Shown here: one piece after another, positions 1 through 64,000 of the stretch
Layout of the letters: every line of letters starts with the position of its first letter
Numbering within the stretch: the first letter of the stretch is position 1
Source: Gardnerella coleohominis
Lineage (GTDB): Bacteria; Actinomycetota; Actinomycetes; Actinomycetales; Bifidobacteriaceae
Assembly (NCBI RefSeq): GCF_002896555.1
Contig: NZ_MNLH01000001.1
Coordinates: 186,001-250,000, forward strand
Reading direction: 5' to 3'
DNA length: 64,000 bases
The notes under the pieces: generated by a model
The model's database searches: none
Seen by the model: only the letters and a program-made list of their open reading frames with translations
What the model was told of the DNA's origin: nothing
Translations under genes and position numbers: made by a program

Positions 1-1031
1 GTGTCAGAAATATTGGTGTTTGTAGCATTATCAGATTTATTTCCAACTTTAGCTGATGTATTGCCTCTGTTGGAACTATGATTTGCTTTCACATTCAGTT
101 TGGAAGGTGCACTAACTTTTTCATTTCCGTTTGAAGAATTCTTTGGCGCGGATGCGGATGATTTATTTACGTAATCCGCAAGAGTGTTTACTTCATTTTG
201 ATTGTTTAATTGTGAATCTTCACTGGAATCAAATTGATTTGCATCGTTAGAAACTGCTAATGAATTTGCGTTAGAGTTTTTATCGTTAAGCTCCCATTGA
301 GAAATAGCGCGTTCAATTCTTGCTGAACGTATTGAATTTCCAGGAAGTTCACTATTTTCAAAAGGAAAAGCCGCATTTACATTATCTCGATAAGGAGTAG
401 TGAATGAAGACTTATTTGTATTTACGTGAGCTGAAGATGTTATTTCTTCGCCAAGCAAAAGTCTAGAGGAAGGATTCATGCACGAAACAGTATTGTCATG
501 CATGTTCCAAGTCCATTCAGCTTTAATTGTTCGAGTAGCAGTGTTGAATTGAGCAACAATTCGCCATGGTTCAAGTCCTCTACGAGTGGCTTTCCATTTC
601 ACTGTTTCCATTCCAATGCGAGCTTTTGCTAGTGTTCGCTCGATTAAATCTGAAAGAGTTCGCATATTACTTTGCTTAGGAGCTGGAACAGCTAAGAATT
701 GCTCTATAGCGTATTGCTTTTCTGTTTCGACGCCAGCAGAGAATCTTCTAACCTGCGATTCGCTAATATGATAGCGTTGCGAGACATGAGCTGGGTCAAT
801 ACCTGCTCGAATAAGGGCTTGAATTTGTGATATAGGAAGCGCACTAGATGTTGAGGTTCCTTCTTCGGATTTCTCACTACTTTTATCTTTAATGCGCTGT
901 GATTCTGTTATGGCGTGCTTCAGCGTGTCGTCCATGAAAATTTTTAACGGCGTGTTTTCGAAAATAAAAATTAAATCGCCATTCTCATCCACATGATCGA
1001 AACTCGCCGTTTTTGGCGGATTTTCAAGCAT
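1..1031 (-). CDS. sepH: Septation protein SepH (DUF3071 type), 3' end cut by window
   Basis: The reading frame runs leftward from an ATG at 1031 and stays open to the window edge, so the C-terminus is missing. The visible protein begins MLENPPKTASFDHVDENG. It contains a helix-turn-helix-like stretch (roughly residues 70-95, with SQIQALIRAGIDPAHVSQRY) followed by a conserved block with TLAKARIGMETVKWKATRRG. This combination is typical of actinobacterial SepH, an FtsZ-interacting protein that promotes Z-ring assembly. The distal part turns into a long Ser/Asn/Lys-rich low-complexity region. A GAGGAAAG ribosome binding site precedes the ATG. It is divergent from the DUF4193 gene. The family call rests on motif memory; the truncated end cannot be assessed. 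Confidence 0.75.
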   Translation of the reverse strand, partial: MLENPPKTASFDHVDENGDLIFIFENTPLKIFMDDTLKHAITESQRIKDKSSEKSEEGTSTSSALPISQIQALIRAGIDPAHVSQRYHISESQVRRFSAGVETEKQYAIEQFLAVPAPKQSNMRTLSDLIERTLAKARIGMETVKWKATRRGLEPWRIVAQFNTATRTIKAEWTWNMHDNTVSCMNPSSRLLLGEEITSSAHVNTNKSSFTTPYRDNVNAAFPFENSELPGNSIRSARIERAISQWELNDKNSNANSLAVSNDANQFDSSEDSQLNNQNEVNTLADYVNKSSASAPKNSSNGNEKVSAPSKLNVKANHSSNRGNTSAKVGNKSDNATNTNISD

Positions 1032-1191
1032 TGTACACCACTTTCCTCGCTTCCAACAATACTATCTATATACTTTAGTCTATACTCTGCATTCTTTAAC
1101 ATTTTACATATATTTAAAAACGTGTATTCTGTGCGGGGTGGCATTCATGTATGCTATGCGCGTAGAAGCTTTAGAGAACGAAAGGACCATA

Positions 1192-1485
1192 ATGGCACAA
1201 GATTATGATTCCCCTCGTAGTAAAGATGAGGATGAAGAGTCATTGCAAGCGTTAATCAAGGGTTCGCAGAACTCTTCTAATGAGATTGACGATGATGAGA
1301 ATGCTATTGCTGAAGATTATGAGTTGCCTGGTGCAGATCTTAGTGGTGAAGATGCATCTGTGACAGTAATTCCTATGCAAGGTGATGAATTTATTTGCTC
1401 AGAATGCTTCTTGGTTAAGCATCGCAGTCAGCTTGCTGAATCTTCTACTGAAAACCATCCTATTTGCAAGGAGTGCGCAGCTTAA
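1192..1485 (+). CDS. DUF4193 zinc-ribbon protein
   Basis: This 97-residue acidic protein matches the actinobacterial DUF4193 pattern: an N-terminal MAQDYDSPR start, an acidic middle, then [17 protein letters not shown] and a final PICKECAA. The two CxxC pairs probably bind zinc. Its function is not established. An in-frame ATG exists 54 bases upstream, but the start at 1192 matches the family N-terminus and has AAAGGA seven bases ahead. The stop overlaps the dut start as TAATG (1483-1487), so the two genes are probably translationally coupled. Confidence 0.8.
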
Positions 1486-1964
1486 TGGCATATGATGAAA
1501 CTTATAACGGACCAGAACAGTTAGAGGTGCTTATTAGTTATCTCGATAATGATTCTGAGCCGATGGAGCCTCTTCATTATGCTCATGCTTCGGATGCTGG
1601 TGCGGATTTGCGTACTACTCAAGATTTTGTTTTGAAACCTTTTGAGCGTGCGCTTGTTCCGACTGGAGTCGCGATTGCGTTGCCTGCAGGATACGTTGCC
1701 CTTGTACACCCGCGTTCTGGTCTTGCAGTTAAGCAAGGAGTTACTGTTTTGAATGCTCCTGGAACTGTGGATGCTGGTTATCGCGGTGAGATTAAGGTTC
1801 CGCTTATTAATTTGGATCCTGAGCATACGGCTGAATTCCATAGAGGAGATCGTATAGCTCAATTAGTAATTCAAAGATACGTAAAGGCTGATTTTATTCC
1901 TGCTGAAAAACTTCCTTCTTCAGACCGATCTGATAAAGGTTTTGGCTCAACAGGATTGCAATAA
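1485..1964 (+). CDS. dut: Deoxyuridine 5'-triphosphate nucleotidohydrolase (dUTPase)
   Basis: It hydrolyses dUTP to dUMP and pyrophosphate, limiting uracil misincorporation and supplying dUMP. All five trimeric dUTPase motifs are present in the 159-residue product. Motif 1 is DAGADL near residue 37 and motif 2 is PRSGLA at 76. Motif 3 is [11 protein letters not shown] at 93, with the catalytic Asp96. Motif 4 is GDRIAQLV at 121 and motif 5 is the glycine-rich [10 protein letters not shown] at 148. The chosen ATG at 1485 overlaps the stop of the DUF4193 gene; an in-frame upstream ATG at 1464 would lie inside that gene. A strong hairpin at 1979-2008 follows. Confidence 0.95.
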
Positions 1965-1978
1965 ATAAATATGCTTAT

Positions 1979-2020
1979 AAATCCGACTTGCTTGCGCTTG
2001 TCGGATTTGTCGTAAGTTTT
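1979..2020 (+). terminator. Hairpin downstream of dut
   Basis: A perfect 9-bp stem (AAATCCGAC at 1979-1987 with GTCGGATTT at 2000-2008) is followed by a T-rich stretch. It lies between dut and rel and is probably an intrinsic terminator for the DUF4193-dut transcript. Confidence 0.6.
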
Positions 2021-2155
2021 ACAATATTTACTGATATTTTTTGAATTTATTATCATTTGTTCAAAGAATATCCATATTTTTTATGTTATTCAACAATTTA
2101 GTTATCGGATTTTGTTGAAACATGTAGGATAGTGTTAAACGGGAGGTGATGTACG

Positions 2156-4495
2156 ATGGGCGAATCGCAAGAAGAAATAAAGGGTGCTAATAAATTAGGT
2201 TGCGAAATTAGTAATGAACCTAATAACCCATTGTGCCCAATTTTACGAATGTGCCAATGGCATCATCCCGGTGAAAATATGGATATACTTCATCGTGCTT
2301 ATAAGAGAGCAGTGAAGCAGCATACGGGTCAGCGTCGTAAATCAGGAGAGCCATATATTATTCACCCTCTTGCAGTGGCGCAAATTCTTGCAGATCTTGG
2401 CATGGGACCAGTAGTTGTTGCAGCAGGATTATTGCATGACACGGTTGAAGATACAGACTATACGCTAGAAGAGTGTAGGGCTGATTTTGGAGATACGGTA
2501 GCAGGTTTAGTTGATGGTGTTACCAAAATCTCGAATATGGAATATGGAGATAACGCTCAAGCTGAAACCATACGAAAAATGGTTGTAGCAATGAGTAGGG
2601 ATGTGCGAGTTTTAGTGGTAAAGCTTGCAGACCGATTGCATAATGCTCGTACATGGAGGTACGTTAAAGCATCAAGCTCGCATAAAAAAGCTCGTGAAAC
2701 TCTAGATGTTTATGCTCCTCTTGCAAATAGACTTGGTATGAATGCGATTAAAACAGAGCTTGAAGAATTAAGTTTTAAGGTTTTATATCCAAAAATTTAC
2801 AATGAAATCGTTGTTTTAGTTGCTCGTAGGGCTGGTCAGCGTGAAGTTTATTTACGCCAGATTCTTGAAGAAATCAACGAAGATTTAGCTGAGCAGCATG
2901 TTAAAGCTTCTGTTAAAGGCCGTCCAAAAGATTATTTCTCGATTTATCAAAAGATGATTGTTCGAGGCCATGATTTTGAAAATATATATGATCTTGTGGG
3001 CGTACGAATAATTGTTGATTCAATTCGAGATTGTTATGCCGCATTAGGTGCCGTGCATGCGCGCTGGAGCCCTGTTCCTGGGCGTTTTAAGGACTATATA
3101 GCAACGCCTAAGCTAAACATGTATCAAAGTTTGCACACTACTGTTGTAGGGCCTGGCGGAAAGCCTGTTGAAATTCAGATTCGTACATGGGATATGCACA
3201 GGCGTGCTGAATTTGGTATTGCTGCACACTGGAAGTATAAAGCTAATGGTCAGGCTGGTCGCGCTTTAAGTAAGCCAGACAATGATGATTTAAAGCGTGA
3301 AAAGGAAGATCGTAAAGAACTTAGCGAAGCAGATAATCTTAAGTGGATTCAGCAGCTTGCCGATTGGACTAGTGAAACACCTGATTCGGATGAGTTTTTA
3401 GGATCTTTAAAACAAGATTTAGGAGCTTCAGAAGTATACGTCTTTACTCCTAAGGGGAGTATTGTTGCTCTTCCTCAAGACGCAACTCCAGTAGATTTTG
3501 CTTATTCTGTGCACACTGAAGTTGGTCATCGCATGATGGGCGCTCGCGTTAACGGCCGTCTTGTGCCTCTTGATACTAAGCTTGTTAATGGAGATACTGT
3601 TGAAGTCTTGACGTCAAAGTCAGATACTGCTGGCCCATCTAGAGATTGGCTTAGCTTCGTAAAGTCTCCTCGTGCTCGTAATAAGATTCGTCAGTGGTTC
3701 AGCAAGGAACGTCGTTCTGAGGCCATTGAAGAGGGTAAGGATGAGCTAACTCGTGCTATGCGTAAGCGTAACTTGCCTATCTCTACTTTGATGACTCCGC
3801 AGGCTTTAATTGGCGTCGCAGATGAGTTGAATATTGCACCTAATGTTGAATCTGTTTATGCAGCTATTGGCGAAGGTCAAGTTTCAACACAGAATGTTAT
3901 TTCTAGACTTGTTAAAGATGCTGGTGCAGATGAGGTTGATGAAGAGGTTGAGCAGGAAGCTTTGCCTTTAAGAAGACCTGAGCGTGCGCGTAAAACTAAT
4001 GGCGCTCTTGGTGTATCAGTTAAAGGCGTTGGTGACGTTTGGGTTAAGCTTGCGCGTTGCTGTATGCCTGTTCCTGGAGACAATATAGTTGGTTTTATTA
4101 CGCGTAATCAAGGCGTTTCTGTTCATAGAACTGATTGCCAGAATATGATTGGTTTGCAAAAAACTCAGTCTGAGCGTGTGATTCCTGTGCAATGGACAAG
4201 CGATAAGGGTTTGTTCATGGTTAAAGTTCAGGTTGAAGCTTTGGATCGTCAGCATCTTCTTTCAGATGTTACTAAAGTGCTTTCTGATCACGGAGTAAAT
4301 ATTATTTCCGGATCTATTGCTACTGGAGACGACAGAGTTGCTACAAGCCAATTTGCTTTTGAAATGGCAGATCCTCAGCATCTGAATACTTTGCTTGCCG
4401 CTATTCGCAAGATTGAAGGTGTTTTTGATGTTTACAGGATTACGGGCGCTAAAGATAGTGCTGAGCCAAGACTTAGGAAAATGGAACGAGATTAA
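2156..4495 (+). CDS. rel: Bifunctional (p)ppGpp synthetase/hydrolase (RSH)
   Basis: It makes and degrades the alarmone (p)ppGpp and so controls the stringent response. The HD hydrolase domain (about residues 45-200) keeps its metal and catalytic residues (H70, H94-D95, E98-D99 and KLADRLHNART). The RelA/SpoT synthetase domain (about 250-390) has GRFKDYIATPKLNMYQSLHT and VEIQIRTWDMHRRAEFGIAA. A TGS domain follows near 425-490, then a zinc-finger-like segment with adjacent cysteines (LARCCMPVPGD, about 632) and a C-terminal ACT domain (about 690-765). Both catalytic domains look intact, as expected for the single long RSH of actinobacteria. GGGAGGTGAT lies just before the ATG. Confidence 0.95.
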   Translation: MGESQEEIKGANKLGCEISNEPNNPLCPILRMCQWHHPGENMDILHRAYKRAVKQHTGQRRKSGEPYIIHPLAVAQILADLGMGPVVVAAGLLHDTVEDTDYTLEECRADFGDTVAGLVDGVTKISNMEYGDNAQAETIRKMVVAMSRDVRVLVVKLADRLHNARTWRYVKASSSHKKARETLDVYAPLANRLGMNAIKTELEELSFKVLYPKIYNEIVVLVARRAGQREVYLRQILEEINEDLAEQHVKASVKGRPKDYFSIYQKMIVRGHDFENIYDLVGVRIIVDSIRDCYAALGAVHARWSPVPGRFKDYIATPKLNMYQSLHTTVVGPGGKPVEIQIRTWDMHRRAEFGIAAHWKYKANGQAGRALSKPDNDDLKREKEDRKELSEADNLKWIQQLADWTSETPDSDEFLGSLKQDLGASEVYVFTPKGSIVALPQDATPVDFAYSVHTEVGHRMMGARVNGRLVPLDTKLVNGDTVEVLTSKSDTAGPSRDWLSFVKSPRARNKIRQWFSKERRSEAIEEGKDELTRAMRKRNLPISTLMTPQALIGVADELNIAPNVESVYAAIGEGQVSTQNVISRLVKDAGADEVDEEVEQEALPLRRPERARKTNGALGVSVKGVGDVWVKLARCCMPVPGDNIVGFITRNQGVSVHRTDCQNMIGLQKTQSERVIPVQWTSDKGLFMVKVQVEALDRQHLLSDVTKVLSDHGVNIISGSIATGDDRVATSQFAFEMADPQHLNTLLAAIRKIEGVFDVYRITGAKDSAEPRLRKMERD

Positions 4496-4566
4496 TTAAC
4501 GGTTACTTTTTTAACGTTTATTTTTTGACGTTTATTTTTGACATTTACTTTAAAATTATTTAATAA

Positions 4567-4605
4567 AAAGCGAGTCTTTAGAAACTTAAACTAAAGACTC
4601 GCTTT
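4567..4605. terminator. Bidirectional terminator between rel and thiEC
   Basis: A perfect 15-bp inverted repeat (4567-4581 with 4591-4605) is flanked by A-rich and T-rich sequence. It separates the convergent rel and thiEC genes and can serve both strands. A weaker second hairpin (GTTAGG at 4646 with CCTAAC at 4673) lies closer to thiEC. Confidence 0.8.
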
Positions 4606-4693
4606 GAAATATCAGTAACTTTACTTCTCAGTATCAAAGACTTTAGTTAGGCATATTCTCAACGCAAATATACCTAACTAACATTTTTAAATA

Positions 4694-7440
<2,747 letters not shown>

Positions 7441-7526
7441 AAAATGTTGTGACTTCTATATTTTACACGAGTACGTGCATTTAATAAGCAATAGGTATGT
7501 TGCGATAAAAGATTGCAATTAAAATA

Positions 7527-7561
7527 AAACTGTCTGAACGATTATTTCGCGCAGACAGTTT
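7527..7561 (-). terminator. Terminator of the metNI operon
   Basis: A 10-bp perfect stem (7527-7536 with 7552-7561) is followed on the minus strand by TTTTATTTT. It lies just after metI and before the thiEC riboswitch. Confidence 0.8.
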
Positions 7562-7587
7562 GATTAGTTTTAATATATTTGTATTTT

Positions 7588-8268
7588 TCAGCGTTCGTGA
7601 TGATTAATTGAACGAGAAATAAAATCTCCCAAGCTTTGCACAATTTGTACGAGAATGACGCAAAGAATAACAGCTACTGTCATTACATCGTATTGATAAC
7701 GCTGGTATCCGTATCGTATTGCAATATCTCCGAGTCCGCCTGCGCCAACTGTTCCAGCCATTGCAGAGAATCCAAAAAGCGTAATAAATGTAAGTGCAGC
7801 TCCGCGAATTAGCGAAGGTAAAGATTCCCATAATAGTACTTTGCAAACAATTTGTAATTTGCTTGCACCAAAGCTTTGTGCTGCTTCAATTAAGCTTCCG
7901 TCAACTTCAGCTAAAGATTGCTCAACAACTCTAGCAACGAATGGTGCAGCTGTAATTACCAGAGGCACAATAGCTCCAGGAACCCCAAGAGATGTTCCAA
8001 CTATAAGACGAGTGAAAGGAATTATTGCAACTAGCAAAATAATAAAAGGCACTGAACGTACGATATTAACAATCCAGCCGAGAACTGTGTTAATTGGCGC
8101 GTTAGGACAAATACCTTTTTTGTTTGACGTAATTAGAAGTACGCCAATAGGAAGACCAATAATATACGCAAAAAGTGTTGCAACTGATGTCATTACAAGT
8201 GTGTCTTGCACGCCTTCAATAAGTAAGTCGCCGTAGTCATTAATAAATTGTGTAGTAGCTTCTAACAT
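7588..8268 (-). CDS. metI: Methionine ABC transporter permease MetI
   Basis: This 226-residue polytopic inner-membrane permease has about five hydrophobic helices. Its MetI/BPD_transp_1 signature lies near residues 140-160 (LIEAAQSFGASKLQIVCKVL), the EAA loop that contacts the ATPase. It starts two bases after the metN stop, so the two are co-transcribed. With MetN and the lipoprotein MetQ it forms a methionine importer of the methionine uptake transporter family. Methionine rather than a related amino acid is inferred from the family and the neighbouring MetQ. Confidence 0.9.
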   Translation of the reverse strand: MLEATTQFINDYGDLLIEGVQDTLVMTSVATLFAYIIGLPIGVLLITSNKKGICPNAPINTVLGWIVNIVRSVPFIILLVAIIPFTRLIVGTSLGVPGAIVPLVITAAPFVARVVEQSLAEVDGSLIEAAQSFGASKLQIVCKVLLWESLPSLIRGAALTFITLFGFSAMAGTVGAGGLGDIAIRYGYQRYQYDVMTVAVILCVILVQIVQSLGDFISRSINHHER

Positions 8269-8270
8269 TT

Positions 8271-9107
8271 TTATTTCACCTCATTGTTAAGCGCGTTTTT
8301 AGGTGTGTTTGTTGCCTCATTTGTTGACGCGTTTGCAGACTTGTTTGTAGGTTTTTCGCGATGATTTTCCTGCTTTTCATCCGCAATAAGTGTGCGCAAA
8401 ATATCGCTTTGTGGATTTGCAAAAAGCGTATCCGTGTCACCCAGTTCCACAATGCGTCCGCCATCAATCATTGCAACTCGATCGCAAATATTACGAGCTA
8501 CAGCTAACGAATGCGTAATAATAACAAGAGTTACGTTAAGCTCACGGTTAATTTTGCTCAATAAGTTTAGAATCTGTGCAGTAGTTGTTGAATCAAGCGC
8601 GCTTGTTGCTTCGTCACAAAGCATTATAGAAGGATTATTAGCTAGCGCTCGCGCAATTGCCACGCGCTGCTGCTGTCCGCCTGAAAGTTGGCTAGGGTAG
8701 CGATTTGCAAAATCTTTTAAGCCTACTAAGTCAAGCAAATAGTTTGCGCGTTCTTCTCGTTTCGTTTTTGGAGTGTGGTTCAACTCTAACGGGAACGTTA
8801 CGTTTCTTAATACTGTGCGCTGCTGGAAAAGGCTAAAATTCTGGAAAATCATGCCAATATTTGTGCGCACTTTTGCAAGTTCTTTATCTTTTACTTCGCT
8901 AATATCATTTCCGTCAATAATTATTTTTCCAGAAGTTGGTCGCTCAAGCAGATTCATGCAACGAACTAGCGAAGACTTTCCAGCACCAGAGGAACCAAGA
9001 ATTCCGAATACTTCTCCCGATTCAATAGTGAAATTAATATCATGTAGTGCTTCATTCGTTTCGCTACCTTTGCCGTAGCTTTTGTGAAGATGTTCAATCT
9101 GAATCAT
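8271..9107 (-). CDS. metN: Methionine ABC transporter ATPase MetN, lacking the NIL domain
   Basis: This ATPase energises methionine uptake. Walker A is GSSGAGKSS (about residues 38-46), the ABC signature is LSGGQQQR, and Walker B is IMLCDEATSALD, followed by the switch His. The protein is 278 residues, against about 340 in classical MetN. After roughly residue 240 the usual NIL/C2 methionine-sensing domain is absent and is replaced by a Thr/Asn/Lys-rich low-complexity tail. AAGGAAA lies just before the ATG. The stop is two bases from metI. Confidence 0.92.
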   Translation of the reverse strand: MIQIEHLHKSYGKGSETNEALHDINFTIESGEVFGILGSSGAGKSSLVRCMNLLERPTSGKIIIDGNDISEVKDKELAKVRTNIGMIFQNFSLFQQRTVLRNVTFPLELNHTPKTKREERANYLLDLVGLKDFANRYPSQLSGGQQQRVAIARALANNPSIMLCDEATSALDSTTTAQILNLLSKINRELNVTLVIITHSLAVARNICDRVAMIDGGRIVELGDTDTLFANPQSDILRTLIADEKQENHREKPTNKSANASTNEATNTPKNALNNEVK

Positions 9108-9279
9108 GCTTTTCCTTAACAGATTATTGTTTTCGGCGTGAAATATACCAGCGTTTCATATTACGTTACGCACAAGTTATTATCCAGCATCGTATTTAAC
9201 TGTATTTATTTAACTATATTTATTTATTAGTTAACACTATGACTAGCGCGCGCATTACGTATATTACACTCTTATAAAA

Positions 9280-9323
9280 ATAATGCCGCAAGCGTACATG
9301 GAGAATACACATTGCGGCATTAT
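9280..9323 (-). terminator. Terminator downstream of metQ
   Basis: An 11-bp stem (9280-9290 with 9313-9323) is followed on the minus strand by ATTTTTAT. It sits between metQ and metN, so metQ may be expressed partly as its own transcript and at a different level from metNI. Confidence 0.75.
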
Positions 9324-9345
9324 ATGGCTACATTGTGAGTATTTT

Positions 9346-10179
9346 TTAGAAAACAGGAAGTACGGCACCCTTATAAGTTTTAGTAATATAATCGCGCACT
9401 TCGCTTGTCTTCAAAGCTTTAAGTAAGGCCTTGATTTTTTTAAAGTTTTCAGAACCCTTCTTTACAACGATAATGTTTTCGTAAGTTTTAGCTGCAACGC
9501 CTCCAACTTTTTCTGAAGCAAGTGGGTCTTTAATTGGATTGAAACCAGCCTGAATAGCGTAGTTACCGTTCATAGCAGCAAGGTCTACGTCCTTAATAGC
9601 AGTAGGAACTGTTGCTGCTTCAAGCTCTTTAAACTTCAAATTCTTAGGATTTTCAGTAATGTCTTTTGTAGTAGCGTTAATATCATTTGGATTCTTCAAC
9701 TTAATCAATCCAGCATCTTGCAAAAGAAGCAATGCGCGAGCCTCATTAGTAGGATCATTTGGAACTGCAACAGTTGCGCCATTTGCTAATGCTTTAATTG
9801 TCTTGGTTTTTCCTGGATACAATCCAAATGGCTCAAAATGAATTCCACCTACTGAAACAAGGTGAGTGCCTTTTTCCTTATTGAAATTATCAAGATAAGG
9901 CAGATGCTGATAATAGTTTGCGTCTACTTCGCCTTCCTCAGTAGCTGTGTTTGGCTGCACGTAGTCAGTAAATTCCTTTACTACTAACTTATAACCCTCT
10001 TTTTGCAAAATTGGCTTTACAGCTTTATTTAAGATTTCAGAATGAGGAGTAGGAGAAGCGGCAATTATAATAGTTTTATTATCTTCCTGAGCATTTTTAC
10101 GTGAACCGCATCCGCCTAAAGTTAATCCGACGAGTGAAGTTAAAGTGATAACTGCTGCAATAATTTTCTTACTATTCAT
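9346..10179 (-). CDS. metQ: Methionine-binding lipoprotein MetQ
   Basis: This is the substrate-binding lipoprotein of the methionine importer, anchored on the outer face of the membrane. The N-terminus is a signal peptide with lipobox LGGC, lipid-modified Cys24. The 277-residue protein has the NlpA/MetQ fold signatures, including TPHSEILNKAVKPIL, a YQHLPYLDNFN segment and VAVPNDPTNEARALLLL. AAGGAG precedes the ATG. It lies upstream of metN-metI on the same strand but is separated from them by 238 bases holding a terminator. Confidence 0.93.
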   Translation of the reverse strand: MNSKKIIAAVITLTSLVGLTLGGCGSRKNAQEDNKTIIIAASPTPHSEILNKAVKPILQKEGYKLVVKEFTDYVQPNTATEEGEVDANYYQHLPYLDNFNKEKGTHLVSVGGIHFEPFGLYPGKTKTIKALANGATVAVPNDPTNEARALLLLQDAGLIKLKNPNDINATTKDITENPKNLKFKELEAATVPTAIKDVDLAAMNGNYAIQAGFNPIKDPLASEKVGGVAAKTYENIIVVKKGSENFKKIKALLKALKTSEVRDYITKTYKGAVLPVF

Positions 10180-10545
10180 GCGTTTCTCCTTATATCTAAA
10201 TCTTAGTTATTGCTTTTATTTTTTGTTGTTTTAAATTATTTTGCTTTTTAATTTTTTAATCTTTTTTAATTTTGCTTTTTAATTTGCTCTTTTATTCTTT
10301 TGTCTTTTGTTCCCGTCTTCACTTCTTAAGTTTTTTCTTATCTCTTGTTTCTCTGCAATTTTTCCCCTTCGCGAGTAACAAAATCTCAATATATGAGAGA
10401 AAATCATTTAACGCTACTGTTTTAATATTTGTATTACTTATGACCAGTTAGAAAACGTTGTAAATAAAGGATAACTAAAAAATATTAAGTGTATAAATTT
10501 TGCAATATTATTAGTGATTTTTATTTTTCGATTACACTTATAAGC
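10180..10545. other. Divergent metQ/nadE intergenic region, strongly T-rich
   Basis: This 366-base region holds the divergent control sequences of metQ and nadE. From about 10206 to 10345 the plus strand is almost a T-run (repeated CTTTTTAATTTT-like units). The metQ leader transcript would therefore be very A-rich and unstructured. I see no SAM riboswitch consensus and no convincing paired -35/-10. No gene is supported here. Confidence 0.5.
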
Positions 10546-12243
10546 ATGAGTGTAATTCGTTTAGCATTAGCGCAGATTGATACTTGCGTAGGGAATATAG
10601 AATCAAACAGTGAAAAGATTTTGCAATACTGCAAAAATTCTAAGAAAAATAACGCGAGCATAGTCGTATTTCCTGAAATGACTTTAACTGGATATCCTAT
10701 TGAGGATCTTGCATTAAGGAATACTTTTCGTAAAGCTGCTAATAATGCTATATCTTCTCTTGCAAAGCGTTTATGCGAAGAAGAATTGTCCGATTTATAC
10801 GTAGTAGTTGGAACTGTTGGTTTAGATGAATCCTCAGGTAAGCCACGAAATCGTCTAGTTGTATTACACGACGGGAAAGTTATTCTTCACTACGATAAAC
10901 ACTTCTTACCAAATTATGGAGTTTTTGACGAGTTCAGAATCTTTTCTTCTGGAAATAAGTGCGAAATCCTACAAATTGATGATATGCGTATAGGTTTTGC
11001 TATTTGTGAAGATATTTGGCAAGACGGCGGTCCTGTAGCACAATTAGCAAAGAATAAAATTAATGTACTCGTAACTATGAATGGCTCTCCGTATGAAGAA
11101 GGCAAAACTGATATTAGAGTCAGATTAGCAAAACAAAGAGCATCTGAAGTTAACGCTCCACTAGTGTACGTAAACCAAGTTGGTGGACAAGATGATTTAG
11201 TTTTCGATGGAGGAAGTTTCGTAGTTGACTCTGACGGTACTTTGCTAGAACGATCAGCAATGTTTAAAGAAGATATTTCATACATTGATATCGATTCTTC
11301 TGCATCTAAACAAAAAATTTCAACTATTGAAAAAGAATTGGAACCAGACGAAGAAGTATATTGTGCTTGCGTACTTGGACTTCGTGACTACATGCGAAAA
11401 AACGGATTTAAAGGTGTTTGCTTAGGTCTTTCTGGAGGAATTGATTCTGCGCTAGTAGCAACAATGGCAGCAGACGCTTGCGGTGGTGAAAACGTATGGG
11501 GAATTTCAATGCCAAGCATGTATTCTTCAGATGGATCTAAAGACGATGCGCGCGATTTAGCTGATAGAATCGGCTCTCACTACGACGTGCAACCAATTGA
11601 ACCGCTTTTTAAAGCTTTCCAGAATCAGCTTGATTTGCAAGGTGTTGCTGCTGAAAATTTGCAAGCTCGAGTACGCGGTGTAATCGTAATGGCATATTCT
11701 AATTCAAAAGGATTGCTTGCGCTCGCAACAGGTAATAAGTCAGAACTTGCATGCGGATATTCTACTATTTATGGTGATGCTGTTGGAGGATACGCTCCTA
11801 TAAAAGATTTGTTTAAAACAAGGGTTTGGGCTCTTTCTCGTTGGCGCAATCGTGCTGCTAAAAATGGTATTGGACTTGGAATGTTGCCAATTGTTGGCGC
11901 TGAAGATTTAGAAATTTCGAAAGCTCCTGCAGATGGGATATTAATTCCGGTAAATTCAATTATTAAGCCTCCAAGTGCTGAGCTAAGACCTGGTCAGAAG
12001 GATTCAGATTCTTTGCCTGAATACGAATTGCTTGACAGAGTCTTAGAAGCTCATATTGAACTTGCTCATGGTCGTGAAGATTTACTATCTGATGGATTCG
12101 ATGAGCATACAGTTGACACTGTTATGCGATTAGTTGATCGTGCTGAATGGAAGCGTCGCCAATATCCGCTAGGACCGAAAGTTAGTTCTATTGCTTTTGG
12201 TAGAGATAGAAGAATGCCAGTAACAACAGCATTTCGTGAATAA
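10546..12243 (+). CDS. nadE: Glutamine-dependent NAD+ synthetase
   Basis: It amidates nicotinic acid adenine dinucleotide to NAD+ using glutamine-derived ammonia. The N-terminal nitrilase-type glutaminase has its triad: E44 in VFPEMTLTGYP, K118 in YDKHF and C154 in AICEDIW. The C-terminal synthetase domain has the ATP-binding SGGIDSALV motif near residue 298. The start at 10546 (MSVIRLALAQ) fits the family N-terminus and gives 565 residues. An in-frame upstream start at 10489 would add 19 unrelated residues. No clear Shine-Dalgarno precedes either. Confidence 0.93.
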   Translation: MSVIRLALAQIDTCVGNIESNSEKILQYCKNSKKNNASIVVFPEMTLTGYPIEDLALRNTFRKAANNAISSLAKRLCEEELSDLYVVVGTVGLDESSGKPRNRLVVLHDGKVILHYDKHFLPNYGVFDEFRIFSSGNKCEILQIDDMRIGFAICEDIWQDGGPVAQLAKNKINVLVTMNGSPYEEGKTDIRVRLAKQRASEVNAPLVYVNQVGGQDDLVFDGGSFVVDSDGTLLERSAMFKEDISYIDIDSSASKQKISTIEKELEPDEEVYCACVLGLRDYMRKNGFKGVCLGLSGGIDSALVATMAADACGGENVWGISMPSMYSSDGSKDDARDLADRIGSHYDVQPIEPLFKAFQNQLDLQGVAAENLQARVRGVIVMAYSNSKGLLALATGNKSELACGYSTIYGDAVGGYAPIKDLFKTRVWALSRWRNRAAKNGIGLGMLPIVGAEDLEISKAPADGILIPVNSIIKPPSAELRPGQKDSDSLPEYELLDRVLEAHIELAHGREDLLSDGFDEHTVDTVMRLVDRAEWKRRQYPLGPKVSSIAFGRDRRMPVTTAFRE

Positions 12244-12361
12244 AATGTGATGTATTTCACTAGATTTTTTCCAAAACTGCTCGTGTATGCGTTTGCCTAT
12301 GTTCTAACATTGTTAGTAATGCAGCGTGAAGATGCGTTGCGAGTACAAAAGGAGTTTTAAA

Positions 12362-14737
12362 ATGACATCTGTTGATGCTTCCGTTCTCAGTGAAGAGGAT
12401 CTTCGCACCAAGGCGTGGGACGGATTTGAGACCGGCAACTGGCAGAAAGATATTGACGTTCGTGATTTCATTTTGAAGAATTACACTCCATATGAGGGTG
12501 ACGAAAGCTTCTTGGCAAATGCCACTGAAAAAACGAAGCATATGTGGAAGTATCTTGATGACAACTACTTGGCTGTTGAGCGTGAGCGTCGCGTATACGA
12601 TGTTGAAACTCATATCCCAGCAGGCATTGATGCAATGCCAGCAGGCTACATTGAAAACCCAGAAGTCGATAACGTAATCGTCGGTTTGCAGACTGATGAG
12701 CCTTGCAAGCGCGCTATGATGCCAAACGGTGGTTGGCGTATGGTTGAGCAGGCTATTAAGGAAGCCGGCAAGGAAGTAGATCCTCAAATTAAGAAGATTT
12801 TTACTGTTTACCGCAAGACTCATAACGATGGCGTGTTTGGCGTTTACACAAAGAACATTAAGATTGCTCGCCATAACAAGATTTTAACCGGCTTGCCAGA
12901 TGCTTACGGCCGCGGTCGTATTATTGGCGATTATCGTCGTGTGGCTCTTTATGGCGTGAATATGCTTATTGAGTTCAAGAAGCGCGATAAGGATTCGATT
13001 CCATACCGTAACGATTTCACTGAGACTGAAATTGAGCATTGGATTCGTTTCCGTGAAGAGCACGATGAGCAGATTAAAGCTTTGAAGCAGCTTATTAATT
13101 TGGGTAATGAGTACGGTTTGGATTTGAGCCGTCCAGCTCAGACTGCTAAGGAAGCCGTTCAGTGGACTTACATGGGCTATCTTGCTTCCGTAAAGAGCCA
13201 GGATGGCGCTGCAATGAGCTTTGGTCGCGTTTCTGCATTCTTTGATTGCTACTTTGAGCGCGATTTGAAGGCTGGCTTAATTAACGAAACCGATGCTCAG
13301 GAAATCATCGATGCTCTTGTTATGAAGCTTCGCATTGTGCGCTTCTTGCGTACTAAGGATTATGACGCAATCTTCTCTGGTGATCCTTACTGGGCAACTT
13401 GGTCTGATGCAGGTTTCAGCGAGGATGGTCGCACTTTCGTAACCAAGACTTCGTTCCGTTTGCTTAACACTTTGACTCTTGAGCATTTGGGACCTGGCCC
13501 TGAGCCAAATATCACTATTTTCTGGGATCCAAAGCTTCCAGAAGCTTATAAGCGTTTCTGCGCACGAATCTCTATTGATACTTCTGCAATCCAGTACGAA
13601 TCCGATAAAGACATTCGTGAGCACTGGGGTGACGATGCTGCTATTGCTTGCTGCGTTTCTCCAATGCGCGTCGGTAAGCAAATGCAGTTCTTCGCAGCTC
13701 GTGTGAATTCTGCTAAGGCTTTGCTTTACGCTATTAACGGCGGTCGCGATGAGATGACTGGCATGCAGGTTATCGATAAGGGTGTTGTTGAGCCAATTCG
13801 TCCAGAAGCTGATGGCACTCTTGACTACGAGAAGGTTAAGGCCAATTACGAGAAGGCTTTGGAATGGCTTTCTGAGACTTATATTGAGGCTTTGAACATC
13901 ATCCACTACATGCACGATAAGTATGCTTATGAGTCCATTGAGATGGCTTTGCATGATAGGGAAGTCTACCGTACGCTTGGTTGCGGTATGTCCGGTTTGT
14001 CTATTGCTGCAGATTCCTTAGCTGCTTTGAAGTACGCGAAGGTTTATCCAATCTACAACAAGGATGCAAAGACTACTGAAGGTCATGAGTACGAGTACAT
14101 TGAGGGCGGCGATGACGATTTAATCGTTGGTTACAAGACTGTTGGAGAATTCCCAATTTACGGTAACGACGACGATCGCGCCGATGATTTGGCTAAGTGG
14201 GTTGTAAGCACTGTTATGGGTCAGGTAAAGCGTTTGCCTGTTTATCGTAATGCTGTTCCAACTCAGTCCATCTTGACCATTACTTCTAACGTTGAATACG
14301 GTAAGAATACTGGTTCCTTCCCATCTGGCCATAAGAAGGGCACTCCGTATGCTCCAGGTGCAAATCCAGAAAATGGTATGGATGCACACGGTATGCTTCC
14401 ATCCATGTTCTCCGTTGGTAAGATTGACTACGATGACGCTCTCGATGGAATTTCGCTTACTAATACAATCACTCCTGATGGCTTAGGTCGCGATGAAGAC
14501 GAGCGAATTGGTAATCTTGTAGGTATTTTGGATGCTGGAAACGGTCACGGCTTGTATCACGCAAACATCAACGTTTTGCGTAAGGAACAGCTTGAAGACG
14601 CTGTTGAGCATCCAGAAAAGTACCCACATCTTACGGTTCGAGTTTCTGGCTATGCAGTGAACTTTGTAAAGCTCACTAAGGAGCAGCAGCTCGATGTTAT
14701 TTCTCGTACATTCCATCAGGGATCTGTTACAGAGTAA
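12362..14737 (+). CDS. pflB: Formate acetyltransferase (pyruvate formate-lyase)
   Basis: It cleaves pyruvate with CoA to acetyl-CoA and formate under anaerobic conditions, a main branch of bifidobacterial fermentation. The 791-residue product has the catalytic Cys pair C430-C431 (ACCVSPM). It also has the glycyl-radical loop RVSGYAV with Gly763 near the C-terminus. The start at 12362 has AAGGAG 5-6 bases upstream; a longer frame from 12326 is less likely. The activating enzyme gene pflA follows on the same strand. Codon use is more C/G-ended than its neighbours, as expected for a highly expressed gene. Confidence 0.97.
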
Positions 14738-14801
14738 TAAGAGTGATAAGAGTAACGAGAGTAAAATAAAACGCTTGTAATTATTTGCTAGTGTTTATGA
14801 G

Positions 14802-14834
14802 CCGCCGGGGGTAGGTGTTACTCCCGGCGGTTTT
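14802..14834 (+). terminator. GC-rich terminator or attenuator between pflB and pflA
   Basis: An 8-bp GC-only stem (CCGCCGGG at 14802-14809 with CCCGGCGG at 14823-14830) is followed by TTTT. It ends about 30 bases before the pflA start and is probably a partial terminator that keeps pflA expression below that of pflB. Confidence 0.75.
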
Positions 14835-14865
14835 CAAAAAATCTACTATTCAGGAGGGCTGCCCG

Positions 14866-15747
14866 ATGGTTGAAAATACAGCGTTTCGTACAACAACTCA
14901 GCATATGCTGAAAGAGTCGAAAGAGTATGCTCGTCAAACTTTAATGGGTGGTCTTTCTGGATTTGAGTCACCAATTGGTCTGGATCGTAAAGATCGCCTG
15001 GTAGCTCTTAAAACTGGCGATATTGGGTTCGTGCATTCGTGGGATATTAACACTTCTGTTGATGGCCCTGGCACTCGTATGACTGTTTTTATGAGTGGCT
15101 GCCCACTTCGCTGTCAGTATTGCCAAAATCCTGATACTTGGAAAATGCGTGACGGTAAGCCGGTTTATTTGGATGCGATGATTAAAAAAGTGGATCGTTA
15201 TCAAAGTCTTTTTAAAGCAACAGGCGGAGGTATCACTTTTTCTGGCGGCGAATCCATGATGCAGCCAGCTTTTGTATCTAGAGTCTTTCGTGCTGCAAAA
15301 GAGATGGGCGTTCATACTTGCTTAGATACTTCAGGTTTTTTGAATCGCAATTATACTGACGAAATGATTGAAGACATTGATCTTTGTCTTCTTGACGTTA
15401 AATCAGGCACTGAAGAAACGTATAAAGAAGTTACTGGTGGATTGCTTCAGCCAACTATTGATTTTGGTCAGCGATTGGCGAAGGCTGGTAAGAAGATTTG
15501 GGTGCGTTTTGTACTTGTCCCAGGTTTGACTTCCAGCGAAGAAAATGTTGAAAAAGTTGCAGAGATTTGCGATTCGTTTGGGGATGCTGTTGAGCATATT
15601 GACGTGCTTGGTTTCCATCAACTAGGCCGCCCAAAGTGGCATGAGCTTCGAATTCCGTACCCTCTTGAGAATCAGAAAGGGCCTTCTAAAGCACTTAAAG
15701 AGCGAGTTGTAAACCAGTTCAAAGACCACGGTTTCGTAGTGTATTAA
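14866..15747 (+). CDS. pflA: Pyruvate formate-lyase activating enzyme
   Basis: This radical-SAM enzyme generates the glycyl radical on PflB. The [4Fe-4S] motif CxxxCxxC is C79-C83-C86 (SGCPLRCQYC), followed by the family's GGGITFSGGE segment. The 293-residue length includes about 50 N-terminal residues more than E. coli PflA. The start at 14866 has an excellent CAGGAGGGCT upstream; a frame from 14815 would begin inside the terminator stem-loop and is rejected. Confidence 0.95.
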   Translation: MVENTAFRTTTQHMLKESKEYARQTLMGGLSGFESPIGLDRKDRLVALKTGDIGFVHSWDINTSVDGPGTRMTVFMSGCPLRCQYCQNPDTWKMRDGKPVYLDAMIKKVDRYQSLFKATGGGITFSGGESMMQPAFVSRVFRAAKEMGVHTCLDTSGFLNRNYTDEMIEDIDLCLLDVKSGTEETYKEVTGGLLQPTIDFGQRLAKAGKKIWVRFVLVPGLTSSEENVEKVAEICDSFGDAVEHIDVLGFHQLGRPKWHELRIPYPLENQKGPSKALKERVVNQFKDHGFVVY

Positions 15748-15903
15748 ATCTAAATATGCGCATTGAATTGCCGAAGTGTTTAAATTATATTGCTCTGTAA
15801 GTTGTAATAATTCTGTTAAGAGCGTATTTTTCTATATTTATATTTTTTTGTTTATGATAGTATTTCAATAATATTCAATATTGCATAGGCAAAGGAGCTT
15901 ATC

Positions 15904-16818
15904 GTGAAGAAGTTGAAGGAATTGAAGGAATACTGTACATGGAATCGTGCGCATACTGTGGCCTCGATTGCTGTTATTGTTTCGCTTATTTTTTATGTGA
16001 TTGTTCTTGCTTCCGCTCCATATGCGTTGGTGCATAATCGTAATTTAAGTATTTCAGTTACGTGTGGTCCAGCAGTTTTACTTGTTGTAATATTTTTTGT
16101 TATTCAATCGTTATTCTCTATGTTGCGTTCTAGAAGTTTAACGTTGCCAATAATTACATCTATATTAAGCGTGTTATGTGGCATACTTTTCGACATTTTT
16201 CTTGCGTTTTACCCTTATGCAGGAGATAAGCTTTCTTTCGGATTGTTAATACTTGTGCTTCTATCTATTGCTTTTGCAGGAATTATTGGTACTTGGGTTG
16301 GTTACGCCTTTGGATATTACGTTTTGGATGCTGTTAAAGAGTATTGCTTGAGTAAAACAGATTTTATGAAAGAAGATAGTTGGATTTCTAAGCATAAGAT
16401 TCTTGCTGGCTGCTGGTTTACTTTAGTTATTGGCTATATTGCTTCTACAGTACTCGTGCTATTGAGCGATGGAATAGGTATTATGATTTCGCTCATGATA
16501 TTCCCATTCTTGCTTATGGCTGGAGTGTCCGTGTGCGCTGCCATGGCTGGCAAAGGCGGATGGATTGTGTTACTTGTAGGTATTATTTATGACGCGCTTT
16601 TAGTGTGTTTTGCAGTGCCTTTGCATCTTCTTGGTTTACCATGCGGTTCTAAGAATTTAGCTGAGAACGTGTGCTTTAGTATTGGCTCAATATCGTTAAG
16701 ATTCTTCTATATGGATGCTTCATATTTCCTTAGTGCAATGCTTCCAACCTTAGTTATAAGCGTATTAGGTTTTGCGATTACGCGAGGAATACTATTGTTG
16801 CGTAAATCTCGTAATTAG
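15904..16818 (+). CDS. Polytopic membrane protein of unknown function
   Basis: I do not recognise this 304-residue protein. It begins with a basic segment (MKKLKELKEYCTWNRAHT), followed by about eight hydrophobic helices spread over residues 15-295, with a short basic C-terminus (LRKSRN). No catalytic motif is visible. It starts with GTG at 15904 after AAAGGAG. It stands alone between pflA and the RNase D gene, so context does not suggest a role. Confidence 0.75.
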   Translation: MKKLKELKEYCTWNRAHTVASIAVIVSLIFYVIVLASAPYALVHNRNLSISVTCGPAVLLVVIFFVIQSLFSMLRSRSLTLPIITSILSVLCGILFDIFLAFYPYAGDKLSFGLLILVLLSIAFAGIIGTWVGYAFGYYVLDAVKEYCLSKTDFMKEDSWISKHKILAGCWFTLVIGYIASTVLVLLSDGIGIMISLMIFPFLLMAGVSVCAAMAGKGGWIVLLVGIIYDALLVCFAVPLHLLGLPCGSKNLAENVCFSIGSISLRFFYMDASYFLSAMLPTLVISVLGFAITRGILLLRKSRN

Positions 16819-16925
16819 GATAGCTAGTTGCGTTACTCGCTGTAGCAATGTGCAAACTATGTGTGTAATATTGCATATAGTTTTTAAATGCATGTGTTTG
16901 CTAAGCGTACAATCGGGAGGCGTTC

Positions 16926-18380
16926 TTGAACGAGGAACCAAAGCTTTTAAAAGAGCCTAGAGAAGGAGTTCCAGAAGTCATTGATACGCTTGAAGCATAT
17001 AAAGATTATTGTAGCTTGTTGGCAGCAGGCTCAGGTCCTTTAGCTGCAGATGCCGAGCGAGCTTCCGGTTTTAGATATGGTCATGAAGATTGGCTGATTC
17101 AGTTTAAACGCAAAGGTGCAGGAATCGGGTTACTGGATCCAATAGAACTTACAAAACTTGGAGCTGATTGGAATGAATTTAACAAGGCTGTAGGAGATGC
17201 GCCTTGGATTATTCACGATTCAATGCAAGATTTGCCAGGATTTTTTGATATTGGTTTGCGCCCTCGTGCTTTATTCGATACTGAGATTGCGGCTAAATTA
17301 CTTGGAAGAAAGCGCTTCGGTTTAAGCTCTGTAACTGAATATTATTTGGGTCTTACTCTTGCAAAAGAACATTCTGCAGCGGATTGGTCTTACCGCCCAC
17401 TTCCTAGAGATTGGCGAAATTACGCGGCTTTAGACGTTGAATTGCTAATCGAATTAGAAGAAGTAATGCGTGCGGAACTTAAAAAGCAGGGCAAGCTTTT
17501 ATGGGCTGAAGAAGAATTTGCTCACTTGTTGATAGCTGGAGAAAAAAAGAAAGCTAAGCATCCTCGTCCATGGCTTCGAATATCTCATATAAGCGTTCTT
17601 ATGCACGATAAGATCGGATTAATGATAGCTAAAGAGCTGTGGCAAAAAAGAGATGAGCTTGCAAGACGATACGACATTGCTCCAACGCTATTGCTTTCTG
17701 ACGCTGCAATTATTGAAGCAAGTAAGCGTAAGCCAAACAATTCCAGGTCTTTCCGTTCAATTCGTATTCTTAATGAGAGAGTTCGAATTCATACTGGGTG
17801 TGAGCAAGATAAGATGTTCGAGCGATATGCTCCAATTCAGCGTAAAATCAAGCCAAATGTTTGGAAGCTCGTTATTGAAGAAGCTATTTCTAAAGCTAAA
17901 AGTGGCATAGACGCAATGAGTATTGATTCTGATTCAAACAGCTCTAGTAGTAGCTCTAATACCAATAATTTCGATAATTCTGGCTGTTCCGGTAATAAAT
18001 CTTCAACTGACGATGCCGATAGTGATTGTTTTAAGAACAATAATGAAGATAAATTTATTGAAAAATCTGAAGAGGATATGAATAATTTTGAGTCTTCATA
18101 TTTACAAGAGACTCAAGGCGCGCCAAAGTCAATGAAATATTGGCGAGAGCATCATCCTAAACGTTTTGCATTGTTGAAAAAAGTAAAGGCTGTTGTTATG
18201 AGCATATCTGAAGATACTCATACTCCGACAGATATACTAATTAAACCTCAAATAATTCGTAGCCTTTGTTGGACTGATAATCCTAAGAATATTGACGTTC
18301 ATTCATTTCTTATTGAGCAAGGCGCTAGAGATTGGCAGGCCGATTTAATTTCTGAGTCCGTGACTCGCGCTATCATATAA
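16926..18380 (+). CDS. rnd: Ribonuclease D-type 3'-5' exonuclease with HRDC domain
   Basis: It is a DEDDy exoribonuclease probably acting in tRNA or rRNA 3' processing. Motif I is D42-A-E44, motif II is H97-D98 in WIIHDSMQDLPGF, and motif III is Y166-A-A-L-D170. An HRDC-like helical region follows (about 215-300), with a second at the C-terminus (about 400-470). Between them, about residues 335-395, is a Ser/Asn/Asp-rich low-complexity insert. The start is TTG at 16926 after CGGGAGG. Length is 484 residues, longer than E. coli RNase D (about 375) because of the insert and second helical region. Confidence 0.88.
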   Translation: MNEEPKLLKEPREGVPEVIDTLEAYKDYCSLLAAGSGPLAADAERASGFRYGHEDWLIQFKRKGAGIGLLDPIELTKLGADWNEFNKAVGDAPWIIHDSMQDLPGFFDIGLRPRALFDTEIAAKLLGRKRFGLSSVTEYYLGLTLAKEHSAADWSYRPLPRDWRNYAALDVELLIELEEVMRAELKKQGKLLWAEEEFAHLLIAGEKKKAKHPRPWLRISHISVLMHDKIGLMIAKELWQKRDELARRYDIAPTLLLSDAAIIEASKRKPNNSRSFRSIRILNERVRIHTGCEQDKMFERYAPIQRKIKPNVWKLVIEEAISKAKSGIDAMSIDSDSNSSSSSSNTNNFDNSGCSGNKSSTDDADSDCFKNNNEDKFIEKSEEDMNNFESSYLQETQGAPKSMKYWREHHPKRFALLKKVKAVVMSISEDTHTPTDILIKPQIIRSLCWTDNPKNIDVHSFLIEQGARDWQADLISESVTRAII

Positions 18381-18433
18381 CGGTTGTGCCATATGGCAGA
18401 AGCTAGAAAAACGTAATTTCAGGAGCATGAAGC

Positions 18434-19792
18434 GTGAAAATCAGCGTCAGGAATCTTGAGCCAACTAAAGTTAAGCTCACCATTACCGTAGAACTCGAAG
18501 AATTCAAGCCTTACTTGGATGAGGCTCGTCAGGAAATTGCCAAGCAGATTAACGTGCCAGGCTTCCGTAAGGGTCATGTACCAGGGAAGATTGTAGATCA
18601 GCGTGTCGGCTTCGGCGCAGTTGCCGGTGAGGCTGTGAATTCTGCTGTCCCAGAGCTTTATTCTAAGGCTTTGGAAGAAAAGAAGATTAGTCCTATGGAC
18701 CAGCCAGAGTTCGAAGTTCAAGAAGTGCCAACAAGCGCCAACGGTGACGAAAAGTTAAAGTTTGTTGCTACAGTCGAGCGTCGCCCAGAGTTCAAGTTGA
18801 ACAAGTTTAAGGGTGTCGAAATTGAAGTTGAAAAGCCTGAAGTAACTGATGAAGATGTAAACGCTCGTCTTGAAGCGTTGCGTCATCGTTTCGCAACACT
18901 TGTTGGTGTAGATCGCCCAATTCAGAAGGGTGATTTTGCTAATATCGACTATACTTCTTCGTTCGGTGACGATGTGGTAGCAAGCAGCGAAGGCGAAAGC
19001 ATCGAAGTTGGTGCTAATCGTGTTCTTAAAGCAATGGATGAGGCATTGGAAGGCCTTTCTGCTGGTGAAGAAGCCATTTTCGAGACTGATGAGTATAAGA
19101 ATAGCAAGCATGAAGGCGAAAAAGCTCAGGTTAAGGTTAAGGTTAATTCCGTAAAGACTCAGGAATTGCCAGAGCTTAACGATGATTTCGCTCAGGAAGC
19201 TTCCGAATTCGATACTTTGGATGAGCTTAAGGCTGATATTCGCAAGTCTTGCGAGCAGTCTAATGAAGGCCGTCAAGCGACTATTGCTCGCGATGCTTTC
19301 ATTGCTAAGATTCAGGAAGAAGTTGAAATTCCTGTGCCAAAGGGTGTTAAGGATAAGGCCGTTTCTGAGCATCTTAAGGGCATGACTCCAGATCCTGAGA
19401 AGGCTACTGATGAGCAGAAGGAAGAAGCTGAAAAGGCTGCAGAGAAGGAAATTCGCGATCAGATGGTTCTTGATGCTTTGTCTGAAAGCCTTGATGTTTC
19501 CGTTTCTCAAGCTGATGTTACTAACTTCTTGATTTCTGTTGCTCAGCAGTATGGTATGGATCCAAGCCAGTTCATTAACGCAATCGTCCGTAATGGTCAG
19601 CTTGGTTCTGCAGTGCAGGAAGTTGCTCGTTCTAAGGGCTTGATTGCTGGTATGCGCGCTGTGAAGTTTGTTTCTAATGGTGAAACAATTGACTTGAGTG
19701 CATTCCTTTCTGAAGAAGAAGATCCTTCTGAGGACGAAAGCGTGAAGGCTGCTTCTAAGGCTGCAGAAGTCGCTGACGAGCTTTCCAAGTAG
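18434..19792 (+). CDS. tig: Trigger factor, ribosome-associated chaperone
   Basis: It binds the ribosome exit tunnel through its N-terminal domain, whose signature PGFRKGHVPGK is near residues 42-55, and assists folding of nascent chains. A central FKBP-type domain (about 155-245, starting IQKGDFANIDY) and a long helical C-terminal domain follow, ending in an acidic tail (EEEDPSEDES). The 452-residue length is normal. It uses a GTG start at 18434 preceded by CAGGAG. The clpP genes lie a few kilobases downstream, separated by two genes. Confidence 0.95.
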   Translation: MKISVRNLEPTKVKLTITVELEEFKPYLDEARQEIAKQINVPGFRKGHVPGKIVDQRVGFGAVAGEAVNSAVPELYSKALEEKKISPMDQPEFEVQEVPTSANGDEKLKFVATVERRPEFKLNKFKGVEIEVEKPEVTDEDVNARLEALRHRFATLVGVDRPIQKGDFANIDYTSSFGDDVVASSEGESIEVGANRVLKAMDEALEGLSAGEEAIFETDEYKNSKHEGEKAQVKVKVNSVKTQELPELNDDFAQEASEFDTLDELKADIRKSCEQSNEGRQATIARDAFIAKIQEEVEIPVPKGVKDKAVSEHLKGMTPDPEKATDEQKEEAEKAAEKEIRDQMVLDALSESLDVSVSQADVTNFLISVAQQYGMDPSQFINAIVRNGQLGSAVQEVARSKGLIAGMRAVKFVSNGETIDLSAFLSEEEDPSEDESVKAASKAAEVADELSK

Positions 19793-19838
19793 AAGTATAA
19801 CTAATTTTTCTACGCTGTTACTTAAGTAACAGCTCTGA

Positions 19839-19885
19839 GTAAGACCTAGCGGAAGTATTTTCTGCCGGGTCTTACTTATATTTTA
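19839..19885 (+). terminator. Terminator downstream of tig
   Basis: The stem GTAAGACC (19839-19846) pairs with GGTCTTAC (19868-19875), with extra pairing inside, and is followed by TTATATTTTATTT. A small palindrome CTGTTACTTAAGTAACAG lies just upstream at 19815-19832. Confidence 0.7.
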
Positions 19886-20005
19886 TTTATCTTATTTATT
19901 TTATATATGTTTTACTTATATATTCGTTTTCGTATATTTGTAATGTAATCTCATATAAATGTGATCTTAAATTTGATCTCATATAATTTAGTGAAAGTAT
20001 AAATA

Positions 20006-21445
20006 ATGAAAAGTACTAGCAAAACTAATGCAACGAATCTCAGTTGCAATAGCAAAACAGCGCTTTTTAGGTTTATAAATTTTGCTTTCCTAATTTTATC
20101 TGTTATTTTCATTGGCATCATTACCGGCTTAGGCGCAACAGCTCTTACGTTTATTCTTTATGCAGTACAATATCTTGCTTTTGGATCAATTGAATCTGCT
20201 AAAAACACTGTATTTTCGGAGCTTCCGTGGTATCGTTACGTGCTATCTTGCACGATTGCGATGACTATTGCTAGCATAGCTTGGTATTTTTTGCGCAAGA
20301 GAGAAAATCCTCCTCGCATTGTCACAATTCCGCAAGCTGTTGACGGAAGCAATATGCCAATTTTTTCTACTATCGCGCATGTTTTGTTACAAATCGGCAT
20401 TGTTGGTTCTGGGATTTCAATCGGCAGGGAAGTAGCTCCGCGAGAATTGGCTTCAATGATTGCTCAGCGTTACAGTAGTATTTTTCATATATCTGCTAAA
20501 ACTCAGCGCGTACTCATTGCCTCTGCTGCAGGCGCTGGTTTGTCTGCAGTATATCATGCTCCTTTAGCTGGCACTGTGCTTGCTTTAGGTTTGCTTAGTA
20601 AAACTCAAGGCCTTGGTTTTTACGCATGGCTAAATCGTGAAAATGGTCCTGTAGAAGTTAATGTAATTAAAAATATTTCGCGTTCGGAGCGCTTGTATTG
20701 CTTGCCTTTTGCGCTTGTTATGAATTATATTGCTACGCTTGTTGTTGAATTTTTAATGCATCATTCTAGCTACTACAATATTTCGCAATTTTCGTGTGCG
20801 ATTTCTTGGCAAATTTGTGCTTTAGCTGTTGTTGTTGGTGCTGCGTGCGGCTTAGTTGGTTACGTTTTTCGATTGGGTATTATTTGGTGTCGCACTCATG
20901 CTTTGCGCGGCGTAAAAATGCTTTGTTTTATGCCTGTAGCTGGCTTAGTTATTGGTATCGCAGCTTGCTGGTTTCCACATATTATGGGGAATGGTAGGTC
21001 ACTTTCTCAATTTGCGTTTTCTATGTCTAGCTTTCCGTATGCGGTAGATAGCTCTAACATTATGATTATTTTGTTGCTTCTTGCAATGATGAAAATGTTT
21101 ATGACTTTGCTTGTTTTGCGCTGCGGTGCTTCTGGAGGCGTGCTACAACCAAGTATTTCAACCGGCGCTTGTATTGGGCTGATTGTAGGCGTTATAAGTA
21201 TAAAACTTCCGCTAATTGGTAGCGCAATATCAAATCAGCCTAATGTCTTGATAATTGCTGCGATTTTTGGCGCTGCAAGCCTATTGACTGCTAGCAGAAA
21301 ATCCTTATGGTTTGCGCTTTTACTGGTGGCGCAATTAGTGAATGTTCCGCTTATTATGATTATTCCGATGGTTATTGCTTGTGCTGCTGCTTGCGCTGCT
21401 GCGCAAAGTATAATGCTACTGTCAAAAACTTTTAGTAGAAAATAA
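20006..21445 (+). CDS. ClC-family chloride channel or H+/Cl- antiporter
   Basis: This 479-residue polytopic membrane protein has the three ClC signature regions. They are GSGISIGREVAPRE (about residues 134-147, with the gating Glu in GRE), GAGLSAVYHAPLAGTVLALG, and GASGGVLQPSISTGACIG near the C-terminus. No cytoplasmic CBS domains follow. The canonical GREGP is here GREVAP, a modest departure in the selectivity filter. Whether it is a channel or an exchanger, and for which anion, cannot be told from this. It is monocistronic, with a terminator immediately after. Confidence 0.88.
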   Translation: MKSTSKTNATNLSCNSKTALFRFINFAFLILSVIFIGIITGLGATALTFILYAVQYLAFGSIESAKNTVFSELPWYRYVLSCTIAMTIASIAWYFLRKRENPPRIVTIPQAVDGSNMPIFSTIAHVLLQIGIVGSGISIGREVAPRELASMIAQRYSSIFHISAKTQRVLIASAAGAGLSAVYHAPLAGTVLALGLLSKTQGLGFYAWLNRENGPVEVNVIKNISRSERLYCLPFALVMNYIATLVVEFLMHHSSYYNISQFSCAISWQICALAVVVGAACGLVGYVFRLGIIWCRTHALRGVKMLCFMPVAGLVIGIAACWFPHIMGNGRSLSQFAFSMSSFPYAVDSSNIMIILLLLAMMKMFMTLLVLRCGASGGVLQPSISTGACIGLIVGVISIKLPLIGSAISNQPNVLIIAAIFGAASLLTASRKSLWFALLLVAQLVNVPLIMIIPMVIACAAACAAAQSIMLLSKTFSRK

Positions 21446-21447
21446 AA

Positions 21448-21488
21448 ATATGCGCCTTTGTTTATTTAATGATAACAGAGGCGCATAT
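21448..21488. terminator. Bidirectional terminator between ClC gene and YQN-repeat gene
   Basis: A 15-bp stem with one G-T pair (ATATGCGCCTTTGTT at 21448-21462, partner at 21474-21488) is flanked by A and T tracts on both sides. It terminates two convergent genes. Confidence 0.8.
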
Positions 21489-21499
21489 TATATTATTTA

Positions 21500-22324
21500 C
21501 TAATTAGCGAGGTAGTCTTTATCAGTAATAAAACCGCCATCATCATTTAGCAAAGTGTAGTGTAAATGTATTGGAGAACTAATCTTACTTTTAATTTCTT
21601 CTGCTGATGGAAATATTCTTGAGAAGTTATTAGAAGATGAAGCAACTTGATCTCTTAACAATGAAATGTCTTCGTCAGGTACGTGATATTTGAATTGCAC
21701 AGTCAGATTAAGCGTATCACCTTTAGCTTCAATTTTTGTGGAGAAGTCACTATCATTACTCATTCTATCATTGAAATCCTTCACTTCTGAAGGGTGGCAA
21801 TTTAGATATTCTTCAATATTTGCGCTTTTTTCTGCAGAGCAATTGTAATGTGGTTTAAAGAAGATATTCGTTATTAAAAATCCGCCGACTGATAGTGCAA
21901 TTACTGCTGCCACTATCGCTGCTAAACCAATAAAAATATTTCGTTTATTTAAAATACTTGTTTTTGCTGTATTTTGATATTGGTTTGACGCATAGTTGTT
22001 TACTGGCTGTTGACTATTTTGATATATGTTTGTTTGATATCCATTATTAGGATTTACGTTATTCTGGTAACTGTTTGTTGAATTCCAGCTGTTTTGGTAC
22101 CCATTGTTCTGGTACCCGTTATTTTGGTATGAATTGTCTGGATAAGAATTGTTTTGGTATCCATTGTTCTGGTATCCGTTATTCTGATAAGCGTTATTTT
22201 GATATTCGCTGTTTTGATACCCATTGTTCTGGTATGAATTTTCTGGATAACCGTTGTTTTGATAGCCGTTATTTGTTTTTGCATCCGGAGAATAATTATT
22301 GTTTGGCAAGTTGTTGGAATCCAT
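21500..22324 (-). CDS. Membrane protein with cytoplasmic YQNNG repeats
   Basis: This 274-residue protein has three parts. The N-terminal 20-120 residues are tandem degenerate Tyr-Gln-Asn-Asn-Gly pentads. One membrane helix follows (about 129-155, IFIGLAAIVAAVIALSVGGF). The C-terminal domain is probably extracytoplasmic, about 120 residues with two cysteines (C162, C176) and a beta-rich end (SPIHLHYTLLNDDGGFI). The C-terminal part resembles small bifidobacterial DUF4854-type domains, but that is a weak guess. The ATG at 22324 follows GAGGAG; a longer frame from 22432 would add 36 unlikely residues. Confidence 0.75.
   Translation of the reverse strand: MDSNNLPNNNYSPDAKTNNGYQNNGYPENSYQNNGYQNSEYQNNAYQNNGYQNNGYQNNSYPDNSYQNNGYQNNGYQNSWNSTNSYQNNVNPNNGYQTNIYQNSQQPVNNYASNQYQNTAKTSILNKRNIFIGLAAIVAAVIALSVGGFLITNIFFKPHYNCSAEKSANIEEYLNCHPSEVKDFNDRMSNDSDFSTKIEAKGDTLNLTVQFKYHVPDEDISLLRDQVASSSNNFSRIFPSAEEIKSKISSPIHLHYTLLNDDGGFITDKDYLAN
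22060..22275 (-). repeat. 15-bp coding tandem repeats (YQNNG)
   Basis: This array of imperfect 15-base units encodes Tyr-Gln-Asn-Asn-Gly variants (YPENS, YQNSE, YQNNA, YPDNS) within the membrane protein gene. The reading frame is kept whatever the unit number, so unit gain or loss would change only the length of the tail. Confidence 0.85.
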
Positions 22325-22503
22325 GACTTCTCCTCTATGAGTTGATAAGTTATCTAAAAATATACTAAATGTTGCATACTTGTGGCAACAGAATGAGTAA
22401 AAAATATGTGTAAAAGATTGTGTTTGTTTCACGGATAATATGTTTTAATACAGTCACGAGCACACGATAATGTAGAAACAATTGACAAATTGAAGGAGAT
22501 AAA

Positions 22504-23115
22504 GTGACCAACTTGCTTACAACTTCTCCTGTGATGGAACAGGGTGAAGCGCCATCCCAAACTGATTCGATTTTTAACAGGTTATTAAAAGATCGTATTA
22601 TTTGGCTTGGTTCCGAAGTTAAAGACGAGAATGCAAATGTTATTTGCGCTCAAATGTTAATGCTTGCAGCAGAAGACCCTAAGAAAGATATTTGGTTGTA
22701 TATTAATTCTCCAGGCGGTTCTATTACAGCAGGTATGGCGATTTACGATACAATGCAACTTATTGAACCAGATGTTGCAACTATTGCTGTAGGTATGGCT
22801 GCTTCTATGGGTCAGTTCTTGTTAAGCTCTGGCACTCCTGGAAAGCGTTTTATCACTTCTCATGCTCGCGTGCTTATGCACCAGCCTTCTGGTGGTGTTG
22901 GTGGTACAGCTACTGATGTGAGAATCAATGCTGAATTGATTATGGATATGAAGAAGACGCTTTCTGAGCTTACTGCACAGCAAACTGGCCATACTGTTGA
23001 AGAAATATATCGAGATAACGAATATGACCATTGGTTTACTGCACAGCAAGCTTTGGAATATGGTTTCGTTGATAAGATTGTGACCACACCGGCTTCAATG
23101 CGAGGTGAGGAGTAG
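22504..23115 (+). CDS. clpP1: ATP-dependent Clp protease proteolytic subunit 1
   Basis: This is the serine peptidase subunit of the Clp protease. Catalytic Ser101 is in [11 protein letters not shown] and His126 is in [11 protein letters not shown]; the catalytic Asp lies further on. The 203-residue length is normal. It starts with GTG at 22504 after GAAGGAG. It is followed five bases later by clpP2. Paired ClpP1/ClpP2 forming a mixed tetradecamer is usual in actinobacteria. Confidence 0.95.
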
Positions 23116-23120
23116 TTATT

Positions 23121-23819
23121 ATGGCAAGTGAAGAAGCAAAGTTCGTTGCGCGAGCACAACGTTTAGCTGGTTTTGGCGGTATTTCTTCAAGTCAGAGAAT
23201 TACGAATCGTTATGTTTTACCGCAATTTGGAGAGCAAACTCCTTATGGTATGAAAACTCAGGATCCGTATACTAAGCTTTTTGAAGATCGTATTATTTTC
23301 ATGGGCGTTCAAGTGGACGATACATCTGCTGACGATATTATGGCTCAGCTTTTGGTTTTGGAAAGCATGGATCCTAATCGTGATGTGATGATGTATATTA
23401 ATTCTCCAGGCGGTTCCATGACTGCTATGACTGCTATTTATGACACGATGCAATATATCAGTCCTGATGTTCAAACAGTTTGCTTAGGTCAAGCTGCTTC
23501 TGCTGCAGCTATTTTGCTTGCTGCAGGTACTTCTGGAAAGCGTATGATTTTGCCTAATGCACGCGTTTTGATTCATCAACCAGCTATGGGGCAAGATTTC
23601 GGTAAGGCTACAGAAATCGAGTTGCAAGCAAAAGAAATGCTTAGGTTGCGTGAATGGTTAGAAAATACTCTTGCTAAGCATACTGGTCAGGATATTGATC
23701 GTATTCGTAAAGATATTGAGGTTGATACTATTTTGACTGCTCCTCAAGCAAAAGAATATGGCATTGTCGATCAAGTTTTAGAGCATAGAGATAAAAGCTA
23801 TACTCGTGATAACTTCTAA
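23121..23819 (+). CDS. clpP2: ATP-dependent Clp protease proteolytic subunit 2
   Basis: This is the second ClpP paralogue, 232 residues, with catalytic Ser127 in GQAASAAAILL and His152 in ARVLIHQPA. It has a longer N-terminus (about 50 residues before the core), which may be processed or used in ring assembly. ATG at 23121 follows GGTGAGGAG. It is co-transcribed with clpP1, and a strong terminator follows. Confidence 0.95.
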   Translation: MASEEAKFVARAQRLAGFGGISSSQRITNRYVLPQFGEQTPYGMKTQDPYTKLFEDRIIFMGVQVDDTSADDIMAQLLVLESMDPNRDVMMYINSPGGSMTAMTAIYDTMQYISPDVQTVCLGQAASAAAILLAAGTSGKRMILPNARVLIHQPAMGQDFGKATEIELQAKEMLRLREWLENTLAKHTGQDIDRIRKDIEVDTILTAPQAKEYGIVDQVLEHRDKSYTRDNF

Positions 23820-23874
23820 CTTCAAATTTTAATAATAGAATCTAAATAGCGAGAAAAGTTAGAAGATTTCTATG

Positions 23875-23917
23875 AACACAAATCCTGGCGACACGCCGGG
23901 GTTTGTGTTTTTGTTTT
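23875..23917 (+). terminator. Terminator of the clpP1-clpP2 operon
   Basis: The stem AACACAAATCC (23875-23885) plus GGCG pairs with GCC and GGGTTTGTGTT (to about 23909) and is followed by TTTTTGTTTT. Confidence 0.85.
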
Positions 23918-23978
23918 ATAAGTTGTATATTAGTCAAGTTGCCGGAAACAAGGACATGGTTCTTGAGGCTGGAAACAT

Positions 23979-24052
23979 GCGCCAGTAGCCCAACGGATTA
24001 GAGCATCTGACTACGGATCAGAAGGTTGCAGGTTCGAATCCTGTCTGGCGCA
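23979..24052 (+). tRNA. tRNA-Arg(ACG)
   Basis: It folds as a standard cloverleaf. The acceptor stem is GCGCCAG (23979-23985) with CTGGCGC (24045-24051). The anticodon stem is TCTGA/TCAGA, with loop CTACGGA and anticodon ACG at 24013-24015. The T-arm has GGTTCGAATCC, and the discriminator base is A at 24052. The 3' CCA is not encoded. A34 would be deaminated to inosine to read CGN codons. A terminator follows at once. Confidence 0.97.
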
Positions 24053-24058
24053 CAAATT

Positions 24059-24089
24059 AATCGCGGTGCGTTTGTGCCGCGATTTTTTT
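24059..24089 (+). terminator. Terminator downstream of tRNA-Arg
   Basis: The perfect stem AATCGCGG (24059-24066) with CCGCGATT (24077-24084) is followed by a run of Ts. Confidence 0.88.
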
Positions 24090-24192
24090 ATTATCATGTT
24101 ACTGACTCGCTCGGTTTATCCCTTTAAGTTATACTAAAAAGTGCTGTAAATTTGATTATTTAGCGAATAGGTTTGAAGGGAATAGTTAAGAT

Positions 24193-25437
24193 ATGTTACG
24201 CAGTTGGAGAATAGTTCGCAATATAGCTAATAATGAGCGATTATCTGGCTTAATTATGCTAGCTTTTGCTCTTACTGGCTTGTTGTTGGCAAATATTCCT
24301 ATAACTGCGCCTGTTTTTGAAGCAATCTCGCACACTAATGTTGGCATACCTTATACCAACATCAACATGTCTATTGGCCATTGGGTGCAAGACGGTTTGC
24401 TTACTATTTTCTTCCTTACTGTTGGCTTGGATCTGAAACATGAGTTAGTAGCTGGATCGTTATCTGATCCTCGCGCAGCTGCAATGCCTATGATTTGTGC
24501 AGTTGGCGGTATGATTATGCCTCCAATATTATTCGTGTGCACAGTTACGCTTTTTTCAGAGTTTCATGCAGATCAAGAAATCATGCGTCTTACTTCTGGC
24601 GCTCTTCCATCTCTTGAAATGGTAAGAGATGGCTGGGCTATTCCTACTGCAACAGATATCGCATTTTCTTTAGCTGTTTTGGCGCTGTTTGCTAAAGCAC
24701 TACCTAAGGCTTTAAGAGCCTTTTTAATGACTTTGGCTACTGTTGACGATCTTCTGGGAATTGCTTTAATAGCTATTTTCTTCTCATCGTTGAAAGATTG
24801 GTATTGGTTTGTAGGCGTAATTCTTTGCGGATTAGTTTGGACTATGTTAGTTCGTCTTAAAAAAGTTCCATGGATTTTAGTTGCAATAGTAGGTATTCTT
24901 GCGTGGATTATGATGTATCAGGCAGGTGTTCATCCAACTTTGGCGGGTGTTATGGTTGGCTTATTTACTCCTGCACATTTGGTTCATGGGGAAAAGTCTT
25001 TGAGAGCTGAACGATATCGTGAAAAGATCCAGCCTCTTTCTTCGCTTTTCGCTTTGCCAATATTCGCACTATTTGCCACTGGTGTCCATTTTGAAACCTT
25101 AACTTGGCAATTATTTATTTCTCCTATTGTTATTGCAATAACTGTTGCTTTAGTTATTGGTAAGCCTTTGGGCATTATGCTTACAGCTTTTGTCGCTAAG
25201 AACTTTATTGGATTAAAAGTTCCAGATAACTTAAAAGTATTCGATTTATTACCTACTGCGTGTGCTTGCGGCATAGGATTTACTGTGTCACTTCTTATAG
25301 CCTCTCTAGCTTATTCTGACGCTGATCTTTCTGGAGAAGCAAGATTTGGAGTACTTGTTGCTTCTCTTATTGCTGCAGGAGTTTCAGGCGCACTTCTGTA
25401 TAGTCAATCAAAGCGAATGGAAAAATCTAAGGAGTGA
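24193..25437 (+). CDS. nhaA: Na+/H+ antiporter NhaA
   Basis: It exchanges Na+ for H+ across the membrane and so supports pH and sodium homeostasis. The 414-residue polytopic protein keeps the essential aspartates D155 (PTATDIAFSLAVL) and D185-D186 (LATVDDLLGIALIA). These correspond to D133, D163 and D164 of E. coli NhaA. Its TGA overlaps the region where the next gene starts, so the two are probably translated together. Confidence 0.93.
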   Translation: MLRSWRIVRNIANNERLSGLIMLAFALTGLLLANIPITAPVFEAISHTNVGIPYTNINMSIGHWVQDGLLTIFFLTVGLDLKHELVAGSLSDPRAAAMPMICAVGGMIMPPILFVCTVTLFSEFHADQEIMRLTSGALPSLEMVRDGWAIPTATDIAFSLAVLALFAKALPKALRAFLMTLATVDDLLGIALIAIFFSSLKDWYWFVGVILCGLVWTMLVRLKKVPWILVAIVGILAWIMMYQAGVHPTLAGVMVGLFTPAHLVHGEKSLRAERYREKIQPLSSLFALPIFALFATGVHFETLTWQLFISPIVIAITVALVIGKPLGIMLTAFVAKNFIGLKVPDNLKVFDLLPTACACGIGFTVSLLIASLAYSDADLSGEARFGVLVASLIAAGVSGALLYSQSKRMEKSKE

Positions 25438-25442
25438 ATGTT

Positions 25443-26249
25443 TTGGAAGCAGATAATATGATTTCGGAAAATTCTTCTAAAGATGTACCGCCTTGGAACG
25501 ATACGTATTATCGTGGAGCTGCGATATTAAAAGGTCCTATGATTCCTAATGAGAGTAGTACTGAAATATTATTAAAGCACGATTTCGATACCTGCAATAA
25601 TTGCGAGAAATACTGGCGTAATGCTGATCCTTGGCGTGCTTTGCGCATACAAGCAGAGTTTGTTGATGGTTTTGATGCTCTTTCTGGTTTAGGTGCAGCT
25701 GTTAGCATATTTGGTTCTGCTCGAGTTAAAGAAAATGAGCCTGAATATTCTGCTGCTCGACTTATGGGTGAGCAATTAGTGAAACGCGGGTTCGCGGTTA
25801 TTACTGGTGGCGGTCCTGGAATTATGGAGGCTGCTAATCGTGGAGCTGCTGAATCTGGCGGAACTTCAGTTGGTCTTGGTATTGAACTTCCACATGAGCA
25901 AAACTTGAATAAGTGGGTTAATTTAGGAATGCAATTTAGATATTTCTTTGTGCGCAAAACCATGTTTATGAAATATTCTTCTGGAATTATTGTATGTCCG
26001 GGCGGTTTTGGCACTATGGATGAAATGTTTGAAGCTTTAACACTTGTTCAAACGCATAAAGTTGCAAAAGTTCCTGTGGTTCTTTTTGGTAGCTCATATT
26101 GGAATGGTCTTATAGATTGGCTGAAAAATAGTGTTATGAGTAGAGGATTTATTTCTTCGATTGATCCGAATCTTCTAGCTATTACTGATGATCCTATAGA
26201 GGCTGTGCGCATTGCTTCCGGAGCCGATGCTTCCGAAGCTGAGAAGTAA
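25443..26249 (+). CDS. TIGR00730/LOG-family nucleotide 5'-monophosphate phosphoribohydrolase
   Basis: The Rossmann-type core has the family motifs GGGPGIMEAANRGA and PGGFGTMDEMFEALTLVQ. These bind the phosphate and the catalytic Arg/Glu of LOG-like enzymes, which cut base from ribose phosphate. About 85 N-terminal residues precede the core, as in the longer actinobacterial members. A TTG at 25443 has AAGGAG (25429-25434) at good spacing and is preferred. GTG at 25434 and ATG at 25458 are alternatives in the same frame. The natural substrate in this organism is unknown. Confidence 0.85.
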   Translation: MEADNMISENSSKDVPPWNDTYYRGAAILKGPMIPNESSTEILLKHDFDTCNNCEKYWRNADPWRALRIQAEFVDGFDALSGLGAAVSIFGSARVKENEPEYSAARLMGEQLVKRGFAVITGGGPGIMEAANRGAAESGGTSVGLGIELPHEQNLNKWVNLGMQFRYFFVRKTMFMKYSSGIIVCPGGFGTMDEMFEALTLVQTHKVAKVPVVLFGSSYWNGLIDWLKNSVMSRGFISSIDPNLLAITDDPIEAVRIASGADASEAEK

Positions 26250-26353
26250 GAAATAGAGTTAATGAATAGTGGTAAGAAGTAGGAAATAGCAGCAAAAGTA
26301 GCGTTAAGAAATATGAGTTATATAGTTATTTATTTTGCTAGCAAATTAATTAA

Positions 26354-27406
26354 CTAATCTTGAGCTTTACGTTCGTTTACAAGTGTTGTAAGCTGCCAAA
26401 TCTCTTCGCCTATGTCAATTCCGCGAGGGCACTGTCTAGAGCAGGCTCTAACCGACTGGCATGCGCTTATTCCATCGCTGCCGTCAATCAAATCTAAGCG
26501 GTGCTCTGTTTTGCTGTCTCTAGAATCGTAAATGAATCGTGCTGCATTAATTAAAGCAGCTGGACCAATGAATGCTTCTCCGCCTGCATAAATTGGGCAT
26601 ATTCCTTCGCATGCTCCGCACATAATGCAATTGCTTAAAAGTTCAAATTTTTGAAGTTCTTCAGGATTTTGCAAGAACTCAATAAGCTCGAGTTTTCCTT
26701 CGTTATTTCTTGTAGGAATGTTTGCAGCTTGCAAATAAGGTTCTAAACGTTTTATTTGCGCAATCATAGGTGAAATATCGCATATAAGATCGCGTTGAAC
26801 GCTAAATCCCGAAAGTGGAGATAGTTCAATAATGCCAAAGCTGTTATTTTGTGCGGAAATAGCTTCTTTAGATTTTTGCTGCAAAATTGGCGATTTTTCC
26901 GCCTGCGCATTACTGCTTGTAGTGCCTGTTTTTCTAAATCCGCGAGATTGTACATTAGAGTTTATTTCAGGACGTGCGTTTGCTCCGATTGTTGCGCTAC
27001 ATAGAAGCGTTGGCATACCGTTTACGTTTGCTGCATCTGAGCCGCACACTCCGTGTCCACATGAGTAACGAAAAGCTAGAGTTGGATCGATTGTGCGTTT
27101 AATAGTAAGCAAGCAGTCAAGAATTGTATCTGTTGAATGAACTCGTAAATTATAATCTTGAGTCCAATGCTTGCCTTGAATACGTTTTGCAGAAGGTTTA
27201 GAAAATTCTGAAGATTCATCTATATTTTTTTCAGAAGAATCCACTTTTGCAAAAGGATTGCTTCTTTTTCTGCGAGCAAAAGGACTTTCTCTACGTTTGC
27301 GCACATTTTGAGTATTATCATCTTCATCATTTACTTGAGAAAATGGCATAAAACGCGAAATACGTAAGGTAACAAGCGCAGTGCTATCGCTAAAATTATC
27401 AGTCAT
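26354..27406 (-). CDS. sdhB: Succinate dehydrogenase/fumarate reductase iron-sulfur subunit
   Basis: This is an SdhB/FrdB-type electron-transfer protein. The N-terminal ferredoxin domain has [2Fe-2S] ligands C116, C121, D124 and C136, with Asp replacing the third Cys as in E. coli SdhB. The C-terminal domain has the first 4Fe-4S-type set C260, C263, C266, C270 and a second set with C316, C322 and C326. Two low-complexity basic inserts (about 24-80 and 145-190) make it 350 residues instead of about 240. No flavoprotein or membrane anchor gene is adjacent. GGAGGTAA precedes the ATG. Confidence 0.88.
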   Translation of the reverse strand: MTDNFSDSTALVTLRISRFMPFSQVNDEDDNTQNVRKRRESPFARRKRSNPFAKVDSSEKNIDESSEFSKPSAKRIQGKHWTQDYNLRVHSTDTILDCLLTIKRTIDPTLAFRYSCGHGVCGSDAANVNGMPTLLCSATIGANARPEINSNVQSRGFRKTGTTSSNAQAEKSPILQQKSKEAISAQNNSFGIIELSPLSGFSVQRDLICDISPMIAQIKRLEPYLQAANIPTRNNEGKLELIEFLQNPEELQKFELLSNCIMCGACEGICPIYAGGEAFIGPAALINAARFIYDSRDSKTEHRLDLIDGSDGISACQSVRACSRQCPRGIDIGEEIWQLTTLVNERKAQD

Positions 27407-27502
27407 TGCGCTTTACCTCCAATACGTACTATTCTAGTTTGCCACAATACTTGCACAGAACCATTTTTAGAGTTGGTGCAGCCTTAAGGTTAGGCTTGAA
27501 CT

Positions 27503-28300
27503 ATGACTGACGCTTTATTTTTATTAGATATCGATCATGATGATGCGCCTATATTGGCTAATGGCATTGAGGAGGGCTGGACTTTACAATTGCCAGCTCG
27601 TATAAAACGTCATGCTATATCTGCTATGAGGTTAAAATCTGGAGATGCTTTACAGCTTTCTGACGGAAAAGGTTTGAGAATTCACGCTACAGTTACAGAT
27701 GAAGAAAATGGTTTAGTTAAGGTTAATTCATTTTTAAGAGAGCCTCGTACAACTACTCGTCTAGCTCTTGTTCAAGCATTGGCTAAAACAGGTCATGATG
27801 AGCAGGCGATTGATATGGCAACTCAAATTGGAGTAGATGAGATAATTCCTTGGTGCTCAGATAGATCTATTGCAAAATGGAAGCAAGGGCGCAGCGATAA
27901 GCGGTGGAATCAAGTTTTGCAATCTGCAACTGAACAATCTCGTAGAGCTTGGATTCCTGAGCTAGGTGATTGCGTATCAAGCAAAAATGTTGTTGCAATA
28001 TGCAGACGAGCATGTGTTTATGGAAATTTGGTTATAGTTTTGCATCAAGATGCTACTGATTCTTGGAGTCAAATCGAATCTTATGTAAATAATCTTACAG
28101 ATCGTTGTCTTTCCGATGGCCGCGAGCGCACTGTGTATGTGTTAGTTGGCCCTGAAGGTGGAATAAGCGAAGATGAAGTGTCAATGTTTGTTGATGCCGG
28201 AGCTAAAAGCTGTGTGTTAGGCAGTAATATTCTTAGAGCATCTGCAGCAGGTCCTGTAGCGCTTTCATTGCTTTCTCGCGTTTTAGGCCGTTATGAGTGA
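27503..28300 (+). CDS. rsmE: 16S rRNA (uracil-1498-N3) methyltransferase
   Basis: It methylates N3 of U1498 in 16S rRNA using S-adenosylmethionine. The 265-residue SPOUT-type protein has the C-terminal knot motifs LVGPEGGISEDEV (about residue 214) and LGSNILRASAAGPVALSLL. The N-terminal PUA-like domain includes HAISAMRLKSGDAL. The ribosome binding site is weak (AAGGTTAGG). It begins a cluster of translation and RNA genes. Confidence 0.92.
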   Translation: MTDALFLLDIDHDDAPILANGIEEGWTLQLPARIKRHAISAMRLKSGDALQLSDGKGLRIHATVTDEENGLVKVNSFLREPRTTTRLALVQALAKTGHDEQAIDMATQIGVDEIIPWCSDRSIAKWKQGRSDKRWNQVLQSATEQSRRAWIPELGDCVSSKNVVAICRRACVYGNLVIVLHQDATDSWSQIESYVNNLTDRCLSDGRERTVYVLVGPEGGISEDEVSMFVDAGAKSCVLGSNILRASAAGPVALSLLSRVLGRYE

Positions 28301-28317
28301 TTTATATGGATGATTTA

Positions 28318-28372
28318 AATGAGCGATTGATGTAGATGATTGATATAAATGATTGATATAAATACAAATATT
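28318..28372. repeat. Short tandem repeats upstream of the HIT gene
   Basis: AT-rich imperfect units related to ATGATTGATATAA occur several times in a row, two of them identical and adjacent, in the gap between rsmE and the HIT gene. No structure or gene is evident. Confidence 0.6.
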
Positions 28373-28474
28373 TATAAATAAAATGTGTAGTTTTGTGTAG
28401 AATAATAAGAAGTATGCTTCATGCGTAAGCATAAGCATTTGATTGTGTTATGAGCAAAATATAAGGGGAGAATC

Positions 28475-28837
28475 ATGAGTGATATTAAGTATCATACTGA
28501 AAGTGATTGCATTTTTTGTAAGATTATTGCTGGCGAAATTCCAAGCAGTAGAGTTTATGAAGATGACACACTCGTAGCTTTTAAAGATATTAATCCGCAA
28601 GCAAAAGTGCATGTGTTGATTGTTCCTAGAAATCATTATAAGAATGTTGCTGAGCTTGCTAGCAAATCTCCTGAGACTTTGGCTCATATTGCTGAGGTTG
28701 CGCAAAATATTGCAAATGATGCATTCCATGGTGATTACCGACTTGTGTTTAATACTGGTCTTGATGCTGGTCAAACAGTTTTCCATGTGCATGCGCATGT
28801 GCTGACTGGCGAAAAATTGGTAGAAGGTAGTTTGTAA
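28475..28837 (+). CDS. HIT-family (HINT-like) nucleotide-binding protein
   Basis: This 120-residue protein has the histidine triad HVHAHV (H104, H106, H108) and the N-terminal DCIFCKIIAGEIPS typical of HINT proteins. These act on nucleoside phosphoramidates or adenylates. AAGGGGAG precedes the ATG. It ends three bases before phoH and is the first gene of the HIT-phoH-ybeY group. Confidence 0.92.
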   Translation: MSDIKYHTESDCIFCKIIAGEIPSSRVYEDDTLVAFKDINPQAKVHVLIVPRNHYKNVAELASKSPETLAHIAEVAQNIANDAFHGDYRLVFNTGLDAGQTVFHVHAHVLTGEKLVEGSL

Positions 28838-28840
28838 ATC

Positions 28841-30202
28841 GTGACAAAAAATACTACGCGCATTGTTCATATTCCTAGCGAATTGAATTCAGTTGCAGTT
28901 TTAGGTGCTGCTGATGCTCATTTGCGTTATGTTGAAAGCGCTTTTCCTTCAGTAGATATTAGCGTTCATGGTCAGGATGTTCGTATCGTATCTCATTATG
29001 CTCGTAGCGAGGAAGATGCTTCGAAGGCACAGTATGCTTTACAGCGAATGATTGATGCAGCTTATGAGCATCCTATGGATTCGTATGAAGTAAAAAGAAT
29101 GCTAGAGCGAGATATTTTACGCAACGATGAACATAATGTGCGTATTGATCGTATTGGTCATAATGGTGGTGTGCTTGCAAATAGTTTAAGTGCATCATCT
29201 TATAGCGTTAACAATTCTGCTTCACGTTCAGAAAATGAATTTTCAAGAGATTCAAGCGAATTTTTGCCTTCTAGTGAAGAAGCGCATCGCCGTGCTATGA
29301 GTAGAAGAGCTCGCATGAGTAAGGGCGTTATTACTTTTGCAGGAGGAAATCCTGTGCGCGCGAAAACAGCTGGTCAAACCCAATACGTACAAGCAATGGA
29401 TTGCAATATTGTAACGTTTGGTATTGGTCCAGCTGGAACAGGTAAAACATATTTAGCAGTTGCTAAAGCTGTTCGCGCATTAGAAGATGGCAGAGTTCGT
29501 AGGATTGTTTTAACACGTCCTGCTGTTGAAGCTGGAGAAAGCTTGGGCTTTTTGCCTGGAACACTAAACGATAAAGTTGATCCTTATTTAAGACCGCTTT
29601 ATGATGCTCTTTCAGATATGCTTGGGCCATCTCAATTAAAACGCTATTTGGATGAAAATATTGTTGAAGTTGCTCCTCTTGCATATATGCGAGGTCGCAC
29701 GTTAAACGATGCTTTTGTTATTCTTGATGAAGCTCAAAATGCTACTGTGCAGCAGTTAAAGATGTTTTTAACGCGTCTCGGATTTAATACTACTATGGTT
29801 ATTACTGGAGATATAACTCAAGTTGATCTTGCTGTTCCGAAATCTGGTTTGCTTTCAATTGAGCGCATTTTAGACAGTGTAAAAGATATAGCTTTTGTTC
29901 ATTTGCATGCTGATGATGTTGTTCGCCATGCGTTAGTGGGACGTATAGTAGAAGCATATGATCGATATGATTCATTTGTAGAGCGTAAAAGACTTGAGCG
30001 CAATCAAAAAGCGCCTTTTAAAAAAGAAGATCAGCGAGTTAATGATCATCGCTTTAATGCCCAGAGCGTACATGAACAGCGCGATAATGAGCAGGATCCT
30101 AATATGCAGCGTGTTCAAGAACAATATGATATTGAACAGCTCGGTGATGTAAATATTGAATCTAAAATTTCTGAAAGTGCTCACGAGAGGAATAATGAGT
30201 AA
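28841..30202 (+). CDS. phoH: PhoH-like ATPase
   Basis: This P-loop ATPase is conserved beside ybeY and era and probably acts in RNA metabolism. Walker A is [13 protein letters not shown] and Walker B is [11 protein letters not shown]. The start is GTG at 28841. After the ATPase core (about residue 385) there is a Gln/Asn/Arg/Asp-rich tail with loosely repeated EQRDNEQ-like units, not part of the core fold. The stop lies two bases before ybeY. Confidence 0.9.
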
Positions 30203-30204
30203 TC

Positions 30205-30744
30205 ATGAGCGTTGATGTTATGAATGAAACAGTATGGAATATTGATCCTAAAATTTTTTCTGATCTTGGAATGTGGGTTTTACAAAAGATGCGTGTAAGT
30301 ACGCAATCTGATTTATCAATTACTTTTGTTGATCCTGAGCCAATCGCTAGCTTGCATGAGCGATGGATGAATTTAGAAGGACCAACAGATGTCATGAGTT
30401 TCCCAATGGATGAGCTTACTCCTGGAAGCGATGATAAAGTATCTGAAGGCATGCTTGGTGACTTAGTGATTTGCCCTTGGGTGGCACAGCAGCAAGCGTT
30501 AGCTGCAGGTCATAGCACAATGGAAGAAATGCTTTTATTAACTATTCATGGCATGCTTCATCTTCTTGGATATGATCACACTACGCCGGATGAAGAAAAG
30601 CAAATGTTTGGTTTGCAACGTCAGCTATTGCTTACTTTCTTTGCAGCTAGATCTGGAGAACTTTATGACGCAACTCTTCCTGAAGGCGCTGTGAATGAAT
30701 TAGATTTATACGATAAAAATCATTCAGACTCTAGAAAAAAGTAA
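30205..30744 (+). CDS. ybeY: Endoribonuclease YbeY, rRNA maturation factor
   Basis: This metal-dependent endoribonuclease is involved in 16S rRNA 3' end maturation and ribosome quality control. The zinc motif [11 protein letters not shown] (His at about 115, 119 and 125) is intact, preceded by [10 protein letters not shown]. The 179-residue length is typical. It overlaps closely with phoH and precedes the CNNM-type gene. Confidence 0.95.
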
Positions 30745-30803
30745 GCGTGCAAAATAACGTGCAAAGTAAGCGGCAAAATAACAGTCAAAGGCGATGATGA
30801 GAA

Positions 30804-32231
30804 TTGACGAACTTGTTTGAAAGCTTTAAAATTCCTGAGCTTCCAGAATTGTCTGTGCAAATGTGGACGGTTGTTGTAGTTTCATTTTTGGTTGCTGTGC
30901 TTTTAGTATGGCTTTCATTAGCGATGGCTGCTGCTGAAGGTGCTATACCTAGAGTTACTCGTGCAAGTTTGAATAATATGATGATTGAAGCTCAAACTAA
31001 CGAGGATGATGTTAGCACTATAGTTCGCATGAGAAAAATAGCCCGAATCCATAGAGTGAAAAGATTGATTGCAGATCGTTATGCTGCTTCTAGTGCTTGT
31101 GCTTTTGTGAGAATATTATGCAATCTGCTAGATGGTGTTTTAGTAGCTTCTATAGCTAGTGTTTTTAAATCACCTTTATGGCTGACTATTCTTATTGGCG
31201 TTGTTATATCAATAATTGTCGCTGTTATTTCTATTCTTGTTCGTCCAAGATCTGTTGGAGCTGCTCAACCTGTTGCAAAACTTATGAGATTATCGCGTAT
31301 TGTGCTAATCGCAATAGCTTTAAATCCTTGTGTAAGAGTTGCAAGCGATGTTGATATGGCATCTCGTAAAAAACATACTGATCTTTCAGATGATGAAGCT
31401 TTAGAGGATATTCAAAGAGATCAGGCAAAAGCTAGTATAGATCGTTTAGTTGAAGCTAATGATTTCGATCCAGAAGTTTCAGAAATGATGCGGAATGTTC
31501 TTACGCTTTCAGATACTTTAACTCGTGAAATTATGGTTCCGCGTACGGATATGATTTGCGTAAAGAATAGCGAAACGTTAGAAGATTTTTTGAAGTTATG
31601 CTCTCGCTCAGGATTTTCTCGCGTACCGGTTATCGGTGATTCTGTAGATGATTTGGTTGGAATAGCGTATTTAAAAGATGCTGTTAGAGCAACTGTATTT
31701 AATCATGCCGCTTCTAGCAGAGCTGTTTCTACGATTACTCGTGACCCAATGCTTGTTCCGGAATCAAAGCCTGTGGATGATTTATTCCATGAAATGCAAC
31801 GCATTCGTCAGCATGTTGCTGTTGTAGTTGACGAATATGGCGGTATTGCTGGTTTAGTTACTATTGAAGACGCGATTGAGCAAATTGTTGGCGAATTGGA
31901 AGATGAGCATGATCGTACTCAACGCGCTGATCCTGAAGAAATAAGCGATGGAGTATGGCGAATGCCTGCGCGTACGCCTATAGCAGATCTTGAAGATTTG
32001 TTTGAAGTACATATTGACGAAGACGATGTTGATACTGTATTTGGATTGCTCACGAAGCTTTTAGGCAATGTTCCTATTGTTGGATCTAGTGCTGTAACAA
32101 GAGGTCTTAAGCTAACTGCTGTTGATTCTGCTGGAAGGCGTAAGAAAGTTTCAACAATAGTTGTTGAAAGAGATTTGCAGGGTTTGCAAGAGAATCGTGA
32201 AGATACTAATACCAGTAGTTCTGATAAGTAA
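30804..32231 (+). CDS. CNNM/CorC-type transporter (DUF21, CBS pair, CorC_HlyC)
   Basis: An N-terminal DUF21 membrane region has one helix near residues 15-45 and further hydrophobic segments near 105-180. Two CBS domains follow (starting near REIMVPRTDMICV, about 245), then a C-terminal CorC_HlyC domain (ISDGVWRMPARTPIADLEDLF, about 395). Members of this family are linked to Mg2+/Co2+ efflux or homeostasis. The start is TTG at 30804; no ATG in frame is closer. The usual partner era lies downstream. Confidence 0.88.
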   Translation: MTNLFESFKIPELPELSVQMWTVVVVSFLVAVLLVWLSLAMAAAEGAIPRVTRASLNNMMIEAQTNEDDVSTIVRMRKIARIHRVKRLIADRYAASSACAFVRILCNLLDGVLVASIASVFKSPLWLTILIGVVISIIVAVISILVRPRSVGAAQPVAKLMRLSRIVLIAIALNPCVRVASDVDMASRKKHTDLSDDEALEDIQRDQAKASIDRLVEANDFDPEVSEMMRNVLTLSDTLTREIMVPRTDMICVKNSETLEDFLKLCSRSGFSRVPVIGDSVDDLVGIAYLKDAVRATVFNHAASSRAVSTITRDPMLVPESKPVDDLFHEMQRIRQHVAVVVDEYGGIAGLVTIEDAIEQIVGELEDEHDRTQRADPEEISDGVWRMPARTPIADLEDLFEVHIDEDDVDTVFGLLTKLLGNVPIVGSSAVTRGLKLTAVDSAGRRKKVSTIVVERDLQGLQENREDTNTSSSDK

Positions 32232-32281
32232 TATTAATAATATTAATAATATTGAAGCTTTTATTCGGAGGATTGAAAGTT

Positions 32282-32395
32282 ATGAGAAGATTAATATCTA
32301 GGCTTATTGGAAAATTATTCCAGAAGGTATTAGTAAAAATATTGACTAAAATTTTTACGAAAATTTTTAAAAGAATTTTGAGGAAGCGTAGATAA
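32282..32395 (+). CDS. Small 37-residue strongly cationic amphipathic peptide ORF
   Basis: The ATG is at 32282, with CGGAGGA (GGAGG at 32267-32271) ten bases upstream. It runs 37 codons to TAA at 32393. The peptide has 7 Arg and 7 Lys, no Asp or Glu, and hydrophobic pairs every four residues. Lys falls at positions 11, 15, 19, 23 and 27. The 3' half of the gene is an imperfect 12-base tandem repeat (AAAATTTTTACG-like). It sits between the CNNM gene and era. The TAA overlaps an ATG (TAATG) opening a further 20-codon frame to 32457. I do not recognise it. Membrane-active peptide, toxin or bacteriocin-like are possibilities only. Confidence 0.5.
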   Translation: MRRLISRLIGKLFQKVLVKILTKIFTKIFKRILRKRR

Positions 32396-32667
32396 TGCGT
32401 AATTTGAAATTTCTTTTATATTCTAAAAATTTTGAAGTTAGTGTGTTAATTGAATAGGTTAATTGAATAATAAAATTGGCTAACTTAATAGGGTAGTAGG
32501 CTAGTAAACTAATCGTTTTTAGTAGCCTAATTGAACAATTGAATAATAAAATAATAAAATCTAAAGTTTGATATTAACAGATAATATTTATGTAATGCTT
32601 TATTTGATGTAATGTTTTATGTAGTGTTTTGATTTTATGGAATATTTTGAATTTGGATGGATTAATT

Positions 32668-33786
32668 ATGAGTGATCTTAAAGACGATAGTGAATTCGCT
32701 AACGACGATAACTTAGATAATGATTTCGATAGTGACGTAGATAGTGATTTAGATAACAACTTTGACGATACTGATGACTTCGACGACGAGATGTTTGCAA
32801 ATCTAGATGCTTCAACTCGCGCAACGATTTCTACTCCTGATTTTCACGGTTATCGTTCCGGTTTCGTAGCTGTAGTTGGTAGGCCAAACGTTGGTAAATC
32901 AACGCTTATGAACGCTCTTATTGGTACGCAAATTGCTATTGCGTCTTCTCGCCCGGAAACTACGCGTAAGGCTATTCGCGGAATTGTTACAACAGATAAT
33001 GCGCAAATGGTTTTGGTTGATACTCCGGGTATTCACCGTCCGCGTACTCTTCTTGGTCAGCGTTTGAACGATATTGTTGACGAGTCGCTTGCAGATGTTG
33101 ATGCGATTGCATTCTTGCTTCCAGCAGACCAGGAGATAGGACCAGGAGACAGGCGAATCCTGAGCCGTCTTCGCTCCGATTTTGCTAAAAAAGATGATAA
33201 GGGCAATTGGACTTGGAAAGTTCCGCTTATCGGTATTGTTACGAAAATCGATACGCTTAACCGCAGCGAGTTAGTTGCGCATTTGCTTCAAATTCAGCAG
33301 TTTGCTGATTTTACGGATATTGTGCCTGTGAGTGCGTTGGAACGCGACAATGTCGACGAAGTTAAGAATGTTTTGATTCAAAACTTGCCGGAAGGTCCAC
33401 AAATGTATCCGGCGGATCAGCTTAGCGAGGAAAGTCCAGAAAGTATGATTTCGGAGCTTATTCGTGGAGCGTTTTTGGAAGAATTGGATGACGAGTTGCC
33501 TCATTCTTTAGCTGTTGTAGTTGACGATATTGTGTATCCGGGTGGCGGCGAGGGCACTCAATACGAAGACAACAAAGCGCATGTGCTTGTGTCTGTTTAT
33601 GTTGAGCGTGATTCGCAAAAGCCGATTATTATTGGGCATCGTGCGGAGCATTTAGTTCGCGTTAAGAAGCGTTTGCGCACGGCAGTAAATCGCATTACTG
33701 GTTCTAAAGCTGTGCTTGAATTGCATGTGAAGGTTGCAAAAGGATGGCAGAGTGACCCTAAGAAGCTTGAGCGTTTGGGATTCTAA
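32668..33786 (+). CDS. era: GTPase Era with Asp-rich N-terminal extension
   Basis: This GTPase acts in 16S rRNA maturation and 30S assembly. G1 is GRPNVGKST (residues 71-79), G3 is DTPG, and G4 is TKID; the C-terminal KH domain has the GxxG region near VYVERDSQKPIIIGH. Before the G domain lies an extension of about 48 residues containing about 19 Asp. The start at 32668 (MSDLKDD) is preferred over an in-frame ATG at 32629, though the ribosome binding site is weak. The core is normal in length. Confidence 0.95.
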   Translation: MSDLKDDSEFANDDNLDNDFDSDVDSDLDNNFDDTDDFDDEMFANLDASTRATISTPDFHGYRSGFVAVVGRPNVGKSTLMNALIGTQIAIASSRPETTRKAIRGIVTTDNAQMVLVDTPGIHRPRTLLGQRLNDIVDESLADVDAIAFLLPADQEIGPGDRRILSRLRSDFAKKDDKGNWTWKVPLIGIVTKIDTLNRSELVAHLLQIQQFADFTDIVPVSALERDNVDEVKNVLIQNLPEGPQMYPADQLSEESPESMISELIRGAFLEELDDELPHSLAVVVDDIVYPGGGEGTQYEDNKAHVLVSVYVERDSQKPIIIGHRAEHLVRVKKRLRTAVNRITGSKAVLELHVKVAKGWQSDPKKLERLGF

Positions 33787-33831
33787 TTTTACTTAGTGTG
33801 TTTTGACGCGCGCGTTTTGCGTAGCGCTTAT

Positions 33832-33870
33832 AAAAAACCGCAGCCGATATAATTTCGACTGCGGTTTTTG
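33832..33870. terminator. Bidirectional terminator between era and the surface protein gene
   Basis: The stem AAAAACCGCAG (ending 33843) pairs with CTGCGGTTTTT (33859-33869) and has additional pairing near the loop. It lies between convergent genes. Confidence 0.85.
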
Positions 33871-33933
33871 TTTTAGTTTTGTTTTAGTTCTATGAATTCA
33901 CTCAATTTTTATGGAGTGAACCTACATTTTCAA

Positions 33934-36900
33934 CTACATGCGACGATGACGTGCGAAAGATATGCCTCCGCCGATTGCCGCGATTCCTGCTATTGCTGAT
34001 GCGACTATTGCAGCAACAGTAAGAGTCTTATTTCCTTCCTGCTGAGCTTGTCCAGGATTTCCAGAAGCTTGAGAATTCTTAGATTCTTCCTTCTGCGATT
34101 CTTTGTTCTGAGTGCTGTTATTGTTATTAGAATCCTGAGTTTCTTGCTTATTATCTTCTTGCTTTGACTCAGAGTTCTTCTTGTTTTCAGCATTCTTATT
34201 CTCAGCAGACTTATTTGCATCATGTGATTGAGCACTGTTCTGATTTGCAGATGTACTTGTAGCAGAAGATGTGCTTTGTGTATGCTGCGTGTTTGCTTTA
34301 GTGTTTTTCACTGAAGCTTTCTCATTCGCATGCTCTGCTTTAGTAGACTTTCCAGTTTCACTCTTAACAACAGCCTGTGTAGCGTAATTTTCTGCGGTAG
34401 CTGAAGCGAACTCGTTAGATTGTTGTTCAACATCAACAGCAGGAACACTAACATGTGGTGTTTGTGGTGTGAATGGAACATTACTGTTTCCAGTGTTACC
34501 AGTGTTTCCAGTGTTTTCGGTATTGTTTGTGCTTCCTGTATTACCAGTGTTGCTGTGGTCGCTTCCTCCCTGACTTGGTTCAACAACCGGTGGCTTTGGT
34601 GCAGGTGGTACAACTGGTGGTACAACAGATGGTGTAACAACAGACTCGGGTAGCTGTGTCGCGAGTGTTTTTGCAGACTCGGTGAGTGTTGCAGCAGTAG
34701 TTTTCAGTGTATTAACTTTTTCTGTCAGAGTTTGTACGAAGCTTTCAAACTCTGGATAAGCTGCCAAGAACGTTGACTGCATGAAGGATTGCTGAGTTGT
34801 TGCGTCAGTAACAACAGCCTTAAACTTTTCTTCCGCAGTCTTAAGATCATTCTGTATCTTTTCAATCTTGGTTTTAGCAGCTTCTACAACTTCCTGAGCA
34901 GTCTTAACCTTAGCTTGAGCATTTGTTACAGCAGTCTGAGCAAGTTGAATCTTCTTAACAACATTTTCTTTTGCAGTCTTAACAGCATCATTTGCGTTTG
35001 TTAAGGTTTCACCAGCCTTCGTGACTTTTGTTTTCAATGCTTCAAGCTGTGCTGTTACTGTGTTCTGAGTATCTTTAGCGCCTTGAAGAGCAGTCTGAGC
35101 AGCTTGAACTTCACTCTTAGCATTTTCAACTTTCTGATTCTCAGATTCAATCTGAGTTGTAAGCTCGCCAATCTTCTTAGTCAGCGTAGTTACCTTCTCA
35201 TTAGCAACTTTAAGCTCTTTATCAGCCTTAGTTTTGGCAGCTTCAGCAGCTTTGACGGCCTGCTTGGCTGACTCTACATTAGCTTCAGCAGCTGTAATAG
35301 CATTGGTAATTTCGCCATCAACTTTTGCTCGCTGTGCCTTGGCAGCAGTGCGAGCTGCTTTAGCAGTCTGCTCTGCAGTTTCAGCTTGTGACTTCAGAGT
35401 CTTCGCTTTTTCTTTCAATCCGTTAAGTTCGGTTGTAAGCTGATTAATCTGTTGCTGGCGTGCTTCTTTGCCTAGCTGTGCAGCTTGTTCAGCTTGCTGC
35501 TTAGCAGCTTCGTATGCATTCTTAGCGGTATCCCAAGCGTTCTTCAGCTCAGTAGCCTTATTAGCAGCCTCTTCCTTAGCCTTATTTGCTTCCTGAGAAG
35601 CAGTTTTAGCCTGTTCAAACGTCGTATTTGCGCTTGCAACAGCCTTCTTAAGATTCTCAATTTCAGACTTTTTGGAATCAGCAGTGCTTATTGAATTAGT
35701 AATATCAGTAATTTTAGATTCTATTCTTTGCACTTCAGATCTTGCTTGATTAAGAAGTAGATTAACAATTTCTTGCGGAGCTGCCCACGTTACGCCAGTT
35801 TGGCTATAGTACGCAACAAGTTCTTGAGCTTTTTGCTTAAGAACATCAAGTGCGTTCTTTTCCTGATCTTGCAAACCAACTTCAGGTTTAGCGGCATTTG
35901 CAGCGTCTAAGTTGTTAGCATCGCTCATATTCAAGTCATAATGCAATTTACGAAGCTCATACTTTTTAACAAACAAATCGTAGTTTGCTTTATTTGCTTC
36001 AGCATTCAGCTTGTTGATATTGTCATCCTCTTTCAGCTCTTCTTTAGCGCTGTCACTAAGGCTTTTCTCATAATCTCCAAGAAGCTGCTTATATTTAGCA
36101 ACGCTAATCGAAGATTCGTCGCTTCCGTGCCATACAGCCACATCTCCCGCGACAACTTCTTTGCTAGTTGTAGACTTTCCGTTTACTGTGGTTATACTTG
36201 TAGCTTCTTCCAAGCTCAAGTCGCTTTCAGCGAATCCGCCAGCAGTAATATCTTTGCTAGCAAAATTCGTGTAATGACCCACAGATTCCAAGAAAATATC
36301 TTTGAGTTTACTATTATCAGCATCATCTACAAACAACTTAATCTCTGGATGCTGCCACATGTATTGACGTAAATCATAACGATGCTGCTTAAGCATTTCC
36401 TTACCAGCATCAGAAATCTTATGTTTTTCATTATTTTTTTCGCCAGTTACAAACGTTCCTGCAACAGCCTTGTCGTAACGCTCTTTTTCAACCGTGTACC
36501 ATCCGCTAAGAGCGTTATACTTTTCTCCATATTTAGTAGAACAAGACGTATTGCCATTTACTGTTACATAGCACTTGCTATATTCCTGATCCTTGTGATT
36601 TGTAGAATCGCCGTCGTAATTGCCCCACGCAAGATTTTCTGCAGTTTTGTATGGTGTGGTTTCCATCACTTCGCTACCCTCATAACCAGGGTGGTTTATT
36701 GCATGATCATGATTTGCACCAGAATAGAAGGAGTTTACAATTGACTCAGCAATCAAGCTAAGACGCACGTTAACATCGCCCAACGCCTTTTTCTCTTCAG
36801 TATTTGCGCTGTTTTTATCGCTATCTTCTTTGCGTAGCTTGTTGAGCGAATCGTAGTAAGTTGCAGCTTCCTTCATGTTTTGCAATGAATCCGCGCCGCC

Positions 36901-38202
36901 AACTTTGCCGAGCTTTACAAGATCCTTATACCACATAGGTACTTCTATAACGCGGTCTAGAACGTTTTCTGTTTTGCCTTTGTTCTGGACTTGCTTCATG
37001 ATTTCGACTCTTTTACCGTTCAAAATCTGCTTAGCGCGCTGAGCGTCTTCAAGAAGAGCTTTATCTTCTTTGCTAGTAGAATTTTTATAAGTTTCAATCA
37101 CATAATCCAAGAATCCTGCAAAGTTCGCTGTAGTTTTAGAAGTATCTTTCTTAGCAGCTGCATCTGCAGCTTTCTTAGCAGCTTCCACAGCTTTTTCTGC
37201 ATCGCCCAACTTCTTAACATCTGGGTTATTTTCAAGATCTTTTTCTGCTGAGTTGAGATTGTTTCCAGCGTTATCTAAATCGTTTTTCTTATTTTTAGCT
37301 TCCTGAGCCGTTTGAGTTGCTGTAGTATTTGCTTGCTCATAAGCTTGCTTAGCTTCATTTGCTTTCTTCTCTAGCTCTTGCACCTCGGCATTTGTTGATC
37401 CGGAACCAGCAGCGTTCAGATTATCTATTTCTTTTTGAATCTTTTCCTGCTGTTCTGTATTAGCTTTTACAGCTTGCTCTGCAGCAGTTTGCTCTTTCTC
37501 TTTTTCAGTTGCTGTAGCAGAAAGCTGATTTGCTTGTTCCTGAGCTTTATTCTTATCTTGCTTAGCCTTTTCAAGCTGAGTATTGGCAGTTTGCAGATTA
37601 CCTGTTTCAGTTTTTACTTTTTCTCCAGCTTTAGTCTGTTCTGTTGTTTTAGTTTGAACGTCTTCGTTTGCAGTTCCAAGCTCTGTAGTTTTTGCATCTT
37701 TTTCTTTTTGAGTTGCTTTCAGTTTATTTTCAGCAGCCGTCTGGTTTGCTGTTTCTTGATCAAGAACAGTTCGCTTATCTTTAACACCTTCGTTAGCCTT
37801 ATCTACCGCAGTCTGATGCTCAGATAATTCCTTATCAGCTTTACCTTTTTCTTCTTCAGCTGTTTGTACTTCTTTTTTCTTATTGTCTAATTCAGTCTGA
37901 GCTTCAGTTACTTCCTTGTTGGCTTGAAGTGCCTCGCTATTAGCGTCACTAGCTTCACTTTCAGCCTTATTTACGTCCTCATCAATTTTGCTTTTCTGTG
38001 TTTTAGCATCTTCAATAGCTTGCTTAGCTTCTTTTTTAGCTTTATCTGTAGCACTTTCTCCCTGCTGCACTGCAGGAGGATTCGAGTCAGATGGTGGATT
38101 AGATGGTGGCTCAGTAGTTGCAGCATTGGCAACACTTGCCATACCAAATAATGCAAGGGAACTTGCGCCTAATGAGATTGCTACTGCGAGTTTGGCGTTC
38201 AT
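33934..38202 (-). CDS. Large coiled-coil surface protein with central CAP-like domain
   Basis: The 1422-residue exported protein starts at 38202 after AGAGGAGAGG, with a signal peptide (residues 1-28, ending VANA-A). Residues about 50-350 form an Ala/Lys/Glu/Gln-rich coiled coil. Residues about 360-690 form a globular domain with ENLAWG (522) and GHYTNF (642), spaced as in CAP/SCP domains and in PrgA/SEC10-type surface exclusion proteins, plus C544 and C554. A second coiled coil spans about 780-1180. Then come a Pro-rich stretch (1190-1215), Asn-Thr-Gly repeats, a long hydrophilic linker and a C-terminal helix (1394-1416) ending RHRRM. I see no LPxTG. It is probably an adhesin or surface-exclusion-like protein. 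Its promoter contains a poly-C tract. Confidence 0.85.
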   Translation of the reverse strand: MNAKLAVAISLGASSLALFGMASVANAATTEPPSNPPSDSNPPAVQQGESATDKAKKEAKQAIEDAKTQKSKIDEDVNKAESEASDANSEALQANKEVTEAQTELDNKKKEVQTAEEEKGKADKELSEHQTAVDKANEGVKDKRTVLDQETANQTAAENKLKATQKEKDAKTTELGTANEDVQTKTTEQTKAGEKVKTETGNLQTANTQLEKAKQDKNKAQEQANQLSATATEKEKEQTAAEQAVKANTEQQEKIQKEIDNLNAAGSGSTNAEVQELEKKANEAKQAYEQANTTATQTAQEAKNKKNDLDNAGNNLNSAEKDLENNPDVKKLGDAEKAVEAAKKAADAAAKKDTSKTTANFAGFLDYVIETYKNSTSKEDKALLEDAQRAKQILNGKRVEIMKQVQNKGKTENVLDRVIEVPMWYKDLVKLGKVGGADSLQNMKEAATYYDSLNKLRKEDSDKNSANTEEKKALGDVNVRLSLIAESIVNSFYSGANHDHAINHPGYEGSEVMETTPYKTAENLAWGNYDGDSTNHKDQEYSKCYVTVNGNTSCSTKYGEKYNALSGWYTVEKERYDKAVAGTFVTGEKNNEKHKISDAGKEMLKQHRYDLRQYMWQHPEIKLFVDDADNSKLKDIFLESVGHYTNFASKDITAGGFAESDLSLEEATSITTVNGKSTTSKEVVAGDVAVWHGSDESSISVAKYKQLLGDYEKSLSDSAKEELKEDDNINKLNAEANKANYDLFVKKYELRKLHYDLNMSDANNLDAANAAKPEVGLQDQEKNALDVLKQKAQELVAYYSQTGVTWAAPQEIVNLLLNQARSEVQRIESKITDITNSISTADSKKSEIENLKKAVASANTTFEQAKTASQEANKAKEEAANKATELKNAWDTAKNAYEAAKQQAEQAAQLGKEARQQQINQLTTELNGLKEKAKTLKSQAETAEQTAKAARTAAKAQRAKVDGEITNAITAAEANVESAKQAVKAAEAAKTKADKELKVANEKVTTLTKKIGELTTQIESENQKVENAKSEVQAAQTALQGAKDTQNTVTAQLEALKTKVTKAGETLTNANDAVKTAKENVVKKIQLAQTAVTNAQAKVKTAQEVVEAAKTKIEKIQNDLKTAEEKFKAVVTDATTQQSFMQSTFLAAYPEFESFVQTLTEKVNTLKTTAATLTESAKTLATQLPESVVTPSVVPPVVPPAPKPPVVEPSQGGSDHSNTGNTGSTNNTENTGNTGNTGNSNVPFTPQTPHVSVPAVDVEQQSNEFASATAENYATQAVVKSETGKSTKAEHANEKASVKNTKANTQHTQSTSSATSTSANQNSAQSHDANKSAENKNAENKKNSESKQEDNKQETQDSNNNNSTQNKESQKEESKNSQASGNPGQAQQEGNKTLTVAAIVASAIAGIAAIGGGISFARHRRM

Positions 38203-38331
38203 AAAACCTCTCCTCTTAATCGTTATGTAAATTAGAAGATTTTCATATTCTCTCGGCAAGTTATTCGTTAAGACTGCAACATTATTATTGAAAATGCTGC
38301 AATCTTATCTTTAATCTTGCTCACGTAGAAC

Positions 38332-38362
38332 ATTGTATTCTTCTACGGGGGGGGGGTATCAA
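38332..38362 (-). promoter_or_regulatory. Candidate phase-variable promoter with poly-C spacer
   Basis: On the minus strand, -35 TTGATA (38362-38357) is followed by ten C (38356-38347), GTAGAAGAA and -10 TACAAT (38337-38332). The spacer is 19 bp and both hexamers match consensus at 5 of 6 positions. Transcription would start near 38325, about 120 bases before the surface protein start. Confidence 0.75.
38347..38356. repeat. Homopolymeric G10/C10 tract
   Basis: This is the only long G or C run I see in the window, in an otherwise AT-rich genome. It lies inside the spacer of the surface protein promoter. Confidence 0.95.
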
Positions 38363-38577
38363 GTTTTTCTCTGTGATTTTAACAAATAGCCATGGATAAA
38401 TTTGAGAATTAATATAATAAACAAAAACCGCGGCAGACAGTGAATTACAAAGTCAAACCGCGGCTATTTTATTGGTCAGTATAATGCGCAATATCGCCTA
38501 AGTTAAAGCAAACTTAAGCAATAAGTTAAAGCACAATAAACTAAAGTAATAAACTTAACGTATTACATAAGTTAATA

Positions 38578-40617
38578 CTACTTTTTGCGCGTAGTGTACA
38601 TTTGGGTGTTAAGAAGCGTGGCATATCGTTTAATAACACGCGGACGTATCACCTTCATAGATGCTGTTAGCAATCCATTCTCTTGAGTGAACTCTTCAGG
38701 AAGAACAATGAACTTTCTCACAGATTCTGCGCGTGAAACGCCTTCGTTAGCAATGTCAACGAACTTTTGAACTTCAGCGCGAACAACAGCATTACGAGCA
38801 GCTTCTTCCATAGTCATATTAGCGTCAAGACCCTTGTTCTTAAGCCACGTACGCAAAGTTGGTTCGTCTAAAGTAACTAAAGCGGAAATAAATGGACGTT
38901 TATCTCCAAGTACTAAAGCTTGCGAAACAATCTCACAGCGCTTAATTATTTCCTCAATAGGGCTTGGCGCAACGTTCTTTCCGCCAGCTGTAATGATTAA
39001 ATCTTTCTTTCGGCCTGTAATATAAAGGAATCCTTCATTATCAATACGGCCAAGATCGCCTGTAGCATACCATCCATCTTCAGTGAATGATGTTTCCGTA
39101 GCTTCAGCATTCTTATGGTAACGCTTAAATACGCATGTGCCTTTAATCTGAATCTCACCATCATGAGCAATCCTAAGAGTAAATCCAGGGAAAGCGATTC
39201 CGACTGAGCCTTCTCTAAATGGAACTCCAAGAGGGCTAAATGCGCATGGTGCAGTAGTTTCAGTCAAGCCGTATCCTTCATATACAGGCACTCCAGCACC
39301 GCGGAAGAATGAAAGAAGCTCAGGATCCAATGGGGCTCCGCCTGCAACAATCCAATGCGCGCGACCACCCAAAGCTTGTCGGATAGAATGATAAACCATT
39401 TGATCATACGCAGCGCGACGAGCTTGAGTGATTGCTTTAGCCTTGCCGTACTTTGAAATTTCCTTCATATACTGCTGAGCCGTAACAACTGCGCCTTGGA
39501 ATGCCAATCCTTTTACGCCGTGACCAGCTTTTTGTGAAGCGGCGTTATAAACTTTTTCAAGCACACGAGGAACAACAATCATTACGGTTGGCTTTGCTAC
39601 TTGCAAATCAGAAATAAGAGTAGAAATGCCTTGAGCAATATAAATTCGCAAAGAACTTGCTACAACAATGTAGTTAATAGCACGAGCAAAAGAGTGAGCT
39701 TGCGGTAAGAACAGCAAAACAGATCCATTTTTCTCGCTTAAAAGTTCAGGCAAATAAGTTGGAAGATTAAGAGCTGTAGTGCAATAATGCTCATGCGTCA
39801 TTTCAACGCCTTTAGGAGCTGCAGTCGATCCGGAAGTATAAACAATAGAGCATAAATCAGTTTTCTTTACAGAATCAATTCTTGCATCCAAAGCTTCGTC
39901 GCTAACTGTATATCCAAAAGCTTGAAGTTCGGCCAATCCGCCCGTTTCAATGCAAATAATTCTTTCCAATGTAGGGCAATCTTCAATTGCTCCATCTGCT
40001 TTATCGCGCATTTCAGTGGTTCCAACAATTAAGAACCTTGAATCAGAATTATTTACAATATTGCGAATCTGCTCTGCAGAATCAGTGTCATAAATAGTAG
40101 CTAAAACGCCTCCGCAAGCCATAATAGCTGCATCAATAACATCCCATTCATAGGATGTTTTACACATAAGAGATACAGAATCGCCTTTCTTCAATCCGTA
40201 ATGCATTAAGCCTTTTGCGGCTGCTCGAACTTCTGAAAGAAACTCGTTAGCTGTTTTAGTAATCCAACGATTTCCGTTTTTATAAGTGTAAAGAGGATCA
40301 TCGCCCATACGAGATGCACGATTAGCATACAAGTCGTAAATACTTGTTCCATCGTCTAAAGGAGGATTTCCTTGAGTGCTTGTAGTCAGTAAACCAGTTT
40401 CAGGATCAACCATAGTAGTGGTTGGCATTCCTGGACCCCACTCGTCAACTCTTGGAAGGAGCGGATTTACGCTACCTTCTGATACGTTATGCAATTCCGG
40501 ATAATCTGGTCCACCTGCTCGATCATCGCTGACAGGATGTGCAAAGTTACCACTAATATGCAGTGCTTTTCTTGCTAGATTAAATGCCTGCTGCTGGAGT
40601 GTATTAAGGACGGACAC
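38578..40617 (-). CDS. Long-chain acyl-CoA ligase (AMP-binding)
   Basis: This ATP-dependent acyl-CoA synthetase activates fatty acids through acyl-AMP. Motifs include YTSGSTAAPKGVEMTH (P-loop-like), YGLTETTAP, GWYATGDLGRID and TGRKKDLIITAGGKN. The latter holds the hinge region, and the catalytic Lys lies further C-terminal. The GTG at 40617 has GAAGGAG five bases upstream, giving 679 residues. A frame from 40713 would add 32 residues without a site. The chain length preference is not visible. It is likely used for incorporating exogenous fatty acids. Confidence 0.92.
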   Translation of the reverse strand: MSVLNTLQQQAFNLARKALHISGNFAHPVSDDRAGGPDYPELHNVSEGSVNPLLPRVDEWGPGMPTTTMVDPETGLLTTSTQGNPPLDDGTSIYDLYANRASRMGDDPLYTYKNGNRWITKTANEFLSEVRAAAKGLMHYGLKKGDSVSLMCKTSYEWDVIDAAIMACGGVLATIYDTDSAEQIRNIVNNSDSRFLIVGTTEMRDKADGAIEDCPTLERIICIETGGLAELQAFGYTVSDEALDARIDSVKKTDLCSIVYTSGSTAAPKGVEMTHEHYCTTALNLPTYLPELLSEKNGSVLLFLPQAHSFARAINYIVVASSLRIYIAQGISTLISDLQVAKPTVMIVVPRVLEKVYNAASQKAGHGVKGLAFQGAVVTAQQYMKEISKYGKAKAITQARRAAYDQMVYHSIRQALGGRAHWIVAGGAPLDPELLSFFRGAGVPVYEGYGLTETTAPCAFSPLGVPFREGSVGIAFPGFTLRIAHDGEIQIKGTCVFKRYHKNAEATETSFTEDGWYATGDLGRIDNEGFLYITGRKKDLIITAGGKNVAPSPIEEIIKRCEIVSQALVLGDKRPFISALVTLDEPTLRTWLKNKGLDANMTMEEAARNAVVRAEVQKFVDIANEGVSRAESVRKFIVLPEEFTQENGLLTASMKVIRPRVIKRYATLLNTQMYTTRKK

Positions 40618-41093
40618 ATCTGCTCCTTCATCATGCCGAAATCGGCTACTTCTTAGCGCACAAAAATAATACGCTTTATTACTAATACATATGATAATAG
40701 TCCATATGCTCAAGCATATTGATGATTGCTACAATAAAAGTGATAAATTTTTTCAAATATTTTCAAATTTGTCACAATAAGTTCATTTATATTCGTTATT
40801 GCAATTGTTGAAGTTGGTGAAGTTATTGCAAATATAGTAGCTATTCCAGGTAATACAGATATTCAAGCTATTACAGATATTAAATTTATTAAATCCATTA
40901 AATCAATTTCGACTTTATTGTATTCAAAATTTAGTCTTTGCGGTTAGTTATACTAGCAAAGTTGCTTTGGCGAGGGAACCGCTAGTTAAAGGTGAGTTCC
41001 GTTATCGACTGGGCTGATAGCCAGCTTATGGTGGTTTTCGGCGCGTCGGTGCGCCTGAAGCTGGATTAATAACCAGACCATAAGGAGACCGAT
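40618..41093 (+). other. Intergenic region upstream of rplY
   Basis: This is 476 bases. The first 330 are AT-rich with a repeated AATACAGATATT / ATTACAGATATT motif and an open but startless frame. A -10-like TATACT lies at 40949-40954. The last 130 bases form the structured leader of rplY described separately. Confidence 0.5.
40961..41093 (+). promoter_or_regulatory. Structured 5' leader of rplY, candidate autoregulatory element
   Basis: Three hairpins can form: GGAAC/GTTCC (40975-40979, 40996-41000), GGCGC/GCGCC (41040-41044, 41051-41055) and CTGG/CCAG (41061-41064, 41073-41076). Two longer helices exclude each other. CCAGCTT (41021-41027) pairs with AAGCTGG (41058-41064). CTTATGG (41025-41031) pairs with CCATAAG (41078-41084), which overlaps the AAGGAG site at 41082-41087. 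This suggests a translational switch, perhaps L25 autoregulation. Confidence 0.55.
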
Positions 41094-41711
41094 ATGGCTA
41101 CAAAGATTACTCTTGAAGGCAATGAACGCAATGAGTTCGGTAAGGGCGTTGCTCGCCGTTTGCGTGTTGCTCAATTAATTCCTGCAAGCATTTATGCTGG
41201 CGGTGCTGAACCAGTTCACGTTACGCTCCCAATGAAGGAAACTACTTTGGCTTTGCGTCACGCTAACGCTTTGTTCACTATTAAGTTCGGCAACGAATCT
41301 CGTATCGCAGTTGTTAAGGACGTTCAGCGCAATCCTGTAAAGCGCATCGTAGAGCACATTGATTTCTACGAAGTTAAGGCTGGAGAAAAGATTGACGTTG
41401 AAGTTCCAGTCTTCGTTGAAGGTACTCCAAAGGGTGCTGCTGTTGCATTTGTTGACGTTCAGGAACTTAAGGTTCGCGCTGATGTTGCTAACTTGCCAGA
41501 GCGCTTGGTTGTTAACGTTGATGGCTTAACTGACGGTACCAAGGTGTTTGCTAAGGATGTAAAGCTTCCTGAGGGTGCTGAGCTTGATATGGATGGCGAA
41601 GAGTCCGTTGTAAGCGTTGTTGTTCCTGAAGACGCTGCTACAGAAGAAGCAGCTCCAGCAGCCGACGCTGCCGCTGCTGCTGATGCCGCTCCAGCTGCAG
41701 ACGCTAAGTAA
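41094..41711 (+). CDS. rplY: 50S ribosomal protein L25, long (TL5/CTC) form
   Basis: It binds 5S rRNA in the large subunit. The N-terminal L25 domain (about 1-95) includes NEFGKGVARRLRVAQLIPA, and the CTC-type C-terminal beta domain spans about 100-180. An Ala/Asp/Pro-rich tail completes the 205 residues. AAGGAG lies ahead of the ATG. Codon use resembles that of highly expressed genes. The leader is structured (see separate entry), and a strong terminator lies about 100 bases downstream. Confidence 0.93.
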   Translation: MATKITLEGNERNEFGKGVARRLRVAQLIPASIYAGGAEPVHVTLPMKETTLALRHANALFTIKFGNESRIAVVKDVQRNPVKRIVEHIDFYEVKAGEKIDVEVPVFVEGTPKGAAVAFVDVQELKVRADVANLPERLVVNVDGLTDGTKVFAKDVKLPEGAELDMDGEESVVSVVVPEDAATEEAAPAADAAAAADAAPAADAK

Positions 41712-42222
41712 AATTTTGTAAATCTTAAATTTTAAGCTTAAATCTCACAGTTTTACAGTTTTAAAATTAAGATTAGTTAATCTAGTTATCTAGTAATCTA
41801 GAAAATCTAGTTAATTAGGCTCTCGTAAGTAAATCTTATGCGAGCCTAATTTTTTTATCTTTTTGTCACTTTAATTTGTTGTAAGTAAATCTTTTTTTAT
41901 TCTTTTATATATGTGTCTTCGTATGTATTCGCGTATCTATCTATATCCGTGATATCCGCAATACTCGTGATACCTGTAATATACGTATATCATCTGTATT
42001 TGTATACAGTATCTATACCTTATATATTGTTATATCGAATTCGAATAATAATTTTTGCTAATCATATATAACTTATATGCGTGTAAAGATTAATAATGAT
42101 ATTGTGAATGATGCTAAGACATATGAGAGTTAGGCGTCTGATTTTCGAATACTCAAAATTAGTGCTTAGAATGTTTTATAATAATGCATTTATAAAATAC
42201 ATGCTGAAAGAAAGAGGCATTA
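41712..42222 (+). other. Intergenic region between rplY and ilvE
   Basis: This is 511 bases. The rplY terminator lies at 41813-41857. From about 41930 to 42010 there are loosely repeated CGTGATAyCyGyAATA units (for example near 41948-41985). TATAAT at 42177-42182 is a plausible -10 for ilvE but lacks a good -35. I see no gene. Confidence 0.5.
41813..41857 (+). terminator. Terminator downstream of rplY
   Basis: A perfect 10-bp stem (41813-41822 with 41842-41851), extended by an inner CGTAAG/CTTATG-like pairing, is followed by seven Ts. Confidence 0.9.
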
Positions 42223-43386
42223 ATGACTGATTCAATGGAAGAAGCAAATTCATTAGTAATGCAAGAAAATCATTGTGATACAAACTATTTAGATGATCTT
42301 GTAAGTAAATTTACAGTTTTACCTAATCCGAATGCTGCAAGCGACGCTAAGCGGAATGAGCTTATCGATAAGCCTGCTTTTGGTCAGATTTTCTCAGACA
42401 ATATGGCCCACATGTCTTGGACTAAAGGCGAAGGATGGTCTGATCGTCGCGTAGAGCCTTACGGTCCATTGAAAATGGATCCAGGCGCATCCGTTTTACA
42501 TTACGCTCAGGAATGTTTTGAAGGTTTGAAAGCGTATAAGCGTACTGATGAATCTATTTGGCTTTTCCGCCCAGACGTTAATGCTACAAGATTCCAAAAT
42601 TCTGCTAAACGTTTGTATTTGCCAGAACTTTCAGTTGACGATTTTATTGGATCAGTTGCAGCTTTAGTAAAGCGAGATAGACAATGGGTTCCAAGTCGTC
42701 GCGAGTACACACTTTACATGCGTCCATTCATGTTTGCTTCTGAACCATTCCTTGGCGTGCGTGAAGCCCACGAAGTTGAGTACTGTGTTATTGCTTCTCC
42801 ATCTGGCCCATACTTCAAGGGCGGTTTGAAGCCTGTTAGCATTTGGGTTGAAGATCAGTGGTTCCGCACAGGCCCTGGCGGTACCGGTTTTGCTAAGTGC
42901 GGCGGGAATTATGCAGCTTCTCTACTTGGCGAATATAAAGGTATTGAACATGGCTGTGAGCAAGTATGCTTTGTTGACGCTGCAACTAAGACATACCTAG
43001 AAGAGCTAGGCGGAATGAATGTATTTGCACTTCATAAGGATGGCCATTTAGAAACGCCTTCGTTAACAGGAAATATTTTGCCTGGCGTAACTAGACGTTC
43101 AATTATTCAACTTGCGGAAGATCATGGTCATGAAGTTACAGAAACTATGATTCCGTTAGAGAAATTACTCGAAGATATTCGCTCTGGTGAAGTTACTGAA
43201 GTGTTCGCATGCGGTACAGCCGCGATTATTACTCCAATCGGAAGATTTAAATCAGAAAAATTCGAGGTTGAAGTTTCCGGATGCGAAGTTGGCAAACTTA
43301 CAAAAGAATTACGAGATGAATTGCTCGGCATTCAACTTGGTGAAGTAGAAGATACTCATAATTGGATGTGGAAAGTTTGCAATTAG
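42223..43386 (+). CDS. ilvE: Branched-chain amino acid aminotransferase
   Basis: This fold-type IV PLP enzyme performs the last step of valine, leucine and isoleucine synthesis. The 387-residue product has the BCAT-II layout. The PLP Lys is in GGTGFAKCGGNYAAS (about residues 220-235), preceded by conserved HYAQECFEGLKAYK. The C-terminal VFACGTAAIITPIG region binds the cofactor phosphate. AAGAGG precedes the ATG. No other branched-chain genes are nearby. Confidence 0.95.
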   Translation: MTDSMEEANSLVMQENHCDTNYLDDLVSKFTVLPNPNAASDAKRNELIDKPAFGQIFSDNMAHMSWTKGEGWSDRRVEPYGPLKMDPGASVLHYAQECFEGLKAYKRTDESIWLFRPDVNATRFQNSAKRLYLPELSVDDFIGSVAALVKRDRQWVPSRREYTLYMRPFMFASEPFLGVREAHEVEYCVIASPSGPYFKGGLKPVSIWVEDQWFRTGPGGTGFAKCGGNYAASLLGEYKGIEHGCEQVCFVDAATKTYLEELGGMNVFALHKDGHLETPSLTGNILPGVTRRSIIQLAEDHGHEVTETMIPLEKLLEDIRSGEVTEVFACGTAAIITPIGRFKSEKFEVEVSGCEVGKLTKELRDELLGIQLGEVEDTHNWMWKVCN

Positions 43387-43683
43387 TTATAAATATCTAG
43401 AGCTATAAAGCTATAGAATATAGAACTACGGGATATAAAACTATAAAGTTTTGAAACTGTAGAATTTTAAAACTCGAGTTTTCATAACTTTAGCAATTTC
43501 AAAAAATAGAATAAAAGTAAAAGTAAAACAAAAAATAGAATAAAAATGGAATAAAAAGCGCGTCAAACTATAAGAATATAAGCAATGCGTATTAGCAAAA
43601 GGTATAAGCTTGTAGGTGGCGCGCTTATTGTATGCTAAAAGATTATTAATAAGATCAGAAATATTTCTTTCGAAAGGAGCCTT
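43387..43683 (+). other. AT-rich spacer between ilvE and TRIC gene
   Basis: These 297 bases contain repeated AACTATAAAG/AGCTATAGAA-like words (43400-43460), an A-rich GTAAAA/ATAAAA stretch (43505-43556) and a wide inverted repeat AAGCGCG (43556-43562) with CGCGCTT (43620-43626). No gene is supported. Confidence 0.45.
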
Positions 43684-44463
43684 GTGGAAGGAGCATTAGG
43701 CGATAACATTTTCTTCCTTGTCGTTGAATATATTGCTATGGGATGCTGTGGCATGGTTGGAGGAATGTGGGCAATACGTAAGAAGTATGATCTTTTTGCA
43801 ATTATTACAACATCATGGATTACTGCTTTGGGCGGCGGTATTGTGCGTGATGTGCTGCTTGGAGCATTACCTCCAGTTGGTATTGCAGATAGAGGATTCG
43901 TTTTCACTGGATTAGCTGCAGGATTATTAGTAGCTATTGCGCATCCTGAGATAGACAAATGGAAATGGCTTATGCTAACTCTTGATGCTCTAGCGCTTGG
44001 GCTTTTTGCTGTTAATGGTACTGCTAAAGCTTTGGATTTTGGAATGTCTGGAATGGCATCCGTATTTTTAGGCATGTTTACAGCTCTAGCAGGTGGACTT
44101 ATTAGAGATATGATGCTTAACCAAGTTCCAGTTGTTGTAAGAGATAAACACTGGTATGCGTTCCCAGCTGCAATAGGTTGCATTTTAACTGTTTTTGTAT
44201 GGAAAGGCGCGCATAGTAGAACTTTTGACGTTAAAACAGAAATGATTCTCGATACGTGCATTGTACTTCTTGTAGTTGTTATGCGAATTATCTCAGTAAA
44301 ATTCGATTTGACTTTATTGGGAGCCGCTAAAAGAACCAAGCCAATTAAAGTAAGCACTCCTAAAATTCGCATTCATAAAAAACGTAAACGAAATAACATC
44401 AATAACAATCTAATATTGTCTAACGCTAATAAAGATGTAACGAAAAACGATGAAGATTTATAA
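43684..44463 (+). CDS. TRIC-type (UPF0126) membrane channel protein
   Basis: This 259-residue protein has two homologous three-helix repeats, each with a glycine-rich kink and RD motif: ALGGGIVRDVLLGALPP and ALAGGLIRDMMLNQVP. That is the signature of bacterial TRIC trimeric cation channels, formerly UPF0126. A basic and Asn-rich cytoplasmic tail follows. GTG at 43684 is preceded by GAAAGGAG. The exact transported ion or solute is uncertain. Confidence 0.85.
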   Translation: MEGALGDNIFFLVVEYIAMGCCGMVGGMWAIRKKYDLFAIITTSWITALGGGIVRDVLLGALPPVGIADRGFVFTGLAAGLLVAIAHPEIDKWKWLMLTLDALALGLFAVNGTAKALDFGMSGMASVFLGMFTALAGGLIRDMMLNQVPVVVRDKHWYAFPAAIGCILTVFVWKGAHSRTFDVKTEMILDTCIVLLVVVMRIISVKFDLTLLGAAKRTKPIKVSTPKIRIHKKRKRNNINNNLILSNANKDVTKNDEDL

Positions 44464-44480
44464 AATTTTTATTAAAGAAA

Positions 44481-44510
44481 ATAGTTAGTAGATAGTTAGT
44501 AGATAGTTAG
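44481..44510. repeat. 11-bp tandem repeat
   Basis: ATAGTTAGTAG is repeated about 2.7 times between the TRIC gene and the next ORF. Confidence 0.85.
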
Positions 44511-44614
44511 AAAATAGCATAAAAGACTAATATGTTTGTTAGAAAAACAAATAATTGTGATGCTAGTACGATGGTAAACTAAAAGTATTGCTGCTACTTA
44601 AGAAAGGTAATGCC

Positions 44615-45100
44615 ATGTCACTTATTGAAATTGCCGTAACTATTATTGCTTTTCTATTGTCTGTAGTAATTGGAATTTATTTTGCTGGAATACCTCTTAG
44701 AACGTCCTCAATGACTAAGGTACAAAATATTCTTCAACAAATTTTAAGCGTGCTTTGCTTCGTTGCAGTAATCGTGTTATTTGTAATGAAAATGCGAGTT
44801 GCAACTGTAGCTGTTATTGTTGCATTAGTGTTAGGTATGTTTATTGGGAAAATTCCTGCTGTTCACCGTTTTCTTTTAAAGCAGTTTCCTTATGTGTTTT
44901 TGAGGAAGAATGATCCTAGATTTGATTTATTAAAACAGTATTCTGAAGAAACTTCTAAAGAGGCTGATAAGGAAACTTCTAAAGAGACCAATAATCAAAC
45001 TAGCGAATCTAGCGAAACTAATCAAAGCAATGAAACTAGAAAGACTAGTGAAAATGGCGGAAATGGTGAAAATAATACTTCCGGAAAAAATTTTGAATAA
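44615..45100 (+). CDS. Small membrane protein of unknown function
   Basis: This 161-residue protein has an N-terminal helix (about 3-25), two further hydrophobic stretches (about 38-60 and 65-85), then a hydrophilic Glu/Thr/Asn/Ser-rich tail made of repeated KETSKE/SNET-like units. No recognised domain. GAAAGG lies before the ATG at 44615. Its 3' end overlaps the likely start of glnE, indicating co-transcription. Confidence 0.7.
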   Translation: MSLIEIAVTIIAFLLSVVIGIYFAGIPLRTSSMTKVQNILQQILSVLCFVAVIVLFVMKMRVATVAVIVALVLGMFIGKIPAVHRFLLKQFPYVFLRKNDPRFDLLKQYSEETSKEADKETSKETNNQTSESSETNQSNETRKTSENGGNGENNTSGKNFE

Positions 45101-48100
45101 TTCATCTCACGATACTTATAGTGACGCTTCCAATGTCACTTTCAATGACTCTTCCGATTACACTTCCATGAGTGCAAGAGATTTCATTAAAGCAGGGTTT
45201 TTGCGCCCTGATTTAGCTCGCGAAGCAATGGAGACAATTAGCAGAATTTGTCCTGATATTACAGCTAAATTATTGTTTGATTCTATTAGCGTTGTTGAAG
45301 ATTGCGATGCAGCAGTATTAGCTTTAAGAGATTTAGTAAATATTTACCCAGATATTATAAAAGATATTCTTGTTCATAATCCTCAATCTCATGACTTTAC
45401 TTCTTTATTGCAAGTTCTTGGAGCGTCAAACGCATTAGGCGTTTTAATGCGCACGCATCCGGATCTTATAAAAGCTGCATCTAGCGATCCTAATCATCTA
45501 CTGCATATGACTAGAGATGAGCGTTGTGAGGATCTATTAAATTCGGTACAAGCTAATATCGCGACTGTAGTTTCTTCATCGAATAATGATTCTTCTGTAA
45601 ATATTCCTGTTTCTTCACTTGGCTTTGCGCAAGCTGTTTCATCACTTCGAGCGCGATATCGTGAGCATATTGCTGCAATTATGGCAGCCGATTTAGCGAG
45701 CGCAGACCCTGTGGAAGTGCAGCCAGATATTAGTTGTAAACTTTCCGACGCTGCCGATGCCGCTTTAGAGGCTGCTTTAGCTATTGCTCGTGGACAAGTT
45801 AGCGGATCTTCAGCTTGTAGATTTGCAATAATTGCAATGGGTAAGTTGGGTGCTCAAGAAATTAATTATGTTTCAGATATTGATTTGATTTATGTTGTTG
45901 AGCCTTCGGATAGTCAACCGCAAGATGCTGCAATTAGAGTCGGCACATCTATGGCAATGGTTTTGCAAAAAGTATGCCAGTCTGTTGTTATGGGATGTTC
46001 AGAGCCTCCTTTATGGCAGATTGATACGGCTCTTCGTCCTGAAGGTAAAGATGGTCCTCTTGTTCGACGTCTTGAATCTCATAGGGAATATTATGAAAAG
46101 TGGGCGAGTAGTTGGGAATTTCAAGCTCTTTTAAAGTCTCGCCAAGCAGCAGGAGATATTTCTCTTGGAAAATCCTATAGGGATATGGTTGAGCCGTTTA
46201 TTTGGAAGGCTTCTAGGCGTGATCATTTTGTTTCTGACTGCCAGCATATGCGTCAACGTGTTGAGTCGCTTATTCCTGCTTCGCAACGAGATCTTGACAT
46301 GAAGCTTGGTCGCGGTGGTTTACGAGACGTTGAATTTACAGTGCAAATGCTTCAGCTTGTTCATGGAAGTGAAGATTCTTCCTTGCATGTTAGAGACACT
46401 CTTTCTGCTTTACAAGCATTAGCAGTTGGTGGATATGTTTCAAGATCGCAAGCTGCAACTTTGGCTGAGCATTATCGTTTTGAAAGAGTTCTTGAGCATC
46501 GTCAGCAAATGTGGAATATGCATCGCACACATTTATTCCCGGATTTAGGCGCTAAAGGTAACGGTGGTTTGGATCGTGCTCGCACAGTTTGCGCTGAGCA
46601 GCTTAACAATAATGAGCAAATTCGTAGGCTTGCGCGTGCTGTTAGATTACGTCCTGAAGAGCTTGTTGCGCAATTCGATAAAGCTCGACGTGAAATTCGT
46701 CATTTGCACAAAGATATTTATTACCGGCCAATGCTTCCGATTAACGCGCAATCTGACTCTGATCCTATTGTTCTTGCGCCTGAAGCCGCTCGTGCAAGAT
46801 TTGCATCAATTGGTTTTGCGGATCCTCGCGCCGCACAATTGCATGTTGAAGCTCTTACCGAGGGACTTTCGCGCGCTGCTAAAATCCATAGAATTTTACT
46901 TCCAGCTGTTTTGAAATGGCTAGGCGATGGGCAGAATCCAGATATGGGTTTGCTTGCGTGGAGACGTCTTTCTGAACGATTTGGTGGCAAGAATACGTAT
47001 CTTGGTTTTTTGCGTGATTCTCCTTCTGCAGCTCAACGTCTTTGCCATGTGTTGGCTGATTCGCGCTATTTAGGTGATGCAATGATGCAATCTATACAGT
47101 CAATTACGTGGCTCGGAGATGACGAAGCATTATCTGCTCGCGGACGTGAAAGTTTAGATATGCAAACGCATGCAATGCTAGCAAGGTATGACACTAGTAT
47201 TGATGATTTTGCGCAATATTTGCGAGCGCTTCGCCGTCAAGAAATTGAGCGAGTAGCTTTAGCTTGGATGTGTGGATTAATTGACGACGACGCTTCTATG
47301 CTTGCAATGAGTGATGTTTTTGATGCTGTTTTAGATGCTGCTTTGCAATGGTCTATGCGCGATGCTGCTTTGCGAATGAATTTTAACTCTAATCAAGCTG
47401 AAATTGCGATTATTGCTTTAGGACGTTATGGCGGCAGGGAAGTAAATTTCTGTTCTGACGCAGACATAATGGTAATTTATAAGCCAGTTGACGAAGATTG
47501 CGATTTAAATGCTGCTCATCGTTTTGCTCAAACAACTGTAGATATTTTGCGAAATATTCTCCAAGGATCGCTTACGCTTGAGCCAAAAATTATGGTTGAT
47601 TTGGATTTGCGCCCGGAAGGCAAAGACGGTCCGTTAGTTCGCAGTCTAGAATCTTGTGAAAAGTATTATCGTCAGTGGGCGAGTACGTGGGAGCGTCAAG
47701 CATTATTGCGCGCGCGGTTTGCTGCAGGTTCTAAAGAATTAGCCGATGCTTTGCTTAATGGGGTTGTAAACGAATTGCGTTACTCGGAAAATCCGCTTAG
47801 TGAATCGCAGCTTGCTGAAATTCGTAAGCTCAAAGCTCGCATGGAGGCAGAGCGTTTACCTAGAGGCGTAAGTAGGGATCGTCATTTAAAGCTTGGCCGT
47901 GGCGGATTGAGTGACGTTGAGTGGACAGTGCAATTAATGCAATTGCAATATGCTTCAAAGCATGAGTCTTTGCGAGTAGTTGGAACTATGCAAGCCTTGA
48001 AAGCATTGCAATCTGAGAATTTGATAAGCAATGAAGATGCCGAAGTTTTAAGTCGATGCTGGCATATGTGTTCTGCTGTTCGAAACGCAAACTTCTTGTG

Positions 48101-48272
48101 GTCAGGATCAATGTCTCGCGCAGATATAATTCCAACTGACTCGTATTCATTAGGCGGAATTGCTACATACCTTGGATATGAGTCGAATCAAGGTCGCGTT
48201 TTCGAAAACGATCTTTTAGCAACCATGCGTCAATGCCGCGAAACAATGTCTCGCCTATTCTATGGGCGCTAG
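45054..48272 (+). CDS. glnE: Glutamine synthetase adenylyltransferase/deadenylase GlnE
   Basis: It adenylylates and deadenylylates glutamine synthetase in response to nitrogen status. There are two nucleotidyltransferase domains. The first is near residue 262 (GKLGAQEINYVSDIDLIYV) and the second near 788 (GRYGGREVNFCSDADIMV). Each has the G-x-x-x-E...SDxD pattern, and each is followed by DLRPEGKDGPLVR-like segments and GRGGLxDVEfTVQ motifs. The start is uncertain: 45030, 45054 and 45168 are all in frame and none has a strong site. The first ~40 residues are unlike the family. The stop is 133 bases before pyrB. Confidence 0.92.
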   Translation: MAEMVKIILPEKILNNSSHDTYSDASNVTFNDSSDYTSMSARDFIKAGFLRPDLAREAMETISRICPDITAKLLFDSISVVEDCDAAVLALRDLVNIYPDIIKDILVHNPQSHDFTSLLQVLGASNALGVLMRTHPDLIKAASSDPNHLLHMTRDERCEDLLNSVQANIATVVSSSNNDSSVNIPVSSLGFAQAVSSLRARYREHIAAIMAADLASADPVEVQPDISCKLSDAADAALEAALAIARGQVSGSSACRFAIIAMGKLGAQEINYVSDIDLIYVVEPSDSQPQDAAIRVGTSMAMVLQKVCQSVVMGCSEPPLWQIDTALRPEGKDGPLVRRLESHREYYEKWASSWEFQALLKSRQAAGDISLGKSYRDMVEPFIWKASRRDHFVSDCQHMRQRVESLIPASQRDLDMKLGRGGLRDVEFTVQMLQLVHGSEDSSLHVRDTLSALQALAVGGYVSRSQAATLAEHYRFERVLEHRQQMWNMHRTHLFPDLGAKGNGGLDRARTVCAEQLNNNEQIRRLARAVRLRPEELVAQFDKARREIRHLHKDIYYRPMLPINAQSDSDPIVLAPEAARARFASIGFADPRAAQLHVEALTEGLSRAAKIHRILLPAVLKWLGDGQNPDMGLLAWRRLSERFGGKNTYLGFLRDSPSAAQRLCHVLADSRYLGDAMMQSIQSITWLGDDEALSARGRESLDMQTHAMLARYDTSIDDFAQYLRALRRQEIERVALAWMCGLIDDDASMLAMSDVFDAVLDAALQWSMRDAALRMNFNSNQAEIAIIALGRYGGREVNFCSDADIMVIYKPVDEDCDLNAAHRFAQTTVDILRNILQGSLTLEPKIMVDLDLRPEGKDGPLVRSLESCEKYYRQWASTWERQALLRARFAAGSKELADALLNGVVNELRYSENPLSESQLAEIRKLKARMEAERLPRGVSRDRHLKLGRGGLSDVEWTVQLMQLQYASKHESLRVVGTMQALKALQSENLISNEDAEVLSRCWHMCSAVRNANFLWSGSMSRADIIPTDSYSLGGIATYLGYESNQGRVFENDLLATMRQCRETMSRLFYGR

Positions 48273-48278
48273 TGTTAT

Positions 48279-48305
48279 GGCGTAATTGCGTCATAGTATT
48301 ACGCC
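48279..48305 (+). terminator. Hairpin after glnE, in pyrB leader
   Basis: A perfect 8-bp stem GGCGTAAT (48279-48286) with ATTACGCC (48298-48305) is not followed by a T-run, so it may be a stabilising or regulatory hairpin rather than a classical terminator. A second hairpin GGTCGC/GTGACC (48351-48369) follows before pyrB. Confidence 0.4.
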
Positions 48306-48405
48306 ACTCCGGTGGGTGCATTCGTCAACGCAAATAAGTAGAATTGCGTAGGTCGCGTAGTATGTGACCGTCTTGCCAACTGACGAAAGGTAAGCGATAT
48401 TTATT

Positions 48406-49668
48406 ATGATGAATGCAGTTAACGTTTCTAGTTCCTCTAATTCTTGTAATTCTTCTGATTCTTCTAATCAAAGTTTTTCTCGTTATACGATTGCTAATTC
48501 ATTAGCAGGCAAAAGCGTTGTTACATTAGACGATATTTCAACAGCACAAATACGAATGCTTTTAGATAAAGCGCGATACATTGATTCGCACCGTAAAGAA
48601 GTGGCTCACACTTGCGATGGCAGAGTGTTGGCCACTCTTTTTTATGAGCCAAGCACTCGCACTCGTTTAAGCTTCGAAACAGCAATGCTGCGTTTAGGAG
48701 GTAAGGTAATCGGTTTTGCCGGCGCGCAACTTTCTAGCGCAAGCAAAGGTGAAACTGTAAATGATACTTTGAAAGTTGTATCAAATTATGTTGATGTCGT
48801 TGCGATGCGTCATCCAAAGGAGGGTGCTGCTTTCGTTGCAACACAAGCTGTGAGCACGCCTATTATTAACGCTGGTGACGGCGGTCATATGCATCCTACG
48901 CAAACTCTTGCAGACTTGGCAACTATTCTTGCTAGATTTGGTCGCCTTAATAATCTCACTGTCGGCTTGTGCGGCGACTTAACATACGGTCGCACTGTTC
49001 ACTCGCTTATTGAAACTTTGTGCCGTTTTGGAAATGTTCATTTTGTTCTAATTAGCCCAGATGAGCTTAAAACTCCTCAGTATGTAATCGATCGCATTAA
49101 CGATACGCCTTCGTGCACTTACGAAGAGACTCGCGACTTGATGGAAGTTATTGGCAGCTTGGACGTGCTTTATATGACGCGCGTGCAAGAAGAGCGTTTT
49201 ACAGATCGCGAACAATACTTGCGACTTCGTGACACGTACATTTTGACGGAAGAAAAATTGCAAAAAGCAAAATCTTATATGCCAGTGCTTCATCCGCTTC
49301 CGCGTATTAACGAAATCGCTGTTGATGTTGATGACGATCCTCGTGCAGCATACTTTGAGCAGGTTAAAAATGGCATGCTTATGCGTATGGCTTTGGAAAG
49401 TTCTGTATTAGGAGATGAGCTTGCAGGATATCAGCCAACTGATTTGGTTCAAGTACCTTGCGAAGAAGCTGAAGCGTGCGATGCTAATGGTATTTCTTTG
49501 GCTAAGCCAAGAATTCATACAGCTGATTTGAATGCTCCTGAAAATCTCGAATGCCCGAATCCTCGATGCATAACGAACAGTGAGCTAACTCTTAAGCATA
49601 AATTCTATAAGTCTGAGTCTCAAAGGCATGAATATCATTGCTTATATTGTGACGAAGAATCTAAATGA
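48406..49668 (+). CDS. pyrB: Aspartate carbamoyltransferase with fused PyrI-type zinc module
   Basis: It condenses carbamoyl phosphate with aspartate, the first committed step of pyrimidine synthesis. The carbamoyl phosphate motif STRTR is at residues 83-87, and later GDLTYGRTVHSL and HPLPRINEI are present. The catalytic chain ends near residue 345. The C-terminus (381-420) carries C383-x4-C388-x23-C412-x2-C415, with the same spacing as the zinc ligands of E. coli PyrI. The PyrI nucleotide-binding domain is absent and no separate pyrI follows. About 30 Ser/Asn-rich residues precede the catalytic core. It is first in a pyrB-C-F-K-D-E gene row. Confidence 0.93.
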   Translation: MMNAVNVSSSSNSCNSSDSSNQSFSRYTIANSLAGKSVVTLDDISTAQIRMLLDKARYIDSHRKEVAHTCDGRVLATLFYEPSTRTRLSFETAMLRLGGKVIGFAGAQLSSASKGETVNDTLKVVSNYVDVVAMRHPKEGAAFVATQAVSTPIINAGDGGHMHPTQTLADLATILARFGRLNNLTVGLCGDLTYGRTVHSLIETLCRFGNVHFVLISPDELKTPQYVIDRINDTPSCTYEETRDLMEVIGSLDVLYMTRVQEERFTDREQYLRLRDTYILTEEKLQKAKSYMPVLHPLPRINEIAVDVDDDPRAAYFEQVKNGMLMRMALESSVLGDELAGYQPTDLVQVPCEEAEACDANGISLAKPRIHTADLNAPENLECPNPRCITNSELTLKHKFYKSESQRHEYHCLYCDEESK

Positions 49669-49733
49669 AAATAAAATATATTAGAATAATTAAATAACAA
49701 TAAAAATTAAAAGTTACGCAAACTAGGAGTGAT

Positions 49734-51146
49734 ATGAACGAAGCACGTACCTTAACTTTGCGCAATATCTCTGTTTGGGATACAGGCGAGCGCATTGATC
49801 TTATTATAGATGGCGTTCGACAGGATGCTCTTATAGAGAAAAATGCGCGAATTAGTGGAGATATTGATGCTAGCAGTTGGACTATTGCTCCTGGCTTTGC
49901 TGATCCTCATGTACACTTTAGAGATCCTGGCCAAACGGCAAAAGAAACTATGATGACAGGCGCAAATGCTGCGGCTGCAGGTGGATACACGCAAGTTTTG
50001 ATTATGCCGAATACGATTCCTGCAGTTGATGGCGAGCCTTGGAACGATGCTCCTTTTGACGTAGAAAATGTTATTGACTATTTGCAGCGATACGGATGCA
50101 TCTACGGAGTAAAGTTGCCTGTTCGCTACGACTTAAGCGTGTGCGCATCATTAGGACGAGAGGGTTTGAAGCCTAGCAATATTGAACTTTGGAAAAAATA
50201 TGTTCCGGGAATTTGCGATGACGAAAAAACTTCTCCTATGAAAAAGCATCCAATCACTGCTATAAGTGACGATGGTGCTGCTGTTCCTGAACCGATTTTA
50301 CGAGATGTTCTTAAAATGGCGAAACAAACTGGCTTGCCGTTCGTTGAGCATTGCGAGCATCACGATACCGGTTCTGTAAATGATGGGCCTGTTGCAAAAA
50401 TGCTTGGTGTTGGTGGAATTCCAGCTTCTACTGAGCTTGCAATTGTGCAACGAGATATTGATGCCGCTAAAGAAACTGGCGTTCATGTGCATTTCCAGCA
50501 TGTGAGTACAGCTGCTGCATTTGAGGCTATTCGTAAAGCGAAAAAAGAGGGATTGCCGATTACGTGTGAAACAGCACCTCACTATTTAGCTTTGTGTGAT
50601 GAGGATGTTTTGCGATATGGCGCGATGGCTAAGATGAATCCTCCTCTTCGTTCTAAGGCGGATCGTCAAGCAACATTAGCCGCTATTGCGGATGGCACTA
50701 TTGATATGATCGCAACCGATCACGCTCCTCATACAGTTGAGGATAAATCTGGAGACTTTGCAAAAACTCCTAATGGAATTATTGGTCTTGAGTGCGCTTA
50801 TGGCGTTTGCAGAAAAGTTCTTGTTGAAGCCGGATACACAGATGACAAACACCTAATTGAATTAATGGCTGTAAATCCGATGCAATTGATGAGTAGAAGA
50901 CCTACTGATATTGCTGCAATGTTGAACGTATCTGCAAGATGCGCTACAAAAAGAACTTTGCGATTAAACCTTACAGAACATCCTGAAAATGTTGATTTAG
51001 TTGTTATTAATATGAATGAGAATTGGACTGTTGACGCAAATTCATTCCATTCTAAAGCTCGTAACACTCCTTTTGACGGTTGGCATCTTACTGGAAGGCC
51101 GGTGGCGACGATTATTGGCTCAGAAATTGCTTTCTCAAGAATGTGA
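49734..51146 (+). CDS. pyrC: Dihydroorotase
   Basis: This zinc amidohydrolase cyclises carbamoyl aspartate to dihydroorotate. The metal motif DPHVHFRDPGQ lies near residues 58-68, followed by ANAAAAGGYTQVLIMPNT. Further metal ligands are in VEHCEHHD, FQHVSTAAA and ATDHAPHT. The 470-residue type I-like enzyme is somewhat long. It lies 65 bases after pyrB and 34 bases before pyrF. Confidence 0.95.
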   Translation: MNEARTLTLRNISVWDTGERIDLIIDGVRQDALIEKNARISGDIDASSWTIAPGFADPHVHFRDPGQTAKETMMTGANAAAAGGYTQVLIMPNTIPAVDGEPWNDAPFDVENVIDYLQRYGCIYGVKLPVRYDLSVCASLGREGLKPSNIELWKKYVPGICDDEKTSPMKKHPITAISDDGAAVPEPILRDVLKMAKQTGLPFVEHCEHHDTGSVNDGPVAKMLGVGGIPASTELAIVQRDIDAAKETGVHVHFQHVSTAAAFEAIRKAKKEGLPITCETAPHYLALCDEDVLRYGAMAKMNPPLRSKADRQATLAAIADGTIDMIATDHAPHTVEDKSGDFAKTPNGIIGLECAYGVCRKVLVEAGYTDDKHLIELMAVNPMQLMSRRPTDIAAMLNVSARCATKRTLRLNLTEHPENVDLVVINMNENWTVDANSFHSKARNTPFDGWHLTGRPVATIIGSEIAFSRM

Positions 51147-51180
51147 TTGAAGTTAAATACAGTTAGGTTTGTGGTGAATT

Positions 51181-52224
51181 ATGGACGAATTAATTGAAGC
51201 GATTGCAGCTAAGCAAAATCCTAGCGTAGTGGGCTTGGATCCTAAGCCTGGAATTGTTCCTGCAGAAATTATTAGCGGTCTTGCTGACGAAGTTTTACAA
51301 GAAGTTAGCAAAGAGGAAGCTTTACCAACGCTTCTTGCAACTGCTTATTTTGAGTTTAATCGTGCGATTATTGATGCTGTTTCGGATATCGTGCCTGCAG
51401 TAAAGCCGCAAATCGCAATGTATGAGGCGCTTGGTCCTGCTGGTATCGATACTTACACGATGACTTGTGAATACGCAAAATCGCAAGGATTAGTTGTAAT
51501 TGGAGATGCAAAGCGCGGGGATATTGGATCTACAGCTGGCCAATATGCGGCTCATTTAAGCGGTTTTGCTAATCTTTCTGTCTACTTTGATGACGACAGC
51601 GCTACTGGTAGTGAGCTGCCGCAATCTCTTAAAAATCTTCTAAAAAGCTCTAAAAATTTTGACGTCTGGCATGAAGATTCTCTTACAGTAAATCCTTATA
51701 TGGGTTCGGATGGAGTGAAGCCTTTTATTGACGAAGCAGTAGCGCACGATAAAAGCATTTTTGTGCTGCTTCGCACCTCGAATCCTTCTAGCAAAGAGCT
51801 ACAGGAGCTTATTTTGCAAGATGGAAAGCCAGTGTATGAGCATATGGCTGATTTAATTGAGAACTGGGGTGCTTCAAACATTGGAAAGCACGGTTATTCT
51901 AAAGTCGGTGCTGTTGTTGGAGCTACGCATCCGGAAGAAGGTAAGCGTTTGCGCGAGATTATGCCGCACACTTTCTTCCTGGTTCCAGGTTATGGTGCTC
52001 AAGGCGGTACAGCTCAAGATGTTGCTGGAATGTTTGATGCAAATTCTGAAGGTGCTATTGTAAATTCTTCGCGCGGTATTATTGGTGCTTGGAAAAAATC
52101 AGAAGATTATTTAAAGCATCAAGGTCACATGTCTCTTGATGACATTCTTGATATTGTGCATGATTCTGCAGCTGTTGCAGCGAGGAACATGCGAGATGAC
52201 TTGCGGAATGCAGTTTATCGCTAG
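51181..52224 (+). CDS. pyrF: Orotidine 5'-phosphate decarboxylase (catalytically intact copy)
   Basis: It decarboxylates OMP to UMP, the last step of the pathway. The catalytic motif DAKRGDIGST is intact (D109, K111, D114), with VVGLDPKPG at the N-terminus and LVPGYGAQGGTAQDV at the phosphate-binding end. At 347 residues it belongs to the longer PyrF group. It sits inside the pyr row. A second, degenerate homologue lies beside carB at 62339. Confidence 0.95.
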   Translation: MDELIEAIAAKQNPSVVGLDPKPGIVPAEIISGLADEVLQEVSKEEALPTLLATAYFEFNRAIIDAVSDIVPAVKPQIAMYEALGPAGIDTYTMTCEYAKSQGLVVIGDAKRGDIGSTAGQYAAHLSGFANLSVYFDDDSATGSELPQSLKNLLKSSKNFDVWHEDSLTVNPYMGSDGVKPFIDEAVAHDKSIFVLLRTSNPSSKELQELILQDGKPVYEHMADLIENWGASNIGKHGYSKVGAVVGATHPEEGKRLREIMPHTFFLVPGYGAQGGTAQDVAGMFDANSEGAIVNSSRGIIGAWKKSEDYLKHQGHMSLDDILDIVHDSAAVAARNMRDDLRNAVYR

Positions 52225-52230
52225 AATGTA

Positions 52231-52320
52231 TAACTAAAAAATAAAACTTAAAAATAAATTAAAATCAAAACTAAAACTAAAAATAAAATAAAGATAAACA
52301 AAACTAAAAAGTAACCAAAA
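52231..52320 (+). other. A-rich, nearly G/T-free leader upstream of pyrK
   Basis: The stretch is built of AAAACTAAAA/AAATAAAA-like words, with very few G. It lies between pyrF and pyrK and would give an unstructured mRNA segment, possibly an upstream enhancer of ribosome binding. No terminator is visible. Confidence 0.5.
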
Positions 52321-52360
52321 CGCAACGGTACAAAACACATACAAGGGTAGGGGAAACCAC

Positions 52361-53257
52361 ATGAGTGATGGCATGTTTATTCCAACGCGAAAAGCATCTG
52401 GAAACGCCATATTTACGTTACGTGAAAACGCTTTTGATTCATCAGGATCAAGCGCGTTGAATGAAAGCGATAATGCAAAATATTCGCGCCTTTGGGGTCG
52501 CCGAGCTATAGAAGTGCTTAATAATGAGAAGCTAGACGAAGGCGTGTATCGTTTGACTTTAAGAGATGAAGAGATAGCTAAAAAATCCACTCCTGCGCAA
52601 TTCGTGAACTTGTATTCTCCTGATCCAACTGCTATGCTTCCTCGTCCTTTTGGAGTTGCAAGCGTAGATGGGGATACTTTTACTCTAATTTTCGCTGTGA
52701 TTGGCAAAGGCACTGCTAAGTTTGCTGAACTTAAGCCAGGAGATAGTATTGATGCGCTTGGTCCTTTAGGACTTGGCTTTAATATTTCTGAGCCTGCACA
52801 TTATGTGTTGGTCAGTGGAGGTTTGGGCGTGCCACCTATTTTGTGTGCTGCTCAAGCGCTTTCAAAGCGTGAAGATTCTAGCGTCACAGCGGTTCTTGGC
52901 TACCGTAGCAAGCGTTTTGCAGACGATTTAATGAAAGAATATATTGCAGACGTACACAGTATTACGAATGCTGAAGGAACTGTTATCACTTTGCTAAATG
53001 AACTTGAAAAAGTTAAGCATTTTGATTTCGAAGACGATTTGCCAACTGTGATTTTGTCTTGCGGTCCTTTGCCTATGATGAAAGCCGTAGCTCACTGGGC
53101 GCATGAAAGAAATATTGAATGCCAGCTCAGTTTAGAAGCAAGAATGGGTTGCGGATATGGAACGTGTGTTGCTTGCGTTGTTGACACTTTGGAAGGCAGA
53201 CTGAAAGTTTGCAACGACGGTCCTGTTTTTGAAGCAAATCGTTTGGGTTGGGAGTAA
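52361..53257 (+). CDS. pyrK: Dihydroorotate dehydrogenase electron-transfer subunit
   Basis: This FAD and [2Fe-2S] subunit passes electrons from PyrD to NAD+. The FAD-binding motif LPRPFGVAS lies near residue 88, the NAD-binding VLVSGGLGVPPILCAA near 148, and the C-terminal cluster ligands in MGCGYGTCVACVVDTLEG plus a later Cys. About 45 extra N-terminal residues precede the core. It is six bases from pyrD, the expected partner of the type 1B enzyme. Confidence 0.93.
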   Translation: MSDGMFIPTRKASGNAIFTLRENAFDSSGSSALNESDNAKYSRLWGRRAIEVLNNEKLDEGVYRLTLRDEEIAKKSTPAQFVNLYSPDPTAMLPRPFGVASVDGDTFTLIFAVIGKGTAKFAELKPGDSIDALGPLGLGFNISEPAHYVLVSGGLGVPPILCAAQALSKREDSSVTAVLGYRSKRFADDLMKEYIADVHSITNAEGTVITLLNELEKVKHFDFEDDLPTVILSCGPLPMMKAVAHWAHERNIECQLSLEARMGCGYGTCVACVVDTLEGRLKVCNDGPVFEANRLGWE

Positions 53258-53263
53258 AAAAAT

Positions 53264-54259
53264 ATGAGTGCTGTAAATAATACAAATAACGCAGATAACG
53301 CAAATTCTGCAACAAATTCCGCTGAAACTTTTGGCTTTGACACCAGCCATGTGTGGAAGCATCCAACTCAAGTTGCAGGCGTTAAGTGGAAAAACATGGT
53401 TGGTACAGCTTCTGGAACTTTCCAGCTTGCAGCTTGCCGACGTTTTTATGACGTAAGTCAGCTTGGCGCAATTTGCACAAAAGGCGTTTCACCTGTTCCT
53501 TGGGAAGGAAATCCTTCTCCGCGCACTGCAGAATCTCCTTCTGGAATGGTAAACGCAGTCGGATTGCAAAATCCTGGTGTAGACCACTATTTAGTAGACG
53601 AGTTGCCAAAACTAAAATCCATGGGAGCGCTTGTTATTACTAATGTTGCAGGGCACAGTGACGACGATTATGCGCAAGTTGTTGAAAAGCTTGCAGATTC
53701 TTCTGCAGACATGCTCGAAATTAACGTAAGCTGCCCAAACGTGACTCACGGCGGAATGAGCGTCGGCACGGATCCGGTTGCATTACACCGCTTAATTAAG
53801 CGTCTGCGCGCAATGACAGACAAGCCAATGATTGTAAAAATGACGCCGAACGTTACTGATATTGTTTCAATTTGCAAAGCTGCAGTTGATGCTGGAGCAG
53901 ATGCCTTAAGCATGATTAATACGCTTGTTGGCTTGCGAATTGATATTCGAACAGGCGAACCGATTATTGCAAACCGTACAGGAGGCGTTTCCGGTCCTGC
54001 TATCTTCCCGATTGGACTTGGGTTTGTGTGGAGAGTTCGCCAAGCTATGACAGATATTCCAATTATTGGTATTGGTGGCATTGATTCTGGCGAAAAAGCT
54101 TTGGAATACTTGTATGCTGGCGCGAATGCTGTAGAAGTTGGTGCTGCTGCTTTGGTGGATCCTACTGCTCCTATTCGCATTGCTCGCGAGCTTGATGATT
54201 TGCTTGATTCTCGTCCAAAGCTTGCGTCTTTGCTTGCTGAAGGAAAAACTTGGCGCTGA
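53264..54259 (+). CDS. pyrD: Dihydroorotate dehydrogenase, class 1B catalytic subunit
   Basis: This FMN enzyme oxidises dihydroorotate to orotate. Motifs include NAVGLQNPGVDHYL, the active-site region LEINVSCPNVTHGGMSVG with the catalytic Cys, and IIGIGGIDSGEKALEYLYAGA for FMN phosphate. The 331 residues include an Asn/Ala-rich N-terminal extension of about 25. Adjacent PyrK marks it as the NAD-linked 1B form. Confidence 0.95.
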   Translation: MSAVNNTNNADNANSATNSAETFGFDTSHVWKHPTQVAGVKWKNMVGTASGTFQLAACRRFYDVSQLGAICTKGVSPVPWEGNPSPRTAESPSGMVNAVGLQNPGVDHYLVDELPKLKSMGALVITNVAGHSDDDYAQVVEKLADSSADMLEINVSCPNVTHGGMSVGTDPVALHRLIKRLRAMTDKPMIVKMTPNVTDIVSICKAAVDAGADALSMINTLVGLRIDIRTGEPIIANRTGGVSGPAIFPIGLGFVWRVRQAMTDIPIIGIGGIDSGEKALEYLYAGANAVEVGAAALVDPTAPIRIARELDDLLDSRPKLASLLAEGKTWR

Positions 54260-54272
54260 AATTAAATATAGC

Positions 54273-54312
54273 AAGAAAGTTTATTTAAGAAAGTATTTAA
54301 GAAAGTATTTAA
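54273..54312 (+). repeat. 12-bp tandem repeat before pyrE
   Basis: AAGAAAGTATTT-like units are repeated about three times between pyrD and pyrE, just ahead of the AAGAAGGAG site of pyrE. Confidence 0.75.
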
Positions 54313-54338
54313 AATTATTTTAAGAAGGAGAATCAATT

Positions 54339-55031
54339 ATGGCAGAATTAGACGAACGTTTTACAAAGTTTTTGCTTGATTCAGGCGCACTTAAATTTGG
54401 CGATTTCACGCTAAAATCTGGTCGTCAATCACCTTATTTTATTAACGCAGGCGCTTTTGATGACGGTATGAAAATCGCGAGCTTAGGAGCATATTACGCT
54501 CAGCGAGTTATTGCTGCAATCGAAGATGGCAAACTTCCGCAAGATATTGACACTGTTTTCGGTCCTGCTTATAAGGGTATTCCGCTGGCAGTTTCTACGG
54601 CAATGGCTTTGACGAATAATCACAATATGCCTGTTGGCTTTACTTTCGATCGCAAAGAGCGAAAGGATCATGGCGACGGCGGAATTATGGTTGGAAAACC
54701 GTTAAAAGACGGCATGAAAGTTCTGCTTGTTGACGACGTGATGACAGCTGGAACTGCAGTTCGTGAAACTTTGCCAAAGCTTAAAGCGGAAGCAAATGTG
54801 CAAGTTGTTGGCTTGATTTTGGCAGTAGACAGAATGGAACGCACGAAAGACAGTGAGCTTTCTGCAGTAAAAGCAGTAGAGCAGGAGTTTGGCTTCCCAG
54901 TTTTGCCAATTGCTAATGTGCGTGAAATTTTCGCTGCAGCGCAAAAACTCACTAATAGTGACGGAAGCGCTGTTATGGATGAGAATTTGGCTGCTCGAGC
55001 TGAAAATTATTTGCGAGAATATGGTGCGTAA
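54339..55031 (+). CDS. pyrE: Orotate phosphoribosyltransferase
   Basis: It joins orotate with PRPP to give OMP. The PRPP-binding motif is [16 protein letters not shown] (about residue 127), with the flexible loop [16 protein letters not shown] ahead of it. The 230-residue length is typical of this group. AAGAAGGAG precedes the ATG. It is last of the pyrB-C-F-K-D-E series. Confidence 0.96.
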
Positions 55032-55168
55032 ATAGTTTATAGTGATAGAATTTATGAAATTTCATTTTTCATGAATAGATTTTAAATTAGCACTGAAGTT
55101 TATTTGCTAATTCAAATTTATTTTGAATTACTTTGAGATGATGATTTTTAGATGATGAATGGCTGAGT

Positions 55169-56161
55169 ATGAGAGATCAAAATAATAATTATCAGAATTT
55201 TAATGATTTGAATTCTTCAAATATGCCTCCAGAGTTTTTACCTGGTGATTATGATTCCGAATCTTCATTTGATCAAGATAATTCTCAGTTTGACAATGAT
55301 TCTAATGGTTCCATTTTTAGAGATAGCAAAGTTATTACTGCTATAGTCGCTGTTTTAATGGTGGCAATTGCAATCGTAGCTGCAGTCGTGTTCTTCTTAA
55401 CTACGAATAAAAATAAGCCGAGTAATAATAGCGTTGCTACGCCTTCTAAAACTTGTGTCCAATTACGAAAGAAAGCACTGCATGCTCAAAAAGGTGTTAT
55501 AAAATCTCTTTCAGATGATGACGTTCTTCAAGCTATAAATATTAAGAAAACTGAATTTATCTCAGATTCAGATGAAGCTAAAGATGCATTTGATGATTTT
55601 GAATCATCTTTAAACTATGCGAAATCAGATGCTAAAGAGAAATTACCTAATTGTCCTGTTGGGGCTGATTCTGAAAATTCTCCATCTGTTGAAAATAAAC
55701 TTTCAGATAAAATCGACTCTTTCCATCAAGACAGAGATGCTCTTGTAAAATCTGCTAAAGCGGCTATAAAAGCAAGTAAATCAGCAGTTTCTAATAAGCT
55801 ATTGAAGTTAGTTAATCAAGGTCAAGAGCTTATAGATAAAACTAAGAATGTCCCTATATTCGGAGACGCTCAATCTGAATTAGAAAAAGTTGTTGATCTT
55901 GCAAGAAAAGCTCTTATTAAGAGCAATAATAACGACGATGAATTAAAACAGTGCATTACAGATTTGCAAAATGCTCTTAAAGATTATTTGGCGAAAATTA
56001 AGGAATTAAGCTCAGATCTTGCAAATCGCGATGGCAATGGCTATCCGTTAAATGCTCCACATCCTAAGGATGATCAGGGCGGCTATGCGCCGATGGGCCG
56101 TAGTAATAATCCGGAATCTTCAAATTCAGGTGATGGTAATTCTTCTGACGATCAACAATAG
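55169..56161 (+). CDS. Single-pass membrane protein with helical extracytoplasmic domain
   Basis: This 330-residue protein is not recognised. Residues 1-52 are Asn/Asp/Ser-rich and probably cytoplasmic. One helix spans about 55-78 (VITAIVAVLMVAIAIVAAVV). The outer part is helical with C96 and C162 and a later segment (about 195-285) that resembles FIVAR/three-helix repeats. The C-terminus is Gly/Asn/Asp-rich. It has the same N-terminal-disordered, TM, outer-domain plan as the YQN-repeat protein at 21500. No strong ribosome binding site is seen. Confidence 0.7.
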   Translation: MRDQNNNYQNFNDLNSSNMPPEFLPGDYDSESSFDQDNSQFDNDSNGSIFRDSKVITAIVAVLMVAIAIVAAVVFFLTTNKNKPSNNSVATPSKTCVQLRKKALHAQKGVIKSLSDDDVLQAINIKKTEFISDSDEAKDAFDDFESSLNYAKSDAKEKLPNCPVGADSENSPSVENKLSDKIDSFHQDRDALVKSAKAAIKASKSAVSNKLLKLVNQGQELIDKTKNVPIFGDAQSELEKVVDLARKALIKSNNNDDELKQCITDLQNALKDYLAKIKELSSDLANRDGNGYPLNAPHPKDDQGGYAPMGRSNNPESSNSGDGNSSDDQQ

Positions 56162-56282
56162 TAAGTAATCGCGTTAAATACGTGTTGTTATTTAATTAGT
56201 TGACGCTTTGTGGCATAATAAGCAAGGTTTATTTCTTAGCTGTATAAATTGCAGCTGTAATTAGCACAGAAACGAGTAACTC

Positions 56283-56846
56283 GTGGCACAGACTACCAAT
56301 GATATTAAAAATGGATCGGTTTTGAACCTTGAAGGTCAGCTTTGGACTGTTGTAAAGTTCCAGCATGTGAAGCCAGGTAAAGGTCCTGCTTTCGTGCGCA
56401 CCACCATTAAAAACGTGCTCTCCGGCAAGATTGTCGATAAGACTTTTAACGCAGGCATGAAGATGGAGTTCGAGACCGTTGATAACCGTACGTTGCAATA
56501 TTCTTATGAAGATGGCGATAACTTCGTCTTCATGGATATGACAACTTATGATCAGGTTTATATTCCTAAGGGCTTAGTTGGCGAGCAGAGCAAGTATTTG
56601 CTTGAAGGCACTGATTGCATCGTCAGCTTCCATGATGGCACTCCTTTGAGCGTTGAACTTCCAGCTTCCGTGATTTTGACTATCACTCACACTGAGCCAG
56701 GCTTGCAGGGCAACCGTTCTAACGCTGGTACAAAGCCTGCAACTGTTGAAACTGGTGCTGAAATCCAGGTTCCACTCTTTGTTGGTGAAGGCGAAAAGGT
56801 TAAGGTCGACACTCGTGACGGCTCTTACCTTGGTCGCGAAAACTAA
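56283..56846 (+). CDS. efp: Elongation factor P
   Basis: It relieves ribosome stalling at polyproline stretches. The 187-residue three-domain protein has the tip loop KPGKGPAF with Lys33, the position that is modified in many bacteria, and the C-terminal signature near [15 protein letters not shown]. It starts with GTG at 56283 without a strong Shine-Dalgarno. It precedes nusB, a common arrangement. Confidence 0.95.
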
Positions 56847-56861
56847 TTAAATTTTTTGCAT

Positions 56862-56912
56862 AAAGCGACTCGGTGGCGATTAGTCGTTGCTGGGTCGCTT
56901 TATTTGTGAATG
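56862..56912 (+). terminator. Terminator downstream of efp
   Basis: The stem AAAGCGAC (56862-56869) with GTCGCTTT (56894-56901) is followed by ATTTG. It is moderate in strength. Confidence 0.65.
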
Positions 56913-57050
56913 CATGTTTGTGTAATATTGGATATATATTGATGTAAGTTAAGTTCTTATAAGCTGTGCGCATAACATATTTGATTATGCTTGTGTGCTT
57001 AAGTAAATTTATAAGAATTCTATATGTAGTTTGTACAGAAAGACGATACA

Positions 57051-57608
57051 ATGGCACGTTCTACCGCTCGTAAAAGGGCTTTGAATACACTGTATGAAGC
57101 AGATGAAAAGAGTCAGAATATTCTTTCCTTGCTTGAAGAGCGAGTCAAAGAGCCTGGTGCTCAAACGCCTCTTCCTGAATATGCTATTGAAATTGTTCGA
57201 GGTGTTGGGGAACGCAGAAATAGGATTGACAAGACGCTGAACCGCTATTCAACAGGTTGGAAAGTTGGACGTATGGCGGTTATTGATCGTAATATTTTGC
57301 GCATTGCAGTTTGGGAAATGCTTCTTAACGAAGAAATTCCAGACAAAGTTGCGATTGATGAAGCTATTTCTCTTGCTAAAACTTACAGCGATGATGATGC
57401 TATTGCATTTATTCACGGATTGCTAAGCGCGATTATGGCAGACAAAGAAGCATGCTTGGCAAAGTTTAATGGCGAATCTCAAGAAGAAACTACGGAAAAC
57501 TCTAGCGATTCTCAGGATTCTAAAGAAACTCAGGATTCTCAAGAATCTCAGGAAACACAGGAAGCTCAAAAGTCTTCTGAATCTTCTGAGTCTTCTGAAT
57601 CTGAATGA
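57051..57608 (+). CDS. nusB: Transcription antitermination factor NusB with low-complexity tail
   Basis: This all-helical NusB binds boxA RNA with NusE/S10 in rRNA antitermination. The core (about residues 1-140) has ARKRALNTLYEAD and VAIDEAISLAKTYSDDDAIAFIHGLL. It is followed by a tail of about 45 residues made almost only of Ser, Glu, Gln, Thr and Asp in repeated QDSQE/SSESSE units. AGAAAG precedes the ATG. carA starts 75 bases downstream. Confidence 0.93.
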   Translation: MARSTARKRALNTLYEADEKSQNILSLLEERVKEPGAQTPLPEYAIEIVRGVGERRNRIDKTLNRYSTGWKVGRMAVIDRNILRIAVWEMLLNEEIPDKVAIDEAISLAKTYSDDDAIAFIHGLLSAIMADKEACLAKFNGESQEETTENSSDSQDSKETQDSQESQETQEAQKSSESSESSESE

Positions 57609-57683
57609 TCTAGTCGGCGCGTCGCCCGTCCGCCAATCTGAGTAAACTTGCCACGAATATCCTAAAGCCATAAGGGGGTTAAG

Positions 57684-58895
57684 GTGGATTACAACGACAC
57701 CTTCGCCGGATTCGGCAGTGACGATGCAGTATTGGTGTTAGAAGACGGTCAGGTTTACGTTGGTAAGCCTTTTGGTGCGCGAGGATCTACGCGTGCTGAG
57801 ATTGTTTTTTCTACGGGCATGACTGGTTATCAAGAAACATTAACCGATCCAAGTTATGATCAGCAAATAGTAGTACAAACATTCCCACACATAGGTAATA
57901 CGGGAATGAATCATGAAGATCCAGAATCTACCCGCATTTGGGTTGCTGGATATGTAGTTAAGGAGCCAAGCCCAATTTTTAGCAATTGGAGAGCTGAAGG
58001 TTCCTTGGAAGATGATTTACAAAAGCAAGGTATCGTTGGTATCAGTGGTATTGATACTCGAAAGCTGGTTCGTCATTTACGTTCTGTCGGCGTTATGCGT
58101 GCCGGCATTTTTTCTAATGAGGCCCTGGTTGATTCTTCAACTGGGGCTTTTCGTACCGTTGCTTCTTTCGTTGATGAAATTAAGCAAACTCCTCAAATGC
58201 AAGGCTTGCGTTTAACAGATGAAGTAAGTACTGATCAAACGTATACGATTGAGCCTTGCGGTGATTTTGAAGGAAAAGACCCGCTTTACACAGTCGTAGC
58301 AGTCGACTTTGGTATTAAAGCTATGACTCCTCACCGTTTGGCAGAGCGTGGCTGCCGAGTACACGTCGTAAGCTCCTCAATAAGTTTCGAGTCTTTACAA
58401 GCTCTGAACGCAGATGGAGTATTCTTCTCTAACGGTCCAGGAGACCCTGGCCAAGCAAATCGCGAAGTCGAGCTTTTGCGCAAAGTTTTGGATGCAGGAT
58501 ACCCGTTCTTTGGTATCTGCTTTGGAAATCAGCTACTTGGACGCGCTCTCGGCTTTGGCACTTACAAGCTGAAGTTTGGCCACCGCGGTATTAACCAGCC
58601 TGTAAAAGACGTTACAACAGGAAAAGTGGAAGTTACAGCTCACAATCACGGTTTTGCTGTAGACGCACCTCTTGACGGTCCTGTTCAATCTCCATATGAA
58701 AACGGACATTTTGGTCGCGTAATGGTATCGCATATTGACTTGAACGACAACGTTGTAGAAGGCTTGCAATGCCTTGATATTCCAGCATTCTCAGTGCAAT
58801 ATCATCCGGAAGCTGCGGCAGGTCCGCACGATGCTTCCTACCTATTTGACCGCTTTGTGCAATTGATGCGCGAAAACGCTATAAAAAGCAAGTAA
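57684..58895 (+). CDS. carA: Carbamoyl phosphate synthase small subunit
   Basis: This glutaminase subunit supplies ammonia to CarB. The class I amidotransferase domain has nucleophile Cys279 in [10 protein letters not shown], His in [11 protein letters not shown] and the Glu beside it. The N-terminal CPSase domain has [20 protein letters not shown] at 57684 follows AAGGGGG. It shares an operon with carB, 43 bases downstream. Confidence 0.96.
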
Positions 58896-58938
58896 TACTC
58901 GAAAAAGCAAGTAAGATTCAAGGAAAGAGAAGTTTACT

Positions 58939-61900
58939 ATGCCAAAACGTACTGATATTAAGTCGGTTATGGTAATTGGTTCTGGCCCTATTGTTATTGG
59001 TCAGGCTGCAGAATTTGATTATTCAGGAACTCAAGCTTGCCGCGTGCTTCGCGAAGAAGGAATTCGCGTTATCTTAGTCAACTCTAATCCGGCTACGATT
59101 ATGACAGACCCGGAACTTGCAGACGCAACATACATTGAGCCAATTGACACATCGATTCTGGAGAGAATTATTGCGAAGGAGCGTCCGGATGCGCTTCTTC
59201 CAACACTCGGCGGACAAACCGCTCTTAATGCGGCAATGGATTTGGGCCGTGCAGGAATACTCGAAAAATATAACGTTGAGCTTATTGGTGCTTCTTTGGA
59301 AGCAATCGACCGCGGTGAAGATCGCGAGCTTTTCAAAAAAGTTGTTGAAAAAGCTGGAGCTGAGTCAGCAAAATCCTTTATTGCTCACTCAATCGAAGAA
59401 GTAGACAAAATTGTTGAAACTTTAGGATACCCGGTAGTAGTACGTCCAAGCTTCACAATGGGCGGCTTAGGTTCTGGTATTGCTCACAATGAGGAAGAAC
59501 TTCATCGCATTGCAGGAGCCGGCATTCACTATTCTCCAACAAACGAAGTGCTTATTGAAGAAGGCATTGAAGGCTGGAAGGAATTTGAGCTTGAGCTTAT
59601 GCGCGACGCAAAAGATAACGTCGTAGTTGTTTGCCCAATTGAAAATGTTGATCCTGTAGGCGTGCACACTGGTGACTCGATTACAGTTGCTCCTTGCTTT
59701 ACTCTTACAGACCGCGAATACCAGAAGATGCGCGATATTGGTATCGCTATTATTCGAGGCGTTGGAGTTGACACCGGCGGTTGCAATATTCAGTTTGCAA
59801 TCAACCCTCAAACTGGTCGCATTATTGTAATCGAAATGAACCCGCGCGTATCTCGTTCTTCCGCACTCGCATCTAAAGCAACCGGCTTCCCAATCGCAAA
59901 AATTGCAACGAAACTTGCTCTTGGCTACACTTTGGACGAAATTCAAAACGATATTACGCGTTCAACTCCTGCAAGCTTCGAGCCAACAATCGACTACGTT
60001 GTAACAAAGATTCCGCGCTTTGCTTTCGAAAAGTTCCCAGGAGCAGACACTACGCTTACAACTTCTATGAAGTCAGTTGGCGAAGCAATGGCTTTGGCTG
60101 GAAACTTCCAGGAATCTCTTGGAAAAGCAATGCGCTCAATCGACAAACGTCACTCATGCTTTAGCTGGAATGGCGAGCGCCCAAGCAAGGAAGAAGTTAA
60201 TAAGCTTCTTGAAGAAATGCACACTCCAACAGAGCATCGCTACTTGCAAATCCAGCGCGCACTATGGGGTGGAGCAACGCCAGAGCAGATTTTTGCAGCA
60301 ACAAAGATTGACCCATGGTTTGTTGAGCAGTTGGCGCAAATTAACGAGACTGCGCTCGCAGTTCGTGAAGCTGAAACCTTAACTCCTAAGGTTTTGAAGC
60401 GTGCTAAGCTTGCTGGCCTTTCAGACGTTCAAATTGCGCATTTGCGTAATCTTGGCGACGAAGGTGAAAACATGGTTCGTGAGCTTCGTTGGGCTTACGG
60501 TTTGCGCCCTGTTTACAAGACTGTCGATACTTGCGCAGCAGAGTTTGATGCAGCAACTCCGTACTACTATTCTTGCTATGCTGACGAAAGCGAGCTTAAG
60601 AAGCGCGATCGCGAAGCTGTGATTATCCTTGGCTCTGGTCCAAACAGAATTGGACAGGGCATTGAGTTTGATTACACTTGCGTTCACGCTGTTCAGGAAT
60701 TGGGTAAGGATTACGACACTATTATGGTTAATTGCAATCCTGAAACAGTTTCTACAGATTACGATATGTCTGATCGCCTTTACTTTGAGCCGCTTACTTT
60801 CGAAGACGTGCTTGAAATTTACGAAGCAGAAAAGAAGCTTGGACCAGTTAAGGGTGTGATTGTGCAGCTTGGTGGTCAAACTCCACTTTCGCTTGCTGCT
60901 CGTCTTAAAGCTGCAGGAGTTCCAATTTTGGGAACTACTCCTGAGGCCATTGATTTGGCGGAAAACCGTGAGCTTTTCGGCGAGGTTCTTCGTCAAGAAG
61001 GCATGAATGCTCCTCGCTACGGCACAGCTTTGAGCTTAGAGGAAGCAAAAGATGCAGCTCACGCAATCGGTTACCCGGTTCTTGTACGCCCAAGTTACGT
61101 ACTTGGCGGTCGTGGCATGGAAATCGTGTACGATGACGCTCAACTTGCAAAGTATGTTGATCGCGCTTTGGAAGAAGCTAGAGCAGACACGGTTGTTTCT
61201 GGACGTTTGCCTTCGCCGCTTTTAATCGATAAGTTCCTTCAGGACGCCATTGAAATCGATGTTGACGCGCTTTACGACGGCAACGAGCTTTATATTGGCG
61301 GCATTATGGAGCATGTCGAGGAAGCTGGCGTGCACTCTGGTGACGCTGCTTGTACTCTTCCTCCAAGCACGCTTTCTGACGATCAGATTCGTCGTCTTCG
61401 TGAAGGCACGCTTTCGATTGCGCGCGGCTGCTCTGTGCGCGGTCTTATTAACGTGCAGTATGCTTTTATGGCAAATACTTTGTACGTAATTGAGGCAAAT
61501 CCTCGAGCATCTCGTACTGTTCCGTTTGCTTCTAAAGCTACTGGAGTTGCTCTTGCTAAAGCTGCTGCAAGAATTATGGCCGGTGAAACCATTGCCCAAC
61601 AGCGCAAGCGCGGACTTCTTCTCCCACAAGGAGATGGCGGAGATATTCACCCAGGTCAGCAGGTTGCTATTAAAGCTTCTGTGTTGCCGTTCAAACGCTT
61701 CCGCACTCCTGTTGGTCGTACGGTTGATATTTTGCTTGGACCTGAAATGCGTTCTACTGGTGAGGTTATGGGCTTCGACCGCGACTTCCCACATGCTTTT
61801 GCTAAGAGCCAACTTGCAGCATACAAGGGTGGTTTGCCTACCAGCGGAAACGTTTTTGTGTCCGTAAGTGATGCAGATAAGCGTCAACTTCCGCTTCTTG

Positions 61901-62328
61901 CAGTTCGTTTAGTTGAACTTGGCTTTACGATTTGGGCTACTGAAGGTACTGCTTCTGTACTTCGTCGTTATGGCATTGATTCTGTGATTGTCGACAAGAT
62001 TTCTAGCAAGGGCGACACAGCGAAAGATGTGCGTAACAGCGAGCAAGTACACGAAAGAATCGGCAAGAATGTTGTAGAGCTTATCGAAAATGGTAAGATT
62101 GACATGGTATTGAATACTCCGAATTCAAGAGGATCTCGTACTGATGGTTATGCCATTCGTGCGGCAGCAGTAGCAGCAGATCTTCCTCAATTCACTACGA
62201 TTACTGAGTTTGCACCAGTTTTGATGGCAATTGAAGCTGTTAAGAACAATGATTATCAAGTGATGAGTATTCAGGAACATGCAAAGCAATTATTTGCTAT
62301 AGAGCAAGCTGAAGCTAAAGAAAGTTGA
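58939..62328 (+). CDS. carB: Carbamoyl phosphate synthase large subunit
   Basis: It makes carbamoyl phosphate from bicarbonate, ammonia and two ATP. At 1129 residues it has the two homologous ATP-grasp halves: [14 protein letters not shown] in the first and [15 protein letters not shown] in the second. Each half is preceded by a GSGPxxIGQ-type pre-ATP-grasp motif, and a C-terminal MGS-like allosteric domain lies near 990-1110. It is slightly longer than E. coli CarB (1073). AAGGAAAGAG is upstream. Confidence 0.97.
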
Positions 62329-62338
62329 GCACTATAAC

Positions 62339-63244
62339 ATGACCGGAACCATAGGCGATCAAGAATTACAAGCACAACGATCTGATTTTGGTTTGCGTTT
62401 AAAAAACGCTATGGCCAAATATGGTCCGCTATGCGTAGGCATTGATCCTCATCGCAAAATGTTGCTTAATTGGGGATATGAGATGGATGCGCAAGGTGCT
62501 GAGCTATTCTCTATGCGTATGCTTCAGGCCATGAATGGTAGGGCAGCAGCAGTTAAATTCCAATCTAGCATGTTTGAGCGCTACGGTTCTAAAGGATTCG
62601 CAGCGCTCGAACGCGTGCTGTATGCTGCACGTCAAATGGATGTTATTACGATTGTCGATTGTGGACATGGTGGTTTGTCTACTACTATTTCTGCTTTAGC
62701 TGATGCTTATTTTAAGCCTGGAGCTCCGCTTATGGCCGATGCTATAACGCTGCTTCCATATTATGGCGCTCGTTCTATGAGTAGTCTTATTAATGAAGCC
62801 TTAAACAACGGTTGCGGAGTATTTATTGCATCTCTTACATCTAATCGTGAAGGCGCTAATCTTCAAACAGCTATACGACAAAACGGAAGCTATCGCGGAC
62901 ATACTGTTGCTCACGGTATAGCTCAAACAGCTCAAAGCTTTAACAATAACACTAAAGGCATGGGTTCTGTTGGCTTGATTGTTGGAGCTACTATCGGCGA
63001 TTGGATGAATGGTGGGGACGTAGATCTTACAAGCTTTACTGGCCCAATTCTTTCTCCAGGCTACGGTTGGCAGGGTGCTGAAGCAAGCGATCTTAAAACT
63101 GTGTTTGCTGGAACTCACGGAAATGTTTTAGTCACTGTTTCACGTTCCATTGCTTCCCATGGTCCAGATATTGGTTCTCTTTCGGCGGCAACTGAGCGTA
63201 TTGCTTGGGATATTCGTCAAGCTTTGATGTATTCGGAATCTTAA
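62339..63244 (+). CDS. PyrF-like protein with degenerate active site
   Basis: This 301-residue protein follows the mycobacterial-type PyrF layout along its length: GPLCVGIDPHRKMLLNW, AAVKFQSSMFERYGSKGF, LMADAITLLPYYG, GVFIASLTSNREG and FTGPILSPGYGWQG. The catalytic DxKxxD block (residues 107-113) reads D-C-G-H-G-G-L instead of D-A-K-R-G-D-I, so the Lys and second Asp are gone. It lies 11 bases after carB and before gmk, the usual site of pyrF in some actinobacteria. Decarboxylase activity is unlikely. A regulatory or altered function is possible, as is early decay, but the frame is intact. Confidence 0.85.
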   Translation: MTGTIGDQELQAQRSDFGLRLKNAMAKYGPLCVGIDPHRKMLLNWGYEMDAQGAELFSMRMLQAMNGRAAAVKFQSSMFERYGSKGFAALERVLYAARQMDVITIVDCGHGGLSTTISALADAYFKPGAPLMADAITLLPYYGARSMSSLINEALNNGCGVFIASLTSNREGANLQTAIRQNGSYRGHTVAHGIAQTAQSFNNNTKGMGSVGLIVGATIGDWMNGGDVDLTSFTGPILSPGYGWQGAEASDLKTVFAGTHGNVLVTVSRSIASHGPDIGSLSAATERIAWDIRQALMYSES

Positions 63245-63390
63245 ACTCTAATTAACAAAAAATAATAAATTCGCAATGTACTAGAAACGTAAAATGCGTT
63301 AAAGTATTAGAATATTTAATATTCTCGTTTAAAAGTATTGTTAAACTAGAATTTAATAGAAGTTATTATTGTTAATGGGGTGCGATTAAG

Positions 63391-63999
63391 ATGACCGATG
63401 CAACTTACATACGAGGCGGAGTTCGTAAGCGTAGGCTAATTGTTCTTACCGGTCCTACTGCAGCAGGTAAAGGCACTGTTGAAGGCGCTTTGCGCGAAAG
63501 GCACCCAAATATTTGGCTTTCTGTTTCTGCAACTACTCGCGCTCCTAGACCAGGTGAGTTTAATGGAATTCACTATTGGTTTTTGGACGAAGAAGAGTTT
63601 AATCGTCGAGTAAAAAATGGCGAGTTTTTGGAAACTGCACTAGTTCACGGAATGGCTCATTATGGCACTCTTCTTCAGCCTGTTTTAGATCATATTGAGC
63701 AAAATATTCCTACTCTTCTAGAAATTGATTTACAAGGTGCAAGACGAGTTAAGCAAGAAGCATCTCGATTAGGATTAGACGTTGTTTATGTATTCATTGC
63801 TCCTCCAAGTTTTGAAGAACTTAAGAGGAGACTAATTGGAAGGGGTACTGAAACTCCTGAACAGCAGGCAAAACGTCTAGAAACAGCAAAAGTTGAAATG
63901 GCTGCTGCTGGCGAATTTGATGTTGTAATTGTTAACGACGATGTAAATCGTGCCGCAAACGAATTGTGGGATGTAATCGCTAAAGAATACGACCTATAG
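63391..63999 (+). CDS. gmk: Guanylate kinase
   Basis: It phosphorylates GMP to GDP. The P-loop is TGPTAAGKGT (residues 20-29). GMP-binding residues lie in SVSATTRAPRPGEFNGIHYW and LLEIDLQGARRVK, with a lid region near IGRGTETPEQQAKRL. The 202-residue gene is complete; its TAG ends one base before the window edge. It has its own 146-base upstream spacer. Confidence 0.96.
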   Translation: MTDATYIRGGVRKRRLIVLTGPTAAGKGTVEGALRERHPNIWLSVSATTRAPRPGEFNGIHYWFLDEEEFNRRVKNGEFLETALVHGMAHYGTLLQPVLDHIEQNIPTLLEIDLQGARRVKQEASRLGLDVVYVFIAPPSFEELKRRLIGRGTETPEQQAKRLETAKVEMAAAGEFDVVIVNDDVNRAANELWDVIAKEYDL

Positions 64000-64000
64000 A

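Follow-up and report, generated by a model that had tools for sequence, protein, structure and literature searches.

In the 64-kb window, the whole stretch of DNA analysed here, a C10 homopolymer lies between two hexamers resembling the -35 and -10 elements of a promoter, upstream of a minus-strand gene for a putative surface protein of 1,422 residues. The question raised by this locus is whether the tract is a length-variable part of the promoter itself or accompanies transcription that is set elsewhere. The initial annotation proposed a probable slippage-variable promoter. We consider this the best explanation, with a probability of about 80 % as judged from sequence: the C10 would be the variable spacer part of a main sigma-A-type promoter (TTGATA-Cn-N9-TAnnnT), in which slippage would cause random changes in transcription between sibling cells.

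Architecture of the candidate promoter

On the minus strand, positions 38362 to 38332 carry TTGATA-C10-GTAGAAGAA-TACAAT, exactly as first annotated, with the homopolymer wholly between the -35 and -10 hexamers and a spacer of 19 bp. The following elements were assigned:

38357-38362, minus strand: -35-like hexamer TTGATA, from the sequence and the comparison of ten family promoters
38347-38356, minus strand: C10 homopolymer tract inside the promoter spacer, from the sequence and family comparison
38338-38346, minus strand: linker from tract to -10, GTAGAAGAA, 9 bases, constant in length and variable in sequence within the family
38332-38337, minus strand: -10-like hexamer TACAAT, from the family comparison
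38324-38326, minus strand: predicted transcription start region, placed from the position of the -10
38333-38362, plus strand: opposite-strand reading of the same tract, TTGTAT-N8-G10-TATCAA, spacer 18, a candidate antisense promoter directed at the end of the AMP-binding enzyme gene

The ATG of the 1,422-residue frame, at 38202, is separated from the -10 by 129 bases; the earlier figure of about 120 bases agrees approximately with the interval that begins at the predicted transcription start. The tract is the sole G or C run of at least six bases in the window, and about 0.001 runs of at least ten would be expected by chance per 64 kb (first-order Markov estimate from the window dinucleotides), which bears out the earlier view that a C10 here is unlikely to be fortuitous. 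The 1.67-Mb genome (47 contigs) carries 19 tracts of at least eight bases. A sigma-70 scan listed one other site, at 38506-38478, against an average of 1.5 in shuffles; the C10 promoter is absent from that list because the scan permits spacers of 16-18 only.

In the proposed mechanism, slipped-strand mispairing at replication would add or remove C's, and each step would change the distance between -35 and -10 by one base together with the angle between them. Provided that RNA polymerase uses these hexamers, as their arrangement suggests, the altered geometry would alter promoter strength at random among sibling cells.

A role of the tract chiefly in a plus-strand promoter was also considered and ranked second. 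Of the ten family members, three have the plus-strand TTGTAT (G000, the genome of the window, G036 and G109) and seven lack it. Beyond the tract, no plus-strand frame of at least 100 residues starts before 41094, which is past the entire upstream minus-strand gene.

Conservation in related genomes

Counting the present genome, 8 of 112 genomes of the genus yielded similar upstream DNA (7 of the 111 others), giving ten readable family promoters: one each in G000, G036, G109, G058, G107 and G077, and two copies each in G105 and G106. In all ten, TAnnnT lies exactly 9 bases 3' of the tract despite differing linker sequence; at any other offset from 0 to 39 it occurs in at most two. The -10 variants are TACAAT, TATAAT, TATACT and TATGTT, and the hexamer adjoining the tract is TTGATA in seven members, TTGAAG in one and TATATA in two. 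These members are not independent: G106a, G058, G107 and G105b have an almost identical linker and -10, and G000, G036 and G109 resemble one another closely. Approximately five distinct sequences therefore underlie the nine-base rule.

The G077 member has a broken tract (CCCCCACCC) and retains TTGAAG-18 bp-TATACT, while an upstream TGnTAAnAT motif found in its relatives is missing. This is the pattern expected if the -35 and -10 are the retained elements. The G077 gene has no stop within its assembled part. A scan of the collection for AAACTWKATACCCCCCC returned 28 stretches, 5 from Gardnerella and 23 from other bacteria. The fixed -10 position, the retained hexamers around the broken tract and the length differences described below all support the promoter originally suggested.

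Variation in tract length

Tract length across relatives, a check proposed at the outset, was found not to be fixed. Among the nine intact tracts six are C10 and one each is C9, C8 and C7, corresponding to spacers of 19, 18, 17 and 16, as read from assembled genomes in which homopolymers of 9-10 bases may be off by one base and an assembly error is possible in any single case. The two promoter copies of G105 differ, one having C7 and the other C10. The G058 and G106 loci differ at 27 of 803 columns overall; within a stretch of 439 columns that starts 186 before the tract and reaches into the coding region, there are two differences, C9 versus C10 and an A6 versus A5 run. Tract length thus differs between close relatives with constant flanks, for which slippage is the probable cause.

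The textbook optimum for the spacer is 17 bp, by which C8 could be the high state and C10 a weak one, as the initial annotation proposed. C10, the commonest state (six of nine), may reflect a length equilibrium, a bias towards OFF in the sequenced isolates or the active state. A spacer of 19 is also the mode of the G-type promoters described below, and since C10 is commonest as well, 19 bp might be the active or the equilibrium state.

The downstream gene and its leader

The transcribed region predicted downstream of the promoter comprises the following features:

38269-38307, minus strand: stem-loop of 15 pairs in the 5' untranslated region (leader fold z -4.7)
38207-38214, minus strand: ribosome-binding site AGGAGAGG, from the sequence, with AGGAGA in nine of nine aligned loci
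33934-38202, minus strand: gene for a 1,422-residue exported coiled-coil protein with a signal peptide and a C-terminal hydrophobic segment and basic tail, all by eye

The ribosome-binding site lies immediately 5' of the ATG. The gene is flanked by that for an AMP-binding enzyme (minus strand, 38578-40713) and that for a GTPase with a KH domain (plus strand, 32629-33786), which we take to be Era-like.

Long coiled-coil-like stretches were seen in the protein by eye. Its description as an exported, putative surface protein, in line with the initial annotation, is based on the signal peptide and on the hydrophobic segment and basic tail at the C-terminus; no LPXTG motif was seen near the C-terminus by eye. 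A Pfam scan gave no match, and an NCBIfam scan gave matches far under the cut-offs to coiled-coil proteins; the SEC10/PgrA surface exclusion protein (TIGR04320) was rejected, its match being confined to residues 1015-1126 and scoring 25.4 bits where the cut-off is 70. In a solved-structure search with the alignment of residues 400-760 the best E value was 0.022. A protein search returned 35 relatives, among which a source name is given for a single one, a hypothetical protein from Gardnerella sp. KA00255.

The strong stem-loop is situated directly 3' of the predicted transcription start and may possibly act as an mRNA stabiliser or regulator. Fold z values for the ten family leaders range from -1.5 to -4.5, three being above -2. 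The leader had no match in Rfam, and a MAFFT alignment of nine of the ten family leaders did not bring the stem-loops into register.

Homopolymer tracts across the genus

The pattern TTGA-N11-G8+-N0-4-TATnnT, a mirror layout in which poly-G rather than poly-C occupies the spacer, had 45 matches in 12 of the 112 genomes (eleven of 1.5-1.8 Mb and one of 2.9 Mb), compared with none for the reversed-pattern control. One promoter family beginning TTGACTTTT accounts for 35 of these matches, with 10 others. When 107 tracts from five genomes were read in the G sense (duplicates kept, one G000 tract, the C8 at C1:16399, left out), 41 had TA immediately 3' of the run and TTG at 7-10 bases 5' of it. The spacers of these 41 range from 17 to 25 with a mode of 19 (20 of 41), and two of them correspond to the promoter studied here and to its relative in G036, each in its opposite-strand reading.

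Positional signals were counted in 62 flank clusters, corresponding to 101 tracts after removal of same-genome duplicates by flank and including coding tracts. Tracts in G077, G106, G108, G109 and G110 were counted as well, their flanks being used at the family loci only. Of the 62 clusters, 22 have TAT adjoining the G run, where the background is 1.8 per offset, and 8 have TTGA at 8 bases 5' of the run, where it is 0.75. A general promoter score on the C-sense strand showed no excess, with at least 9/12 matches in 5 of 62 clusters versus 5.0 in shuffles and at least 8/12 in 13 versus 20.1. On the G-sense strand there was a modest excess (10 of 62 clusters versus 4.4 in shuffles, maximum 9 in 100). 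The signal is carried by the positional test at fixed offsets and not by the general best-promoter score.

More than one tract length was present in 11 of 14 multi-member clusters. Pfam domains were searched in seven chosen downstream proteins of the present genome; Rib (two), pilin/SpaA, FIVAR and Ig-like domains were found in five and nothing in two.

A near-identical promoter, TTGACTTTTNNNAAC-G9-11-TAT[GC]TT, was observed in all five genomes with fetched flanks. It lies 5' of a multi-copy family of presumed secreted proteins that start with M[MLF]NKKAIAA[LF]AAGATL and range from about 200 to at least 475 residues (loci L006, L011, L013, L084, L086, L088, L099, L104, L106, L107, L109, L111, L113, L124, L128, L137, L141, L144, L145 and L147). 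Another conserved tract, GG[CT]GC[AT]ATGGTGCT[TC]-G9-11-TATTCG, lies near the start of a long frame in L007, L100, L139, L142 and L158 and is probably a frameshift-type switch; in L007 the G run lies 34 bases into a frame of 1,659 residues. A second family with a C run on the gene strand (L015:2895-2904, L102, L123 and L153) is located 194-229 bases before a presumed secreted protein. Its L015 sequence is TTAGAGCA-C10-GTAGGAAATTTTACAGT, and no clear -35/-10 pair was seen around the tract of this family by eye.

Among tracts of at least eight bases, and with the origin set at dnaA and the terminus set opposite, the leading strand carries the G run in 23 of 24 cases in G105, 21 of 22 in G107 and 16 of 18 in G058, where the main contig was counted. 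Short runs in the window are also skewed (28 G4+ and 7 C4+ runs on the plus strand), so GC skew explains part of the strand bias.

Alternative explanations

Upstream of the -35 lies a further conserved element:

38375-38399, minus strand: conserved block TTATCCATGGCTATTTGTTAAAATC 5' of the -35, with an extended -10-like TGTTAAAAT at 38384-38376, from the comparison of family loci

The block is among the best conserved stretches of the upstream DNA. It may be a second promoter or part of a protein-binding site. The motif TGnTAAnAT within it occurs 17-20 bases before the tract in all nine intact-tract members, and a pattern with TGNTAANAT at this position matched the same nine (7 of 10 genomes searched), with none for the reversed-pattern control. 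Given this conservation, the block could bind a regulator, the tract length then determining how far, and at what helical phase, that site lies from the -10, by analogy with the Bordetella fim C-stretch, for which a model with an activator region has been discussed (PMC1891110). However, a recognisable -35 adjoins the tract in eight of ten members and the motif is missing in G077, and we regard such an arrangement as unlikely here. The same pattern and conservation would also suit the extended -10 being itself the main promoter, in which case transcription would start 5' of the tract and the C run would fall in the first transcribed bases, affecting escape, pausing or RNA stability. This we consider a rather poor fit: no clear -35 was seen for TGnTAAnAT, G077 lacks the motif while retaining the -35 and -10 around its broken tract, and the motif-to-tract distance varies whereas that from tract to TAnnnT is always 9. 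The absence in G077 argues that the motif is not essential, and the spacer promoter and the upstream motif may both be in use.

The C run might instead be a mutational by-product of GC skew and tract expansion with no effect on expression. Replication direction concentrates G runs on one strand, and tracts of 9-11 bases occur in coding places too, from which it follows that tract length is partly set by mutation. Against a by-product stand the constant 9 bases between tract and -10 in all ten members and the mirror promoter pattern with its 45 matches versus 0 in the control, making this very improbable. A spacer of variable length inside the main promoter is therefore retained as the best explanation, with several points counted against it: C10 as the commonest length, the two TATATA members, kinship within the family, the null C-sense score and the second promoter-like motif upstream.

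Implications for surface-protein expression

Gardnerella is a key contributor to bacterial vaginosis, and descriptions of how its surface varies within a clone have only begun to appear (PMC11287997). We suggest tentatively, at somewhat less than even odds, that Gardnerella species possess a group of promoters that slip independently of one another and follow two mirror layouts, with poly-G adjoining the -10 or poly-C adjoining the -35, and that much of the surface-protein repertoire is thereby a combinatorial bet-hedging system set at the level of transcription. As part of the same suggestion, the single tract at the present locus may also belong to two face-to-face promoters, with a coding-strand spacer of 9+n and an opposite-strand spacer of 8+n. 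Should the spacer promoters function in the way that their layout indicates, tract lengths read from genomes or deep amplicon data could serve to estimate the expression state of several surface proteins. They would then also offer a mechanism behind the published finding that G/C tracts are mostly located 5' of genes (PMC11287997).

Comparison with known systems

Promoters with a fim-type C-stretch are not known to have a -35 hexamer at the tract, and have an activator site upstream. The present locus departs from this type in that TTGATA or TTGAAG adjoins the tract in eight of ten members; a conserved upstream block is present. The C-stretch of Bordetella pertussis fim2/fim3/fimX, as treated in PMC1891110, is similar in being a poly-C in the promoter of a surface structure whose length influences transcription, and different in that the model there includes an upstream activator region besides the -10 box and C-stretch, whereas here a -35-like hexamer is directly next to the tract. 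In Haemophilus influenzae hifA/hifB, as covered in the review PMC3899988, a TA repeat in the spacer likewise changes the -35/-10 spacing, but that repeat is a dinucleotide in a bidirectional region shared by two genes; the present tract concerns one gene, with the opposite-strand reading found in only three of ten members.

Within the genus, the tracts of at least eight bases described by Garcia 2024 (PMC11287997) are of the same class as the present one and include tracts 5' of genes, among them surface-protein genes; approximately 70 % of the G/C tracts there lie upstream of genes, and many tracts are linked to proteins with surface motifs. One tract in that study was found by Sanger sequencing to vary in length among colonies. 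Its primers match L100 of G105 with at most three mismatches each, 545 bases apart, around the tract near the start of a long frame whose counterpart is L007; the colony-tested tract is thus another one, near a frame start, and not the present promoter. The main text of that paper has the word 'promoter' in a single place, the title of a reference, and does not use 'spacer'. A slippage paper on NanH3 is cited in PMC11868660. No paper on promoter-spacer tracts in Gardnerella was among the matches listed, subscription journals being mostly outside the coverage.

The closest parallel is porA of Neisseria meningitidis, in which a poly-G lies between -35 and -10 (van der Ende 1995, as cited in the review PMC3899988). 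Both have a G/C homopolymer in the -35/-10 spacer upstream of a surface-protein gene, putatively so here, and in porA one-base changes alter transcription. The present tract differs in being C on the coding strand, in adjoining the -35 and lying 9 bases from the -10, and in its Gardnerella-type host. The mechanism would be of the known porA kind, and the present locus would add a promoter in a genus whose genomes each appear to contain many instances of this layout.
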